64,000 nt of DNA. Source: Variovorax sp. (GTDB lineage Bacteria > Pseudomonadota > Gammaproteobacteria > Burkholderiales > Burkholderiaceae_C). The notes beneath the pieces are model-generated. The model did not search any database. It worked only from the letters and a program-made list of their open reading frames with translations, and was not told the DNA's origin. The translations under genes were made by a program, and so were the position numbers. This document shows positions 1 through 64,000 of this stretch, in pieces. The DNA lies in the NCBI GenBank assembly GCA_017744285.1, contig JAGIBP010000004.1, positions 62,001 to 126,000 of the forward strand. The letters run 5' to 3'. Each line of letters begins with the position of its first letter. The stretch's first letter is position 1.

Positions 1-938
1 ACGCCGAGGATCGACACCCAGATCACCGGCTTGCGGCCGATGCGGTCGCCGATGGGGCCGCCCGCCACGGTCCCCACGGCGGAGGCCAGCAGGAAGATGA
101 AGAGATGCAGCTGCGCGCCTTGCACCGAGACGCCGAAGCGCTCCATCAGGTAGAAGGTGTAGAAGCTGCTCAGGCCCGCCACGTAGAAGTACTTCGAGAA
201 GATCAGCACCAGCAGCACCCCGATGGCGCCGAGCACCGCCTGGCGCGAGTAGGGAGATGCCGCGGCCGGCGCCCGCCTGCCGCCCACGGCGACGTGATGC
301 GTGGCATACCAGCGGCTCACCTGCACCAGCAGGCCGATGCCCAGCAGCGCCGCGAGGCCGAACCAGGCCACGCTGTGCTGGCCGAAGGGCACGATGACCG
401 CGGCCGCGAGCAGCGGGCCGATGGCCGTGCCCAGGTTGCCGCCGACCTGGAACACCGACTGCGCAAAGCCATGCTGGCCGCCGGAAGCCAGCCGCGCGAT
501 GCGCGACGACTCCGGGTGGAAGATCGCGGAGCCGAGGCCGATGAAAGCCGCGGCCAGCAGCACGACGCCGAAGCTCGGCGCCGCCGCGAGCAGGAGCAGG
601 CCCACGAGAGTGGAGAACATGCCGAAGGGCAGCGAGTAGGGCTGCGGCCTGCGGTCGGTGAACAGGCCGATGAGCGGCTGCAGCAGCGAGGCCGTGAGCT
701 GGTAGGTCAGCGTGATCAGCCCGATCTGCGCGAACGAGAGCGAGAACTCCCCCTTCAGGATCGGGTACATGGCCAGGATCAGCGACTGCATCATGTCGTT
801 GACCATGTGCGAACTGCTGATGGCGCCCAGGATGCCGAAGGCAGGCTTGAGCTTCTGATGAGGGGCGGCGGCTGGACGGGCGGCGGCGTCGATGGACGCA
901 CCGCTCGCGTCCACCGCGGTGGCGGCGGAAGTCGACAT
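1..938 (-). CDS. MFS transporter, Fsr (fosmidomycin resistance)-like; 3' end truncated by window edge
   Basis: Reverse-strand translation from ATG at 938: MSTSAATAVDASG...HQKLKPAFGILGAISSSHMVNDMMQSLILAMYPILKGEFSLSFAQIGLITLTYQLTASLLQPLIG... hydrophobic MFS pattern; not listed as its own ORF in the track because it runs off the window. Confidence 0.8.
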   Translation of the reverse strand, partial: MSTSAATAVDASGASIDAAARPAAAPHQKLKPAFGILGAISSSHMVNDMMQSLILAMYPILKGEFSLSFAQIGLITLTYQLTASLLQPLIGLFTDRRPQPYSLPFGMFSTLVGLLLLAAAPSFGVVLLAAAFIGLGSAIFHPESSRIARLASGGQHGFAQSVFQVGGNLGTAIGPLLAAAVIVPFGQHSVAWFGLAALLGIGLLVQVSRWYATHHVAVGGRRAPAAASPYSRQAVLGAIGVLLVLIFSKYFYVAGLSSFYTFYLMERFGVSVQGAQLHLFIFLLASAVGTVAGGPIGDRIGRKPVIWVSILG

Positions 939-1090
939 GGGTGGCTTTCAGTCCCGGAAAAAGACGGCGCTCCGCTCCTGGTGCGAAAGGCGCTCACGGG
1001 CCGGCGGGACGTCTCCGGCATGCCAGAATTATCTGGACCGAGGCTGCGCCTGTCGCGCGCCAATCCACCACCAACCTTTGCGAAAGCGAC

Positions 1091-1885
1091 ATGCAGGGCA
1101 CGCACCAGCCGCCGCCGATGCGCGAGGCGCTCCGGGAGATCGACGCGGCGCGCTCGCCGGTCACCGGGCGCGCCACCGACTACCCGGCGGGCTGGCACAT
1201 CGAGCCGCATGCGCATGCCAAGCACCAGCTGATCTATGCCGTGCGCGGCGTGATGGCCGTCGAGGCCGAGGCCGGCCGCTGGGTCGTGCCGCCCACCCGC
1301 GCCATCTGGATGCGCGCCGGCATGACCCACGAGATCCGCTGCATCGGCGAAGTGCACATGCGCAGCCTGCTGGTGTCGCCCGATCGGGCGCCCCGGCTGC
1401 TGGGCGACACGCAGGCCGTGGGCATCTCGCCCTTGCTGCGCGAGCTGATCCGCAGCGCCATGCAGGTGCGGCATCCTTATGCGCACAACAGCCGCGACGG
1501 GCGCGTGATGCGCCTGATCCTCGACGAGTTGCGCGCGCTGCCCGTGCTGCCGCTGCACCTGCAGATGCCGTCCGACGCGCGGCTGCGGCGCATCTGCGAG
1601 ACGCTGCAGCAGCAACCCGGCGATGCGTCGACCGCGACCGACTGGGCGCGCAGGCTCGGCGTGGACGTCAAGACCATCCAGCGCCTGTTCCTGAAAGACA
1701 CGGGCCTGACCTTCGGCCAATGGCGCCAGCAGTCCCGCCTGCTGCGCGCGCTCGAACTGCTGGCGACGGGCGAGAAGATCATCGACGTCGCGCTCGCGCT
1801 GGGCTACGACAGCCCGAGCGCCTTCTCGACCATGTTCAGAAGGCAGTTCGGCCAGACGCCCAGCCAGTTCTTCGCCGGGAGTTGA
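1091..1885 (+). CDS. AraC-family transcriptional regulator with N-terminal cupin
   Basis: MQGTHQPPPMREALREIDAARSPV...; C-terminal HTH WARRLGVDVKTIQRLFLKDTGLTFGQWRQQSRLLRALELLATGEKIIDVALALGYDSPSAFSTMFRRQFGQTPSQF; divergent from MFS gene. Confidence 0.88.
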   Translation: MQGTHQPPPMREALREIDAARSPVTGRATDYPAGWHIEPHAHAKHQLIYAVRGVMAVEAEAGRWVVPPTRAIWMRAGMTHEIRCIGEVHMRSLLVSPDRAPRLLGDTQAVGISPLLRELIRSAMQVRHPYAHNSRDGRVMRLILDELRALPVLPLHLQMPSDARLRRICETLQQQPGDASTATDWARRLGVDVKTIQRLFLKDTGLTFGQWRQQSRLLRALELLATGEKIIDVALALGYDSPSAFSTMFRRQFGQTPSQFFAGS

Positions 1886-2040
1886 GCCGCGCCGCGCGGC
1901 ATCGGGTTAGTCCTAGGACGCTGGTCCCATCGGTCGCTGCGCTCTGGCTCTACCTTCGCGCACGCCGCCGCGGGGACACTGCCGGGCAGGGCGAGTGTCG
2001 AATCCGGCTTGGTTGCGCCCGCGTTCACGAAGGAAACATC

Positions 2041-3081
2041 ATGAAGCTCCAACTCTCCCGCCGCGAGTTCCACCTGGCGGCCGGCAACATGCTGATCGCG
2101 TCGGCCGGTGCCGGCTCGCTGTTCGCGTCCACCCAGGCGCTGGCCCAGCAGAAGACGGTGCGCCTGGGCACCTTCGGCGGCATCGACGCGCAGAACTACC
2201 TGCGCGCCAAGGACCGCGTGGCGAGCACCTTCGGTCCCGGCGTGCAGGGCGAGTTCGTGACCGTGCGCGCCGGCTCCGAGGTGATCTCGGCGATGGCCGG
2301 CGGCAGCCTCGACATGTGCAACGTCGGCTCCAGCCCGATGGTGGTCGGCATGGCCAACGGCCTCAAGGCGTCGATGGTGTACGTCTACAAGAACATCATC
2401 GACAGCGAGTGCCTGGTGGTGCAGGGCAACTCCGGCATCACCAGCATCGCGGGCCTCAAGGGCAAGAAGGTCGGGCTGCCCTTCAACACGTCCGTGCACT
2501 TCGCGGCCGTGGCCGCGATGAAGACCGCCGGCCTCGGCCCGGCCGACGTGCAGCTGCTGAACATGCGCGCCGACCAGATCGCCTCGGCGTGGCAGCGCCG
2601 CGAGATCGACGCCAGCTACATCTGGGTGCCGGTGCTGCCCAAGCTCACCGAGGACGGCGGCAAGATCATCTTCAAGACCGGCGATCTCAATGCGCACGAC
2701 ATCCTGGTGTTCGACGCGCTGCTGGTGCGCGACGAGTTCAAGCAGAAGAACCCCGACCTGGTGCTGGCCTTCCTCAAGGACTACGAGACCATCGCGGCCA
2801 GCTTCAAGTCCGACCCCAAGGACGTGGTGGCCACGATGACCAAGTTCCTCGGCGTGGACGAGGCCGCCGTGATGCGCTCGCTCAACACCTTCTACCCGGT
2901 GCCGGCCAAGGAGCAGGCCAGCGAGCGCTGGTTCGGCAAGCCCGGCGGCAAGGAGAGCGGGGTCGTGAAGACGCTGAAGTCGCAGGCCCAGTTCCTCTAC
3001 GAGAGCCAGCAGATCGTGGCCATGCCCAAGGACGTCGGCGCCTTCGTCGACGGCTCGTTCGTCGCCAAGCTCGCCGCCTGA
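2041..3081 (+). CDS. ABC transporter substrate-binding protein, NMT1/TauA-like
   Basis: MKLQLSRREFHLAAGNMLIASAGAGSLFASTQALAQQKTVRLGTFGG..., signal peptide, periplasmic SBP pattern; followed by ATPase and permease. Confidence 0.85.
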   Translation: MKLQLSRREFHLAAGNMLIASAGAGSLFASTQALAQQKTVRLGTFGGIDAQNYLRAKDRVASTFGPGVQGEFVTVRAGSEVISAMAGGSLDMCNVGSSPMVVGMANGLKASMVYVYKNIIDSECLVVQGNSGITSIAGLKGKKVGLPFNTSVHFAAVAAMKTAGLGPADVQLLNMRADQIASAWQRREIDASYIWVPVLPKLTEDGGKIIFKTGDLNAHDILVFDALLVRDEFKQKNPDLVLAFLKDYETIAASFKSDPKDVVATMTKFLGVDEAAVMRSLNTFYPVPAKEQASERWFGKPGGKESGVVKTLKSQAQFLYESQQIVAMPKDVGAFVDGSFVAKLAA

Positions 3082-3084
3082 CCG

Positions 3085-3882
<798 letters not shown>

Positions 3883-3937
3883 GCCGCCGGGCCGCCCCGA
3901 GGCGAATGCCGAAGCGCTGCTGCGCGGAGGCCACTCC

Positions 3938-4717
3938 ATGAGCCGCCGCCTCTGGATCAACCTCGCGTCGTTCACCGGCTTGCTGATCGTGTGGGCGTTG
4001 CTCACCACCGATGCGTTCGGTGCGCCGCTGGTGGCGCCGCTCTTCCTGCCGTCGCCCGCGGCGGTGGTGAAGACCTTCATGCAGCTCGCAAGCAGCGGCT
4101 ACCAGGGCAAGAGCCTGCTGGCGCACCTGGCGATCAGCCTGCAGCGCTTCTTCCTCGGCTTCGGCATCACCGTGCTGCTGGCGGTGCCGATCGGGCTGTG
4201 GATGGGCATGAACGAGACCGTGAAGGCGGTTCTGGACCCGCCCATCGAGATCAGCCGGCCCATGCCCAAGCTCGCGCTGCTGCCGCTCCTGATCATCTGG
4301 TTCGGCATCGGCGAGGTCGCGAAGGTGGTGATCATCGTGCTCGCGCTGTTCCCGGTGATCTCGATCAGCGCCATGCAGGCGGTGCGCAGCGTCGGGCGGC
4401 GAAAGATCCTCGCGGCGATGGCGCTCGGCGCCTCGCGCGGCATGATCTTCCGCCGCGTCATCTTCCCCGCGAGCCTGCCGGGCATCTTCACCAGCATTCG
4501 CGTGAGCATCGGCATCGGCGTGACGATGCTGGTGGGGGCCGAGATGGTCGCCACCAACAGCGGCATCGCATGGATGGCGCTGTCCGCCGCGGATTTCATG
4601 CTGACCAGCGTGGTGCTGGTCGGTGCCCTCATCATGGCTGCCGTCGGCTACGTGCTGGACCTGGCGGCCCGCGCCCTGGAGGACCGCATCGTCCACTGGG
4701 GCGGCAAGGAAGGTTGA
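3938..4717 (+). CDS. ABC transporter permease (nitrate/sulfonate/taurine type)
   Basis: Hydrophobic TM segments, EAA-like loop ALGASRGMIFRRVIFPASLPGIFTSIRVSIGIGVTMLVGAEMVA. Confidence 0.9.
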   Translation: MSRRLWINLASFTGLLIVWALLTTDAFGAPLVAPLFLPSPAAVVKTFMQLASSGYQGKSLLAHLAISLQRFFLGFGITVLLAVPIGLWMGMNETVKAVLDPPIEISRPMPKLALLPLLIIWFGIGEVAKVVIIVLALFPVISISAMQAVRSVGRRKILAAMALGASRGMIFRRVIFPASLPGIFTSIRVSIGIGVTMLVGAEMVATNSGIAWMALSAADFMLTSVVLVGALIMAAVGYVLDLAARALEDRIVHWGGKEG

Positions 4718-4721
4718 CCCC

Positions 4722-5954
4722 ATGATCACGCTCCCCAAGGAAGGCACGGCCTGGCCCGAACTGCGCGAGCGCCTGCGCGAGGCGGGCCGGCGCGACATCG
4801 ACTGGCGCGGCGGGCGCCTGCCCATGTTCATCCACTATGCCGGCGACGACGTGCTGGAGGTGGCCAAGCAGGCCTACCTCATGTACTTCTCCGAGAACGG
4901 CCTGGGCCTGCGCGTCTTCGACAGCCTGCGGCGCTTCGAGACCGAGGTCGTCTCCATGGGCCTGGGCCTGATGCATGGCACGGCCGACGCGCGCGGCACC
5001 ATGACCACCGGCGGCACCGAAAGCATCTTCCTGGCCGTGAAGGCCGCGCGCGATGCCTTTCGCAAGAAGCGGCCGGATTGCGCCGAGCCCGTGCTGGTGC
5101 TGCCGCGCAGTGCGCACCCGGCCTTCGACAAGGCCGCGCACTTCATGAGCCTGCGCACGGTGCGCGTGCCGCTGCGCGCCGACTACACGGCCGACCCCGA
5201 GGCCATGGCCGCGGCGATCACGCCGGACACGATGATGATGGTGGGCTCGGTGCCTGCCTATCCGCATGGCGTGATCGACCCGATCGCCGAGCTGGGCGCC
5301 AAGGCGCTGGCGCACGACGTCTGGCTGCATGTGGACGCCTGCGTCGGCGGCTACCTGGCGCCCTTCGTCGCGCAGCTCGGCGAGCCGCTGCCCGCGTGGG
5401 ACTTCGCGGTGCCCGGCGTGCGCTCGATCTCGGCCGACCTGCACAAGTACGGCTACGCGGCCAAGGGCGCGTCCACCGTGTTCTTCCGCGACGCCGAGTC
5501 TTTCGCGGGCACCGGCTGGCACTTCGACAACTGGCCGCGCGGCGCGTACTTCACGAACACGCTGGTGGGCACCCGTGCCGGCGGTGCGATCGCCGCCGCC
5601 TGGGCGGTGATGAACTACCTCGGCGAGGAGGGCTACCGGCGCGTCGCGCAGCGCGTGATCCACACGCGCCAGGTGCTGCAGGAGGGCGTGGCCGAACTCG
5701 GCCTGAAGACCTTCGGCGACCCCCGCCTGTCGATCCTCGCCTTTGGATCGCCGCAGCGCGACATCGCGGCGCTGGGCAAGGGCCTGAGCGAGCGCGGCTG
5801 GGTGGTCGGCTACGTGACGGAGCCGCCCGGCATCCACCACATGCTCAATCTCACGCACGAGCCGGTGGCCGAGCGCTATCTCTCGGATGTTGCCGACGTG
5901 CTGCGCGAGCTGCCGGTCCGCGGTGGCGGAGGCGCGGTCGACGCACGCTATTGA
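4722..5954 (+). CDS. PLP-dependent decarboxylase/lyase, sphingosine-1-phosphate lyase-like (group II decarboxylase fold)
   Basis: Schiff-base lysine motif RSISADLHKYGYAAKGASTVFFR; HVDACVGGYLAPF; TTGGTESIFLAVKAARD; ATG 4722 just after permease stop. Confidence 0.8.
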   Translation: MITLPKEGTAWPELRERLREAGRRDIDWRGGRLPMFIHYAGDDVLEVAKQAYLMYFSENGLGLRVFDSLRRFETEVVSMGLGLMHGTADARGTMTTGGTESIFLAVKAARDAFRKKRPDCAEPVLVLPRSAHPAFDKAAHFMSLRTVRVPLRADYTADPEAMAAAITPDTMMMVGSVPAYPHGVIDPIAELGAKALAHDVWLHVDACVGGYLAPFVAQLGEPLPAWDFAVPGVRSISADLHKYGYAAKGASTVFFRDAESFAGTGWHFDNWPRGAYFTNTLVGTRAGGAIAAAWAVMNYLGEEGYRRVAQRVIHTRQVLQEGVAELGLKTFGDPRLSILAFGSPQRDIAALGKGLSERGWVVGYVTEPPGIHHMLNLTHEPVAERYLSDVADVLRELPVRGGGGAVDARY

Positions 5955-6141
5955 ACGGACCCCGATCGATCGTTGAAGTCGTAGCGTGAACTGGCTGCGC
6001 GAGAGCTTCGCGGATGGCTTCGATTTGCCTCCGCGAGCAGCCCGCTAGTCCTATCCCGTAGATTCGTCCGCCGAGCCCTGGAAAGCCGATGCCGCCTGAC
6101 ACCAGCTGCTATGCTCGCGCCGCTTTTGGCAGTTCAGGAAG

Positions 6142-7554
6142 TTGTTCATGCTGGTGAATCGTGCGGCCAGGTTGTTGCTGGCCATCGCAGGTGCTTGGTC
6201 GATTGCAAGTTGCGGAGGCTCGGGCGACGTCGCACCGTACGGTGCCAGTTCCCCGGTCATTCCGGGCAGTCCTCCTCCCGTCGTCGCGCCGGGCAGTCCG
6301 CCTCCCGTGGTCGCTCCGGCAAAGACCGTCGTCCAGGTCACGCTGACCGGCGTGGCCGGGTCGGGGCTGGTGCTGGAGAACAATGGCGGCGATGCGCTGG
6401 CCGTGCCGGGCGACGGTACCTACGCATTCCCGACCTCCCTGCCTGAAGGCTCGGCCTATTCGGTGAGCATCCGGGCGCAGCCTTCGCGTCCTGACCAGTT
6501 GTGCACCGTTTCGGGGGGCAGCGGAGTCGCAAGCGGCGCTACCGTCACCGTGGCACTCGCCTGCACGACCCTGCCGCGGTTTGCGTTCGTCACGAGCGTG
6601 TCGGCAACGAGAGTCTTCAGCGTGGACGACACCACCGGTGCATTGACGGGCACGGCGAACTCGATTCCCTATGGCGGCATCGTCGCGCCCTCGCTTTCGC
6701 CTGACAAGAATCTGCTGCTCGTCGCCGGCGTGATCGGCAACGATGTTCGCGGTTTCTTCGTCAATCGGTCCACCGGTGCGCTGACCGAAGTGCCTGGTTC
6801 CCCCTTCCCGACCGGCGGCTTGCAACCCCAAGGGACGGCGTTCTCGCCCGATGGCCGGTTCTTCTGGGCAGCGAACAGGGCAAGCAACACCGTCACCACC
6901 TTCGCGGTGAATTCGACCAGTGGGGCGCTGACTGCCGTGGGATCGCCGACGGCCACGGGCAACTACCCCCTGGCTGTCGCGCCCAGCCCGGACGGCAAGT
7001 TCCTGTACGTTGCAAACTACCTCGGCAACAGCGTGTCCGCCTACTCGGTCGACGCCGTCACCGGCGCGCTCACTGCGCGATTTGAACTACCGGTCGGCAG
7101 CCCTGTTCGCTGGATCGTGATCGATCCCACGAACAAGTTCTTGTACGTGTCATGGGGAACCAATGCATTGAAAGGCTATGCCATCGATAGCACCTCCGGC
7201 GCATTGACCAGCGTTCCAGGGGCTCCGTTCATTGCGGGCAGCACCGCGCAGAACATGGACATCGATCCGTCGGGCAAGTGGCTCTACGTGACGAACGAGA
7301 TGGATGCGACCGTGTCGGCCTTTTCCATCAACAGCGCATCCGGCGACCTGGCAGCGACGGGGGCACCCCTGGGCACGGGCGGTTTGCCCGAAGGCGTGAA
7401 GGTGCATCCGAACGGCAAGTTCGTCTATGTCGCCAGCCAGAGTACGAACGCCATCTCGATCGCGAGCGTCAACCCGGCGACCGGCGCACTGACGGCAGCG
7501 ACGACGGCGCCGATGGGCGGGACGCCGATCGACCTTGCCATCATGCCCGACTAG
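6142..7554 (+). CDS. Lipoprotein with seven-bladed lactonase-type (YVTN/6-phosphogluconolactonase-like) beta-propeller
   Basis: Signal + lipobox ...AWSIASCGGSG; seven [ST]xGxL[TA] repeats (TTGALTGTA, STGALTEVPG, TSGALTAVG, VTGALTARF, TSGALTSVPG, ASGDLAATG, ATGALTAAT); alternative start 6148. Confidence 0.8.
   Translation: MFMLVNRAARLLLAIAGAWSIASCGGSGDVAPYGASSPVIPGSPPPVVAPGSPPPVVAPAKTVVQVTLTGVAGSGLVLENNGGDALAVPGDGTYAFPTSLPEGSAYSVSIRAQPSRPDQLCTVSGGSGVASGATVTVALACTTLPRFAFVTSVSATRVFSVDDTTGALTGTANSIPYGGIVAPSLSPDKNLLLVAGVIGNDVRGFFVNRSTGALTEVPGSPFPTGGLQPQGTAFSPDGRFFWAANRASNTVTTFAVNSTSGALTAVGSPTATGNYPLAVAPSPDGKFLYVANYLGNSVSAYSVDAVTGALTARFELPVGSPVRWIVIDPTNKFLYVSWGTNALKGYAIDSTSGALTSVPGAPFIAGSTAQNMDIDPSGKWLYVTNEMDATVSAFSINSASGDLAATGAPLGTGGLPEGVKVHPNGKFVYVASQSTNAISIASVNPATGALTAATTAPMGGTPIDLAIMPD
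6262..6315 (+). repeat. Tandem 27-bp direct repeat (x2) encoding PGSPPPVVA PGSPPPVVA linker
   Basis: ccgggcagtcctcctcccgtcgtcgcg / ccgggcagtccgcctcccgtggtcgct. Confidence 0.8.
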
Positions 7555-7655
7555 CCTGCGCGCAGCACCAGCGCCGCTGGCAAAGAGCGCGATCTGGCCA
7601 TGGCGACGAGTTCAGCGCGGCCGGCCTCGGTGAGCTCGATCGTGCGGGAGCGGCA
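7551..7655 (-). pseudogene. Possible C-terminal remnant of a MarR/PadR-like regulator
   Basis: Reverse frame after the TauE/SafE stop reads SRTIELTEAGRAELVAMARSRSLPAALVLRAG*, resembling the ELTEAGRAEL wing/helix of winged-HTH regulators. Confidence 0.3.
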
Positions 7656-7657
7656 CG

Positions 7658-8449
7658 CTAGGCCAGAGCCCGCAGCAGCATTGCGCCGCCCGTGCAGGCC
7701 AGCAGCGCATAGATCGCCCGCTGAAGCGTCCGTGCCGGCAGGCGGCACGCGATCTGGTGGCCGACGCGGGTGCCTGCGAAAGCGACCATCGCCAGCGGCA
7801 GCAGCGCGGACCAGATGACCGCCTGTGCCAACTGCCCGCTGAACGCCATGCCGAGCAACGCCGACGTCGTGGCCGCGGCAAGGCAGGCGGGCACGCTGGC
7901 GCGCAGCACCGCAGGGTCCGGCTGGCGGCGGCCGAGCCAGGCGACGATCAGGGGGCCGGCGGTGCCGAAGACGGATTCGACGGCGCCCGCCGCGAAGCCG
8001 AACACAGGCGCCCCGCGGCCGGTGCGTGCGCGCGGCACGGTCTTGCCGGTCCATCCGCGCACCGCTACCACCAGCACGTAGAGGCCCAGCAGGGCCAGGG
8101 CCCATCCGTGCATCATCCAGCGCGCCAGCAGCGTGCCGGCGACCGTTCCTGCGATGAGGCCGGGGAGCAGCGCGCGCAGCTCCGCCCAGGCGACGCGTTC
8201 GAGGTTCAGGCGCGCGAGGAGGAGGGCGGAAGGCACGTCCAGCAGCAGCACCAGCGGCACCACGGTGGTGAGTGGCCATTGCAGGGCGAGCAGGGGAACG
8301 ATGGTGAGCGCGGAGCCGAAGCCGCTCACGCCCAGCACGACGTAGCCCGTGAACACCACGGCGATCGAGTAGGCGACGACGCCCGGCGGCAGCGCGCCCA
8401 GCGTGACCCATGCCGCATCGACCAGGCCGGTGTGAAAAGCATGCGCCAT
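7658..8449 (-). CDS. TauE/SafE-family sulfite/sulfonate exporter-like membrane protein
   Basis: MAHAFHTGLVDAAWVTLGALPPGVVAYSIAVVFTGYVVLGVSGFGSALTIVPLLALQWPLTTVVPLVLLLDVPSALL... 8 TM-like segments. Confidence 0.85.
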   Translation of the reverse strand: MAHAFHTGLVDAAWVTLGALPPGVVAYSIAVVFTGYVVLGVSGFGSALTIVPLLALQWPLTTVVPLVLLLDVPSALLLARLNLERVAWAELRALLPGLIAGTVAGTLLARWMMHGWALALLGLYVLVVAVRGWTGKTVPRARTGRGAPVFGFAAGAVESVFGTAGPLIVAWLGRRQPDPAVLRASVPACLAAATTSALLGMAFSGQLAQAVIWSALLPLAMVAFAGTRVGHQIACRLPARTLQRAIYALLACTGGAMLLRALA

Positions 8450-8541
8450 GCGGCCAGCTTAGGTGCAAAGGTGCGCGCACGATAGAGCCAGAGCCCGCGA
8501 CCGAGCGGGCCAGCCGCGAACCCGATCCGTACACTCTCGCC

Positions 8542-10038
8542 ATGCCCGATCAGTTCTGGATCCACCTGTTCGCATTGCCTCGGGACTCGACACTGCCGCT
8601 GCAGGTGCAACTGCGCTCGGTCGTGCTGAACGCGATCCACGAGGAGCGCCTGCTGCCCGGCGCCGCGCTGCCCTCGTCGCGCGATCTGGCGAAGCTGCTG
8701 GGCCTGAGCCGCAACACCGTCTCGGCGGCGTACGAGCAGCTGGTGGACTCGGGGTATCTGGCCGCGCGGCCGCGCGCGGGGGTGTTCGTGGCCGACGCGC
8801 CGCCCGCACAGCCGGGGCAGCCCGTGAACCTCGACGTCGGCGGCGGCCATCGTCCGCCGCATTGGTCGCGCCGCATGCTGCGCAAGCTCGCGGACCGGCC
8901 GACGCTCTCCAAGCCCGAGGACTGGCGCGGCTATCCCTATCCCTTCGTCTATGGGCACTACGACCCGCAGCAATTCCCGGTCGAGGACTTCCGTGAATGC
9001 TGCGTGCGCAGCCTCGCGCGCTCGCAGCTGCCGGACTGGACGCCGGACTTCGAGCAGGAGGATGTCCCCGCGCTCGTCGAGCAGATCCGCACGCGCCTCT
9101 TGCCCAAGCGCGGCGTGCATGCGCAGAAGAACGAGATCCTCGTGACCGTGGGCGCGCAGCAGTGCTTCCACCTGCTGGCCGAGCTGCTGCTCGAGGAGAA
9201 CACCCGCCTGGGCTTCGAGGAGCCGGGCTATCCCCATGCGCGCAACACGTTCTCCCTGCGCGAGCCGCGCTTCCTGCGCGTGCCGGTCGATGGCGATGGC
9301 GTTCGCATGGATCGGCTGCCGCCGCTGGACTATCTCTTCGTGACGCCGTCGCACCAGAGTCCCACCACCGCCACCCTGTCGCTGGAGCGGCGCAGACGCC
9401 TGCTGGAGCGGGCCGAGCAGGACGACTTCGTGCTGATCGAGGACGACTACGAAGCCGAGAACATCTACACCGGCGAGGTGATGCCCGCGCTCAAGAGCGT
9501 GGACCGCGCCGGGCGCGTGATCTACGTCGGCTCGCTTTCCAAGAGCCTGTCGCCGGCGGTGCGGCTCGGCTACATCGTCGCGCCCAGCCAGGTCATCACC
9601 GAGCTGCGCGCGTTGCGGCACGCGATGGTGCGGCACCCGAGCGCGTTTCTCCAGCACGCCTATGCGCTCTTCATCTCGCTGGGCCACCACGAGGCGCATG
9701 CGCGGCGCGTGAACCTCGTGATGGCCGAGCGCATGCAGCGCTGCGCACAGGCGCTGCGGAAACACCTGCCTGCGTTTCGCTTCGAGCTGCCGGGCGGCGG
9801 CGCGTCGATCTGGGTGGAGGGGCCGTCCTGGCTGGACTGCAACCAGCTCGCCGCGGCGGCGCGGCGCCACGGCGTGCTGATCGAGCCGGGCGACGTGTTC
9901 TTCGCCGAGCCGCCGTTTCCCTGCCCTTACTTCCGGCTGCGGCTGTCGTCGATCACCGCCGAGCAGATCGGCGCGGGCCTCCAGGCGCTGGCCCGCGCCG
10001 TGGACGAACTCGTCGCAGGGCGGAAGCGGCCGGCCTGA
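8542..10038 (+). CDS. MocR/PdxR-type GntR-family regulator fused to PLP-aminotransferase domain
   Basis: N-term wHTH LPLQVQLRSVVLNAIHEERLLPGAALPSSRDLAKLLGLSRNTVSAAYEQLVDSGYLAARPRAGVFV; C-term aminotransferase VGSLSKSLSPAVRLGYIVAP. Confidence 0.92.
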   Translation: MPDQFWIHLFALPRDSTLPLQVQLRSVVLNAIHEERLLPGAALPSSRDLAKLLGLSRNTVSAAYEQLVDSGYLAARPRAGVFVADAPPAQPGQPVNLDVGGGHRPPHWSRRMLRKLADRPTLSKPEDWRGYPYPFVYGHYDPQQFPVEDFRECCVRSLARSQLPDWTPDFEQEDVPALVEQIRTRLLPKRGVHAQKNEILVTVGAQQCFHLLAELLLEENTRLGFEEPGYPHARNTFSLREPRFLRVPVDGDGVRMDRLPPLDYLFVTPSHQSPTTATLSLERRRRLLERAEQDDFVLIEDDYEAENIYTGEVMPALKSVDRAGRVIYVGSLSKSLSPAVRLGYIVAPSQVITELRALRHAMVRHPSAFLQHAYALFISLGHHEAHARRVNLVMAERMQRCAQALRKHLPAFRFELPGGGASIWVEGPSWLDCNQLAAAARRHGVLIEPGDVFFAEPPFPCPYFRLRLSSITAEQIGAGLQALARAVDELVAGRKRPA

Positions 10039-10074
10039 AGCGCGCTCCGCGCCGTGCGAGCCCGGCGGGCCTGC

Positions 10075-10989
10075 TCAACGCCCGGCGCGTCCCACCTGCC
10101 GTTCGCCGAACACCTTCACCACCTGCTCGCGGAACTCCTTCATCAGGCTGGAGAAGTAGGCGCTGCGGCGCCAGAACAGGCCGATCTGCAGCGTCCACAC
10201 CGGCGCGGGCGCCGGCAGCGCGACGAGGCCGGCGCCCTGCGAGCCCGCGAGGGAGTCGGCAGTCATGACGGTCAGCAGGTGGCTCGCGCGCACCAGCGGC
10301 GCAAAGGCTGCGGGCGAGGCGTCGGTCTGCACGAAGGCGGGCTGCATCTCGATCCCGTTCGCGCGGAACAGGCTCTCGACCCAGGCGCGCAGCGCGATGT
10401 TCGAGGGCGGCAGCACCCACTGCTGCGCCGCCATGTCGGCCACCGAGAAGCGGCCGCGCAGCAGCGGATGGCCCTTGCGCGCCACCACGTAGGAGCTCTG
10501 CTTGCCCAGCACGGTGTGGTTGAACGCGGCCGGCACCGGTGCGCCGACCGCCGCGATGGCGAAGTCCAGCTCGCCGTTCTCGAGCTGCTGCATCAGCACG
10601 CCGCTGAGCTGCATGCTGACCTTGAAGCGCACGGCCGGGCCCTGCGCCAGGAAGTGGTTCAGCACCGGCGCCATCACCGATTCGACGATCGCCGGCACGG
10701 TGCCCACGCGCAGCTCGCCGGACTGGCCCGTCTTGAGGTCCTGGATCTGGTGGCGCGTGTCGTCGGCCCATTGCCCGAGCAGCAGTGCGCGCGCATGCAG
10801 TGTCTGGCCGATGGCGGTGGGCGCGACCCCGCGCGGCGTGCGTTCGAGCAGGCGCACGCCCAGCGATCGCTCCAGCCGCTGCACCGCTTTCGAGAGCGCC
10901 GGCTGCGTGATGCCCAGGACCTCGGCCGCGTTGTGCAGGTTGCCGGCCTCCACGGCCTGGCGAAACCACTGCAGGTCTTTGAGTTGCAT
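10075..10989 (-). CDS. LysR-family transcriptional regulator
   Basis: MQLKDLQWFRQAVEAGNLHNAAEVLGITQPALSKAVQRLERSLGVRLLERTPRGVAPTAIG; C-terminal part of the merged 10075..14703 ORF. Confidence 0.92.
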   Translation of the reverse strand: MQLKDLQWFRQAVEAGNLHNAAEVLGITQPALSKAVQRLERSLGVRLLERTPRGVAPTAIGQTLHARALLLGQWADDTRHQIQDLKTGQSGELRVGTVPAIVESVMAPVLNHFLAQGPAVRFKVSMQLSGVLMQQLENGELDFAIAAVGAPVPAAFNHTVLGKQSSYVVARKGHPLLRGRFSVADMAAQQWVLPPSNIALRAWVESLFRANGIEMQPAFVQTDASPAAFAPLVRASHLLTVMTADSLAGSQGAGLVALPAPAPVWTLQIGLFWRRSAYFSSLMKEFREQVVKVFGERQVGRAGR

Positions 10990-11036
10990 GGCGATGTCGA
11001 TGCCTTCGTGGGCCGATTCCAGTTTGTTATCGCGAA

Positions 11037-11052
11037 ACCCCATCATAGGGGT
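11037..11052. promoter_or_regulatory. Candidate LysR operator: ACCCC-N6-GGGGT inverted repeat in divergent intergenic region
   Basis: accccatcataggggt between LysR (10989, -) and Bug SBP (11140, +). Confidence 0.4.
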
Positions 11053-11139
11053 GGGCGGTGCGCAGCGCCGTTTCCATAATCGTCGCAGCGCTGGGGCGGC
11101 GGGGCCGCGCGCAGCGACCACGAGAACAGGAGACACGAG

Positions 11140-12144
11140 ATGCTTCATCCCATTCCCCCACGCGCGCCGCGCCAGCGCCGCGCACTCGTCTCGCTGCTGG
11201 TCGCGGCGGCGCTCGGTCCGCATGCGTTGACGGCCGCCTGGGCGCAGGAGCCGTTTCCGAGCCGGCCCATCCGGGTGGTCGTGCCGTACCCGGCCGGCGG
11301 CAACACGGACATCATCGCGCGCGATGTCATGAAGGACCTCTCGGCCCGCCTCGGCCAGCCGATCGTGATCGACAACAAGCCGGGGGCCAACAGCATCCTC
11401 GGCACCGACCTCGTGGCCAAGGCCGCCCCCGACGGCTACACGCTGCTGGTGGTGATCGGCGCCTATGCGAACAACGAGGCGTTGTATCGCAACCTGCCTT
11501 ACAAGAGCTCGGAGCTCGCGCCGGTGTCGCAGCTCACGCGGACGTCGCTCGTGGTGGTCACGGCGCGGCCGGGCCTGCGCACGCTCGACGACCTGGTGCG
11601 CTCGGGGCAGGACGCCTCCGCGCCCCAGAGCTTCGCGAGCAGCGGGGTCGGCTCGGCGGCGCACCTCCTGGGCGAGCGGCTGGCGCGCTCGACCGGCATG
11701 AAGGGCGCGATGCATGTTCCCTACAAGGGCACGGCCGATGCGACCGCCGACCTGGTGAGTGGGCGGGTCGGCTTCATGTTCGACGCCATCTCGGCGATGG
11801 GCGCGCAGATCCGCACGGGCAAGCTGGCCGCGCTCGCGGTCACCGGCCAGTCGCGCTCGCCGCAGCTGCCGGACGTGCCGAGCATGGGCGAGCTGGGCCA
11901 TCCCGAACTGGTGAGCTACGCCTGGGCCGGCGTGATGGCGCCCGCGCGCACGCCGGCGCCGGTGGTGCAGAGGCTGTCGTCCGAACTGGCCCAGGTGCTG
12001 CAGGGCGCCGAGTTGCGCGCCAAGCTGCAGGCGATCAGCACCGAGACCGTGGGCAGCACGCCGGCCGAGTTCGGCCGCTTCATCGCCCAGGAGGCAAAGA
12101 CCAACGGCGACCTGATCCGACAGCTCAACCTGACGCTGGACTGA
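11140..12144 (+). CDS. Bug-family tripartite tricarboxylate transporter substrate-binding protein
   Basis: EPFPSRPIRVVVPYPAGGNTDIIARDVMKDLSARLGQPIVIDNKPGANSILGTDLVAKAAPDGYTLL; typical Bug motifs. Confidence 0.93.
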   Translation: MLHPIPPRAPRQRRALVSLLVAAALGPHALTAAWAQEPFPSRPIRVVVPYPAGGNTDIIARDVMKDLSARLGQPIVIDNKPGANSILGTDLVAKAAPDGYTLLVVIGAYANNEALYRNLPYKSSELAPVSQLTRTSLVVVTARPGLRTLDDLVRSGQDASAPQSFASSGVGSAAHLLGERLARSTGMKGAMHVPYKGTADATADLVSGRVGFMFDAISAMGAQIRTGKLAALAVTGQSRSPQLPDVPSMGELGHPELVSYAWAGVMAPARTPAPVVQRLSSELAQVLQGAELRAKLQAISTETVGSTPAEFGRFIAQEAKTNGDLIRQLNLTLD

Positions 12145-12171
12145 GGGCGCATTCGCTCGCACGCACACAAG

Positions 12172-13992
12172 ATGACAGACACGTTGACTTCCCCTGGCCG
12201 CACGGTGCGCATCGGTGGCGCCTGCGCCTTCATCGGCGACAGCCTGATCGGCCCGCGCCAGCTGGCCCATGCCGACGGCATGCAGTACCTGGTGTTCGAC
12301 TATCTGGCCGAGATGACGCTGTCCAGCTTCGCGCAGACCCGCAAGGTGGACGCTTCGCGCGGCTATGCGCAGGACTTCATCGACGTCGCGCTGCGCGAGG
12401 TGCTGCCGGTGTGCATGGCGCGCGGCATTCGCCTGGTCGCCAACGCGGGCGGCCTCAATCCGCGTGCCTGCGCGGCGGCGATCGAGTCGCTGGGGTGCGA
12501 GATGGGGTGCACGCCGCGCGTGGCTTTCATCGAGGGCGACGACGCGATGGGCCTCATGCCCTCGCTGGCCGCCGAAGGCGTGCGCGACTTCTACGACGGC
12601 ACGCCGATGCCCGCGGGCATCGACAGCGCCAACGTGTACCTGGGTGCGCTGCCGATCGCGCGCGCGCTGGCGCTGGGCGCCGACATCGTGGTCACGGGAC
12701 GGATCGTCGACAGCGCCACCACGCTGGGCATCCTGATGCACGAGTTCGGATGGCGCGCCGATCGGCACGATCTGCTGGCCGCGGGCTCGCTCGCGGGGCA
12801 CATCCTCGAATGCGGCGCGCAGGCCACGGGCGGCATCTTCACCGACTGGGAGACGGTGCCGCATTGGGAGCGCATCGGCTACCCCTTCGTCGATTGCGAA
12901 GCCGACGGCCGCTTCACGGTGGGCAAGCCCGAAGGGACCGGCGGCTGCGTGACCGCGGCGACAGTCAGCGAACAGATCCTCTACGAAGTGGGCGACCCCG
13001 GCTGCTACGTCTTGCCGGACGTGGTGTGCGACTTCCGCGCGGTCCGCGTGACGCAGGCGGGCGTCGACCGGGTGCGCGTGGAAGGCGCGCGCGGCCTGCC
13101 GCCACCACCGACCTACAAGCTCTCGGCGACCTGGCAGGATGGCTTCCGATGCATCGCGCAAGTCGCGGTGTTCGGTGTCGACGCGGTGCCCAAGGCGCGC
13201 CGCACCGGCGAGGCGCTGCTGGCGCGCATTCGCGGCCTGCTGATGGACAAGGGCTTCGGCGATTTCGACAAGGTCTCGGTCACCGTGCTGGGCGCCGAGG
13301 ACAGCTATGGGCCCCATGCCGCGGCCACCGGCTTGCGCGAGGCGATGAGCCGCGTCGCGGTGACGCATGCCAGCCGCGATGCGCTGGAGATCTTCTCGCG
13401 CGAGGCGCGTGCGCCCGGCGTGTCCTTCGCGCCGGGCACCACCAGCGGCAGCGCGCTCACGCTCAATGGCCGCGCGGCGGTGGAGCCGCGCTACCGCCTG
13501 TTCTCCTGCGTGGTCGACAAGGCCCGGCTGCCCGCGCCGCGCGTGGTGCTGGCCGGCATCGAGACCGAGGTCGCCGTGCCCACGGCAGGCGAGGCACCGC
13601 GCGCCAGCGAGGGCCTGCGCGCGGGTCGCTCGCCACAGGCCGAGCCCGCGTCCGGCGCTGCCACCGAGCTCCGACCCCTGATCGCCTTCGCCCATGGCCG
13701 CTCGGGCGACAAGGGCGACAGCTCCAACATCGCGATCATCGCGCGCCGCGAAGAAGACCTGCCGGCGCTGCGCCGCGAGCTCACGCCCGAGCGGGTGCGC
13801 GCCTACCTCGGGCACCTGGTCCTGGGCGAGGTGACGCGCTACGAGGTGCCGGGACTCCATGCGATGAACTTCCTGCTGACCGCCGCGCTGGACGGCGGCG
13901 GGCCGACTTCGCTTCGCCCCGATCCGATGGGCAAGGGCATGGCTCAATTGCTTCTGGGCATGCCCGTGAGGATCGCGTCCAGCTTGCCGTAG
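12172..13992 (+). CDS. Acyclic terpene utilization AtuA family protein (DUF1446)
   Basis: VRIGGACAFIGDSLIGPRQLAHADGMQYLVFDYLAEMTLSSFAQ...; C-terminal AtuA-like domain FAHGRSGDKGDSSNIAIIARREEDLPALRREL. Confidence 0.87.
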   Translation: MTDTLTSPGRTVRIGGACAFIGDSLIGPRQLAHADGMQYLVFDYLAEMTLSSFAQTRKVDASRGYAQDFIDVALREVLPVCMARGIRLVANAGGLNPRACAAAIESLGCEMGCTPRVAFIEGDDAMGLMPSLAAEGVRDFYDGTPMPAGIDSANVYLGALPIARALALGADIVVTGRIVDSATTLGILMHEFGWRADRHDLLAAGSLAGHILECGAQATGGIFTDWETVPHWERIGYPFVDCEADGRFTVGKPEGTGGCVTAATVSEQILYEVGDPGCYVLPDVVCDFRAVRVTQAGVDRVRVEGARGLPPPPTYKLSATWQDGFRCIAQVAVFGVDAVPKARRTGEALLARIRGLLMDKGFGDFDKVSVTVLGAEDSYGPHAAATGLREAMSRVAVTHASRDALEIFSREARAPGVSFAPGTTSGSALTLNGRAAVEPRYRLFSCVVDKARLPAPRVVLAGIETEVAVPTAGEAPRASEGLRAGRSPQAEPASGAATELRPLIAFAHGRSGDKGDSSNIAIIARREEDLPALRRELTPERVRAYLGHLVLGEVTRYEVPGLHAMNFLLTAALDGGGPTSLRPDPMGKGMAQLLLGMPVRIASSLP

Positions 13993-14079
13993 AGCGCCGC
14001 TGCGCGTCGGCAGGAGCCTACGGCCCTTGCGGGAGGAGGCCGATGGCGCCCTGCGCGTGGCGCCCGCAGCCTGTGCTGC

Positions 14080-14844
14080 ATGCCCACGCCCCAATCGCCC
14101 TCGGACGTTTGCTTCGCCGCCGTCGGCGATCTCCATGTCCACAAGGATTCGGCGGGCACGCTGCGCGCCTTCTTCGCGCAGGCCGCCGAGCAGGCCGACG
14201 CGCTGCTGCTGTGCGGCGACCTCACCGACTACGGCACGGCCGACGAAGCCCAGGTGCTTGCCGAAGAACTGAGCGCGGTGCCGGTTCCCGTCGTCGCGGT
14301 GCTGGGCAATCATGACTTCGAATCCGGGACGCCCGAGGCCGTGGTCGAGGCGCTGGCGAAGGCCGGCGTGCGTGTGCTCGACGGCACGGCATGCGAGATC
14401 GAGGGCGTGGGCATCGCCGGCGTGAAGGGCTTCGCGGGCGGCTTCGGACGCGGCTCGCTGGGCGCGTGGGGAGAACCGGCGATCAAGCTCTTCGTGCAGG
14501 AGGCGCTGAACGAGTCCATGAAGCTGGAATCGGCGCTTGCCAAGCTGCGCACGCCGCGGCGCATCGCGCTGCTGCACTACGCGCCCGTCCCGGGCACCGT
14601 GCAGGGCGAGCCGGTGGAGATCTTCCCCTTCCTGGGCAGCAGCCGGCTGGAAGAGCCGCTGCTGCGCTATGCGGTGGATGCGGTCTTCCATGGCCATGCG
14701 CACCGCGGGACGGTCGAAGGCCAGACCGTCAATGGCATTCCGGTCTACAACGTCGCCAAGCCCCTGCTGCAGCGCACCCGGCCCGATTCGCCGCCGTTCT
14801 TCCTGTACCGGCTGCCGCGTGATCCCACCGTCGAGCCGCGATAG
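14080..14844 (+). CDS. Metallophosphoesterase (calcineurin-like)
   Basis: AAVGDLHVHKD, LLLCGDLTDYGTADEA, AVLGNHDFESG, DAVFHGHAHRGTVEG metal-binding motifs. Confidence 0.92.
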   Translation: MPTPQSPSDVCFAAVGDLHVHKDSAGTLRAFFAQAAEQADALLLCGDLTDYGTADEAQVLAEELSAVPVPVVAVLGNHDFESGTPEAVVEALAKAGVRVLDGTACEIEGVGIAGVKGFAGGFGRGSLGAWGEPAIKLFVQEALNESMKLESALAKLRTPRRIALLHYAPVPGTVQGEPVEIFPFLGSSRLEEPLLRYAVDAVFHGHAHRGTVEGQTVNGIPVYNVAKPLLQRTRPDSPPFFLYRLPRDPTVEPR

Positions 14845-14896
14845 GCCCGTCCATCCATCCGCGATGTGCGGTCGGCCCTGGCGTCTTCCTGCACGG

Positions 14897-15073
14897 CTAG
14901 AAGTGACCGGACGCGCGCTTGGCGACCAGCGGCGCCTTGGCGGGCGCCTTCTCTTTCTCCCTGGAGGGCACGGCCGCCTTGCGCGGCGCGCGCTTGGCCG
15001 GTTTTCGCCGGCCCTTGAGGGACTCGATCAGGGACAGGGCTTCCTTGTCGAACTTCGCGTTGTCGTCGGGCAT
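14897..15073 (-). CDS. Small basic Lys/Ala/Pro-rich hypothetical protein (58 aa)
   Basis: MPDDNAKFDKEALSLIESLKGRRKPAKRAPRKAAVPSREKEKAPAKAPLVAKRASGHF; internal start within the 148-aa ORF. Confidence 0.5.
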   Translation of the reverse strand: MPDDNAKFDKEALSLIESLKGRRKPAKRAPRKAAVPSREKEKAPAKAPLVAKRASGHF

Positions 15074-15233
15074 GGCGGCCTTCGATCTGCAGGGTTGCTG
15101 AGATTCTCCGTAGGCGATCCGCGTTGCGTCCCCGAAGTGGGGAGGTTGATATTTGACTATCGCCGAGAGGCGACGTGGTCTTCCGGCCATCCAGGTTCGT
15201 AAACAGAAGTTACGAGCGAGTACGAGTCCGTAC

Positions 15234-16205
15234 TCATGCCGCCGCAGTCTTGCGCGGGCGTGGCGACTTGCGCGGCGGCGCGTGACCCGTCCGGGCCGCT
15301 GCAACCTCCTCGATATAGCGCGCAAGGACTTGGGCATCGTCACTGAGCGGCCGGATGCCCGAGCGATAGATCTCCGTCCATAGCTCGATGCGCGGCCGGA
15401 AGGGCCGGATCACGATGTCCGGGAAGATGCCGGTCGACAGCAGCATGGGGTTGATCAGCCCGATGCCGACGTTTTGCTGGACCAGCGCGCACACGCCCAT
15501 GGAGGTACTGGCGACGATGCCCTTGTCCACCGAAACCCCGGCTTCCTGCAAAGTCGCTCGAACGAGGATCGACGTGGGCGATTCCTCGGGGAGCGCAATG
15601 ACGGTGGACTCCACCAGGTCCGCGGGCCGTATCACCGTCTTCGCCACCAATGGATGGCGCCGGTGCAAGGCCGCGACCAGCAGGTCCTCGGAGATCGTGC
15701 GCCGCTCGCACCAATCCACGGCGCTGATCGTGTTGGGCGCCGGCGGGTTGGTGACACCCAGGTCGACCTCGTGGTGCGCGACCTGCCGCAGCACCTCCGG
15801 CGGCGCTTCCGAGCGCAGGCGCACATGGACGTCGGGATGACTCGCCTTGAAGCGCTGGATGGCGCCCGGCAGGATCGCGATCAGCGGCGGTGCATGCGCG
15901 GCGATCGTCACGGTGCGCGCCGACGCGTGGTCCAGCCTGGCGGCCTCCTCCAGCGCCCATGCCAGATGCTGGGTGGCCTGCTCGGCCCGCGGCAACAGGC
16001 GGCGCGCGGCTGCGGTGGGCTCCAGGCGGCCGCCCTCCAGCGTGAACAGTTCCACGCCGGTTTCGCGTTGCAGCACGCCCAGCGACTTGCTGACGGCGGC
16101 CTTGGAGATGCCCAGCTTGAGCGCCGCCTCGCTCAAGCCGCGGCTGCGCATCACCGCGGTGAATATCTGGAAGTGACGGCCATTGAGAAGAGACGACTCG
16201 GGCAT
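15234..16205 (-). CDS. LysR-family transcriptional regulator
   Basis: MPESSLLNGRHFQIFTAVMRSRGLSEAALKLGISKAAVSKSLGVLQRETGVELFTLEGGRLEPTAAARRLLPRAEQ. Confidence 0.92.
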   Translation of the reverse strand: MPESSLLNGRHFQIFTAVMRSRGLSEAALKLGISKAAVSKSLGVLQRETGVELFTLEGGRLEPTAAARRLLPRAEQATQHLAWALEEAARLDHASARTVTIAAHAPPLIAILPGAIQRFKASHPDVHVRLRSEAPPEVLRQVAHHEVDLGVTNPPAPNTISAVDWCERRTISEDLLVAALHRRHPLVAKTVIRPADLVESTVIALPEESPTSILVRATLQEAGVSVDKGIVASTSMGVCALVQQNVGIGLINPMLLSTGIFPDIVIRPFRPRIELWTEIYRSGIRPLSDDAQVLARYIEEVAAARTGHAPPRKSPRPRKTAAA

Positions 16206-16235
16206 GGATGGGGGTTCACGTTGCGGGGAGAACTC

Positions 16236-16252
16236 GTCAACCTCAGGTTGAC
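16236..16252. promoter_or_regulatory. Perfect 17-bp palindrome, candidate LysR operator
   Basis: gtcaacct-c-aggttgac between divergent LysR and Bug SBP genes. Confidence 0.6.
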
Positions 16253-16370
16253 CAGACAGCCCATTGTCCCTCGCTGTTCGTCCCTAGAATTTTTCATCGC
16301 CGCACACGGCTCGCAAGCGATCCGGCCGGCCCACGGGCTCACCCGTCTTTCCACTTACCGAGGTCTCCTG

Positions 16371-17330
16371 ATGATGAGCAAACTGCTCTTTGCCCTGATC
16401 GTTTCAGTGTCTGCGCAATGCGCCATGGCCCAGTCGTTTCCGGCCAAGCCCGTGACCATCGTGGTGTCGGTTCCCGCGGGGGGCACCATCGACGCGATTG
16501 CCCGCCTGGTCGCGAAAGACATGGGCGACTCCCTCGGGCAGCCGGTGGTGGTGGACAACCGCGCAGGCGCGAACGGCAACATTGCCGCGGACTATGTGCG
16601 CCGCGCGCCAGCCGACGGATACACCTTGCTGATGCTCGCCTCCAGCACGTTGACGCTGGGGCCGTACGTCATGGACAAGGTGCCCTTCGACCCGTTGAAG
16701 GATTTCGCGCCGGTCGCGATGACGGCCGGGCTGAACATGGTGCTGCTGGCCCACCCCCAGGTGGGCGTGACCGACGTGAAGGGGCTGGTCGAGAAGATGA
16801 AAGCCAGGCCCGGCAAGTTGAACTATTCGTCGACCGGCAACGGCTCGTTCCCCCACGTCGCCGGCGTGCTGCTCAATCTGGAGACCCACACGCAGGCCGA
16901 GCACGTGCCCTACAAGGGACTCGCACCGTCGATCCAGGATCTGCTCGCCGGCGTCGTGGATTTCACCTTCGACTCGGGCAGCGCGGCCTATGCGAAGTCC
17001 GGCAAGCTCAATGCCCTGGCGGTGATCGGACCGAAGCGCTCGTCCGCCCTGCCCGACGTTCCCACTTTCCGCGAAGCGGGCCTCCCGGAGCTCGAGAAGG
17101 TCAGTGGCTGGCATGGCGTCTTCGCGCCCGCGGGCACGCCTGCCGATGTGATCCGGCGCCTGAACGCCGAGATCAACAAGAGCCTGAAGAAACCGGCCTC
17201 CGTCGAGCGCATCCAGGCCTTGGGTTTCGAGAGTGTCACCACCACCCCCGCGGAGCTCGGCGAGGCCCTGCGCAAGGACTACAGGAATTTCGGCGAGCTG
17301 ATCGCCAAGACCAGGATCTCGGCGAACTGA
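16371..17330 (+). CDS. Bug-family tripartite tricarboxylate transporter substrate-binding protein
   Basis: MMSKLLFALIVSVSAQCAMAQSFPAKPVTIVVSVPAGGTIDAIARLVAKDMGDSLGQPVVVDNRAGANGNIAADYV. Confidence 0.93.
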   Translation: MMSKLLFALIVSVSAQCAMAQSFPAKPVTIVVSVPAGGTIDAIARLVAKDMGDSLGQPVVVDNRAGANGNIAADYVRRAPADGYTLLMLASSTLTLGPYVMDKVPFDPLKDFAPVAMTAGLNMVLLAHPQVGVTDVKGLVEKMKARPGKLNYSSTGNGSFPHVAGVLLNLETHTQAEHVPYKGLAPSIQDLLAGVVDFTFDSGSAAYAKSGKLNALAVIGPKRSSALPDVPTFREAGLPELEKVSGWHGVFAPAGTPADVIRRLNAEINKSLKKPASVERIQALGFESVTTTPAELGEALRKDYRNFGELIAKTRISAN

Positions 17331-17439
17331 TTTCCGCGGCGCTGCGGCTGCAGCCACCGTTCCCCTTCCTCCTCTCCATGTCTCGCATTCATCCGTCCGC
17401 GGACGGAGGGATGCGTTCGCCCCAAGGCCAGGTCGACCC

Positions 17440-18594
17440 ATGCCCAACTTCCGATTCGAGACCCCCCGACGCATCGTGTGCGAGCGCGGCGCCGCGCTCA
17501 AGATCGCACCGATGGTGCAAGGCGCCGGCAGTCGACACGCGTTCCTCGTGACGGATGCCGGACTGGTCCGCGCCGGCGTGGTCGACGCCCCTGTCGCCGC
17601 GCTGCGCGCCGCCGGATTGCAGGTGACGCTGTTCGACCAGGTTGAAGCCGATCCGCCCGAGCACGTCGTGCTCGGTGCGGCCGAGGCGGCCCGAGCCGCC
17701 GGTGCCGACTGCGTCATCGGCCTGGGCGGGGGCAGCTCGCTGGACACCGCCAAGCTGGTCGCGCTGCTGGCCTCCCATCCGCAGGCCCTGGCCGACATCT
17801 ACGGTCCGCAGCGTGCCCTCGGGCCCCGGCTGCCGCTCATCCAGGTGCCGACCACCGCCGGCACGGGTTCCGAAGCCACGCCCACCTCCGTCGTCTCGAC
17901 GCCCGATCACCAGAAGCGGGGCGTGATCAGCTCACTGCTGTTTCCTGATGTCGCGGTGCTGGATGCCACGCTGACGGTCGCGCTTCCGCCGGCGGCCACC
18001 GCGATGACCGGGATCGACGCGATGGTTCACGCCATCGAGGCCTACACCACCCGTCATCTGAAGAATCCGATCTCGGACGCGCTGGCGGTGCGGGCGCTCC
18101 AGCTGCTGCACGGCCATCTGGGGCGCGCGGTCCGAAGCGGCGGCGACATCGAGGCCCGCGAAGCGATGCTGCTGGGATCCACGCTGGCCGGCATGGCCTT
18201 CGCCAATGCGCCCGTGGCCGCGATCCACGCGCTGGCCCATCCACTGGGCAGCCATTTCCATGTCCCGCACGGCCTGGCCAATGCACTGGTCATGGTGCCG
18301 GTGATGCGCTTCAACCTGCCGATGGCCGCGCCGCTCTATGCCGAACTCGGGCGCGCGCTGGACCCGGCGCTGCGCGATGCGCGCGACGACGATGCCGCCG
18401 CGCGCTTCATCGACAGCATGTCCGGCCATGTGGCCGGCGCGCCCCTGCCGCAACGCCTGCGGGACGTCGGCGTGGTGCCGGGCGATCTCCCGGCCCTGGC
18501 CCAGGCGGCCATGACCGTGCAGCGCCTGCTCGCCAACAACCCACGCGACCTGCATGAAGCCGATGCGCTGTCCCTTTACACGCAGGCGCACTGA
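17440..18594 (+). CDS. Iron-containing alcohol dehydrogenase
   Basis: GGGSSLDTAKL; PTTAGTGSEATPTSVV; IDAMVHAIEAYTT; HALAHPLGSHFHVPHGLANAL metal-binding His motif. Confidence 0.92.
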   Translation: MPNFRFETPRRIVCERGAALKIAPMVQGAGSRHAFLVTDAGLVRAGVVDAPVAALRAAGLQVTLFDQVEADPPEHVVLGAAEAARAAGADCVIGLGGGSSLDTAKLVALLASHPQALADIYGPQRALGPRLPLIQVPTTAGTGSEATPTSVVSTPDHQKRGVISSLLFPDVAVLDATLTVALPPAATAMTGIDAMVHAIEAYTTRHLKNPISDALAVRALQLLHGHLGRAVRSGGDIEAREAMLLGSTLAGMAFANAPVAAIHALAHPLGSHFHVPHGLANALVMVPVMRFNLPMAAPLYAELGRALDPALRDARDDDAAARFIDSMSGHVAGAPLPQRLRDVGVVPGDLPALAQAAMTVQRLLANNPRDLHEADALSLYTQAH

Positions 18595-18611
18595 CGCCGA
18601 AGGAAGAATCA

Positions 18612-20081
18612 ATGACAGAGAAGATCAAGAGCCTCATCGGCGGCGAGTGGCGCGACGCATCCGGCCCGGAGTACGCGACCCACTATCCGGCGGACGGCAG
18701 CACTGTCGCGCGCCTGCATGCGGCCACGGCCGAAGATGTCGACCAGGCCGTGCGGGCGGCCGAACGCGCGCGCCAGCAACCTGGCTGGGCCAGGCTCAGG
18801 CCGCACGAGCGCGCCGGGATGCTGAACCGCATCGCGGCAGGCATTCGCGCGCGAGGCGAGGAACTCGCGCAACTGCAGCGCCTGGACAACGGCAAGCCGA
18901 TCAACGAGACGCGGGCGCTGGTGAGCAGCGCGGCCGGCACCTTCCAGTACTTCGCGGCCGCGGCCGAGACGATGGAAGACGCCATCACGCCAGCGCGCGG
19001 CGACTACCTGAGCATGAGCGTGCATGCGCCGCTGGGCGTCGTGGGCGCGATCACGCCGTGGAACTCGCCGATCGCCAGTGAAGCACAGAAACTCGCGCCG
19101 GCGCTGGCGGCGGGTTGCGCGGTGGTGTTCAAGCCGGCGGAGATCACGCCGCGCATGGCCATCGAACTTGCCAGAATCGCGCAGGAGGCCGGCGTGCCCG
19201 ACGGCATCCTCAGCGTGCTGCCCGGCAAGGGCTCCATCGTGGGTGACGCGCTGGTGCGGCATCCGCTCGTCAAGCGCATCGCCTTCACCGGCGGCACCAG
19301 CGTGGGATTGGGGCTCGCGAAGATCGCTGCCGAGAAGCTCATGCCCGTGTCGCTCGAACTCGGCGGAAAGTCTCCCACCATCGTGTGTGCGGACGCCGAC
19401 CTCGACCACGCGGTGGCGGGTGTGCTCTATGGCATCTTCAGCTCGTCAGGCGAGTCGTGCATCGCCGGTTCGCGCGCGTTCGTACACGCCAGCGTGTACG
19501 AGGAATTCAAGTCCCGCCTGATCGCGGGCGCCAAGGCGCTGCGCGTGGGTGACCCCTGCAGCGAACAAACGCAGATGGGCCCGCTGGTGTCGATCAGTCA
19601 CCGCGAGTCGGTCGAGCGCTACGTGCAGATGGGCGTCGAGGAAGGCGGCAAGGTGCTGCTCGGAGGCCAGCGCCCTCAAGGCGATGTGTATGCGAAGGGC
19701 AGCTACTACCTGCCCACCATTCTCGAGGGCCTGCCCAACACGGCACGCATGTGCCAGGAGGAGATCTTCGGGCCGGTGGTCGCGCTGCTGCCGTGGACGG
19801 ACGAAGCCGACCTGCTGGCCCAGTGCAACGACAGCGTCTACGGCCTGGCCTCCGGCATCTGGACCCGCGACTATCGGGCTGCATGGCGAATCGGCAGTGC
19901 GTTGGACACCGGCACCGTATGGATCAACACCTACAAGATGTTCTCCATCAGCACGCCATTCGGCGGCACGAAGTTGAGCGGCATCGGTCGCGAGAAGGGG
20001 CGCCTGGGCATCCTCGAATACACCGGCCAGAAGAGCTTCTATTGGGGCCTCAACGAGTCGCCGCTACCGTGGAGTCTCTGA
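18612..20081 (+). CDS. NAD(P)-dependent aldehyde dehydrogenase
   Basis: GAITPWNSPI, ELGGKSPTIV, SGESCIAGSR catalytic Cys, EEIFGPVVALLPW, FGGTKLSGIGREKG. Confidence 0.95.
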   Translation: MTEKIKSLIGGEWRDASGPEYATHYPADGSTVARLHAATAEDVDQAVRAAERARQQPGWARLRPHERAGMLNRIAAGIRARGEELAQLQRLDNGKPINETRALVSSAAGTFQYFAAAAETMEDAITPARGDYLSMSVHAPLGVVGAITPWNSPIASEAQKLAPALAAGCAVVFKPAEITPRMAIELARIAQEAGVPDGILSVLPGKGSIVGDALVRHPLVKRIAFTGGTSVGLGLAKIAAEKLMPVSLELGGKSPTIVCADADLDHAVAGVLYGIFSSSGESCIAGSRAFVHASVYEEFKSRLIAGAKALRVGDPCSEQTQMGPLVSISHRESVERYVQMGVEEGGKVLLGGQRPQGDVYAKGSYYLPTILEGLPNTARMCQEEIFGPVVALLPWTDEADLLAQCNDSVYGLASGIWTRDYRAAWRIGSALDTGTVWINTYKMFSISTPFGGTKLSGIGREKGRLGILEYTGQKSFYWGLNESPLPWSL

Positions 20082-20519
20082 TGGCATTCCCACGGACGGG
20101 GACGCCTTCGGCTTGCGGTGCAGGACCACCGGCTTGCCGCCGAAGCGCCGCTTGGACATCCAGGCCGCGAGCGCCGAATCGAGATGGTCGGCGTGCGAGG
20201 GAAACCACTTCGCCAGTTCCTGCACGAAGGAGCGGCCCACGCCAGGTTGCCCGCCGGCCACCAGGGGCAGCACTTCGTCGGCCGAACGCAGGACCGCCGC
20301 GTGCTCGTCGATGTGGCACTGCCCCGGCGGGAAGTCGGTATCGCGCATCCACGCGTCCTCGGCCGCGAAGTGGGCCCGCAAATGGGCGGTCAGCGCCTCC
20401 AGGCGGGCGATCAGCTCGTGGTCGGCGCAATCGAGCGTGCGGGCCAATAGCGTTTCGAATTCCGCGTGGATCTCGTCCATCGGATCGAAGCCGAGGACGA
20501 TGTCGCCTTGTCGTTGCAT
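20064..20519 (-). CDS. Bacteriohemerythrin-like protein
   Basis: MQRQGDIVLGFDPMDEIHAEFETLL...HFAAEDAWMRDTDFPPGQCHIDEHAAVL...HADHLDSALAAWM, iron-ligand His/Glu pattern; overlaps ALDH 3' end by 18 bp. Confidence 0.8.
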   Translation of the reverse strand: MQRQGDIVLGFDPMDEIHAEFETLLARTLDCADHELIARLEALTAHLRAHFAAEDAWMRDTDFPPGQCHIDEHAAVLRSADEVLPLVAGGQPGVGRSFVQELAKWFPSHADHLDSALAAWMSKRRFGGKPVVLHRKPKASPSVGMPSETPR

Positions 20520-20594
20520 GTCGGTCTCTTTCTTGAAAATTCCAGCGTGTCACCCGGCATCGTATCGATGCCGCAGTCCTGCCCGCAACATCGA

Positions 20595-21913
20595 TCAGCG
20601 CACGGGCGCTTTGGCCGCGCCGAACTCCTTGCGGACCCGCGCCACGTCGGCGGCTGCGACGGCCGGGGCCTTGTTGCCCCAGCTGCGGCGCACGAAGGTG
20701 GCCACCTCGGCGACTTCCTGGTCGTTCAGGCGCCAATCGAAGCCCGGCATGGCGAACTGCGTGGGGGCCGTGGCGGTGCCCGGCATCGTTGCGCCCTTGA
20801 GGATGATGTGGATCACCGATCGCGGATCGTCCGAATTGGCGACCGGGTTCAGGGCCAGCCGCGGGAAGGTTTCGGCGTAGCCCTTGCCGCTGCTGCCGTG
20901 GCAGGCGGCGCAGTTGTCGAGGAAGACCATGGCACTGCTGCTCTTGTCGCTGCCGGCGCGCAGCGCCCGGGAGGCGGTCTCGTCGTAGACGAGCGGGCCG
21001 GAGGCCCCGGCATCCCGGGGGGCCAGGCTCTTGAGGTAGGCCGCGACGGCGTGGAGGTCCTCGTCGTTCAGGTGCTGCGTGCTCTTCTGCACGACATCCG
21101 CCATGCCGCCGAACGCGCCCGAATGGGTCGTGCGGCCGGTTTTCAGGAATGCCACGAGCTCGCCCTGACTCCACGCGCCCAGCCCGTCGACGGCATCGCC
21201 GCGCAGGTTCTTGGCCAGCCAGCCGTCGACCGGCGCGCCGGAGAGGAAGGCCAGCCCGTCGGTGTCGTTCAACGCCTTCTCCTGCAAGGTCCAGCCGCGC
21301 GGCGTGTGGCAGGCGCCGCAGTGGCCCGGCCCCTCGACCAGGTACTGGCCGCGCAGCAGCTGGGCCTGTCCTTCGCCGCCGGCGGGCGCTTCTTCCTGCG
21401 GGCTGGGCGTCGGCGCGAACATCCAGCGCCAGACGGCCAGCGGCCAGCGCATCGACATCGGCCAGCGGATGTCCGTCGCCTTGTTGCCCTGGGGGACAGG
21501 CGCGATGCCGCCGTTCATGAAGAAGACATAGAGCGCCTTGACGTCGCCGGAGCTCATCCGCGCGAACGACGGATAGGGCATGGCCGGGTACAGCGTGTGC
21601 CCGCTCTCTTGGCGATGCCCCGGCGCACGGCGCGGTCGAAGTCTTCGAGGGAGTAGCCGCCGATGCCGAGCGCCTTGTCGGGCGTGATGTTGGTCGAGTA
21701 GATCGTGCCCAGCGGCGAGGCCATGGGCAGTCCTCCGGCGAAGGGCTGGCCGCCCTTGGCGGTGTGGCAGGCCGCGCAGTCCGCCGCGCGGGCCAGGTAT
21801 TCGCCCCGTGCGACCAGCTGCGCGTCCACGCCCTCGGCGGCCCAGCCCGACGCGGAAAAGAAGGACAGGGCCATCAGGACGGCCGTGGCGAATGCATGTC
21901 GGAAGGTCTTCAT
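20595..21913 (-). pseudogene. Multi-heme cytochrome c subunit (gluconate 2-dehydrogenase-type) interrupted by an apparent +2 nt frameshift near 21604-21609
   Basis: N-term ORF 21554..21913 (signal peptide, CAACH, FDRAVRRGIAK then frame loss) and C-term ORF 20595..21581 (MPYPSFARMSSGDVKALYVFFMNGG, CGACH, CAACH); removing one CT from ctctct restores RRGIAKSGHTLYPAMPYPSF. Confidence 0.85.
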
Positions 21914-21926
21914 CTCGTGGCCTCCT

Positions 21927-23702
21927 TCAAGCCTGGACCAGCGGGCCCGGGTTCTTCAGGTACTGCTCGCGGATCGCCTTCGCGGCCCAGTAGGCGAGCG
22001 CGCCGACCAGGCCGGTCGGGTTGTAGCCCATGTTCTGCGGGAAGGCGCTGGCGCCGAGCACGAAGACGTTGGGCACATCCCAGCTTTGCAGGTAGCGGTT
22101 GATGGCGCTGTCGGCCGGCGTGCGGCCCATGATCGCGCCGCCGGTGTTGTGCGTGGTCTGGTAGGGGCGCGTGTCGTAGCGGGCGCCCTTCTTCGCGACG
22201 TTGAGGACGTACTTCTCGGGCTTCATGGCCTTGGCCGTGTCCTCCATGCGCTGGCCGATGTAGTTGATCATCTCGATCTCGTTGTCCTTCCAGTCGAAGG
22301 TGATGCGCATCAGCGGCTGGCCGTAGGCGTCCTTGTAGGTCGGGTCGAGCGAGATGTAGGTGTCGCGGTAGGACATCACCGAGCCCGAGAAGCCGATGTT
22401 GATGCTGCGCTGGTAGGCGTCCTGCATGCCCGCCTTCCAGCCCGTGCCCCAGGCCGGCGAACCGGGCGTGGGGCTGGCCTGCCGGATGGGGCGTCCGCCG
22501 GTGCGCGAGTGGCTCACCTTGGCGCCGCCCACGAAGCCCAGCGGCCCGTGGTCGAACTGGTCGCCGTTCAGGTCGTCCAGGGTGACGCCGTAGGCGCCGG
22601 CGCCGACGAAGGGGTTGAACTGCGTGCCCTTGGGCATCAGCAGGTTGATGCCGCCGTTGCGCTGGTAGGCGTAGTTGCGGCCGACCTGGCCCTTGCCGGT
22701 GACCGGGTCGTAGGCTTCGCCGATGCCCGACAGCAGCATCAGCCGCACGTTGTGCATCTGGTAGGCGGTGAGGATCACCAGGTCGGCGGGCTGCTCGACT
22801 TCCTGGCCCTGCGCGTCGATGTAGGTCACGCCGGTGGCGCGCTTGCCTTCGCCATCCAGGTTGACCTTGATGACGTAGGCCTGCGTGCGCAACTCGAAAT
22901 TGCGCTTCTTCATCAGCACCGGCAGGATGGTCGTCTGCGGCGATGCCTTGGAATACATGTAGCAGCCGTAGTGCTCGCAGAAGCCGCAGAAGTTGCAGGG
23001 CCCGAGCCGCACGCCGTAGGGATTGGTGTAGGGCTCGGACGCGTTCGATGCCGGGATGGGGAATGGATGGAAACCCGTCTCCAGCGCAGCCTTGCGGAAC
23101 AGCTCGCCGCCGTAGGTGTCGGGCAGCGGCGGTGTCGGGTACTCCTTGCTGCGCGGGCCTTCGAACGGGTTGCCGCCCTCGATGAGCTTGCCGTCGAGGT
23201 TGCCGGCCTTGCCCGAGGTGCCGCAGACTTCCTCGAAGCGGTTGTAGTGCGGCTCCAGCTCCGCGTAGGTGACGCCGAAGTCCTGGATCGTCATGTCCCG
23301 CGGAATGAACTTCTTGCCGTAGCGCGTTTCGTAGCGCGTGCGCAGCTCGAGTTCCTCGGGCAGGTTGCGGTGCGTCATGCCGTTCCAGTGGAAGCCCGCG
23401 CCGCCCACGCCATTGCCGAGCAGGAACGAACCGTGCTGCCGATAGGGCAGCGCGACGTCGTTGATGCCGTGGCGGATCGTCACGGTCTCTTTCGAAAGAT
23501 CCTGGAAGAGCTTGCCTCGCACCGAGTACGTCAGCTCGTCGAGCACCTTCGGGTAGGCGGCATCGGTGGCCGTGTCCTGCATCGCGCCGCGTTCGAGCGC
23601 CAGGATGCTCAGGCCCGAATCGCTCAGTTCCTGCGCCAGGATGGCGCCCGTCCAGCCGAACCCGACCAGCACCACATCGACCTTGTTCTTCTTGATGGTC
23701 AT
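21927..23702 (-). CDS. GMC-family FAD oxidoreductase (gluconate 2-dehydrogenase alpha-like subunit)
   Basis: MTIKKNKVDVVLVGFGWTGAILAQELSDSGLSILALERG (FAD site); HGINDVALPYRQHGSFLLGNGVGGAGFHWNGMTHR; GPCNFCGFCEHYGCYM; HNTGGAIMGRTPADSAINRYLQSWDVPNVFVLGASAFPQNMGYNPTGLVGALAYWAA. Confidence 0.92.
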   Translation of the reverse strand: MTIKKNKVDVVLVGFGWTGAILAQELSDSGLSILALERGAMQDTATDAAYPKVLDELTYSVRGKLFQDLSKETVTIRHGINDVALPYRQHGSFLLGNGVGGAGFHWNGMTHRNLPEELELRTRYETRYGKKFIPRDMTIQDFGVTYAELEPHYNRFEEVCGTSGKAGNLDGKLIEGGNPFEGPRSKEYPTPPLPDTYGGELFRKAALETGFHPFPIPASNASEPYTNPYGVRLGPCNFCGFCEHYGCYMYSKASPQTTILPVLMKKRNFELRTQAYVIKVNLDGEGKRATGVTYIDAQGQEVEQPADLVILTAYQMHNVRLMLLSGIGEAYDPVTGKGQVGRNYAYQRNGGINLLMPKGTQFNPFVGAGAYGVTLDDLNGDQFDHGPLGFVGGAKVSHSRTGGRPIRQASPTPGSPAWGTGWKAGMQDAYQRSINIGFSGSVMSYRDTYISLDPTYKDAYGQPLMRITFDWKDNEIEMINYIGQRMEDTAKAMKPEKYVLNVAKKGARYDTRPYQTTHNTGGAIMGRTPADSAINRYLQSWDVPNVFVLGASAFPQNMGYNPTGLVGALAYWAAKAIREQYLKNPGPLVQA

Positions 23703-23707
23703 GGTGT

Positions 23708-24430
23708 TCAGCCCCTTTCGCCCGAGATCGACACGGGGCCGTAGGGGTACTTGGTGTTGTGCTGGCCGACCCAGTCCGCGAAGTCGCCGCGCGCACCGGG
23801 GAACCCGATCAGTTTCCAGCCCACCATGCGCTTGTTGCCGCCGTGGATGGGGTCGCAGAGGAAGCCCTCCTTGGCGTTGGTCAGCAGCGTGTCGAAGAAG
23901 GTGCGCGCCGGCACATCGTCGAGGGCGATCCTGCCGGCCTGCAGGTCTTTGAGGATCTGCTCCTGAAGGGCCTTGTCGAGCTCGGCGAAGACCTTGCCGT
24001 GCGTCTTTGCACACCATTGGTCGCAGGCCTTGATGCCGACGCGGTACAGGTCGCGCGGCGCCATGCTGAGCTGGTAGCCCATCTCGGGCATCGCGTCGGG
24101 CCGGAACGGACCCTGCATGTACCAGAGCTTGCCCTGGCCGTAAGGCAGTTGCATCTGCCGGTCGATGAATTCGGGCACCCCGGCGGCGATGGCGCCCGGC
24201 CCGTATGGGTCTTCGGGGATCAGGTGATTCACCGCGGCATGGATGAAGGCCCATTCGGCCTTGGAGAAGAAGGCGGGCTCGTAGGCCTTTCCGGCGACGG
24301 CACCCGCCGCGGCATCATCGGCCTGGGCGAGCGTCTTGCCGACGCTCGCGGCGAGCGCCGCGGCCGGCACGATCGTGATGGCCTGTCGAAAAAAGCGCCT
24401 GCGCGGCGCGATGTCTTCCGGATTCGGCAT
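23708..24430 (-). CDS. Gluconate 2-dehydrogenase subunit 3 (gamma-like) family protein
   Basis: MPNPEDIAPRRRFFRQAITIVPAAALAASVGKTLAQ (Tat-like signal); HLIPEDPYGPGAIAAGVPEFIDRQMQLPYGQGKLWYMQGPF; upstream of GMC gene. Confidence 0.88.
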   Translation of the reverse strand: MPNPEDIAPRRRFFRQAITIVPAAALAASVGKTLAQADDAAAGAVAGKAYEPAFFSKAEWAFIHAAVNHLIPEDPYGPGAIAAGVPEFIDRQMQLPYGQGKLWYMQGPFRPDAMPEMGYQLSMAPRDLYRVGIKACDQWCAKTHGKVFAELDKALQEQILKDLQAGRIALDDVPARTFFDTLLTNAKEGFLCDPIHGGNKRMVGWKLIGFPGARGDFADWVGQHNTKYPYGPVSISGERG

Positions 24431-24688
24431 GAGTAGTCTCCTCTCCTGATGGCGGGTTTTGGCGGGGGTCGGTCACCGGCCCCTCGATCAATGATGAGCA
24501 GGCCTGCGCAGCCGAATCCAGCGTGCTCTGTTGACCTGGCGCAAGCGCGCGCCGAATTTCCTGCCGGGTGAGCTGGACCCGTCACCGATCCGTAGTAGGA
24601 AAGTGGTGCGCGTGGGGACGGGGCTGGCGGCTATGCGAACATCGGCGTTCCTGCCGACGATTCCGCCCGGCGCACCGCATTCCATCCC

Positions 24689-25453
24689 ATGACCGACGAG
24701 AGCAGCCAGCAAGCTGGCCAGAAGTTCATCAGCGACCATTGGCTGCACCTGAGTTCGCGCACGCGGCTGACGCTGCGCAAGGCCGGCTTCTATGGCGAGA
24801 AGGGCGCCAGGAACCCGGAGTCCGAACGGGGCTTCGGCCCCTACGAGCGGATTCGCGAACTGGAGGCCGCGCTCGGCCGGCTCTCGAATCATGTCGAGGG
24901 GGCGGGAGCGGCCCTGTCGGTGGATGAGGTGGCGCTCGCCTGCCGCGAGATCCTGTACGTGCCCGAATGGCGTGATCCGGAGTTCATCCGCCTCGCCTTC
25001 CGCGCGATGGCGTCGCAGCTGCGCGATGCGGCGGCGCCGCCGATCGCGCCCATCGAGGCGAGGCGCGATGCGGCACGGTGGCGCGCTCGCGCGGCCACCG
25101 CGTTGGCCGTGGCCGCACTGCCGCTGGCGATGGCCTGGGCGCTCGTCGGCGGCTGGCGCGGCCAGTTGGTCGAAGCCTCTGCGGGGCTCTATGCCGCGGC
25201 CGTGGTCGGGGCCGCGCTGGCGTGGGTGGTACGCCGGCAGTCGGGCACGCTGCGGTCGCTCGATCTCGAACAGCAGCGCCTGCAGGCATGGGAGCGCCAT
25301 GCATTGATGGACGACGTGCCGGTCATCGGCGCGGGCCACCGGTTTCGCCTGGAGCAGCTCGCCTCGTGCGGCGTGGTCGTGCCGCCGATCGCTTTCGACC
25401 TGGTCGCGGCGCTCGAAGTGGAAACCGGGCGCCAGCTGGAGTCCATCGGCTAG
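24689..25453 (+). CDS. Hypothetical protein with two predicted TM helices
   Basis: MTDESSQQAGQKFISDHWLHLSSRTRLTLRKAGFYGEKGARNPESERGFGPYERIRELEAALG...; TM-like ATALAVAALPLAMAWALVGG and ASAGLYAAAVVGAALAWVV. Confidence 0.7.
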   Translation: MTDESSQQAGQKFISDHWLHLSSRTRLTLRKAGFYGEKGARNPESERGFGPYERIRELEAALGRLSNHVEGAGAALSVDEVALACREILYVPEWRDPEFIRLAFRAMASQLRDAAAPPIAPIEARRDAARWRARAATALAVAALPLAMAWALVGGWRGQLVEASAGLYAAAVVGAALAWVVRRQSGTLRSLDLEQQRLQAWERHALMDDVPVIGAGHRFRLEQLASCGVVVPPIAFDLVAALEVETGRQLESIG

Positions 25454-25471
25454 CCTGCCTTCGTTTTCCGA

Positions 25472-26038
25472 ATGACCCTCACTTCTGCCGACAACCCGCA
25501 GCCCCTGGTCGTGTGGCTGACGGGACTCTCCGGAGCGGGAAAGTCGACGCTCGCCCTGGCACTGAAAGACAGGCTCGCGCGGTCCGGCGCGCCGCCGGTC
25601 GTCCTGGACGGCGACAGGATCCGCGCCGGCCTGTGCAGCGACCTGGGTTTCGGACCCGAGGATCGCCGGGAGAACGTTCGCCGCGTGGCGGAGGTCGCCC
25701 GGCTCTTCGTGGAGGAAGGCCGGATCGCGATCGTGGCGCTCATCTCGCCCCTGCAGGAAGACCGCCGCCTGGCACGACGCATCATCGGCGCGCCGCGCTT
25801 CGTCGAAGCCTATTGCGACTGCGCGCTGGAGGTCTGCGAGGCGCGCGACCCCAAGGGTCTGTATCGGCGGGCGCGCAGCGGCGAGATCGACCAGTTCACC
25901 GGCATCTCGTCCCCCTACGAACCGCCGCTGGCACCCGATCTCGCCTTGGACACGGCCAGCAGCAGCATTGCGCAGTGCGCGGATACGCTGATGCGCTTTC
26001 TGCGCAACCGCTGCGCTACCACCACGGTGGAACGGTGA
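25472..26038 (+). CDS. cysC: Adenylylsulfate (APS) kinase
   Basis: WLTGLSGAGKSTLALAL, VVLDGDRIRAGLCSDLGFGPEDRRENVRRVAEVARLF, ISPLQEDRRLAR, EVCEARDPKGLYRRARSGEIDQFTGISSPYEPP. Confidence 0.93.
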   Translation: MTLTSADNPQPLVVWLTGLSGAGKSTLALALKDRLARSGAPPVVLDGDRIRAGLCSDLGFGPEDRRENVRRVAEVARLFVEEGRIAIVALISPLQEDRRLARRIIGAPRFVEAYCDCALEVCEARDPKGLYRRARSGEIDQFTGISSPYEPPLAPDLALDTASSSIAQCADTLMRFLRNRCATTTVER

Positions 26039-26930
26039 CGAGCATGGCGAGACCGATCACCGCATGGATGCGCCGGTAGCAGGCCTGCAGTCGGGCCAGG
26101 GCGCCGAAGTCGAGCCCGCCGCGCAGCGCCCGCAGCGTCGCGCGCAGGTGCAGCGGATAGAGCAGGACCGCCGAGCCCAGCACCGCGGGCACGATGCCCG
26201 ATAGGGCGAGCGCGGCGAGGAGCGCGTAGGCCAGCGTGAACAGCCCGAGGCTGGCCAGCACCGTGCGCCGCCGCCCGAACGCCACCGCATTGGTGCGAAT
26301 GCCGTTGAGCAGATCGCCGTCGTGGTCGCGCGCCTCGTGCGTGAGGTGACCGGCGGCGAAGACGATGCCGAAATAGCAGGCCATGGCCAGCCCCGGCGCC
26401 GACACCGGTGCGAAGGCGGAGTGGCCGAGCAGGAAGTGCAGCGTCCCGCCGGCGAGGTGCAGGATGGAGCTGAAGACCGGTGTTCCCTTCCCCTGCACCC
26501 CCGGCGCTGAATAGAGGGCGCTGAGCCCGGCGATGGCGGCGGCGATCACGAACGGCGTGGGGCCCACCATGCCGAAGACGAGCAGGGCCAGGGTCAGCAG
26601 CGCGAGGGCGAGGCCGCCCATCTCGGCGCGGCCGATGCCTTTTGCGATGAAGGTTCGCTCGCGGCGGTTCGGGTCGCGCAGGTCGCCGGCGATGCCGGCC
26701 CAGTCGTTGAATACGAAGACGTGCGCCACCAGGCACAGGTTGCCGGCGAGCAGGGTGGCCAGGGTCCAGAGCGCGGGTGCGGTGATGTCCTGCATCGCAT
26801 GGCAGGCGCCGAGCAACGGCGCGCCCTGGAGCACGCACACCTCGTCGAGGCGGATGCAGTCCGGCAGCCGGCGCAGCGAAGCGCCGCGGCGGGGAGCCGG
26901 CCTGCGAGCCTGGGCGTCCGCGCGGGTCAT
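26016..26930 (-). CDS. UbiA-family prenyltransferase (DPPR-synthase-like motifs)
   Basis: FVFNDWAGIAGDLRDPNRRERTFIAKG and HEARDHDGDLLNGIRTNAVAFG Asp motifs; multi-TM; ATG overlaps upstream TGA (ATGA). Confidence 0.83.
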   Translation of the reverse strand: MTRADAQARRPAPRRGASLRRLPDCIRLDEVCVLQGAPLLGACHAMQDITAPALWTLATLLAGNLCLVAHVFVFNDWAGIAGDLRDPNRRERTFIAKGIGRAEMGGLALALLTLALLVFGMVGPTPFVIAAAIAGLSALYSAPGVQGKGTPVFSSILHLAGGTLHFLLGHSAFAPVSAPGLAMACYFGIVFAAGHLTHEARDHDGDLLNGIRTNAVAFGRRRTVLASLGLFTLAYALLAALALSGIVPAVLGSAVLLYPLHLRATLRALRGGLDFGALARLQACYRRIHAVIGLAMLVTVPPWW

Positions 26931-29692
26931 CGGCTGGCGCATTCCGTTCGGGCGGCGGCGTCTGCATCGCACCGGGGCGCCGCGTCGGCACCTTGCCGGG
27001 ATGCGTGGTAGAGCCGCAGCCACAGTGCGTAGCCGATATCCTCCGACCAGTAGAAGCGCCGCACGGTCGCGCTCAGGTCGTTGTGGTAAAGCAGCACGGG
27101 CGTGCTGGCGACCAGTGCGAAGTCCCGCGCCGCGATCTCCCACAGCAGGCGCGATGCCTGCGCCTGCTGCGCCGGCGTGGGCGGGGCGGCATGCATCTGC
27201 CCGAGCAGCCGCGCGGCCTGCACCCAATGCTCCTGGCCGGGCACGTCGGAGCGCAGCCGCGGGGGCGGCAGCTCCAGCGCGCAGCCGGCGCGTTCCAGGT
27301 CCGCCAGACGCAGGATCGCCATGGGCGGGGCGCCGGCGTAGTAGACCCAGAGCCCGTCATCCGAGGCCCGGGCCGCCAGCGCCCGGCACAGGGCCGCGGC
27401 CGCGGGAGGATCCTCCTGCGCGAGCAGCATGAGGATGTGCATCTGGATGACCAGGTCGGCCGGATTCGGGTCGCGTCCCGGGTCCAGGCACTGGTAGTGG
27501 TCGCGCTCGGCGAGCCAGGTCCGGTACAGCCCGTCGGGCCGGCGGAAGCGCTGCAGGGTCGCGATGGCGCGAGGCAGCAGGCTCCTGTCGGACGCGGGCG
27601 CGAGCCGCCACGCGAGGGCCGTGTCGTCCGAATCGGGCGTGATCGCGCACCCCAGCACCCCGATGGTGGGCGCGTCGGGCCGGCCGTGGTAGCGCACCAG
27701 GCCGTCCGGCTCGATCTGGCCTGCGAGGTAGGCGCGCGCCTTCGCCAGTGCGGTGGCGAGGGGTGGATCGCCTCCGACCGGCCCCGCGACATCGAGCATG
27801 ACCGCGTTCAGGTAGGTGTTCAGCTCGCGCTGCGGCTTGTCGTAGTCCGTGCCGCTGGTGAAGGTGGTGAGCCAGTAGCCGTGCGCCTGCTGGTGCGCCG
27901 CCAGACGCTGCGCCGCGAGACGGGCCCAGCGCTCCAGCACCGGGTCGCGCCCATCGACCGGCGTGGACGCCGGGACCTCGAAGGGGCGCAGCCGCAAGAG
28001 CCGCGGCTCCGCGCCGGGGTCCGGTCGCACCAGGACGGCGAGCGAATGGGTGCCCGGCGCGAGCCAGTCGGCCGCGAACCGGACCCGCCAGCCCGCGGGG
28101 CGGGGCTCGCCCAGCGTGCGGACCACGTCGGGCCGGGTGAAGAACTCGGCCGTGCCGGCGACGAAGCGCCCGTCGACGAGCACCGAGATGTCCGAGGGCG
28201 AGCGCGAATCCACGAGCGCCCATCCCGCGGCATCGATCTGCCTGTCGGTGCGCCCGGCGAGTTCGCTGCCGTCCCCCGCGACCTCGGCCACCTCGATCAG
28301 GTCGACGTTGCCGCGCAGCGTGCGCAAGAGGTCGGGCGCTGCGCGCGGATGCCCGAGCTCGGCGACGAAGGGGGCGTTCCGGGGCTGCCACATCCCGTGC
28401 ATCCGTTGGTCGCCGCGCGCCTGCACCAGCATGACGTCTACCGTGCCGAGGTACCAGAAGGCCCCCACGGCCTGGATCGCGATGGCGGCCCCGCAGGCGA
28501 TGCCGAACACCATGCGCCCCGGCCGGGACAGCGCGGCCACGACCGGCGCAAGCAGCCAGAACAGCATCGGCAGCATGTCGCCGAGCCAGCGCGGCCCATA
28601 GGACACGCCCTGGCGCCAGTCGACCGTGGCGTAGAGGACGACCTGCGCCACCCAGGCGGCAGCGATCGCCAGGGTCAGCGCCCGATTCGCCTTGTCGCGC
28701 CAGGCCGCCGCGAACAGGCACGGCAGCACCAGCAGGAAGGGCGAGAAGACGAACAGCCCGCGGGTGGGGCTGAACAGCAGCCCCAGGACGCCGCCGAGGA
28801 AGTCGTCGTTGTAGTTGGCCGGCCGCACGAGCAGCGCGTAGCCGCCGGCGATGTGGCCCACCGCGATCAGGTTATAGGCGGCGGTCAGCCCGGCGGGCAC
28901 CAGTGCGGTCGCCACCAGGAGCAGGCGAAGCGGCCCCGCCCACCACAGGCCGTACAGGCCGAGCGCCGCCCCGAGGATGGCATCGGGCGGCCGGTTCGCG
29001 GCCATCATGCCGCACAGCAGGCCGGCCACGGCCACGCGCAGGGCGGTGCGCGGGCCGGTCAGCAGCAGCATCGCCGCGACCACGAGAAGCTGCGCCAGCC
29101 CATGCACCCAGAGCGCCTGGCTGCTGATCGCCCAGGTGGTGGTGCCGAAAGCGTAGACGAGGCTCAGGCCGCAGGCCATGGCGGGCGGCCCGCGCCGCCG
29201 CAGCAGCAGGTAGAGCAGGCCGGCCGACGCCGCGGCGATCAGCGACGCGACCAGCTTCTCCATGAGCCGCGCGACGTGGTCGAAGAGGTGGGGGTCCCAG
29301 CCGCGCGCATCGAGGTAGGCGACCGCGGGCACATAGAGCGGCGCGATGACGACCGGCAGGAGGACGGGATAGGTCGACACTTGGTGGCCGTCCTGCCCGC
29401 GCGTGATCCAGAAGGCCGAGGTGTGGTGGCCCCGTTCCAGCGGAGCCTGCCGGCCCTGGGCGACGGTGTCCACGATCGGGTCGAGGAGCACGGTGTGGTG
29501 GCGCAGGATCGAGAACGGCAGGTAGCGTGCCGCATAGGTATCGGCCGCCGGCATCGCGCGCAGGTTGGCGTTGTACACGGCGAAGCTGAACAGCCCGATG
29601 AAGAGCGCGATGACGATGTCGCGCCAGCCGGCGTTCGCGCCGCGCGCCCCCGTGGGGGGCGCCGGGGGAGCGTCCGTGGCGCGCTTCATCAT
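26927..29692 (-). CDS. Multi-spanning GT-C-like membrane protein fused to C-terminal alpha-toroid (terpene cyclase/prenyltransferase-repeat-like) domain
   Basis: MMKRATDAPP...WRDIVIALFIGLFSFAVYNANLRAMPAADTYAARYLPFSILRHHTVLLDP; about 10 TM; C-term repeats EPDGLVRY, RPDGLYRTW, SDDGLWVYY and DSDDTALAWRL; true start inside ORF 26927..30265. Confidence 0.75.
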   Translation of the reverse strand: MMKRATDAPPAPPTGARGANAGWRDIVIALFIGLFSFAVYNANLRAMPAADTYAARYLPFSILRHHTVLLDPIVDTVAQGRQAPLERGHHTSAFWITRGQDGHQVSTYPVLLPVVIAPLYVPAVAYLDARGWDPHLFDHVARLMEKLVASLIAAASAGLLYLLLRRRGPPAMACGLSLVYAFGTTTWAISSQALWVHGLAQLLVVAAMLLLTGPRTALRVAVAGLLCGMMAANRPPDAILGAALGLYGLWWAGPLRLLLVATALVPAGLTAAYNLIAVGHIAGGYALLVRPANYNDDFLGGVLGLLFSPTRGLFVFSPFLLVLPCLFAAAWRDKANRALTLAIAAAWVAQVVLYATVDWRQGVSYGPRWLGDMLPMLFWLLAPVVAALSRPGRMVFGIACGAAIAIQAVGAFWYLGTVDVMLVQARGDQRMHGMWQPRNAPFVAELGHPRAAPDLLRTLRGNVDLIEVAEVAGDGSELAGRTDRQIDAAGWALVDSRSPSDISVLVDGRFVAGTAEFFTRPDVVRTLGEPRPAGWRVRFAADWLAPGTHSLAVLVRPDPGAEPRLLRLRPFEVPASTPVDGRDPVLERWARLAAQRLAAHQQAHGYWLTTFTSGTDYDKPQRELNTYLNAVMLDVAGPVGGDPPLATALAKARAYLAGQIEPDGLVRYHGRPDAPTIGVLGCAITPDSDDTALAWRLAPASDRSLLPRAIATLQRFRRPDGLYRTWLAERDHYQCLDPGRDPNPADLVIQMHILMLLAQEDPPAAAALCRALAARASDDGLWVYYAGAPPMAILRLADLERAGCALELPPPRLRSDVPGQEHWVQAARLLGQMHAAPPTPAQQAQASRLLWEIAARDFALVASTPVLLYHNDLSATVRRFYWSEDIGYALWLRLYHASRQGADAAPRCDADAAARTECASR

Positions 29693-30765
29693 CGCCGCGA
29701 CAGCCTGTAGGCCACACGGCGGCAGTGCGCGTTCCACGCCGCCGCGCCGGCCTCCTGCCAGGTGAAGCCCGCCGCCTCGAAGGCCGCCTGGAGCGCCGGT
29801 TCGTTGATGATCATCATGCTGCGGTTGCCGTCCTGGAGCGCGACCGCCGGCGAGACGAAGGCATCGGCCAGCACCCAGCCTTGCGTGGCCAGGAGACGGT
29901 GGATCTCCGCCAGCATCCCCTGGATCTCGCCGAGCCCCAGGTGGGTGAAGACGGAGGCCAGATAGATGAGGTCGAAGACCTCGCCTTCGAGGGGAAGGCG
30001 GGTCGCCTCGTTGCGCAGGAAACGGAAATTCGCCTGGGGAAAGCGCCGCCTGCAGAAGGCGACCGCTTCCTCGGCGATGTCGGTGCCGACATAGGCGCCC
30101 CCCGGCGACAGGGCCGCCGACAGCGGCTCGGTCAGCTGGCCGGTGCCGCAGCCGATGTCGAGGATGCGCGCATCGGCGCGCAGCCCGAGCTGCTGCAGCC
30201 TCGCCAGCTTGGCGCGCCCCTGGGCCTCGTACTCCTCGCGCGTGGCGGGGCCGACGATGGACCACCAGTCCCGCTCGAGGTCCGCCTTCGCATAGGCGTC
30301 CCGATAGTCGAAGTCGACCCCCGCTGTGCCGCCCGACAGCCGCCTGCGCAAGCCGATGCAGGCCCCCTGCGGCGCCCAGGGCTTGCCCTCCGGCGTCTCC
30401 AGCAGGAGGCCGATGCGCACGTCGAGCGAACTGTTGATGGGCGCGGCGATCTCGGCATGCAAGGTCGTGTCGTCCCCCGGCGCCAGCGGCGGGATCGCCA
30501 TCAACGGCTGCCGCGCGACCTCCACTTCCGGATTCGCGTCGGCGAGGGTCCAGCGCAGCAGCAGCCGCGCGGGCGGCGATGGGTGCCGGCCCGTGTTGCG
30601 GCAGGCGAGCCGCACGCCGATCGGCACGCCGACCTGGGGTTCCCGCGCGAAGGCCAGCAGCGACAGCCGGAGTTCCGCGCCGCTTCCCAGCGCGTAGCGG
30701 CAGGCCGCCGCATCGCCGCCGTCCTCCGTCGCGCGGCCGATGTCCTTCAACAGGCGCCTCAGCAT
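29689..30765 (-). CDS. Class I SAM-dependent methyltransferase with extra N-terminal beta-rich domain
   Basis: ARILDIGCGTGQLTEPLSAALSPGGAYVGTDIAEEAVAFCRRRFPQANFRFL; ~150 aa upstream of the MTase core; stop overlaps next ATG (ATGA). Confidence 0.85.
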   Translation of the reverse strand: MLRRLLKDIGRATEDGGDAAACRYALGSGAELRLSLLAFAREPQVGVPIGVRLACRNTGRHPSPPARLLLRWTLADANPEVEVARQPLMAIPPLAPGDDTTLHAEIAAPINSSLDVRIGLLLETPEGKPWAPQGACIGLRRRLSGGTAGVDFDYRDAYAKADLERDWWSIVGPATREEYEAQGRAKLARLQQLGLRADARILDIGCGTGQLTEPLSAALSPGGAYVGTDIAEEAVAFCRRRFPQANFRFLRNEATRLPLEGEVFDLIYLASVFTHLGLGEIQGMLAEIHRLLATQGWVLADAFVSPAVALQDGNRSMMIINEPALQAAFEAAGFTWQEAGAAAWNAHCRRVAYRLSRR

Positions 30766-30790
30766 GCCGAGGGCCTCTCCGGCCGCGTGT

Positions 30791-33463
30791 TCATCGCAGC
30801 CCCGGCGGATCGTGGCGCAGCCGGCGGGCATGGCGCCAGCGGCGCCAGCGCGCCATGAGGCTGTTCAGGAGTGCACCGATGCGGTATTGCTGCTTGATCT
30901 CGTTCGGCCCCGCGGCCACCCCTTGGGCCAGGGTCAGCGTGTCGGTGATCCCCATGCGCCACACGATGGCAGGCACCCGGGGCAGCCGTGCCATGTAGTA
31001 GCCCGGGAAGCGCAGCATGTCGGTGGCGAGCCGCGCGGCGGACGATCGGGTGGGCAGCGGTGCGGGGGCGCCGCGGGCGTGCGAGGAGGGCGCCGCAGCC
31101 CCGCCCTGGCGCCGCAGGTGCAGGCGCGCCGAGCGCTCGATGCGCAGGAGGCGCTCGCGCATCGCGCCGCCGACAGCGGCCTCGCCGTAGAGGCGCGCCA
31201 CCGTCTCCGCGCCGGCCCGGCCGATCGCCGCGCGCCAGGCCTTGTCGGTCCAGACCCGGCGCATCAGATGCGCGGCCGCGTCCAGCCGCGGCTCCGCCCA
31301 GAGCGTGCCCGCCGGATACGGACCGTGCGCGCGCGTGGCGGCGACGAGGTCGTAGGGAACGAGCGCCGCGTTGTCGGCGGTGGTGAAGTCGGCGTTGCCG
31401 CTCCAGCCGGTCGCCACGACCGGCAGCCCGTGAGCCATGGCCTCGGCAATGGACAGGCCGAAGCCCTCGGCGCGGTGCAGCGAGACGAAGCTGTCGGCGC
31501 TCGCGACGAGGCGCAGGTTGTCGCCGCTGCCCAGGGCTTCGTCGAAGACCGAGATCCGCTGGCCGGCCGCCGCGCTGCGCAGGCGGTCCACGAGGCCGGG
31601 CTCGGCGTGCCCGTTGAGCAGCTTGAGCACGAGGCGCACCGGCTCGTGCGGCGAGAACGCCTGGGTGAAGGCCGCGATCACGCCCTCGGGGTTCTTGCGG
31701 AAGCTGACCGACGCGGCGTCGAATTGGAAGAGAAAGACGAATTCCTCTTCCGTGACCTCGGGCAGGTGCCTTGCCAGCCATGCGCGGTCGCGCCGGGCGC
31801 GGGGCGGTCGCACCATGGGCGGCATCACCAGCACCGGCACGGTCGCCTTGGCCCGGATCGCATCGGCGACGAATTGCGTCGCGACCCAGATCTCGTCCAC
31901 CAGGTCGAAGCGATTCGTCCAGGCCTCGGGGAACTCCGGCGTCTCCCAGTACCAGCAGCCGATGCGATAGCTGTCGGCCAACGGGCGCGGCAGCGCCGCC
32001 AGCACGCCCGGCAGGACATCCGCGTTGCAGCCGAGAAGGGTGATCGGCGCGACCTGCATCTCCCGCGCGGTGGCGACGGCATAGTCGCCCATCGGCGCCG
32101 CGGCGGCGGCCGAAATGTCGTGCGTGCGCACCGCGACACCCGCGGCGTGCAGCGCGGCGATGCTCTGCCGCGCCGCCTCGCCGACACCGAGGTGCGAGCG
32201 CAGGTAGCCGACGTAGTTGACGCTCGGCGCGCCCCGGGCGACCGCGCCCGCGATGCGCTCCACCAGGCGGGGGGAGAGGCCGGCCTCCGCGACGCCCGAG
32301 CCGCGCATCCATGACGACAGCCCGCCCGCATCGCGGCCGTCGTCGTAGGCGGCGGCGACATCGACCCGCAGGCGCAGCAGTTGCCGCACGTAGCGCGGGA
32401 CGTGGTCGCCGGGCGCGGTCGCCATGGCCCAGTCCAGGACGCCGGGGTCTTCGAGGGGATCGCCCAGGTCGCGGCCTTCGGCCACCGCCTGGCGGTACAG
32501 CGCGCGGCAGATGGCGTCCCATGCGGTGCCGTCGCGGAACGCGGCGCGCGGCGCCTCGATCGCGCGGAAGGCCTCGGCGCCGGCCTGCACGAGCGCGTTC
32601 GCGTAGTCCTCGAGCAATCGCGGCGCATCGCCCGGCGCACGCCTGCCGAACCGGGTCTCGTGTTTCGAGATCCTCTGCTGTCCGGGCGTGAAGCCGCTGA
32701 AGTGGAAGAAGATCAGGTCGCGGTGCTCGCCCTCGCGGCTCTCGACCTGCCAGCGGCCGCCGACATGGCGGGGGGTGCGTTCGTGCAGGTTCCAGTAGGC
32801 GACGTTGAAGCCGGGGTGTTCCAGCACCGCGCTGTTGCGCACCAGCAGCGGGGCGTAGTCCATCCACTTCTGGTCGGTGAAGACGCCTTCGCGCACATCG
32901 TGCAGGCAGTGGCGATGGAGCTTCGCGTCCCACCAGTCGAGCAGCGCGCGCGCCTGCGGCGTGTCGCGCAGCGCCGCGAAGCCCAGGTTGTACATGCCGG
33001 CGCGCAGGATCGCGAGGTCGTCGGGCTGCAAGCCGTCGTCCGGCAGCGGGCTGAGGAGGTGCGGCGTCAGCACCAGCGCGTCATCCGATTCGTCGCCGCG
33101 CCAGAAGAGGTCGAGCCGCTGGTAGACGCGGATGTCGGGGTCCAGGTAGATCGCCCGCCGCGCCCCGCGGTCGAACAGGAAGCGGAAGCACGCGGGCTTC
33201 ACGCTCGTGGCGAACTCGAGGATGTCGTAGTGCGCCCGCCGGTGATTCCATTCGCGACGCTCGAAGGCGCGCTCGGCCGGAACGATGACGAGGTGGTCGG
33301 GCAGCGACACGCCCTCGGGGAGCGCATCGAGCAGGAAGACGACGAGCCGCTGGCCGGGGTGGTGCTCGCCGATCGACGCACCGAGGACGCTGGCCTGGGC
33401 CAGGTAGTTGCTCGCGGCGATGGTGAAGATGGCGGGCTCGTGATCGAAACCGGGTTCACTCAT
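30791..33463 (-). CDS. Two-domain glycosyltransferase: N-terminal GT-A/GT8-like (DxD) + C-terminal GT4
   Basis: FTIAASNYLAQASVLGASIGEHHPGQRLVVFLLD...AIYLDPDIRVYQRL; C-term NPEGVIAAFTQAF...ADSFVSLHRAEGFGLSIAEAMAHGLPVVATGWSGNADFTT; alternative start 33478. Confidence 0.85.
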   Translation of the reverse strand: MSEPGFDHEPAIFTIAASNYLAQASVLGASIGEHHPGQRLVVFLLDALPEGVSLPDHLVIVPAERAFERREWNHRRAHYDILEFATSVKPACFRFLFDRGARRAIYLDPDIRVYQRLDLFWRGDESDDALVLTPHLLSPLPDDGLQPDDLAILRAGMYNLGFAALRDTPQARALLDWWDAKLHRHCLHDVREGVFTDQKWMDYAPLLVRNSAVLEHPGFNVAYWNLHERTPRHVGGRWQVESREGEHRDLIFFHFSGFTPGQQRISKHETRFGRRAPGDAPRLLEDYANALVQAGAEAFRAIEAPRAAFRDGTAWDAICRALYRQAVAEGRDLGDPLEDPGVLDWAMATAPGDHVPRYVRQLLRLRVDVAAAYDDGRDAGGLSSWMRGSGVAEAGLSPRLVERIAGAVARGAPSVNYVGYLRSHLGVGEAARQSIAALHAAGVAVRTHDISAAAAAPMGDYAVATAREMQVAPITLLGCNADVLPGVLAALPRPLADSYRIGCWYWETPEFPEAWTNRFDLVDEIWVATQFVADAIRAKATVPVLVMPPMVRPPRARRDRAWLARHLPEVTEEEFVFLFQFDAASVSFRKNPEGVIAAFTQAFSPHEPVRLVLKLLNGHAEPGLVDRLRSAAAGQRISVFDEALGSGDNLRLVASADSFVSLHRAEGFGLSIAEAMAHGLPVVATGWSGNADFTTADNAALVPYDLVAATRAHGPYPAGTLWAEPRLDAAAHLMRRVWTDKAWRAAIGRAGAETVARLYGEAAVGGAMRERLLRIERSARLHLRRQGGAAAPSSHARGAPAPLPTRSSAARLATDMLRFPGYYMARLPRVPAIVWRMGITDTLTLAQGVAAGPNEIKQQYRIGALLNSLMARWRRWRHARRLRHDPPGLR

Positions 33464-33551
33464 CGAGGCGAGGCGCATCGTTCTCTGGTTGACTTGGAAG
33501 AGGCGCGCATTCTAGGGGTTCGTGCGGCCTCGCCCGGCCGGGTGGGGCGTC

Positions 33552-36218
33552 CTACGCGCCGGCGCCGGGACCCCGCCGCTCCGGTTCGCGCCATCGCGCG
33601 AGTTCCGCCTCGAGGTGGCGCGCGTAGGTCTCGGCCTCGACCCGCGCCGCCTCGAGGCTGCGCGCATATCCGGCCGCCGTGTCGCGCGCGTCCCGGGCCT
33701 GCGCCAATGCCGCCTCCAGGGACTGCGCATAGCGCTCGGCGGTGCGCGCATCCTCGGTCCTCACGGCCACCAATTGCTCGAGCGCCTGCGCGTGCTGCCG
33801 GGCGGCCATGCCGTTCTCGGCCAGCGCGGCGGCCTGGGCGGCGGACGCCGCCCGGATCGCTTCCGCGTTGAGGTTCAGGCGCACGCGCTCGTCCTCCTGG
33901 CCGATCAGGAAGTCCGCCAGCGGTTCCAGCGCCGCGCACGGCAACTCTCGCACCGCGGACGCGATCACCCGGGCGTTGTCGTGGCGATGCGTGGTGCGCA
34001 GCATGCTCCCCGCGCGCACCCGGTACCAGACGAGCGGCTCGGGCAGGCTGGCCAGCCGCAGGCGCGACGCGGCCGCCCGCAGGTGCAGCTGCCAGTCCTC
34101 GTAGGTGACGCCGCGCTGTTCGTGGAAGCCGCCCAGGCGCTCGAAGATCGCGCGGCGATAGATCCCGGACGCGTCGCCGAAGCAGTTGTGGACCGCGCCG
34201 ACGAGCAGGGGGCCGCCGGCGAAGAACTGGTCCGGGCCCTGCCCGTCCGGCGCGGCTTCCGGTGTGCCGGTGGCGTCATGGAAGTGGCGGACGCCGCAGG
34301 TGACGATGTCCGCCTGCAGCGCGTGCGCGGCCTGCCGCAGCGTCGCGACCAGGGCCGGGAAGGCCAGGTTGTCGTCGTCCAGGAGGATCACGAACTCCGT
34401 GGTCGCGGCGCGAATGCCTGCATTGCGCGCCGCGCCCAGGTAGCGGTTGGGCTGCCGCAGCAGCCGCAGGCCCAGGCCGCGATACCGTTCCTCGATCCCC
34501 GCGAGGTAGTGCAGCGCGTCGGCGCCGCGGCTTCCATCGTCGACCACGAGCACCGAGAAGTCGCGGTCGGTCTGCCGCAGGAGCGCCTGCAGGTTCTGAT
34601 CGAGCAGTTGCGGCCGTTCGAAATGCGTGATCACGACGGTGACGCCGGCCGTCGGCGACGCGGACGCGGCGCGTGGCGCCTGCACGCCGTCCGGCCGCAG
34701 GAGGGCAGCCACGTCGCGGCGCAGATCGCAGGCCGGGGCGAGGTCTTCCGAGTCGCGCCAGCGCCAGCCGGCGTTGTGCATCCACTGCGCGATCTCCTGC
34801 GACGGCACGAGGACCCTGTCGGCGCCCTCGACGGCCCTCTGCTCGATGTGTTCGACGGACAGCGTCACGAGATTGCCCGGGAAGCGCCGTTCGCGTTCGC
34901 GCTGCCATCGGCTGCCGCCGCCCGCGAGGATCGCGAGGGTCGTCTCCGCGAAGGCCAGGCCGGCCTGCTTGGCGACGATGCACGCATGGCCCGGGCCGCC
35001 GTGGTCCGGGAACAGGATGGCATCGAAAGCCCTTGCGCGCAGATGGCGGAACACCGCGATGGCGGGCCTCAGGAACGCAGGCTCGACCGGCTGTGCGTTG
35101 TCGTCGCAGGGTTCGATGTCGACCGCGTGCCGCTCGGCGAGCGCCGCCAGCGTCTGGCGCGTCGTTCCGGGAAAGTCCCCGCAGGGCACGAGCGTGAGGT
35201 GCGCCCCGGCGCCGGCCAGGCCTTCGAGCACGCTCGACAGGGGGCCGATCCGATCGGCGTCGAGCATGGCGGCGTTGGCGACGATGCACACGCGGGGCTG
35301 GCCGCACGCCGCCCGAGGCACGGCGACGGCCGGCGCGGCGGCGACCGCCGGCGTGCGGGCGGACTCCGCGGCCGGCGCGATCGCCGCGCACACGTCCGCG
35401 AACGATCGTGCTATGCCGTCCAGCACCGCCGCCTCCGGCTCGCCGTGGCGCAGGGCTTCGAAAGCGGGAGCGATCCAGAACGGCCAGATGCCCTCGCGGC
35501 CCCCGGGCACCCGCTGCGCATGCTGGTGACGACGGCCGGCGTCCAGGAAGGCCTCGATCTCCGGCGCGGCCTCGGCCAGCGGGCGTGGCCACGCGACACC
35601 GAGCCGATCGGCCAGGTGGAGCGCCACGCCCCGCCAGTCGTCCAGCAGCCCCGCATAGCTGCAGAAGGCGCGCACGCCGCCGCGCGTGTGGCGCTCGGCG
35701 GCAAGCGTGTAGCGCAGCCACAGCAGGCCCGCGCGGTCCAGGGTCCAGGGCTGCCAGGGCACCGCGCGGTGCTGGCGCGCCACCAGCGAAGCCGCCGCCT
35801 CGACGGGCTCGCGCAGCATCACCACCGGCAGGCATCGCACCCCCAGATCCGCCAGCGCGCGACGCCACAGCGGGAACACCAGCGCGCTGCGCGGATCCTT
35901 GAACACGAACAGCGTCTGGTCCGCGAATTCGGCCTCGATCATCTCCCGCATCGGCGCCAGGAAGTCTTGCGCCGCGGGCGTCTCGAACCAGGCGTCGGGT
36001 GGGCCGCCCAGGCCGTTGACCGTGGTGCCCGCCGCCGCCAGCACGCGGTCGTTGAGCGCGACCGCCGCTTCCGGCTCCCAGTGCCCCAGTTCGTTGCCCA
36101 GCCCCGCCGGGACCAGGTGCCGCGGCAGCGACGCGCCCAGCAGGCTGACCACCCGCGCGAGCGCGGAGGTGCCGCTGCGGTGCATGCCGAGAATGACGAT
36201 GGCGGTCCGGGCGCTCAC
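33552..36218 (-). CDS. Multidomain fusion: sulfotransferase + GT4-like + GT2 glycosyltransferase + C-terminal coiled coil
   Basis: GTG start VSARTAIVILGMHRSGTSALARVVSLLGA (5'-PSB-like), VFKDPRSALVFPLW...LREPVEAAASLVAR (3'-PB-like); RVCIVANAAMLD...; GT2 VTVVITHFERPQLLDQNLQALLRQTDRDFSVLVVDDGS...VILLDDDN...YEDWQLHLRAA; heptad C-terminus. Confidence 0.82.
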   Translation of the reverse strand: MSARTAIVILGMHRSGTSALARVVSLLGASLPRHLVPAGLGNELGHWEPEAAVALNDRVLAAAGTTVNGLGGPPDAWFETPAAQDFLAPMREMIEAEFADQTLFVFKDPRSALVFPLWRRALADLGVRCLPVVMLREPVEAAASLVARQHRAVPWQPWTLDRAGLLWLRYTLAAERHTRGGVRAFCSYAGLLDDWRGVALHLADRLGVAWPRPLAEAAPEIEAFLDAGRRHQHAQRVPGGREGIWPFWIAPAFEALRHGEPEAAVLDGIARSFADVCAAIAPAAESARTPAVAAAPAVAVPRAACGQPRVCIVANAAMLDADRIGPLSSVLEGLAGAGAHLTLVPCGDFPGTTRQTLAALAERHAVDIEPCDDNAQPVEPAFLRPAIAVFRHLRARAFDAILFPDHGGPGHACIVAKQAGLAFAETTLAILAGGGSRWQRERERRFPGNLVTLSVEHIEQRAVEGADRVLVPSQEIAQWMHNAGWRWRDSEDLAPACDLRRDVAALLRPDGVQAPRAASASPTAGVTVVITHFERPQLLDQNLQALLRQTDRDFSVLVVDDGSRGADALHYLAGIEERYRGLGLRLLRQPNRYLGAARNAGIRAATTEFVILLDDDNLAFPALVATLRQAAHALQADIVTCGVRHFHDATGTPEAAPDGQGPDQFFAGGPLLVGAVHNCFGDASGIYRRAIFERLGGFHEQRGVTYEDWQLHLRAAASRLRLASLPEPLVWYRVRAGSMLRTTHRHDNARVIASAVRELPCAALEPLADFLIGQEDERVRLNLNAEAIRAASAAQAAALAENGMAARQHAQALEQLVAVRTEDARTAERYAQSLEAALAQARDARDTAAGYARSLEAARVEAETYARHLEAELARWREPERRGPGAGA

Positions 36219-36496
36219 GAGAGGCCCCGCGGGGCCCGCCGCGTCCGGGCGGGCGGAGTGCGCTCGTCGCGAGCGGCGTGTGGAGGGGCTGTCAGGTCGC
36301 GCATGGGGTGCCGTCGGCGGGTTCGTGGTCGAGCCTTGAATCCTAGCGAACGGCGATGCGCGAGGTCCCGCGCGGGCCCCGGTCAGTCGGGGTTTTCCAA
36401 CGTGGCGGCCGTGTGGGTCGAGCAGGGGCTGGGCGCGGGCGGGCCTGGACAAGCGGGCCGCGGCACCGGCGCAGGCGCCGTCCGCCGCGGGCTGAG

Positions 36497-37069
36497 TCAC
36501 GCCCCGGTTCGCCAGCGCGCGAGAAGGCGGCGAACCACGCCTGTTCCGCCGCGAGGGTCCGTTCCGATGGGGCGGTCCCGGTAGAGGGCCCGCAGCTCGC
36601 TCAGAACTTCGTTGAGTGCGGCCAGGTTGCGTTCGGAGTAGACCCAGACCCCCGTGACGATGAAATGCCCGGGCATGCTCGACGGCATGGGTGCGACCTG
36701 GACGTTGTCGATGCCGATCCGATGCATGATCTCCGCGCGATCGGCGGCATCGCGTGCCCCTCCCTGCAGGAGCGGCAGCGGCCTCGAGAAGGCGAAACTC
36801 ACGGCCTGCACCTGCTCGAAGGTCTCCGCGACGAACGCGCAGATCTCCAGGAACACCAGCCGGCTGAGGTGACGGGCCTCCTCCTCGCGCCCCTTCATGG
36901 AGGGCCGGGGGTGTTCGATGTGGATCTCGTTCCCCGCGGGGCTCACCGGCACGCGATCCAGCGTGCAGATGAGACGCTCGCCATCGTGGACGAGCATCGG
37001 CTCGCCCAGGCTGTAGGCGGCTCCCCGCGGACCTGTTATTCGTAGTTGTCTCAAGATCAATGCCCGCAT
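36497..37069 (-). CDS. Hypothetical protein
   Basis: MRALILRQLRITGPRGAAYSLGEPMLVHDGERLICTLDRVPVSPAGNEIHIEHPRPSMKGREEEARHLSRLVFLEICAFVAETFEQVQAVSFAF... Confidence 0.6.
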   Translation of the reverse strand: MRALILRQLRITGPRGAAYSLGEPMLVHDGERLICTLDRVPVSPAGNEIHIEHPRPSMKGREEEARHLSRLVFLEICAFVAETFEQVQAVSFAFSRPLPLLQGGARDAADRAEIMHRIGIDNVQVAPMPSSMPGHFIVTGVWVYSERNLAALNEVLSELRALYRDRPIGTDPRGGTGVVRRLLARWRTGA

Positions 37070-37225
37070 TCCCGGGCCCCAATGGTCACCACGATCGTAA
37101 GACGAGCGATCCGGCCCGATGCCCAACTGGAGTGCTTTCGGAGGGCATTCGGCTCTTTTTGCTGCGTTGCGGCAACATCCCCGGCCACTGCAGGGCGGGG
37201 CAGGACCGCGAACGCATTCGGCACT

Positions 37226-39763
37226 TCAGGCCCCGAAGGTGTAGCGCACGCCGATCCATGCGGTGCGCGGCGCGCCGGGTGCGAGGAAGGTCGCTCGCAC
37301 GAGCGGGAAGTCGCCGTTCGCGTTGGCCGGGAAGGGCCGTGCGACGAAGGCACCGGTGGGCGAGAAGGCGTTGGCGCCGAGTTGCCCGCCGGTCGTGTAC
37401 CTGCGGTCGAACAGGTTGTTGACCTCCACGAAGAACTTCAGCCCGGGGCGCGGCCTGAAGTCGGCGCCGAGGTTGAACACCGCGTAACCGCCGGTGCGTC
37501 CCTCGCCGGTGTAGTAGAGGCCGTCGGGCGCGTGAAGGCCGTTCTCGTTGCCGCGCACGTTCGATCCGCTGGAGGCCACCATGTCGAGGTTGAAGCCCCA
37601 GCGCGCATTCGGCTCCCAGCCGGCCGCGAGCTTGAGCACGCGGCGCGGCAGCAGCGCAAGGCGGTCCCCGGGCCGGATCGCGATCGTGCCCTCCGTGCCC
37701 GGCGCGCCGGCGAGCGCCGCGCTGTTGCTGCTGTTGCCCGAGCCGTCGATGGTCTCGGCGCTGCGGAACGTGGCATCGAGCAGCGCGAGGTTGGCGCCGA
37801 AGGTCCACCCCCGCGCGGGCAGCGCCGTCAGCCCTGCCTCGATGCCCTGGCGCCGCGTCTTGCCGAAGTTCTTGAAGTAGCCGAAGCCGCTCGCGTTGTC
37901 CGACACGAACAGGAGGTCGTCCCTGTTGTCCGAGCGGAACACGCCCAGGTTCCAGGTCGCGCTGCGCTGCCAGCCGCCGCGCAGGCCGGCCTCGAAGGTG
38001 GTGGTGACGACCTGCTTGAGCGGCGGATCGCCGGCCAGGGAATTCGGCAGCCGGCAGGGCATCGCGGGGTCGGCGCAGCCGAGTTCGATCGCGGTGGGTG
38101 CGCGGCTGCCCTGGTTCGCGCCCGCGTAGAGCGTCAGCGCCTCGGCGGCCGCGAAGCTCAGGCCGATGGCCGGGTTCAGGCGGCTGAAGCCGTGGTCGCC
38201 CGTGAGCGATCCGGGGGCCGGGCCGGGTGTGATCCAGTCGACGTTCTCGATCCTCGTGTGGTTGTATCGCCCTGACAGCGTGAGGTGCGCCGCCTCGCTG
38301 AGCTCGACGATGTCGCTCGCGTAGAGGCTCCAGGTGCGCGACCGGCTCGACAGGCCCACGCGCGCATCGAAGGCGTTCTCGGAATTCTGCGTGCCGTCGG
38401 CGAAGGCGCCGGGGCCAGCCAGCGGCGTGATCGTGCGGTCCGGGTTGACGAAGCCGAACTGCGCGCTCTGGTCGAAGCCGATCCGGCTCGCGTCGTAGGC
38501 GCCGCCGAAGACCACCTGATGAGCGATGCCGCCGGTTTCCACCCACGCCGTGAATTGGCCCGCGAGGCCCTGGTTGTGCTGCTCGGTGCGGGTGCGGTTG
38601 TGCAGCCCGTTGCATTTCTCGTTGGGCTCGTCGTTCGTGAGCACGTTGGCGATGCAGCGCCAGCGCGGGAAGGGCGTGTTGGCCTGCGTCTCGCCGCTGG
38701 CGGGAAAGCCCGTGAAGCCGGCGCGTGCGAGCGCCGCGCGCTCGGCCGCGCTGGGCTGGTAGAGCGATTCGCCGAGCGAGCCGTCGTTGACGTCGCCGTT
38801 GAGCGTGCCGGCCCGGATGTCGCGCCAGTAGGCGTTCCCCGTGAAGCGCAGCCTGTCGCCGATGTCGTGGCTGCCCTGCAGGTTCAGGAAGACCGAGCGG
38901 TTGTGTGTCTGGTCGGGGATCGTGTAGATGCTCTTCCAGTCGCGCTGCAGGGCGTGCTGCTCCTGCAAGCCGTTGCCCGTGAGGTCGTTGTCGGCATAGG
39001 CCGCCGTGAGGGACAGCTCGGTGTCGCGCGAGCGCTGGCCGAGCTTTGCGAAGAGCTGCCGCAGGTCGCTGGGCGACGATGGGCGCCAGCCGCTCTCGTG
39101 GTAGCGGTTGCCCGCGACGTACCAGTTCACGCCGTCTTCGCGGCTGCCGCCGGTCTCGAACTCGCCCGCGATGCGGCCGTTGCTGCCGCCGAGCATCTGC
39201 AACGACGTGCCCGGGCTCGTGAAGCCGTCCTTGGTGCGCACCGAGAGCGCGCCGCCGAGCGTGTTCAGGCCGAACAGCGGATTGCTCCCGGGCATCAGCA
39301 CCACGTTCTGGATCACGCTCTGCGGAATCAGGTCCCAGCTCACGACGTCGCCGAAGGGCTGGTTCAGGCGCACGCCGTCCAGGTAGACGGACAGCCCCTG
39401 GGGCGTGCCGAGCAGCGGCGAGGCCGTGAAGCCGCGGTAGTTGACGTCGACCTGGAACGGGTTGCCCTGGATCTCGTTGACCGTCACGCCGTTCATGCCG
39501 CGCGCGAGGAAGCCGGGGAGATCCAGCGCATGCGAACGCTCGATGTCCGCGCCGGTGGCGCTTTGCACGTTGGCGGGCACCTGGTCCTTCGGCACGTCCA
39601 GGCCCGGCAGCGGGGTGGGCGCGACGACCGTGATCGTCGGGAGTTCGCCAACCGGTGCCTGCGACTGGGCGAGGCTTCGGGGACTGCCGCAAAGCGCGAG
39701 CGGGACGGTCGCGACGAGCGCCAGCGACGGGTGGCGCATGCGAGCCCCGCGGCAACGTGGCAT
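37226..39763 (-). CDS. TonB-dependent outer-membrane receptor
   Basis: Signal peptide MRHPSLALVATVPLALCGSPRSLAQ; plug NVQSATGADIERSHALDLPGFLARGMNGVTVNEIQGNPFQVDVNYRGFTASPLLGTPQGLSVYLDGVRLNQPFGDVVSWDLIPQ; C-term ...AWIGVRYTFGA; alternative start 39739. Confidence 0.92.
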   Translation of the reverse strand: MPRCRGARMRHPSLALVATVPLALCGSPRSLAQSQAPVGELPTITVVAPTPLPGLDVPKDQVPANVQSATGADIERSHALDLPGFLARGMNGVTVNEIQGNPFQVDVNYRGFTASPLLGTPQGLSVYLDGVRLNQPFGDVVSWDLIPQSVIQNVVLMPGSNPLFGLNTLGGALSVRTKDGFTSPGTSLQMLGGSNGRIAGEFETGGSREDGVNWYVAGNRYHESGWRPSSPSDLRQLFAKLGQRSRDTELSLTAAYADNDLTGNGLQEQHALQRDWKSIYTIPDQTHNRSVFLNLQGSHDIGDRLRFTGNAYWRDIRAGTLNGDVNDGSLGESLYQPSAAERAALARAGFTGFPASGETQANTPFPRWRCIANVLTNDEPNEKCNGLHNRTRTEQHNQGLAGQFTAWVETGGIAHQVVFGGAYDASRIGFDQSAQFGFVNPDRTITPLAGPGAFADGTQNSENAFDARVGLSSRSRTWSLYASDIVELSEAAHLTLSGRYNHTRIENVDWITPGPAPGSLTGDHGFSRLNPAIGLSFAAAEALTLYAGANQGSRAPTAIELGCADPAMPCRLPNSLAGDPPLKQVVTTTFEAGLRGGWQRSATWNLGVFRSDNRDDLLFVSDNASGFGYFKNFGKTRRQGIEAGLTALPARGWTFGANLALLDATFRSAETIDGSGNSSNSAALAGAPGTEGTIAIRPGDRLALLPRRVLKLAAGWEPNARWGFNLDMVASSGSNVRGNENGLHAPDGLYYTGEGRTGGYAVFNLGADFRPRPGLKFFVEVNNLFDRRYTTGGQLGANAFSPTGAFVARPFPANANGDFPLVRATFLAPGAPRTAWIGVRYTFGA

Positions 39764-39833
39764 GGGTGTCTCCTCTTCCCTCTTGGTGGCGTGCCAAGTT
39801 AGGGCAGGAGATCCGCCGCTGTAAAGAGAAGCT

Positions 39834-39854
39834 TCCCGGCCGTGCGCGCCGGGA
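39834..39854 (-). terminator. Weak candidate hairpin terminator downstream of 39864..40979 gene
   Basis: tcccggc-cgtgcgc-gccggga, followed on minus strand by a T/C-rich stretch (agcttctcttt). Confidence 0.35.
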
Positions 39855-39863
39855 GGAGCCGCC

Positions 39864-40979
39864 TCAGATGGCCATCGCCGCCGCCAGGCTGTCGCGGGCC
39901 GCCTTGTTCATGCGGACATGGAACGGCAGGAACGTGAGCCGGTCGGTCACCGTCGCGCCGCCGGGGTTGGACACGTAGTAGCTGCCCCCGAGCGGCGTGC
40001 CGTCCTTGACGAGCGCGCCGGTGTAGACGTTCCCATTGAGCTCGAAGTAGACCCTGTACTGGACCGTCATGCTCAGCGTGGCCGACCGCGGGCGCGGTGC
40101 ATTGGCGACCCAGACCTTGACGCCGTCGATCATGCGCACGGTTCCGTCGGACATGAGGTAGGTGACCGCGTCGCTGGGTGACGTGATGCCGGGCGTCAGC
40201 ACGTCGGCCAGTGTCGCGTTCGTCGCGCAGGCCGAGATGTTGGCGTCGGTCGTGGTGGCCGCGCAGTCGTGAGCGTAGTAGCGATCGCCCAGGGCCGTTT
40301 CCGTGAACTTGATGTAGCTCGCGCCCGCGGCCCAGGTCGCCGTGGGCTTCAGGACGGCCGGGTTGGAGAAGAACGAGTTGTGGAAGTGGGCGAAGTCCGG
40401 CGAGGTGGCGGTCATGGCGCCGGTCAGCGCCACGGTCTCGTAGTTGCTGCGGATCCCCGAGAAGATCACCGTGCGGTTGTCGCCGGCCAGCCGGTTGATC
40501 TGCACGTCGCCGCCGACGTAGCTCACCGTGGAGGCGCTGATGAAAGGCGAAACCAGGATGGCACCATTCTTCAGGACGCGCGTCTCTCCCGGTGAGACCA
40601 GGGCGAGCGTGCTGGCCAGGTTCTGCGCCGCCGTCTGCTGGGTCGTCTGCGGGCCATTCGTGAGCGGCGAAGCGGCCATGACCGCGGAGCCGGATTCCGC
40701 GAAGTTCGTGCCACTGGTCTGCCCGCCGGAGTAGTTCAGGTTCCAGATCAGCTGATAGCTGCCCGCGCTCGGCGCGAGGATCAGGTTCTCGAAGGCCTGC
40801 TGGTTGGCGCTGAGCGACGGGGCCTGCTGCTGCGACGGTTGCGAGGCCGAGGGGCTTGCACTTCCGTTCGCCCCCAGGGCCACCGGTGCGCCGGATGAAC
40901 CGCCGCCCCCACCGCACGCCGAGATCAGGGTCGTGGCCAGGGCCAGGAGGGCAATGCGCCCGCGCTTTGCTGAAATCAT
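39864..40979 (-). CDS. Poly-Gly lipoprotein, beta-rich, unknown function
   Basis: MISAKRGRIALLALATTLISACGGGGGSSGAPVALGANGSASPSASQPSQQQAPSLSANQQAFENLILAPSAGSYQLIWNLNYSGG... Confidence 0.75.
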   Translation of the reverse strand: MISAKRGRIALLALATTLISACGGGGGSSGAPVALGANGSASPSASQPSQQQAPSLSANQQAFENLILAPSAGSYQLIWNLNYSGGQTSGTNFAESGSAVMAASPLTNGPQTTQQTAAQNLASTLALVSPGETRVLKNGAILVSPFISASTVSYVGGDVQINRLAGDNRTVIFSGIRSNYETVALTGAMTATSPDFAHFHNSFFSNPAVLKPTATWAAGASYIKFTETALGDRYYAHDCAATTTDANISACATNATLADVLTPGITSPSDAVTYLMSDGTVRMIDGVKVWVANAPRPRSATLSMTVQYRVYFELNGNVYTGALVKDGTPLGGSYYVSNPGGATVTDRLTFLPFHVRMNKAARDSLAAAMAI

Positions 40980-41011
40980 GGGTCTTCTCCTCGTTGTAAT
41001 TGCGACGCCAT

Positions 41012-41057
41012 GGTCCTCTTTGTGAGGACCTTTCTTGGTAGCCCAGACCAAATCTGG
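41012..41057. promoter_or_regulatory. Two small inverted repeats in the 5' leader of the 39864..40979 gene
   Basis: ggtcctc-tttgt-gaggacc (41012-41030) and ccaga-ccaaa-tctgg (41043-41057). Confidence 0.4.
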
Positions 41058-41213
41058 ACTTCTCACAAGAAAACTCACGCAAAGTAACAAAATGCAGCTC
41101 AACCGCGAATCATGAGAAACGCGGAGACGGGCGCGCGCATCGCGGACCGGGGCCGCCCCCGGAGGCTGTTCATCGGTGGAACTCCCAAGCCGGTAGGCAC
41201 GCGGATTGCAATA

Positions 41214-41246
41214 GGGTTGCACCTTCACTTCGAAAAAGTGCAACCC
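41214..41246. promoter_or_regulatory. Inverted repeat upstream of putA, candidate operator or hairpin
   Basis: gggttgcac-N15-gtgcaaccc, 9-bp perfect arms with inner cactt...aagtg; putA ATG at 41270. Confidence 0.55.
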
Positions 41247-41269
41247 GCACGCCGCGAGTCGACCGAAGC

Positions 41270-44200
41270 ATGAGTCTCACCGAGATCTTCAGTGGGTCGG
41301 TCGCGGTGCAACCCTTCCTGGCGTTCGCGCAGGGCGTGGCGCCGCAGTCGGTCCGTCGCGCGGCCATCACGGCCGCGTACCGGCGCCCCGAACCCGAGTG
41401 CGTGCCGCTGCTCATCGGCCAGGCGCGCCAGCCCGCCGCCGTGACGGCCAGGACCGGCGAACTGGCACGCAAGCTGGTGGGCGCGCTGCGCGAGCGCGCC
41501 GGCAGCAGCGGGGTCGAGGGCCTGCTGCAGGAGTTCTCGCTGTCCAGCCAGGAGGGCGTGGCCCTGATGTGCCTGGCCGAGGCCCTGCTGCGCATCCCCG
41601 ACCGCGCCACGCGCGATGCGCTGATCCGCGACAAGATCAGCCAGGGCGACTGGCAGGCCCACATCGGCCACTCGCCCTCGCTGTTCGTCAATGCCGCCGC
41701 GTGGGGCTTGCTGCTCACCGGCAAGCTGGTGTCGACCAGCAGCGAGCGGACGCTGTCGTCGGCGCTGACGCGGCTGATCGGCAAGGGCGGCGAGCCGCTG
41801 ATCCGCAAGGGCGTGGACTCGGCGATGCGGGTGATGGGCGAGCAGTTCGTCACGGGCGAGTCGATCTCGTCCGCCCTCGCCAACAGCCGCAGGCACGAGC
41901 AGAAGGGCTTCCGTTACTCGTACGACATGCTGGGCGAGGCCGCCACCACGGCGGAAGACGCGCAGCGCTACTTCGCGCTGTACGAGCAGGCCCTCCACGC
42001 CATCGGCCGCGCGAGCGCCGGGCGCGGCATCTACGAAGGGCCGGGCATCTCGATCAAGCTGTCGGCGCTGCACCCGCGCTACGCGCGCGCCCAGCACGAG
42101 CGGGTGATGGCCGAACTGCTGCCGCGCGTGCGCGCGCTGGCCCTGCTCGCGCGCCGCTACGACATCGGCCTCAATATCGACGCCGAGGAAGCCGACCGGC
42201 TGGAGCTGTCGCTCGACCTGCTCGAGGCGCTGTGCTTCGACGCCGATCTGCAGGGCTGGGACGGCGTCGGCTTCGTGGTGCAGGCCTACCAGAAGCGCTG
42301 CCTCTTCGTCATCGACCACCTGATCGAACTCGCCCAGCGCAGCGGCCGGCGCCTGATGGTGCGGCTGGTCAAGGGGGCCTACTGGGACAGCGAGATCAAG
42401 CGCGCGCAGGTCGACGGCCTGGAGGACTACCCGGTCTTCACGCGCAAGGTACACACCGACGTCTCCTACCTCGCCTGCGCGCGCAGGCTGCTCGGGCAGC
42501 CGCAGGCCATCTATCCGCAGTTCGCGACCCACAACGCCCACACGCTGGCCGCGATCTACCACATGGCCGGCCACAGCTACTACCCCGGCCAGTACGAGTT
42601 CCAGTGCCTGCACGGCATGGGCGAGCCGCTGTACGAGCATGTGATCGGGCCGGTGTCCGACGGCGGGCTCGCGCGGCCGTGCCGCATCTACGCGCCCGTG
42701 GGCACGCACGAGACGCTGCTCGCCTACCTGGTGCGCCGCCTGCTCGAGAACGGGGCCAACACGTCGTTCGTGAACCAGCTTGCCGATCCGCGCGTGCCGG
42801 TCGAGGCCCTGGTGGGCGACCCGGTCGCGGCCGCCGAGCGCATCGCGCCGCTGGGGGCGCCGCACGAGCGCATTCCGTTGCCGCGCGCGCTGTACCGCGC
42901 CGGTGGCGACGCGGGCCGCCTGAACTCCGCCGGCATCGACCTGACGAACGAGCAGCGGCTCGCGTCGCTGGCGACGGCCCTGCTCGGCAGCACCGGGCGC
43001 GAATGGCAGGCCCTGCCGACCGGAAGCACCTGGGCGTCGGAGCGGGCCCAGGCCGTGCGCAATCCGGCGGACCGCCGCGACGTGGTGGGACACGTGATGG
43101 AAGCCTCGGCCGAGGAGGCCGACGCGGCCCTGGCGGCCGCGGCCGCCGAGGCGCCCATCTGGCAATCGACGCCGGCCGGCGAGCGCGCGCGCTGCCTCGA
43201 GCGGGCGGCCGACGCGCTCGAGACGCAGATGCAGATGCTGCTCGGCGTGATCGTGCGCGAGGCCGGCAAGACGCTGCCCAACGCGATCGCCGAGGTGCGC
43301 GAGGCCGTCGACTTCCTGCGCTACTACGCCGCGCAGGCGCGGCTGGAACTGGGCGGCGGGCTGGAGCGGCCGCTGGGGCCGGTGCTCTGCATCAGCCCGT
43401 GGAACTTTCCGCTCGCGATCTTCACGGGCCAGGTGGCCGCGGCCCTGGCGGCCGGCAACGTGGTGCTGGCCAAGCCGGCCGAACAGACGCCGCTGGTGGC
43501 GGCCTGCGCGGTCGAGATCCTGCATGCCTCGGGCGTGCCGCAAGGCGCGCTGCAACTGCTGCCTGGCGACGGCGAGACCGTCGGCGCGCGCCTGGTGGCC
43601 GACGCGCGCGTGCGCGGCGTGATGTTCACCGGCTCGACCGACGTGGCGCGGCTCATCGCGCGCACCCTGGCCGAGCGGCTCGACGACCACGGCCGGACCA
43701 TCCCGCTCATCGCCGAGACCGGCGGGCAGAACGCGATGGTCGTGGACTCGTCGGCCCTGCCCGAGCAGGTGGTGCTCGACGTGCTGCAGTCGGCCTACGA
43801 TTCGGCGGGCCAGCGCTGCTCGGCGCTGCGGCTTTTGTGCCTGCAGGAAGACGTCGCGGACCGCATCCTCGCCATGCTGCGCGGCGCGATGCGCGAGCTG
43901 GCCGTCGGCAACCCCGACCGGCTGGACACCGACGTCGGCCCGCTGATCGACGACGCCGCGCGCGACACCATCGAGCGGCACGTGGCCGCGATGGCCGCGG
44001 CCGGCTGCCGCGTCGAGCGCCTGACGCTGCCGCCCGCCTGCGCGCAGGGCAGCTTCGCGGCGCCCGCATTGATCGAGATCGACAGCCCCGCGCAGCTCGA
44101 ACGCGAGGTGTTCGGGCCGGTGCTGCACGTGGTGCGCTATGCGCGCGAGAGCCTCGGCGCGCTGATCGATGCCATCAACGCCACGGGCTACGGCCTGACC

Positions 44201-44884
44201 TTCGGCCTGCACACGCGCATCGACGAGACGATCGCGCAGGTGGTCCTGCGCATCCGCGCCGGCAACGTGTACGTGAACCGCAACGTGGTCGGCGCCGTCG
44301 TGGGCGTGCAGCCTTTCGGCGGCGAAGGGCTGTCGGGCACGGGGCCCAAGGCGGGCGGCCCGCTCTACCTGTACCGCCTGCTGCGCGAGCGCCCGCCGCG
44401 GGCGCTGCACCTGGGCGAACCCACGGTGCTGCCCGGGCCGACGGGGGAGCGCAACGTCTACAGCGTGGTGCCGCGCGGCACGGTGCTCTGCGTCGCGGCC
44501 ACGGCCGCGGGCGCCCGGGCGCAGTGGGAGGCGGTCTCGGCCACGGGCAACCGCGCGCTGTGGATCGACACCCCGGCCGCCCGAGCCTTCGCCGGGCAGC
44601 TGCCGGAGGCCGACCGCCCGAAGGCGACGCTGATCCCGGAGGCCGACGCGCTCGCCGCCGAGTTCCATGCCGCGCTCTTCGAGGGCGACCCGGACGCGCT
44701 GCGCGAGCTCAACCGGCGGCTGGCCGCGCGCGAAGGGCCGATCGTGTCCGTCCAGGGCCTGGCCTCGAACGAGATCGAGGCTGCACGCGCCCGCTACGAC
44801 CGGGAGCGTCTCGTGGTCGAGCGCGCGATCAGCACCAACACGGCGGCCGCGGGCGGCAACGCCTCGCTGATGACGATCGGCTGA
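41270..44884 (+). CDS. putA: Bifunctional proline dehydrogenase / L-glutamate gamma-semialdehyde dehydrogenase
   Basis: PRODH motifs (KGFRYSYDMLGEAATT, GPGISIKLSALHPRY, LMVRLVKGAYWDSEIK, QFATHNAHTLAAI) and ALDH motifs (SPWNFPLAIFTGQ, ETGGQNAMVVDSSAL, SAGQRCSALRLL); ends TNTAAAGGNASLMTIG. Confidence 0.96.
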   Translation: MSLTEIFSGSVAVQPFLAFAQGVAPQSVRRAAITAAYRRPEPECVPLLIGQARQPAAVTARTGELARKLVGALRERAGSSGVEGLLQEFSLSSQEGVALMCLAEALLRIPDRATRDALIRDKISQGDWQAHIGHSPSLFVNAAAWGLLLTGKLVSTSSERTLSSALTRLIGKGGEPLIRKGVDSAMRVMGEQFVTGESISSALANSRRHEQKGFRYSYDMLGEAATTAEDAQRYFALYEQALHAIGRASAGRGIYEGPGISIKLSALHPRYARAQHERVMAELLPRVRALALLARRYDIGLNIDAEEADRLELSLDLLEALCFDADLQGWDGVGFVVQAYQKRCLFVIDHLIELAQRSGRRLMVRLVKGAYWDSEIKRAQVDGLEDYPVFTRKVHTDVSYLACARRLLGQPQAIYPQFATHNAHTLAAIYHMAGHSYYPGQYEFQCLHGMGEPLYEHVIGPVSDGGLARPCRIYAPVGTHETLLAYLVRRLLENGANTSFVNQLADPRVPVEALVGDPVAAAERIAPLGAPHERIPLPRALYRAGGDAGRLNSAGIDLTNEQRLASLATALLGSTGREWQALPTGSTWASERAQAVRNPADRRDVVGHVMEASAEEADAALAAAAAEAPIWQSTPAGERARCLERAADALETQMQMLLGVIVREAGKTLPNAIAEVREAVDFLRYYAAQARLELGGGLERPLGPVLCISPWNFPLAIFTGQVAAALAAGNVVLAKPAEQTPLVAACAVEILHASGVPQGALQLLPGDGETVGARLVADARVRGVMFTGSTDVARLIARTLAERLDDHGRTIPLIAETGGQNAMVVDSSALPEQVVLDVLQSAYDSAGQRCSALRLLCLQEDVADRILAMLRGAMRELAVGNPDRLDTDVGPLIDDAARDTIERHVAAMAAAGCRVERLTLPPACAQGSFAAPALIEIDSPAQLEREVFGPVLHVVRYARESLGALIDAINATGYGLTFGLHTRIDETIAQVVLRIRAGNVYVNRNVVGAVVGVQPFGGEGLSGTGPKAGGPLYLYRLLRERPPRALHLGEPTVLPGPTGERNVYSVVPRGTVLCVAATAAGARAQWEAVSATGNRALWIDTPAARAFAGQLPEADRPKATLIPEADALAAEFHAALFEGDPDALRELNRRLAAREGPIVSVQGLASNEIEAARARYDRERLVVERAISTNTAAAGGNASLMTIG

Positions 44885-44931
44885 TGGCCGTCATGTTCCG
44901 CGGGGCTGTCCCGCCCGCACTGCAAAAAAAA

Positions 44932-44971
44932 GGGCGCAGCCGGCCCCCCGCGCGGGGGGCCGGCTGCGCCC
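44932..44971. terminator. Strong bidirectional hairpin terminator between convergent genes
   Basis: gggcgcagccggcccccc-gcgc-ggggggccggctgcgccc, perfect 18-bp stem, preceded by a run of 8 A (T-tract for minus strand). Confidence 0.85.
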
Positions 44972-44993
44972 CTCGGCTGCCGCGAACGAGCTG

Positions 44994-46364
44994 TCAGCGC
45001 GGCATCTCCGAGACACCCATCAGGACATAGTCGGTGTCGCCGTTGAGTTCCGGCGTGGTCGAGCCCTGGCGGGTGCTGACCATGACGTACACGTATTTCG
45101 TGTAGCCGTCGATCGTGTACTTGAACGCCTTGGCGTGGCGAACGGACACGCCACCGTTCTCCTGCTTCACGGCCCCTTCGGGGGTGAAGGCCTGCGCGAC
45201 CTCGGTGTCAGGCGCATCGGCGCTTCCGCCCTTGGGCGTGAACACGAACGAGCCGTCCGATTCGAACCGGGACTTGCCGGTCTCGATGCAGTTCTCGTAC
45301 TCGGTGAAGTACTCGCCCTGCAGCTCGGTCGGATCGGTCACCGGTTCCAGGTGTTCCGACACGAAGACGTACTGGCTGCGCTGCGTGCCCGCGTTCATCG
45401 AGCACAGCTCGACCACGCGGTTCTGGTCCACGGCGGCGACGCCGTAGTACGGGCCAAGCTCGACGCTGCTGAGATTGCCGGTGGAGGAGTCGATGGCGGC
45501 GGTGGCCCAGGTGGTGCCGCGGTTCGGGTCCTGGATGGACACGGCGTACTGGCCTTGCAGGGTCAATGCGGCGCCGACGCGGAACGCCGTGAGGTTCGGC
45601 GTGGTGAAGGCCGTTGCCACGTAGGCTTCCTGCGTCAGCTGCTGGCCGGCCGCCACGTGGGTGGCCGCCTGCGACAGCGTCAGGCCGAGGGCCTTCAGCG
45701 CGGCGCCGTAGCTTTCCAGGAAGCCATCGGCCGCGTCGCCCGGCCTGGCGCTGAACGGCGAGGTGATGGGGTCGAAGCCATCGAGGAGGGTCAGCCGGCC
45801 GGGCAACGTGGCCAGCGCCTGCCGCACCTGGGCGAGCGCATGGGCCAGGGCGCCCGGGGTGATCGCGCCGCTCAGGGTGCCGTTGTTCGCGGCGGTGAAC
45901 CAGACCGCCGGGTCCTGCTGGGCGATGGCGCCGACGACGAGGTCGGTGAGCGGCGTGATGTTCGCCGTGCCGGGGGCCGACACGAAGGTATGCAGCCACG
46001 TCGTCGTGGGGATGGGGGCGATCGAGCCGTAGACCGAGCTGTAGATGTTGCCCGCGTCCACGTACGGCACGCGTGCCGCGCAGGGGTAGTCGGTGCTCTT
46101 GAGCGAGGCGGTCCAGGCGCCGTCGGCGTCGGTGGTCGCGGAAGCGGTGGCGCCCGAAGCGCACTTCAGTTCCACGGTGCTGTTGGCGATCGGCTTGCCG
46201 ACCGCGGCCACGCCCGTCACCGTGGTGGTGTCGGCGGCGGGAGTGCTGGTCGCGGGCAGGAAGTACCCGCCTCCGCCGCCGCCGCCGCAGGCCGCGAGCG
46301 CAGCCACCATCAGGGTGCCCAGCGCGAGTCGGGCCGAGCCCTTCTTGTTGTGTGGAATCATCAT
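44994..46364 (-). CDS. Poly-Gly lipoprotein of unknown function
   Basis: MMIPHNKKGSARLALGTLMVAALAACGGGGGGGYFLPATSTPAADTTTVTGVAAVGKPIANSTVELKCASGATASATTDADGAWTASL...; Ig/carboxypeptidase-regulatory-like N-term. Confidence 0.78.
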   Translation of the reverse strand: MMIPHNKKGSARLALGTLMVAALAACGGGGGGGYFLPATSTPAADTTTVTGVAAVGKPIANSTVELKCASGATASATTDADGAWTASLKSTDYPCAARVPYVDAGNIYSSVYGSIAPIPTTTWLHTFVSAPGTANITPLTDLVVGAIAQQDPAVWFTAANNGTLSGAITPGALAHALAQVRQALATLPGRLTLLDGFDPITSPFSARPGDAADGFLESYGAALKALGLTLSQAATHVAAGQQLTQEAYVATAFTTPNLTAFRVGAALTLQGQYAVSIQDPNRGTTWATAAIDSSTGNLSSVELGPYYGVAAVDQNRVVELCSMNAGTQRSQYVFVSEHLEPVTDPTELQGEYFTEYENCIETGKSRFESDGSFVFTPKGGSADAPDTEVAQAFTPEGAVKQENGGVSVRHAKAFKYTIDGYTKYVYVMVSTRQGSTTPELNGDTDYVLMGVSEMPR

Positions 46365-46586
46365 CGAGTTGCCAATCCTTCAGTCATGGGTGGAATCCGC
46401 CCCGCGAGGGCGGAGCGGATGCGGGGCGCGCCATGCGGCGCCATTCGGACTTATCGGCAACCCGCGGCCAGGATTGAGGGCGGGCCTGCGCATGAACGGG
46501 GATCGGCAGTGGTGGCCCCTTTCGAGGCCGCGTGCGGCGGTCCTTCGGCGGGGCGGGGGAAACCCGTCGGTCGAGGAGATCGCCGC

Positions 46587-48170
46587 TCAGCGGCCGCCCA
46601 GCGCCGGCAGCAGTGCTTCCGCGCGCTGCACGAACGCCTCTGCCGTGCCCGCGCAGGCCACCACGCGGTCGGGCCGGACCAGCAGCCATTGGCCCGCGTA
46701 GTGCTGCAGCAGGGGCCTGGCGCGCGCGTCGGCGCTCGCGGCGATGGCGGCGCCCGCGGCGCCTGGGCGGGGGGCGTCCTCGCCGGCCACGAGCACGATG
46801 CGCGCCGCGCCCAGCGCGGCGGCGATGCGGTCCACCCCGGCGTGCGGCGTCGCGCCGGCCACGCCGATCACGGCGAAGCGCAGGCCCGCGGCCTCGTCCA
46901 GTGTGGCCTTGCGCCCTTCGAAGCGCACCTCGGGGTTCGGCAGCAGGCGGCCGACCAGCTCGTGCGCGCGGCCGGTCTCCGTGCCCGGGCTCACGAGCGC
47001 CGAGCGCAGGAAGGCCTTCGGCACGTAGCGCATCTCGCGGATGTAGCGGCTGGCCGGCGGCACCAGCCTGAGCACGCCGAAGACCAGGTCGCGCAGCAAC
47101 GACATCGGCGGCGACTTCACCGCCTGCAGGCGGCCGTTGAGGGTGGCCATGCGCACGGTCTTGCGCACCGCGTCCCAGCGTTCGGCGTGATAGCTGTCCA
47201 GCACCGCCGGGTCGGCGCCGTGGCGCAGCACCCGCAGCAGTTTCCAGCCCAGGTTGTTGGCGTCGCGCGCGCCGCTGTTCATGCCTTGTGAGCCGAACAC
47301 CGGCATCAGGTGCGCGGCATCGCCGATCAGGAACACGCGGCCCACCGACAGGCGCGGCACGATGCGCGCCCGGAACGTGTGGACGACCTTGCGGATGATG
47401 TCCAGCCGGTCGTAGTCGCGGTAGGGGCGGAACCATTGGCGCAGGGTGTCGTCGGCCAGCGCGAACTCGGCGCTCTCGCCCGCGCGCAGCGAGAACTCGA
47501 AGCGCCGCCCGTTCGGCGCCGGCATGCTGAAGAAGTTGCGCCGCCAGCCCATGCGCGTGAGCGCCAGCGGGCTGGGGTCGATGTCGTCGCGCACGTCCAC
47601 CACCACGTGCCGCACGTCGAAGGGATCGACTTCGTCGAAGCTGAGGCCCAGGAGCCGGCGGCACGCGCTGTGCGCGCCGTCGGCGCCGACCAGGTAGCGC
47701 GCGGCGTACCGCTCCTCGCGGCCATCGGCCGCGCGCGCGGTCGCGCGCACGCCGTGGGCGTCCTGCTCGAAGGCCACCAGCGCCCGGTCGAAGCGCAGCT
47801 GCACCGCGCCGCTGGCCCGCGCGCCCTCGGCGAGGATCGCCTCGAATTCCGGCTGGAAGGTGGCCGCCCGGTTGGGGAAGTTGTGCTCGGTCCAGCGGCC
47901 CTGCACATGGCCGAGGTTCAGCCCGATCGGCGAGACGTAGTCGTAGCTGATGGGGAACTTGGCATGCGCGCTGACCGCGGGCCCCAGGCCGACCGCGGCC
48001 AGCAGGCGGAAGAACTCGTCGTCGATGTTCAGCGCCTTGGGCTGGCCCGACAGGCCCGTGTCCTTCTCGATCAGCAGCGTGCGCACGCCCTGCGTGCCCA
48101 GGAGATTGGCCAGCGTCAGCCCGGCGGGCCCGGCGCCGACCACGATCACGTCGAAGTCGGGTTCGTTCAT
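46587..48170 (-). CDS. FAD-dependent aromatic monooxygenase (PHBH/MhpA-like)
   Basis: MNEPDFDVIVVGAGPAGLTLANLLGTQGVRTLLIEKDTGLSGQPKALNIDDEFFRLL...; GADGAHSACRRLLGLSF; RVFLIGDAAHLMPVFGSQGMNSGARDANNLGWKL. Confidence 0.92.
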   Translation of the reverse strand: MNEPDFDVIVVGAGPAGLTLANLLGTQGVRTLLIEKDTGLSGQPKALNIDDEFFRLLAAVGLGPAVSAHAKFPISYDYVSPIGLNLGHVQGRWTEHNFPNRAATFQPEFEAILAEGARASGAVQLRFDRALVAFEQDAHGVRATARAADGREERYAARYLVGADGAHSACRRLLGLSFDEVDPFDVRHVVVDVRDDIDPSPLALTRMGWRRNFFSMPAPNGRRFEFSLRAGESAEFALADDTLRQWFRPYRDYDRLDIIRKVVHTFRARIVPRLSVGRVFLIGDAAHLMPVFGSQGMNSGARDANNLGWKLLRVLRHGADPAVLDSYHAERWDAVRKTVRMATLNGRLQAVKSPPMSLLRDLVFGVLRLVPPASRYIREMRYVPKAFLRSALVSPGTETGRAHELVGRLLPNPEVRFEGRKATLDEAAGLRFAVIGVAGATPHAGVDRIAAALGAARIVLVAGEDAPRPGAAGAAIAASADARARPLLQHYAGQWLLVRPDRVVACAGTAEAFVQRAEALLPALGGR

Positions 48171-49066
48171 GGCAGCGTGGCGATCGGCAGGTCCGCGCGC
48201 TTCGCCCATTCGGCCAGCGAGGCGTCGTAGAGCCGTGCGTCGTGGCGGCCGGCGAGCGCCAGCGCGAACAGCACCAGGGTGGCGGACACGCCACCGCCGC
48301 AGTAGGCGACGACCTCCTTGCCGGCATCCAGCAGTCCCTGCGCGCGCAGCAGCGCCTCGCGATCGGGCGCGGGCCGCAACAGGCCCGTGGCCGGATCGAT
48401 CAGGCTGGCGGCCGGCAGGTTCAGGCTCCCGGGGATGTGACCAGCGCGGCCGCCATGCACCGGCGTGCGGCCCGCGAACTTGTCGGGCGGCAGCGCGTTG
48501 ACCAGGCGCAGGTCCGCATCGCCGAGCCGCGCCTGCAGCGCCGCCGCGTCGATGGTGCGCGCGAACGCGTCCGCGTGCGGCACGACGATGTCACCCGCGG
48601 GCCAGGGCCGCGCCGGGCCGCTTTCGAGCGGCAGGCCGGCGGCCGCCCAGTGGCGCAGGCCCCCGTCGAGCACATGCACCCGGGACAGGCCGTGCGCCTG
48701 CAGGGTCCACCACACGCGGGTGGCCCACCAGGGGTTGCCGGTGCTGTAGACCACGAGCGTGTCGTGCTGGCGCACGCCGAGCGCGCGCAGTCCCTGCTGC
48801 AGGTCGCGGGTGTCGGGCAGCGTGAAGGCGAAGGGCGCGTCGGGCGCGGACAGCTCGCCCTGCAGGTCGACGAAGCGCGCGCCCGGAATGTGGGCCGCGG
48901 CGAAGGCCTCGCGGTCCGGCACGATGCGCTCGTGCCCGTTCGCACCGGCCTGGATGTTGGTGGTGCTGTCCAGCACCACGAGGCCGGTCTGGCCCAGGCG
49001 CTCGGCCAGCCAGGCGGCGTCGACCAGCGGGCCGGAAGCGTGCAGGGAACGGGCGGTGGCGCTCAT
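48167..49066 (-). CDS. Two-domain sulfurtransferase (rhodanese / mercaptopyruvate sulfurtransferase-like)
   Basis: VDAAWLAERLGQTGLVVLDST...HIPGARFVDLQGELS...VYSTGNPWWATRVWWTLQAHGLSRVHVLDGGLRHW...GHIPGSLNLPA...VVAYCGGGVSATLVLFAL; ATGA overlap with the FAD gene. Confidence 0.9.
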   Translation of the reverse strand: MSATARSLHASGPLVDAAWLAERLGQTGLVVLDSTTNIQAGANGHERIVPDREAFAAAHIPGARFVDLQGELSAPDAPFAFTLPDTRDLQQGLRALGVRQHDTLVVYSTGNPWWATRVWWTLQAHGLSRVHVLDGGLRHWAAAGLPLESGPARPWPAGDIVVPHADAFARTIDAAALQARLGDADLRLVNALPPDKFAGRTPVHGGRAGHIPGSLNLPAASLIDPATGLLRPAPDREALLRAQGLLDAGKEVVAYCGGGVSATLVLFALALAGRHDARLYDASLAEWAKRADLPIATLP

Positions 49067-49081
49067 CGCTTCGGCTCCCGC

Positions 49082-50017
49082 TCAGGGCTGCGGGCCGGCG
49101 AAGAAGCGCTGCAGTTGCGCGCGCTCGGGCTCGGCCTTGAGCAGGCCCAGGGCCTTCATGTTGCCGGCCAGCACCTGGGCCTCGGCGGGATAGAGGGCGC
49201 TGTCGAGCTGCACCCGCTTCACGCCCACGCGTGCCACCGGCTCGGCGATGCCTTGCGACTTCGCCATGAAGGCCACCCATTGCGCCTCGTCGGCGCGGAA
49301 CTTCTCGGTCGAGCGGTTGGCCGCCGCGACGATGTCCTTCGCCAGCGCGCCCCGGCGCGCCAGGAACTCGGTGTTGGCAGCGATGCCGTTGTTGAGGCCC
49401 TTGAACGAGTTCTGGCCGATGTCGGTGGGCGGGTAGTAGGCATAGCCGCCGCTCACGGCGGTGGCGCCGAAGGGCTCGAACACCGAGACGCACTCGGCGG
49501 TGCGCTCCTGCAGGGCCTGCAGCACCGGCGGGCCGGCGACAGCGAAGTTCACCTTGCGCACGTCGCTCTCGCGCTGGCCGTGGAAGCGCAGCGCATCGTC
49601 CAGGAAGATCTCGGGAAAGCCCGCGACCACGCCGACGGTGCGGCCCTTCAGGTCGCTCCAGCCGGCGACCTTCACGTCGTTGCGGCACACGAGGTTGATC
49701 GCCCCGCGCGCCAGGCCCGTCACGAACTTGAACTTGGGCTCGGTGCCCTTGGCCGCCTCGGTGATCACGTTGGCGTAGCCCAGCGAGGAGATGTCGATGT
49801 CGCCCCGGCCGAGCGCGATCGCGGCGTCGGCGTAGCGCTGGAACTTGACGTACTCGAATCGGGCCTTGCCGGCCAGTTCGCCCGAGCCCAGGTCGAGCAC
49901 CGCGGCGTCATGCAGCTGCGAGAAGTAGCCCACCTTCACGGTGGGCAGATCCTGGGCATGGGCCAGTACGGCGGCCGACAGCGCGACGGCCAGCGGCAGG
50001 GAGAAGAGTCGATGCAT
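49082..50017 (-). CDS. TauA-like ABC transporter substrate-binding protein
   Basis: MHRLFSLPLAVALSAAVLAHAQDLPTVKVGYFSQLHDAAVLDLGSGELAGKARFEYVKFQRYADAAIALGRGDIDISSLGYANVITEA. Confidence 0.88.
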   Translation of the reverse strand: MHRLFSLPLAVALSAAVLAHAQDLPTVKVGYFSQLHDAAVLDLGSGELAGKARFEYVKFQRYADAAIALGRGDIDISSLGYANVITEAAKGTEPKFKFVTGLARGAINLVCRNDVKVAGWSDLKGRTVGVVAGFPEIFLDDALRFHGQRESDVRKVNFAVAGPPVLQALQERTAECVSVFEPFGATAVSGGYAYYPPTDIGQNSFKGLNNGIAANTEFLARRGALAKDIVAAANRSTEKFRADEAQWVAFMAKSQGIAEPVARVGVKRVQLDSALYPAEAQVLAGNMKALGLLKAEPERAQLQRFFAGPQP

Positions 50018-50036
50018 GGTGATGAAAACCTCGAGG

Positions 50037-50831
50037 TCAGAAGCCGAGTTGCCGCAGCGCGAGCGCCTTCAGCCGGTTGAATTCCGCGTCGGTGGTCTCG
50101 CGCGGGAAGGGAAGGGGAACATCGATCTCCAGCGCGACGCGCGCCGGGCGCGGGCTCAACACCACCACGCGATTGGCGAGGTACAGGGCCTCGTCCACGC
50201 TGTGGGTGATCAGCAGCACCGTGACGCCGGTGGCTCGCCAGATGTCGATCAGGCGCCGGTGCATCTGCTGGCGCGTGAGCGCGTCCAGTGCGCCGAAGGG
50301 TTCGTCCATGAGCAGCACCCGGCTTTCGGTGACCAGCACCCGCGCGATCGACACCAGCTGCCGCATGCCGCCCGAGAGCTGGTGCGGCCACTTGCGCGCG
50401 AAGCCCTCCAGCCCGACCAGGCGCAGGGCCTCGTCGACCTTGGCCGCGCGCCCGGCGCGCGACAGTGCCGCGTTGCGAAGGCCGAAGCCCACGTTGTCGC
50501 GCACGTTCAGCCAGGGAAAGAGCGCGGCCGTGTCCTGGAACACCACGCCCTGGCCATGGGCCGGCCCGGTGATCGGCACGCCGCCCAGCAGCGCGCTGCC
50601 CTCGGTCGCGTTCTCGAAGCCGGCCAGGATGTTCAGCAGCGAGCTCTTGCCGCAGCCCGAAGGCCCCAGGATGCAGACGAATTCGCCCGCTCCGAGCGCG
50701 AGGTCGATGCCGTCGATGGCCCGGACCTCGCCGGACGGATCGGGATAGGTCTTGCGCAGGCCGCGCACGTCGATGGCCGGGGTGGACGTGCGGGGCTCGC
50801 CGTGCGCCATGAGGGAGATGTCGGTCTTCAT
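50037..50831 (-). CDS. ABC transporter ATP-binding protein (TauB/SsuB-like)
   Basis: ILGPSGCGKSSLLNILAGFENATEG, LSGGMRQLVSIARVLVTESRVLLMDEPFGALDALTRQQMH; C-terminal segment of ORF 50037..51470. Confidence 0.93.
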   Translation of the reverse strand: MKTDISLMAHGEPRTSTPAIDVRGLRKTYPDPSGEVRAIDGIDLALGAGEFVCILGPSGCGKSSLLNILAGFENATEGSALLGGVPITGPAHGQGVVFQDTAALFPWLNVRDNVGFGLRNAALSRAGRAAKVDEALRLVGLEGFARKWPHQLSGGMRQLVSIARVLVTESRVLLMDEPFGALDALTRQQMHRRLIDIWRATGVTVLLITHSVDEALYLANRVVVLSPRPARVALEIDVPLPFPRETTDAEFNRLKALALRQLGF

Positions 50832-51616
50832 TGCCGGGTGTCCACGCGCCAGAACAGGAAGCGGCGCGTGCCCCACAGCAGCGCGCGGTCCGACAGGTAG
50901 CCGGCCACGCCCACCGTGGCCATCGCGGCCACCACGACGTCCATGCGGTTGTAGTAGTAGGCGTCCCACAGCTCGTAGCCCAGGCCCGACTTCACCGCGA
51001 CCATCTCGGAGATGACCACCAGCATCCAGGCCAGCCCCATGGCCACGCGGGCGCCGGTGATCAGCGCGGGCAGCGCCGCCGGCAGCACGACGCGCCACAG
51101 CACCTGCGCGCGGGTCGCGCCGAGCATGCGCGCGCTGCGCAGGTGCAGCAGCGACACGTCGCGCGCGCCGGCGGTGGCGTTCAGCAGGATCGGAAAGAAC
51201 GCGCCGATGCCCACCAGTGCCACAGCCGCCTGGCTGCCGATGCCGAAGAAGATCAGGCAAAAGGGAATCCACGAGGCGGTCGGGATCGGCCGCAGCAGCT
51301 GCACCAGCGGGTCGATCAGATCCGAGAGCCGGCGCGAGCGGCCGAGCACGATGCCCAGCGGCGCGCCGATGGCCAGCGCCGCCGCGAAGCCGGCCAGCAC
51401 CCGCGAGGCGCTGTCGCGCAGCGAGGCGCCCCAGCTGCCCGAGTAGCGTGCGCCGTTGCCGAAGATCCATTCGCGCCAGGCCGCGAGAACCTCCAGCGGC
51501 GAGGGGACGAAGCCGTCGCCCCAGCCGTGCGCCTGGACGGCGTATTGCCAGGCGAGCACAAGCGCGAGGAGCGGAAGCGAGCGCCGCGCGATCACGGCGG
51601 CAGGGAATGCATGCAC
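50828..51616 (-). CDS. ABC transporter permease (TauC/SsuC-like)
   Basis: MHAFPAAVIARRSLPLLALVLAWQYAVQAHGWGDGFVPSPLEVLAAWREW...LGATRAQVLWRVVLPAALPALITGARVAMGLAWMLVVISEMVAV; ATGA overlap with ATPase. Confidence 0.92.
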   Translation of the reverse strand: MHAFPAAVIARRSLPLLALVLAWQYAVQAHGWGDGFVPSPLEVLAAWREWIFGNGARYSGSWGASLRDSASRVLAGFAAALAIGAPLGIVLGRSRRLSDLIDPLVQLLRPIPTASWIPFCLIFFGIGSQAAVALVGIGAFFPILLNATAGARDVSLLHLRSARMLGATRAQVLWRVVLPAALPALITGARVAMGLAWMLVVISEMVAVKSGLGYELWDAYYYNRMDVVVAAMATVGVAGYLSDRALLWGTRRFLFWRVDTRQ

Positions 51617-51696
51617 GAGAAGAGAACCGAAGTCAGAGGGAAGGCTGACGAAAGATTCTAGGAACGGCTTTGCTCGCTTTTCGCATCAGCTTGCTC

Positions 51697-51718
51697 GTGC
51701 TTCGCATATGCGAAGCAC
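51697..51718. promoter_or_regulatory. Perfect 22-bp palindrome, candidate operator
   Basis: gtgcttcgcat|atgcgaagcac between divergent ABC operon (-) and DUF6351-like gene (+). Confidence 0.6.
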
Positions 51719-51888
51719 GCGATCTCTGTCCCGTCGGCCTCGAAGCAGCCCCAATGGCCTATGGTCAAGCGAACCCAAAAGCTCTAGTCTTCGCGCCGCG
51801 GCGTCCCGGCAGGGACCATCCGCGGCGCAGGGCCGGCGCGTCCGGCTCCGACAACGACAACAAGGGCCTGCGGGCCCGAGGAGACGCA

Positions 51889-54354
51889 ATGACATCCAAA
51901 GGTCTGGCGGCCGTATGGGCCGCTTGTGCAGTGCTGCTGGCGTCATGTGGCGGGGGCGGCGGGTCAAGCTCCGGAACGGGCCTTGGCGCCGGCTCCGGCA
52001 GCGCCAAGGCCAGCGCCGACAGCAGCGGCGCCACGGCGCTGTCGAAGGCGCAGAACGATCAGGACAACGGCAACAGCGTGCGATTGCGCGTGCTGTCGAG
52101 CGCGCCCGAGTACGTCTCGGGCGGCGACGCGCGCATCGAAGTGCGCGCGGCGCCGGGCTTGCGCGACAAGCTGGAGCTGTGGCTCAACGGCAGCCGCCTG
52201 GATGCGACGCTGGCCGAGACCGCGACCGGCCTCGAAGGCGTGATCAGCGGCCTGAAGCTGGGCGCCAACACGCTGGAGGTGCGCCATCGCAGCGGCAATG
52301 GCCAGCCGCGCGACCAGCTCACGCTGACCAACTACCCGATCACGGGCCCGATGTTCACCGGGCCGCAGCAGACGCCGTTCGTCTGCACCACGATCCAGGA
52401 CGCGGTGGCCCGGCAGCCGCTGGTGGACACCGCCTCGCCGCCAGGCTACCCGGTGCGCGACGCGCAGGGCACGCTGCTGGGCTACAGCCAGAACTGCTCG
52501 ATCGAGACCTTCGTGAGCTACCAGTACCGCAGCACGGCCGGCAGCCTCAAGCCGCTGCCGGGCGACGGCTCGCGGCCCGCCGACATGTCCCAGGCGACGC
52601 TCGCGGACGGGCGCCAGGTGGACTTCGTCGTGCGGCGCGAGATCGGCAGCATCAACCGCTTCCTCTACAGCATCGCCATGCTCGCGCCCATGCCCGCGGC
52701 CGACAACCGCACGCAGAGCGACACCTCGCTGTGGAACGGCAAGCTGCTGTACTGGTTCCAGGGCGGGGTGGCCATCGGCCACAGCCAGGGCACGGTGCAC
52801 GGCGGCTCGATGAATCTGGACATCCTCGGCCGCGGCTGGGCCATCGTGCACTCCAGCGGCAACAACACCGGCACGCACTACAACATGAACCTGGCCGGCG
52901 AGACCGCGATGATGACCAAGGAGCGCTTCATCGAGCGCTACGGCGTGCCGGTCTACACCGTCGGCCTGGGCGGCTCGGGCGGCGCGATCCAGCAATACAT
53001 GATCGCGCAGAACAACCCGGGCGTGCTCGACGGGCTGCTGCCGGTGCAGAGCTATCCCGACATGGTCACGCAGACCATCCACGTGGGCGACTGCGAACTG
53101 CTCGAGCACTACATGGACGCGACCGATCGCACCAACGCCAAGTGGCGCGTGACCAAGAACCGCACGTGGCTGGTGGGCATGAACGCCGAGGAGAACCCCG
53201 ACGGCGGCCCGAACACGCGCGTGAACGACGCGCTCGCGCCGCTCAAGGTCGCGCTGGGCTACAGCACCGCCAAGGGATCGACCGAATGCGTGCCGGCCTG
53301 GCGCGGCCTCACGCCGCTGGCGATGAACCCCTGGTACGGCCAGGCGCCCAACCAGCAGCTGTACGTGCCGCAGAGCGACATCGCGGCGATCCGCTGGACC
53401 CACTACGACGACCTGCGCAACGTCTACGGCGTCGACGCCACCGGCGCGGCGCGGCCGACGTGGGACAACGTGGGCGTTCAGTACGGCCTCAAGTCGCTGC
53501 GCGCGGGCCACATCACGATGGACGAGTTCGTGCACCTGAACTGGCACGTGGGCGGCTGGAAGCATCCGAGCGACATGGTGCAGGAGGGCTTCCCGTTCTT
53601 CGGCACCACGCAGGCCGAGGTGGCCAAGGCGCTGAGCCAGCCCGGCTACTTCGACCCGTGGAGCGTGCGCAACATGCGCCTGGCCACGGCCGACGCGCCG
53701 GCCCCGCGCACGGCGGGCGACCCGATCGCGATGCGCGCGGCCTACACCTCGGGCCATGTGTTCACGGGGCGCCTGGACGTGCCGGCCATCGACCACCGCC
53801 AGTACCTGGAGCGCGAGCTGGACATGCACAACAGCCACCAGTCGTTCGCCGTGCGCCAGCGCGTGCTGCAGAAGATGGGCCACAGCGACAACCTGGTCGT
53901 CTGGTTCACCGACACCACGCCCGGCACGCCCAAGGCAAGCCAGTCGCTGCAGGCGCTCGACGTGATGGACCGGTGGCTCGCGAACATGCGCAAGAACCCG
54001 GCGGGCGGCATCGCGGGCAACAAGCCGGCCGACGCGGTGGACGCCTGCTTCGACCTGCAAGGCCAGCGCATGAGCGCGGGGGCGGGCGTGTGGGCCGGCA
54101 TCCTGGACAACCGGCCCCTGGGCGCGTGCGCGCAGTCCTTCCCGCTCTACGGCACCTCACGCACCGTGGCCGGTGCGCCCATCGAGGGCGCCATCTACCG
54201 CTGCGCGCTCAAGCCCGTGGACCAGGCGCTGGCCGACGGCACCTATGGCAGCGCGGCGCCCAGCGCGCAGCAGGTCGCGCAGCTCAAGCGCATCTTCCCC
54301 GAGGGGGTGTGCGACTACACCCGGCCGGACCGCGCGCGGCCCGCGGCCGGGTAG
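51889..54354 (+). CDS. DUF6351-like lipoprotein with hydrolase-type nucleophile elbow
   Basis: MTSKGLAAVWAACAVLLASCGGGGGSSSG...; LGLGGSGGAIQQYMIAQNNPGVLDGLLPVQSYPD; true ATG inside ORF 51670..54354; family name from recall. Confidence 0.75.
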   Translation: MTSKGLAAVWAACAVLLASCGGGGGSSSGTGLGAGSGSAKASADSSGATALSKAQNDQDNGNSVRLRVLSSAPEYVSGGDARIEVRAAPGLRDKLELWLNGSRLDATLAETATGLEGVISGLKLGANTLEVRHRSGNGQPRDQLTLTNYPITGPMFTGPQQTPFVCTTIQDAVARQPLVDTASPPGYPVRDAQGTLLGYSQNCSIETFVSYQYRSTAGSLKPLPGDGSRPADMSQATLADGRQVDFVVRREIGSINRFLYSIAMLAPMPAADNRTQSDTSLWNGKLLYWFQGGVAIGHSQGTVHGGSMNLDILGRGWAIVHSSGNNTGTHYNMNLAGETAMMTKERFIERYGVPVYTVGLGGSGGAIQQYMIAQNNPGVLDGLLPVQSYPDMVTQTIHVGDCELLEHYMDATDRTNAKWRVTKNRTWLVGMNAEENPDGGPNTRVNDALAPLKVALGYSTAKGSTECVPAWRGLTPLAMNPWYGQAPNQQLYVPQSDIAAIRWTHYDDLRNVYGVDATGAARPTWDNVGVQYGLKSLRAGHITMDEFVHLNWHVGGWKHPSDMVQEGFPFFGTTQAEVAKALSQPGYFDPWSVRNMRLATADAPAPRTAGDPIAMRAAYTSGHVFTGRLDVPAIDHRQYLERELDMHNSHQSFAVRQRVLQKMGHSDNLVVWFTDTTPGTPKASQSLQALDVMDRWLANMRKNPAGGIAGNKPADAVDACFDLQGQRMSAGAGVWAGILDNRPLGACAQSFPLYGTSRTVAGAPIEGAIYRCALKPVDQALADGTYGSAAPSAQQVAQLKRIFPEGVCDYTRPDRARPAAG

Positions 54355-54501
54355 CGCTCTCACTGGCCTGGCGAGCCGATCGACGCAGGCTTGAGCGGCT
54401 GGGCGATGCCGCCGTTCACGCCCACCGCCGCCGCCACCGGCCATGCCCGTGACCGGGTCGGCCCTTCGGCGCGCACGCCGCGCTGAGGCGGGAAGGCCGC
54501 G

Positions 54502-55410
54502 TTACTTCGGCGAACGCTTGCCGCCGCCGGAACGCCTGGCGCCTGAACCTGTCGCGGGCCGGGGCGCCTTGCGCGACGCCGCCGCGCTTCGAGCCGGGGC
54601 CGGCGCGGCGGCGTCGGGCGCCTCGATCGAATGGGAGTCCGTCTCCTGCGCGATCATGGCGGTGATGCGGGCGGCCGCATCGACGATCCAGGGCTTGAGG
54701 CGGTCGATCTCGGGGCCGTCGAGCGTCGACTCCGGAAAGGCGATGGTGATGCTCCCGAGGATCTTGTGCTCGGTGTCGAAGATCGGGGCCGCGATGCCGG
54801 CGCCGCCGGGCATCATCTCGCCGCGCGTGATGGCATAGCCCTGGCGCGCCAGGTCGGCCATGTGCGACCTGAACTCCGTCCAGTCGTCGCCCAGGCCCGC
54901 CGCGCGGATCTCGTCCATGTGGTGCAGCGCGAGGTTGCGCAGCTGGTACTGCGACAGGTGTGCGAGGATGATCTTGGCCATCGCGCCGTTGAACAGGGAC
55001 ATCGGGCGGCCGCGCTCGAACTTCGCTGGAATCGAAAGGTCGGGCCACGTGATGTCCACGCACATGATGCTGTCGCGGTAGAAGCTGGCCAGCACCATGT
55101 TGAGCTTGCGCCGCGCCCCGACCTCGCGCATGACCTTGCTGCCTGCCAGCAGCAGCGGATCGCTGCGGCGCATCAGCCGGTCGAGCTCGATGATGCGCGG
55201 CCCCAGCACATAGACGCCACCGGTCGTCGGCGCGAGCAGGCCCGCATCGCACAAGGTGCCGAGGTAGCGGTACGCCGTCGCCTTCGAGGTGCCCAGCATC
55301 TCGACGATGTCCTCGAGGTGGGCGCTGATGCGGCCTTCCTTGAAGAACTCCAAAACACTCAGACCCTTGGCAAATGTGCTGCTGGGTGATGCTGCATCAC
55401 GACTTGTCAT
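54502..55410 (-). CDS. IclR-family transcriptional regulator
   Basis: MTSRDAASPSSTFAKGLSVLEFFKEGRISAHLEDIVEMLGTSKATAYRYLGTLCDAGLLAPTTGGVYVLGPRIIELDRLMR. Confidence 0.92.
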   Translation of the reverse strand: MTSRDAASPSSTFAKGLSVLEFFKEGRISAHLEDIVEMLGTSKATAYRYLGTLCDAGLLAPTTGGVYVLGPRIIELDRLMRRSDPLLLAGSKVMREVGARRKLNMVLASFYRDSIMCVDITWPDLSIPAKFERGRPMSLFNGAMAKIILAHLSQYQLRNLALHHMDEIRAAGLGDDWTEFRSHMADLARQGYAITRGEMMPGGAGIAAPIFDTEHKILGSITIAFPESTLDGPEIDRLKPWIVDAAARITAMIAQETDSHSIEAPDAAAPAPARSAAASRKAPRPATGSGARRSGGGKRSPK

Positions 55411-55521
55411 TCCGTCGATTTTGGCACGCACGTTCGCTTCGGCCGATGCGGGTGCCGGGTGGCACCCGTGCACGGGAGACTCTCCGCCAGGGTTTCCCCG
55501 CATCCGATTGAAAAACAAAAA

Positions 55522-55564
55522 TCGCATAAGATGCGAAAAACGATCAACCGCACAATATGCGAAA
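55522..55564. promoter_or_regulatory. Two CGCA-N5-TGCG inverted repeats upstream of IclR and cupin genes
   Basis: atCGCAtaagaTGCGaa (55523-55535) and acCGCAcaataTGCGaa (55549-55561), centres 26 bp apart. Confidence 0.55.
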
Positions 55565-55622
55565 CATGGTCGAGCGCGGCGGTTGGCCGGCGCGCCGGCT
55601 TCTCTGCAGGAGTTTGAAGAGC

Positions 55623-56015
55623 ATGAAGAGTCCGCTGGACACCGATCCCGGTTTGAGAGACCTGGCGTCGCGCTACGTCGACGTCGAGGCACTGCCCTGG
55701 AAGCCCACGCCCACGCCCGGCATCGACATGAAGGTGCTGCTGGACGTGCCCGAGACGGGGCTGATGACAGCGCTCTTCCGCTGGGCGCCCGGCACGCAGC
55801 TGCCGCTTCACGAGCACGTCGAGATCGAGCAGACCTATGTGCTGAGCGGCAGCATCGTCGACGACGAGGGCGAGGTGCGCGAAGGCAACTTCGTCTGGCG
55901 TCCGAAGGGCAACCAGCACATCGCCCGGTCGCCCGACGGCGCCCTGGTGCTGTCGATGTTCCTGCGGCCGAACATGATCCTCGAAGGCGAATACGCCGGG
56001 CGGGAACTGCGGTAG
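55623..56015 (+). CDS. Cupin-domain protein (ChrR-like)
   Basis: MKSPLDTDPGLRDLASRYVDVEALPWKPTPTPGIDMKVLLDVPETGLMTALFRWAPGTQLPLHEHVEIEQTYVLSGSIVDDEG. Confidence 0.88.
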   Translation: MKSPLDTDPGLRDLASRYVDVEALPWKPTPTPGIDMKVLLDVPETGLMTALFRWAPGTQLPLHEHVEIEQTYVLSGSIVDDEGEVREGNFVWRPKGNQHIARSPDGALVLSMFLRPNMILEGEYAGRELR

Positions 56016-56056
56016 TCGGCCAGCCTCTCCGAACCTACAAGACGCAAAGAAAAGAA

Positions 56057-57418
56057 ATGAAAAACGACATCGAGACACGCGTGATCTCCAAGATCACGTA
56101 CCGCCTGATTCCCTTCCTGTGCCTGCTGTTCTTCGTCGCGTTCCTCGATCGGGTGAACGTCGGCTTCGCCGCGCTGCACATGAACAAGGACCTGGGGCTT
56201 TCCGCCACGGCCTTCGGCGTCGGCGCGGGCCTCTTCTTCGTGGGCTACTTCTTCTTCGAGGTGCCCAGCAACGTGCTGCTGCAGAAGTACGGCGCGCGCA
56301 TCACCTTCGGCCGCGTGATGATCCTGTGGGGCATCGTGTCCGGATGCTTCGCCTTCGTGCAGACGGAAACCCAGTTCTTCGTGCTGCGCTTCCTGCTGGG
56401 CGCCGCCGAGGCGGGCTTTCTGCCGGGGGTGATCTACTACTTCACCATCTGGCTGCCCGCGGCGCACCGCGCGCGGCTCATCGGCCTCTTCGTCATGATG
56501 ATCCCCGCCTCCACCGTGGTCGGCGCGCCGCTGTCGACGTGGATCATCCAGGCCACCGACGGCTGGTTCGGCCACGCCGGATGGCAGTGGATGTTCGTGC
56601 TCGAAGCCGTGCCGGCCGTGGTCCTCGGCGTCCTGGTGTTCTACGTGCTGCCCAACCGGCCGCGCGAGGTCAAGTGGCTGAGCGCCGAGGAGAAGGCCTG
56701 GCTCGAAGGCGCGATCAGCCGCGAGCACTCGGTGAAGGCGCAGCACCTGCCGACGGGCTGGGCCAAGGCGCTGCTCAACCGGCGCACCGGCAAGATCCTC
56801 GTCGTGTACTCCAGCATCGTGTTCGCGATCTATGCCGTGGGCTTCTGGATCCCGCAGATCGTCAAGGGCTTCGGCATGACGGTGATGCAGACGGGCCTGG
56901 TGACCGCGATTCCCTACCTGCTCGCGTGCATCTGCATGGTGCTGTGGGCGCGGCATTCCGATCGCACGCGCGAACGGGTGTGGCACGTGGCGCTGCCGAG
57001 CTGGTTCGGCGCCATCTCGTTCGTGGTGGCGTACCTGAACCTCGACAATCCGACGATTGCCATGATCGCGCTGAGCGGCTGCATGATCGGTATCTTCTGC
57101 GCACTGCCTCCCTACTGGACCTATCCCACGCTGTTCTTCTCCGGCCCGGCCGCGGCCGTCGGCATCGCGGCCGTGAACTCGATCGGGAACCTGGCCGGCT
57201 ACGTGGGCCCCTCGGCGGTCGGCTGGCTCAAGGACCTCACCGGGCATTTCGGACACGGGCTGCTCCTGACGGGGGCCGTGCTCACGGTCGGCGGCATCGC
57301 CGCCATGGCCCTGCGCAGGGACTTCAGGCTCGAGCAGCTGGCCACCGGCGCCGCGTCGCCGGAGCCGGTGGGTGCCCGCCATGATCTGGGCGCCCCGCGA
57401 CGCGCCGAAACTGTCTGA
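56057..57418 (+). CDS. MFS transporter, anion:cation symporter (ACS) family
   Basis: MKNDIETRVISKITYRLIPFLCLLFFVAFLDRVNVGFAALHMNKDLGLSATAFGVGAGLFFVGYFFFEVPSNVLLQKYGARI. Confidence 0.93.
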   Translation: MKNDIETRVISKITYRLIPFLCLLFFVAFLDRVNVGFAALHMNKDLGLSATAFGVGAGLFFVGYFFFEVPSNVLLQKYGARITFGRVMILWGIVSGCFAFVQTETQFFVLRFLLGAAEAGFLPGVIYYFTIWLPAAHRARLIGLFVMMIPASTVVGAPLSTWIIQATDGWFGHAGWQWMFVLEAVPAVVLGVLVFYVLPNRPREVKWLSAEEKAWLEGAISREHSVKAQHLPTGWAKALLNRRTGKILVVYSSIVFAIYAVGFWIPQIVKGFGMTVMQTGLVTAIPYLLACICMVLWARHSDRTRERVWHVALPSWFGAISFVVAYLNLDNPTIAMIALSGCMIGIFCALPPYWTYPTLFFSGPAAAVGIAAVNSIGNLAGYVGPSAVGWLKDLTGHFGHGLLLTGAVLTVGGIAAMALRRDFRLEQLATGAASPEPVGARHDLGAPRRAETV

Positions 57419-57426
57419 CCCGAACC

Positions 57427-57915
57427 ATGAACACACCCGCCACCGCCACCCGGGCCGCCCCGCGGATCCTGCTGATCCAGGGCCCCAACCTGAACTACCT
57501 CGGCAAGCGCCAGCCCGAGCTGTACGGGACGACCACGGCCGCCGAACTCGACGCCATGGTGCACGCGCATGCCGCGCGCCACGGCTATGTCCTGTCCACC
57601 TTCCAGACCAACACCGAGGGTGTTGCGCTCGATCGCATCTACGAAGAGATGGAGCGGGGCCTGGACGGCCTGATCATGAACCCGGGCGCCTGGTCCTTCG
57701 AAGGATCGGCCATGCGCTTTTGCCTCATGAGCATCGACCGTCCATATGTCGAGGTCCACATCCGCAACCAATACCAGATGAAGCACGTGTCGACGCTTGC
57801 CGACCTCGCGGTCGGTGCCGTGCAGGGCTTCGGCGTGCATTCCTACCTGCTGGGGCTGGACGCGCTGCTGCACCATCTGCAATCGTCCACCCATCCCCTC
57901 TGCAAAACCCCATGA
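57427..57915 (+). CDS. aroQ: Type II 3-dehydroquinate dehydratase
   Basis: RILLIQGPNLNYLGKRQPELYGTTTAAELDAMVHAHAARHGYVLSTFQTNTEG...GLDGLIMNPGAWSFEGSAMRFCLMSIDRPYVEVHIRNQYQMKHVS. Confidence 0.9.
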   Translation: MNTPATATRAAPRILLIQGPNLNYLGKRQPELYGTTTAAELDAMVHAHAARHGYVLSTFQTNTEGVALDRIYEEMERGLDGLIMNPGAWSFEGSAMRFCLMSIDRPYVEVHIRNQYQMKHVSTLADLAVGAVQGFGVHSYLLGLDALLHHLQSSTHPLCKTP

Positions 57916-58271
57916 TTGTCGAAGAACGCATCTACGTCCTGCACACCGAAGTCAAGCTCAAGGAGTACCTGCACATCTACGAGACCGAGGGGCTGCCGGT
58001 CCAGCTCGAGATCCTGCAGGGCTTGATGGGCTACTTCGTGACCGAGTTCGGCACCCAGAACCAGCTGGTCCATCTGTGGGCCTACCAGGACCTCGAAGAC
58101 CGCCGCCGGCGCCGAGCGCTGCTGCACGAGAACGCGCGCTGGCTCGGCTGCCTCGAAAAGATCCGGCCGATGATCATGACGATGGAGAACCGGCTGATGT
58201 ATCCGACCTCGTTCTCGCCCTTGCCCGCGGCGATGTTCCCCGCCCTCGGACCGGTGGCGGGCAGCCTCTAG
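57912..58271 (+). CDS. NIPSNAP-family protein
   Basis: MIVEERIYVLHTEVKLKEYLHIYETEGLPVQLEILQGLMGYFVTEFGTQNQLVHLWAYQDLEDRRRRRALLHENARW; ATGA overlap with aroQ. Confidence 0.88.
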   Translation: MIVEERIYVLHTEVKLKEYLHIYETEGLPVQLEILQGLMGYFVTEFGTQNQLVHLWAYQDLEDRRRRRALLHENARWLGCLEKIRPMIMTMENRLMYPTSFSPLPAAMFPALGPVAGSL

Positions 58272-59653
58272 ACGTCGCCTCCGTGCCCGAGCGCGCGGAG
58301 CGTGGCCGAGAGATCGCCCGTGTGCAGCATCGCCTCGCGTGCGCGGCACGCGATGTCGAACTGGCGCAGCACCCCGCCCAGGCGGCTTTCCGAGACGAGC
58401 GATTGCCACACGGGATCGAGTGCCGTGCCGGCCGGCGATGAGCCCGCGGCCAGCGCGCGCGCGAAAGCGAGGCTGGCCGGCTCCGCGAACAGCATGCCCT
58501 TCGCGGCCGCGGAGAGCACCGAAGGCCGCGATTCCCGCGCCGCCGAGCAGAGATAGATGACCTGTTCCGGCAGGTGGTCGCCACGAGGCTGCAGGGCGCG
58601 CAGCGACGCGCCCCCGAGCAGGATCGGCCCATCGATCGAAGCGAAGGCATAGGCGGTGTCCGCCTCGGCCTGCGCCAGCCTGGTCAGGCCGCGAAGCAGG
58701 CGAGGCATGTCCGACGTGACCGCGGCGGGCGCGGCCTTGACCTCGGCCAACAGCACCACATCGCCCGCGCCGGGGGCGGTGCAGCGCACCACGGCTGCAT
58801 CCCACTCTTCCTTGGAGCCGTCGCCCCCGCCGCTCAGGCGCCGCGGCGTGCGAAGGCTGCGCAACACGCGATAGGTGGGGGACGCGGCATCGCCCGTGCG
58901 ATGGAGGAAGGCCGCCAGTTCGGCCAGTGCGCTCGCGGCGACCTGCTCCGCGAGGAGGCCTTCGCGCGCCGAAGCCCGGCCCTGAGCCTGGGCCGCATCG
59001 CTGCCGGCGGCCGGGGTGGTGCGGGCCCGCAGCGCGCGATAGCGCAGCACCGGCGGCGTGGCCGTCATCGCTTCGCCGTCGGAGAGCCGCTTGAGTGCTG
59101 CACTCGCGCCGATCTCGCGAACTTGCGCACGAAGCGGCGCGCCGGCCTCGAGGAGCGCGGCCGAAAGGGCAGCGGCCTCCGAGGCGAGGGCGTGCCATTC
59201 GCCGGCCGCTGCGCGCGCGTAAAGGCTCGCCAGTGCCCGGCGCGTCGCGTCTTTCGGCAGGCGCCTGAGCTTGCCCGGATGCGCGAGCGCATCGACCGCG
59301 GCCCGCACCGCGCGCGCATCGCTCGCGGCCTGCGCCTCGAGCCGAACCCACTCGCGGACCTGGGCGTCGCCCGACTTCAGCACCTGCGCCTGGAAGGCCG
59401 GATCCCCCTCGTCGGGCGCCATCGCGCGGCGGATCAGCACGGCGAGCGCGTCGGTGAAGGTGTCTCGCCAAACGTCGTTCAGCGGTTCCTGCCCGGCGAG
59501 AGCGAGGCGCGCGGACTCCATGGCGAACGCGAGCGCGGTCTCGCTGCCCGCGGCGACGGCCGCATCGAGCGTCGCTGGCAAGGGCGCGAGGCGGTAGCGC
59601 CGCCGCACGGTGCGCAGCAGGTCCGGCAGATCAGGGAGAGGCGTCGGGCTCAC
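58268..59653 (-). CDS. Hypothetical protein with possible PD-(D/E)xK-like motif
   Basis: MSPTPLPDLPDLLRTVRRRYRLAPLPATLDAAVAAGSETALAFAMESARLALAGQEPLNDVWRDTFTDALAVLIRR...; EEWDAAVVRCTAPGAGDVVLLAEVKAAP. Confidence 0.75.
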   Translation of the reverse strand: MSPTPLPDLPDLLRTVRRRYRLAPLPATLDAAVAAGSETALAFAMESARLALAGQEPLNDVWRDTFTDALAVLIRRAMAPDEGDPAFQAQVLKSGDAQVREWVRLEAQAASDARAVRAAVDALAHPGKLRRLPKDATRRALASLYARAAAGEWHALASEAAALSAALLEAGAPLRAQVREIGASAALKRLSDGEAMTATPPVLRYRALRARTTPAAGSDAAQAQGRASAREGLLAEQVAASALAELAAFLHRTGDAASPTYRVLRSLRTPRRLSGGGDGSKEEWDAAVVRCTAPGAGDVVLLAEVKAAPAAVTSDMPRLLRGLTRLAQAEADTAYAFASIDGPILLGGASLRALQPRGDHLPEQVIYLCSAARESRPSVLSAAAKGMLFAEPASLAFARALAAGSSPAGTALDPVWQSLVSESRLGGVLRQFDIACRAREAMLHTGDLSATLRALGHGGDV

Positions 59654-59669
59654 GGTGGCGCAGGTTCTG

Positions 59670-60434
59670 CTAACCCGCCGCGGCGCGCAATCGCGAGGCG
59701 GCCAGCCGGAGCGTGGGAAGGAACTGGGCCACGGCGCTGTCGCTTGTGAATTCGCCCACGGTCAGACTCACGTTGATCGCGGCGATCGTCTCGCCTTCCT
59801 GGTCCCGGACCGGAACCGCCAGGCCGCAGATCGATTCGTCCAGCTCGCCGTCGATCCATGCATACCCTTGCTCGCGGGCCTTGAGGATCTCGCCTTTCAG
59901 CCGCGCGCGATCCACGATCGTGGCGCTCGTGAGCCGCTTGAGCGTCGCATGCTGCAGATAGTGCTCGAGATCCTCGTCGGGCAGTCCGGCGAGCAGCACC
60001 CGCCCCATCGACACGGCGTGCGCGGGCAGCCGGCTTCCAAGCGAGGGGCTCATCAGAAGAATGCGCTTGGCGTGCTGCCGCTGCACGTAGACGATCTCTT
60101 CGCCGTCGAGCACGGACAACGCGCACGACTGCTTCACGCGGGCCGAGAGCTCCTCGAGCGTCGGCTGCGCATCGCGCCAGTACGGCAGCGACGACAGGTA
60201 GGACAGCCCGAGCCGCAGCACGCGAGGCGTCAGCCAGTAGTGCTTGCCGTCGCTTCGCACGAATCCGAGGTCGATCAGGGTCAGCAGGAACCGCCGCACG
60301 GCCGTGCGCGGCAGCTCGACCGCTTCGGCGATTTCCGCCAGGGTCTGGCGCGAGGCGCTCTGCCCCATCGCTTCGATCACTTGCAGCCCTCGCGCGAACG
60401 CGCGAACGAACGACTCGCTTTCAGGTGTGGCCAC
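59670..60434 (-). CDS. IclR-family transcriptional regulator (PcaR/PobR-like)
   Basis: GTG start; VATPESESFVRAFARGLQVIEAMGQSASRQTLAEIAEAVELPRTAVRRFLLTLIDLGFVRSDGKHYWLTPRVLRLGLSYLSS. Confidence 0.92.
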   Translation of the reverse strand: MATPESESFVRAFARGLQVIEAMGQSASRQTLAEIAEAVELPRTAVRRFLLTLIDLGFVRSDGKHYWLTPRVLRLGLSYLSSLPYWRDAQPTLEELSARVKQSCALSVLDGEEIVYVQRQHAKRILLMSPSLGSRLPAHAVSMGRVLLAGLPDEDLEHYLQHATLKRLTSATIVDRARLKGEILKAREQGYAWIDGELDESICGLAVPVRDQEGETIAAINVSLTVGEFTSDSAVAQFLPTLRLAASRLRAAAG

Positions 60435-60454
60435 GGGCGAATTCCTTCCAAGTC

Positions 60455-60483
60455 TTGACAGTGGACATCGAGCTTTCAATAAT
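60455..60483 (+). promoter_or_regulatory. Sigma-70-like promoter for the MaoC operon
   Basis: TTGACA-N17-AATAAT (ttgaca 60455-60460, aataat 60478-60483). Confidence 0.7.
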
Positions 60484-60515
60484 GATCGTGTGGCGGACAT
60501 ATTCATCCGCTAGGC

Positions 60516-60535
60516 GGTCATTCTACACGATGACC
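60516..60535. promoter_or_regulatory. Candidate IclR operator GGTCAT-N8-ATGACC just downstream of the promoter
   Basis: ggtcattctacacgatgacc; also direct repeats ggcggacat (60492) / ggcggtcat (60513) 21 bp apart. Confidence 0.5.
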
Positions 60536-60562
60536 ATCCGATTTGGCAATTGAGTGAATTCC

Positions 60563-61036
60563 ATGACAGAGACCACATTCGAGACCGACTTCTGGAAGGA
60601 TGCGGAGCTTCGCAAGACCTGGGACCAGATCGTCCCCGGCGAGCCGCGCAAGACCCTCCCTTACACCCTCACGCTGGAGGCGATTCAAAAGTATTGCCGC
60701 GTGGTGGGCGATCTGCATCCGCTGTACTTCGACGAGGAGTTCGCGCGCAAGAGCGTCTATGGCGGGCTGATCGCGCCGCCGGCCATCCACATCCTGCTGA
60801 TGTTTGCCTGCACGCCCACCGACGACTGGATGCGCACGCCGGGCACGGTCAACGCGGGCCAGTCCTGGAGCTACAACATTCCCGCGCGTCCGGGCGACAC
60901 GATCCGGCTCGAAGCGCGCGCGCTCGACAAGTTCATCAAGAAGGACCGCCTCTTCGTGGTGCACGACAACGTCTTCTTCAACCAGAACGGCCAGGTGATC
61001 TGTTCCGGCCGCGGCTGGACCATCCGCCCCCTGTAA
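60563..61036 (+). CDS. MaoC-like dehydratase, N-terminal (FAS1-type) hot-dog protein
   Basis: MTETTFETDFWKDAELRKTWDQIVPGEPRKTLPYTLTLEAIQKYCRVVGDLHPLYFDEEFARKSVYGGLIAPPAIHILLMF. Confidence 0.87.
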   Translation: MTETTFETDFWKDAELRKTWDQIVPGEPRKTLPYTLTLEAIQKYCRVVGDLHPLYFDEEFARKSVYGGLIAPPAIHILLMFACTPTDDWMRTPGTVNAGQSWSYNIPARPGDTIRLEARALDKFIKKDRLFVVHDNVFFNQNGQVICSGRGWTIRPL

Positions 61037-61044
61037 GGAACGCC

Positions 61045-61485
61045 ATGACTCACGCATTCGACAGCCTCAAACCCGGCGTCCAGATCCAGGGCACGCCTTT
61101 CTCTCCCACCCGCGAGACCATCCGCGCCTTCTGCGAAGCCTCGCTCGACTTCAATCCGCTGCACCTCGACGACGACTACATGAAGGGCAGCTTCGGCAAG
61201 ACACAGTTCGGCGGGATCATCATGCACGGCATGAACAACTTCGGCGTGATCACGAAGATGCTCACCGACTGGCTCTACGAGGCCGGCGGCGTGCAGCGGC
61301 GGCTCGAGACGCGATGGAAGGCGCCGGTGAAACCGGGCGACACCATCACGCCGAGCGCGACGATCAACGAGGTCCGCAAGACCGACAAGAGCCGCTGGGC
61401 CACGCTCGACGTGAAGGTGCTCAACCAGCGCGGCGAGACCGTGGCGGTGGGCGAGGCGATGGTGGAGTTCCCCGCCAGCGCCTGA
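61045..61485 (+). CDS. MaoC-family dehydratase
   Basis: FSPTRETIRAFCEASLDFNPLHLDDDYMKGSFGKTQFGGIIMHGMNNFGVITKMLTDWL. Confidence 0.9.
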   Translation: MTHAFDSLKPGVQIQGTPFSPTRETIRAFCEASLDFNPLHLDDDYMKGSFGKTQFGGIIMHGMNNFGVITKMLTDWLYEAGGVQRRLETRWKAPVKPGDTITPSATINEVRKTDKSRWATLDVKVLNQRGETVAVGEAMVEFPASA

Positions 61486-61537
61486 GGCCGGCGAGCCGCC
61501 TCTTTCAAGCGACCCCGGACAACATCAAGGAGATATC

Positions 61538-62530
61538 GTGAGCATCGGCGTCCTCAAGACGTTGGTGCGTGCGGCCTGCACGGTGGCGATCGCCGCCGTG
61601 TCCGCCGTCGCACCACTGGCTGCCAGCGCGCAGTCCTTTCCCACCCAACCCGTGAAGCTCGTCGTGCCCTTTCCGCCCGGCGGGACGACCGACATCTTCG
61701 CTCGCCTCCTGGCGACCGAGCTGTCGCAGACATGGGGCCAACCCGTCGTGGTGGACAACCGCGCGGGCGCCAGCGGCACCATCTTCTCGGAGCAGCTGGC
61801 GCGCATGCCGCCCGACGGCCACACGCTGATGCTCACGGCCACGCACCACGTCATCAACCCCGGCCTCTACAAGAACCTGCGCTACAACACCCGCACCGAC
61901 TTCACGCCGATCGCGCTGGTCGCTTCGGTGCCGAACGTGCTGGTGGTGAATCCCAAGTTTCCGGCGAAGAGCGTGGCCGAGCTCGTCGCCTACGCCAAGG
62001 CGCACCCCGGCCAGGTGAGCTTCGGCTCCGCGGGCACCGGCGGCGCGAACCATCTTTCGGGCGAGCTGTTCAAGGCCATGGCCGGCATCGACATGGTTCA
62101 TATCCCCTACAAGGGCGCCGCCCCGGCCCTCAACGACCTGCTCGGAGGACAGATTCCCGTCATGTTCGATTCGGTGCCGGGCGTGCTCCAGCACATCGAG
62201 GCCGGCCGCCTGCGCGCGCTCGGCGTCACCTCGCGCGAGCGCTCGCCGGCCTTGCCGGGTGTCCCCACGATCGACGAGGCCGGGCTCAAGGGCTTCGAGG
62301 CGACGGCCTGGTTCGGGCTCTACGCCCCGGGCGGGATGAAGCCGGAGCTGAGCAAGAAGCTGTCGGCGGACGTGGTGCAGGCGCTCCGATCGGACCAGCT
62401 GCGCCGCCAGTTCGCGCAGCAGGGCGCCGAGCCGGGCGCGCTGACGCAGCCGCAGTTCGCCGCCTTCGTCGATGCCGAGATCACGAAGTGGTCGAAGGTG
62501 ATCAATGACGCGCACATCAAGATCGACTGA
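61538..62530 (+). CDS. Bug-family tripartite tricarboxylate transporter substrate-binding protein
   Basis: AQSFPTQPVKLVVPFPPGGTTDIFARLLATELSQTWGQPVVVDNRAGASGTIFSEQLARMPPDGHTLM. Confidence 0.94.
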   Translation: MSIGVLKTLVRAACTVAIAAVSAVAPLAASAQSFPTQPVKLVVPFPPGGTTDIFARLLATELSQTWGQPVVVDNRAGASGTIFSEQLARMPPDGHTLMLTATHHVINPGLYKNLRYNTRTDFTPIALVASVPNVLVVNPKFPAKSVAELVAYAKAHPGQVSFGSAGTGGANHLSGELFKAMAGIDMVHIPYKGAAPALNDLLGGQIPVMFDSVPGVLQHIEAGRLRALGVTSRERSPALPGVPTIDEAGLKGFEATAWFGLYAPGGMKPELSKKLSADVVQALRSDQLRRQFAQQGAEPGALTQPQFAAFVDAEITKWSKVINDAHIKID

Positions 62531-62542
62531 GGAGCGCGGCGC

Positions 62543-63799
62543 ATGACCACCCCCGAAGGCATGGCCCGCCCCGCCGGACCTGGCGCGCTGTCGCACCTGC
62601 GCGTGCTCGACCTCTCGCGCGTGCTGGCCGGGCCCTGGTGTTCCCAGAACCTCGCCGACATGGGCGCCGAGGTGATCAAGGTCGAGCGCCCCGGCGTGGG
62701 TGACGACACCCGAGGCTGGGGCCCGCCGTGGACGAAGGATGCGGCCGAGGCGAACACCACCGACTCCACCTACTACGCGGCAGCGAACCGCGGCAAGAAG
62801 TCGATCACGATCGACATCTCGCGCCCCGAAGGCCAGGCCCTGGTGCGCAGCCTCGCGCGGGTCAGCGACGTCGTGATCGAGAACTACAAGATCGGCGACC
62901 TGCGGCGCTACGGCCTGGACTACGAAAGCCTCGCGGCCGTGAACCCGAGCCTCGTGTACTGCTCGATCACCGGCTATGGCCAGGACGGCCCGAGCGCCCA
63001 CAAGCCGGGCTACGACTTCGTGTTCCAGGCCATCGGCGGGCTCATGAGCATCACTGGCGAGAACGACGCGCTGCCGGGCGGCGGACCGCAGAAGACCGGA
63101 ATCGCGATCGCCGACGTCATCACCGGCATGTACTCCACCATCGCGATTCTCTCGGCGCTGCAGCACCGCACGGTGTCGGGCAAGGGCCAGTACATCGACA
63201 TGGCGCTGCTGGACTGCATCGTGGCGCTCGGCGGCAACCAGGTCACGGGCTACTTCGCGAGCGGCAAGGTGCCGCATCGCTACGGCAATGCCCACGCGAG
63301 CCTGGTGCCCTACCAGGTGTTCGCGGTGCAGGACGGCGAGATCGTGGTCGCCGTCGGCAACGACAAGCAATGGCTGCAGTACTGCGCCGCGATCGAGCGG
63401 CCCGATCTCGCCGGGGACGAGCGCTGGCGCAAGGTCACGGGCCGCATCACCGGGCGCGACACGCTCGTTCCGGCGCTGGCGCGCACGATGCTCACCCGCA
63501 CAGCCGCCGAGTGGATCGAGCGCCTCGAAGCGCACGGCGTGCCGTGCGGAAGGATCAACGACTACCGGCAGGTGTTCGAAGACCCGCAGGTGCGCCACCG
63601 CGGCCTGCGCGTGGACCTGCCGCGGCCCGGCGGAGGCACCGTCTCGACCATCGCGAGCCCGCTGCGGCTGCAAGGCACGCCGCCCGTGTACGACCGGGCG
63701 CCGCCCACGCTGGGCGACGCCACGGACGAGGTGCTCGGCCAGCTGCTCGGCTTCGGCACCGGCGACATCGCGCGCTACCGCGAGCAGGGTGTCATCTGA
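62543..63799 (+). CDS. CaiB/BaiF CoA-transferase family protein
   Basis: LSHLRVLDLSRVLAGPWCSQNLADMGAEVIKVERPGVGDDTRGWGPPW...YYAAANRGKKSITIDISRPEGQALVRSL...PGYDFVFQAIGGLMSITGE. Confidence 0.95.
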   Translation: MTTPEGMARPAGPGALSHLRVLDLSRVLAGPWCSQNLADMGAEVIKVERPGVGDDTRGWGPPWTKDAAEANTTDSTYYAAANRGKKSITIDISRPEGQALVRSLARVSDVVIENYKIGDLRRYGLDYESLAAVNPSLVYCSITGYGQDGPSAHKPGYDFVFQAIGGLMSITGENDALPGGGPQKTGIAIADVITGMYSTIAILSALQHRTVSGKGQYIDMALLDCIVALGGNQVTGYFASGKVPHRYGNAHASLVPYQVFAVQDGEIVVAVGNDKQWLQYCAAIERPDLAGDERWRKVTGRITGRDTLVPALARTMLTRTAAEWIERLEAHGVPCGRINDYRQVFEDPQVRHRGLRVDLPRPGGGTVSTIASPLRLQGTPPVYDRAPPTLGDATDEVLGQLLGFGTGDIARYREQGVI

Positions 63800-63810
63800 A
63801 CGGAGGCCAC

Positions 63811-64000
63811 ATGACCCAGAGCCCCGACAGCCCGGCCGCGCCGCGCGCGGCGACCTCGCCGCTGGCCCAGTTCCGCGCCCACCTGGAGCGCGGCGAACTC
63901 GCCTACCAGCACGATGCGGCCAGCGGCCGCGCCGTGTTCCACCCCCGCGTGATCGGTCCGGGCACGGGCAACCCGTCGCTCGACTGGCGCGTGAGCGCCG
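63811..64000 (+). CDS. OB-fold (DUF35/Zn-ribbon type) protein, 5' part; truncated by window end
   Basis: MTQSPDSPAAPRAATSPLAQFRAHLERGELAYQHDAASGRAVFHPRVIGPGTGNPSLDWRVSA... Confidence 0.65.
   Translation, partial: MTQSPDSPAAPRAATSPLAQFRAHLERGELAYQHDAASGRAVFHPRVIGPGTGNPSLDWRVSA

Follow-up and report, generated by a model that had tools for sequence, protein, structure and literature searches.

A Variovorax gene that joins a predicted sulfotransferase to glycosyltransferase modules and lies near an APS kinase gene

The window analysed here, a 64,000-nucleotide stretch of a Variovorax sp. genome assembly that is 69% complete, carries a gene for a protein in which a PAPS-type sulfotransferase (ST) is followed, from the N to the C terminus, by a Rossmann segment, a complete GT2 glycosyltransferase domain and an alpha-helical heptad tail. 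The catalytic motifs of the ST and GT2 domains are intact, the fusion is conserved in a second Variovorax strain, and at both loci it is accompanied by a gene for APS kinase. We consider it probable that two enzymes are fused in this protein, a carbohydrate sulfotransferase that depends on PAPS and a GT2 glycosyltransferase, both of which would act in the cytoplasm on one lipid-linked envelope glycan; and because the fusion stands beside a gene for synthesis of the sulfate donor, this soil bacterium probably builds a sulfated surface sugar.

Little is known of the sulfated polysaccharides made by heterotrophic proteobacteria, and the sulfotransferases involved can seldom be matched to a substrate. 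A sulfotransferase fused to a specific glycosyltransferase predicts which sugar is sulfated, so that a set of such fusions could link sulfotransferases to their substrates by sequence. The protein also suggests that half of a GT4 domain can be retained even when the donor site is missing.

The fusion gene and its domains

The open reading frame starts with GTG at 36218, stops at 33552 and encodes 888 aa (Table 1); the coordinates in the first-pass annotation were exact, and the motifs quoted there were located in the translation. Variovorax sp. WDL1 has an ortholog in the same operon, 69% identical over 860 aa, whose N-terminus agrees with the start codon chosen. The window has 70% GC and is rich in spurious open frames, but the fusion frame is not one of them, since it is under purifying selection relative to WDL1 (overall dN/dS 0.33; this ratio and the per-segment dN values below are NG86 estimates only); its GC content by codon position (78/53/91%) likewise rules out a spurious high-GC frame. 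An assembly artefact, which the first-pass annotation had kept in view, is also ruled out: the fusion is present in the WDL1 isolate genome, and the same domain order is found in another genus. Identity to WDL1 by segment is 76% (ST), 57% (GT4 half), 82% (GT2) and 66% (tail), with dN values of 0.145, 0.297, 0.115 and 0.213, respectively; the ST and GT2 domains are thus about equally constrained, and the highest dN marks the GT4 half as the least constrained part of the fusion.

Table 1. Positions of the fusion gene, its domains and motifs, and the neighbouring cassette genes in the window
Feature	Position	Strand	Basis
ST-GT4N-GT2-coiled-coil fusion gene	33552..36218	(-)	ORF and translation; WDL1 ortholog, same order
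Sulfotransferase domain, residues 1-286	35361..36218	(-)	Alignment of 28 homologs, profile, AF2, Foldseek
5'-phosphosulfate-binding loop GMHRSGTS, residues 11-18	36165..36188	(-)	Invariant G11, R14, G16, T17, S18 (28 sequences)
NELGHWE motif	36075..36095	(-)	N42, G45, E48 invariant (28 sequences)
KDPR motif, residues 107-110	35889..35900	(-)	K107 invariant (28 sequences)
3'-phosphate-binding motif LREPVEAAAS, residues 135-144	35787..35816	(-)	R136, P138, S144 invariant; SULT alignment
GT4 (GT-B) N-terminal half, residues 306-495	34734..35303	(-)	Alignment with L157 and L059; WDL1 identity; dN
GT2 glycosyltransferase domain, residues 523-760	33939..34652	(-)	PF00535 2.7e-21; PDB GT2 matches by sequence and fold
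C-terminal helical Ala-rich heptad tail, residues 761-877	33588..33938	(-)	Model helices; heptad score
Large glycosyltransferase, cassette core	30791..33478	(-)	Pfam; in 5 Variovorax cassettes
SAM methyltransferase	29689..30831	(-)	Pfam 1.6e-19; missing from WDL1 cassette
Large membrane protein, cassette core	26927..29710	(-)	GT-C-like by eye
UbiA-family prenyltransferase, cassette core	26016..26942	(-)	PF01040 2.1e-20; in all 5 cassettes
APS kinase (CysC), convergent with operon	25472..26038	(+)	PF01583 8e-61; makes PAPS

Although Pfam is silent on the N-terminal part of the fusion sequence alone (no PF13469 match at E<0.1, and scores below every Pfam sulfotransferase cut-off), its identity as a sulfotransferase is clear from homologs, profile and fold. 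In a search of its own genome the protein scored 11.8 bits against PF13469, compared with a gathering score of 27, and the WDL1 ortholog reached 23.5 bits; some more distant ST homologs fall in the range of 27.5-47.4 bits, and five of the homologs above the cut-off are L054 (47.4), L060 (45.2), L047 (36.1), L053 (27.8) and L062 (27.7). Thirteen residues are invariant in the alignment of 28 sequences (G11, R14, G16, T17, S18, N42, G45, E48, K107, W118, R136, P138 and S144). The sequence contains the [RK]SGT loop (in GMHRSGTS) and the RxPxxxxxS motif (REPVEAAAS), the latter lying in the segment LREPVEAAAS, whose aligned counterpart in SULT enzymes of solved structure is RNP..VA.S; E48 of NELGHWE is a candidate catalytic base. 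A profile built from the 28 homologs matched PDB sequences of SULT (5.3e-7) and TPST1 (9.2e-6), and a phmmer search of the PDB with the ST domain of L024 gave nothing useful. In the AF2 model of the domain (pLDDT 91.8, pTM 0.91), Foldseek ranks 1-24 against the PDB were all sulfotransferases and the first kinase appeared at rank 25. The sulfotransferase assignment of the first-pass annotation therefore holds at the superfamily level, as placed by profile and predicted fold, and its alternative, a kinase or NTPase P-loop, is ruled out by motifs, profile and fold.

The GT2 module, also recognised in the earlier annotation, is complete. Its PF00535 score is 76.7 bits against a cut-off of 23.3 (2.7e-21), and the motifs VVDDGS (558-563), LLDDDN (612-617) and YEDW (706-709) provide the DDG nucleotide site, the DXD metal site and the ED catalytic-base motif, all three being common to the related proteins L157, L059 and L165 described below. 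The GT2 part of the full-length AF2 model is of low confidence owing to a shallow alignment, and the domain arrangement was for that reason left unread from the model. The C-terminal heptad region is predicted to be helical, as had been anticipated, with model helices at 761-800, 805-820 and 824-877 (low confidence) and a heptad score that only 8 of 5000 shuffled sequences attained.

The segment between the two catalytic domains, called GT4-like in the first-pass annotation, proved to be so only in part. Its N-terminal Rossmann half has the GT4 fold, as indicated by a weak PF13439 match (0.0055), alignment to complete GT4 enzymes and an alpha/beta segment in the model; the C-terminal donor-binding half, which is present in L157 and L059, is absent between residues 495 and 522. 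Because the donor-binding domain is missing and the segment changes at about twice the pace of ST and GT2 (these two are 76-82% identical to WDL1, the GT4 half 57%), the half-domain is probably not catalytic, and the reading as an active GT4 was rejected because the C-terminal half is lacking.

Cassette genes and related fusions

Downstream of the fusion, the large glycosyltransferase (895 aa) contains a GT4 C-terminal half by Pfam, and its N-terminal half, without a Pfam match, appears GT8-like by eye. The 927-aa membrane protein, for which no Pfam match was found, was present in 5 of 102 Variovorax genomes; no other genome among the 274 sampled from the class carried it, and it is possibly an undescribed glycosyltransferase family. 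By eye, its N-terminal part is GT-C-like and its C-terminal domain looks soluble. The UbiA-family prenyltransferase may produce a polyprenyl-linked sugar for use as donor by this membrane protein. Just upstream of the APS kinase gene on the same strand (24689-25453, +), there is a gene for a 254-aa membrane-like protein without a significant Pfam match. No ABC exporter gene was seen in the island of the fusion.

The WDL1 cassette has the same gene order minus the methyltransferase, and APS kinase adjoins it there too. The cassette core (large glycosyltransferase, membrane protein and UbiA) was found, together with a GT2 gene, in three other Variovorax genomes, and neither the ST fusion nor an APS kinase gene was present within the roughly 20 kb fetched around each; their genomes do encode APS kinase, on other contigs. 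In these sister cassettes (L172, L173, L174) the GT2 gene follows UbiA and the large glycosyltransferase gene is divergently oriented, and L172 has an epimerase-like gene as well. Two cassettes thus carry both fusion and APS kinase and three carry neither, a pairing that supports the use of PAPS, although the two fusion-bearing cassettes share ancestry and the link counts about once. A true APS kinase (E<1e-45) occurs in 26 of 102 Variovorax genomes; as most members of the genus lack it, a role in ordinary assimilation is unlikely here.

This type of fusion is rare in the genus (2 of 102 Variovorax genomes), but the idea that it is unique was rejected, as many ST-GT fusions were found. A search with the N-terminal 286 residues gave hits in 29 of the 274 genomes that had been sampled from the class. 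The protein of Acidithiobacillus sp. KMB_Bin03 (L157, 1191 aa) consists of ST, a coiled coil, the GT4 N-terminal and C-terminal halves, and GT2, and in G211 (L059) neighbouring genes encode a 388-aa ST and a 741-aa protein of the order GT4N-GT4C-GT2, the pair adjoining an ABC exporter that is Wzm/Wzt-type by eye. In a 1363-aa protein (L165) from another genus of the family to which Variovorax belongs, ST is followed by a GT4-N-like segment, GT2, a coiled coil and a second GT2; the GT4-N-like segment is divergent (18% identity) and the GT4 C-terminal half is missing. Among the ST-containing ORFs of the fetched loci, GT2 or GT4 lies on the same chain in 39 of 107 (two records were counted twice, and the set was seeded by the fusion protein, so that the fraction is not an unbiased rate). 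Other partners are RgpF, WsaF, WbsX and a methyltransferase (L101, L133, L135, L155, L104). The ORFs come from Proteobacteria, Planctomycetes, Nitrospirae, Bacteroidetes and one actinobacterial MAG, and a FastTree tree with many weak nodes requires no fewer than 11 transitions between an ST that stands alone and one joined to a GT. As judged by domain content, the ST domain is a mobile module in polysaccharide enzymes, whose fusions to GT2, GT4, RgpF, WsaF or WbsX recur across several phyla and are little described: we found no description of ST-GT fusions in the open-access literature, and relatives in plasmid records are annotated as "sulfotransferase" or, in one case, "glycosyltransferase".

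Proposed function and competing explanations

We propose that the GT2 domain would add a sugar from a nucleotide-sugar donor to a lipid-linked envelope glycan in the cytoplasm, that the adjacent APS kinase would supply PAPS, and that the N-terminal domain would move sulfate from PAPS to the newly added sugar or to a neighbouring one. The GT4 half-domain may be a relic scaffold kept for folding, spacing or acceptor binding, and the helical tail might oligomerise the enzyme or tether its partners, the scaffolding role suggested earlier being plausible. It is rather unlikely, but conceivable, that the coupling is closer still, i.e. a single-chain "add and sulfate" enzyme that would pass the product of GT2 straight to its ST site with the GT4 half as acceptor-binding scaffold, and that would belong to an unrecognised class of ST-GT chimeras evolved repeatedly across several phyla.

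The two activities might instead be merely co-localised, with ST and GT2 serving different substrates or steps of one pathway and the fusion fixing their ratio and location. The ST domain has been joined to GT2, GT4, RgpF, WsaF, WbsX and methyltransferase partners and gained or lost a GT repeatedly on the tree, which implies that it needs no one particular glycosyltransferase; the recurrence in unrelated bacteria of the complete ST-GT4-GT2 fusion, and of these families encoded by two adjacent genes, argues for an ST that works with this GT family, and we regard co-localisation alone as a minor contender that deserves some weight. Much less weight is due to a chain terminator with a built-in ruler, in which ST would cap the chain and the helical tail would set its length as in WbdD, whose coiled coil measures O-antigen length (PMC6286764). 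A helical heptad tail is indeed present, and the locus of the split relative, L059, also encodes an ABC exporter, but the tail is only about 115 residues long and is placed after GT2 rather than beside ST, and the island is without an ABC exporter gene; such a terminator is possible, and less likely than joint action of ST and GT2. It is also improbable that the ST fold has been retained in an inactive form or uses another donor: all motif residues are present, ST is about as conserved as GT2, and APS kinase is adjacent, even though the protein lies below the Pfam sulfotransferase cut-offs and A. salmonicida has an ST-domain gene beside that of the multi-domain glycosyltransferase WbbB and an O-antigen without known sulfate (PMC4483657). 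The A. salmonicida case also counts against our main proposal.

Comparison with known systems

In the WbdD type of system, an enzyme that makes a terminating modification has a long coiled coil beside the transferase under its control, in an ABC-exporter locus; the present protein has a helical tail, and an exporter gene was not seen in its island. WbbB-like multi-domain O-antigen glycosyltransferases likewise carry several transferase modules per chain for a lipid-linked glycan, but no ST domain is reported on the WbbB chain. The chondroitin polymerase of E. coli K4 (K4CP) contains GT2 of the same fold and is the best solved-structure match to the GT2 domain of the fusion; it differs in having two GT2 domains and no sulfotransferase.

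For the N-terminal domain, the best solved-structure matches are PF13469 sulfotransferases (among them tyrosylprotein ST and the ST domains of CurM and olefin synthase), which share the P-loop ST fold, the RSGT 5'-phosphosulfate-binding loop and RxPxxxxxS, at TM scores of only about 0.4-0.5 and 15-20% identity; in the Variovorax protein this domain is joined to glycosyltransferase modules. Close parallels in organisation are L157 and L059, where the same ST, GT4 N-terminal-half and GT2 families occur in the same order; in both of them the C-terminal half of GT4 is retained, the coiled coil of L157 follows ST and precedes GT4, and L059 is divided into two genes. The co-occurrence of PAPS genes and a sulfotransferase within one polysaccharide cluster has been called a hallmark of the synthesis of sulfated polysaccharides (PMC11641403), and in the sulfated capsule locus of Vibrio sp. 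KMM 8419 genes for PAPS synthesis are found with sulfotransferases and glycosyltransferases (PMC11641403); the sulfotransferases are reported there as separate genes, whereas in Variovorax the sulfotransferase and the glycosyltransferase are parts of one polypeptide.
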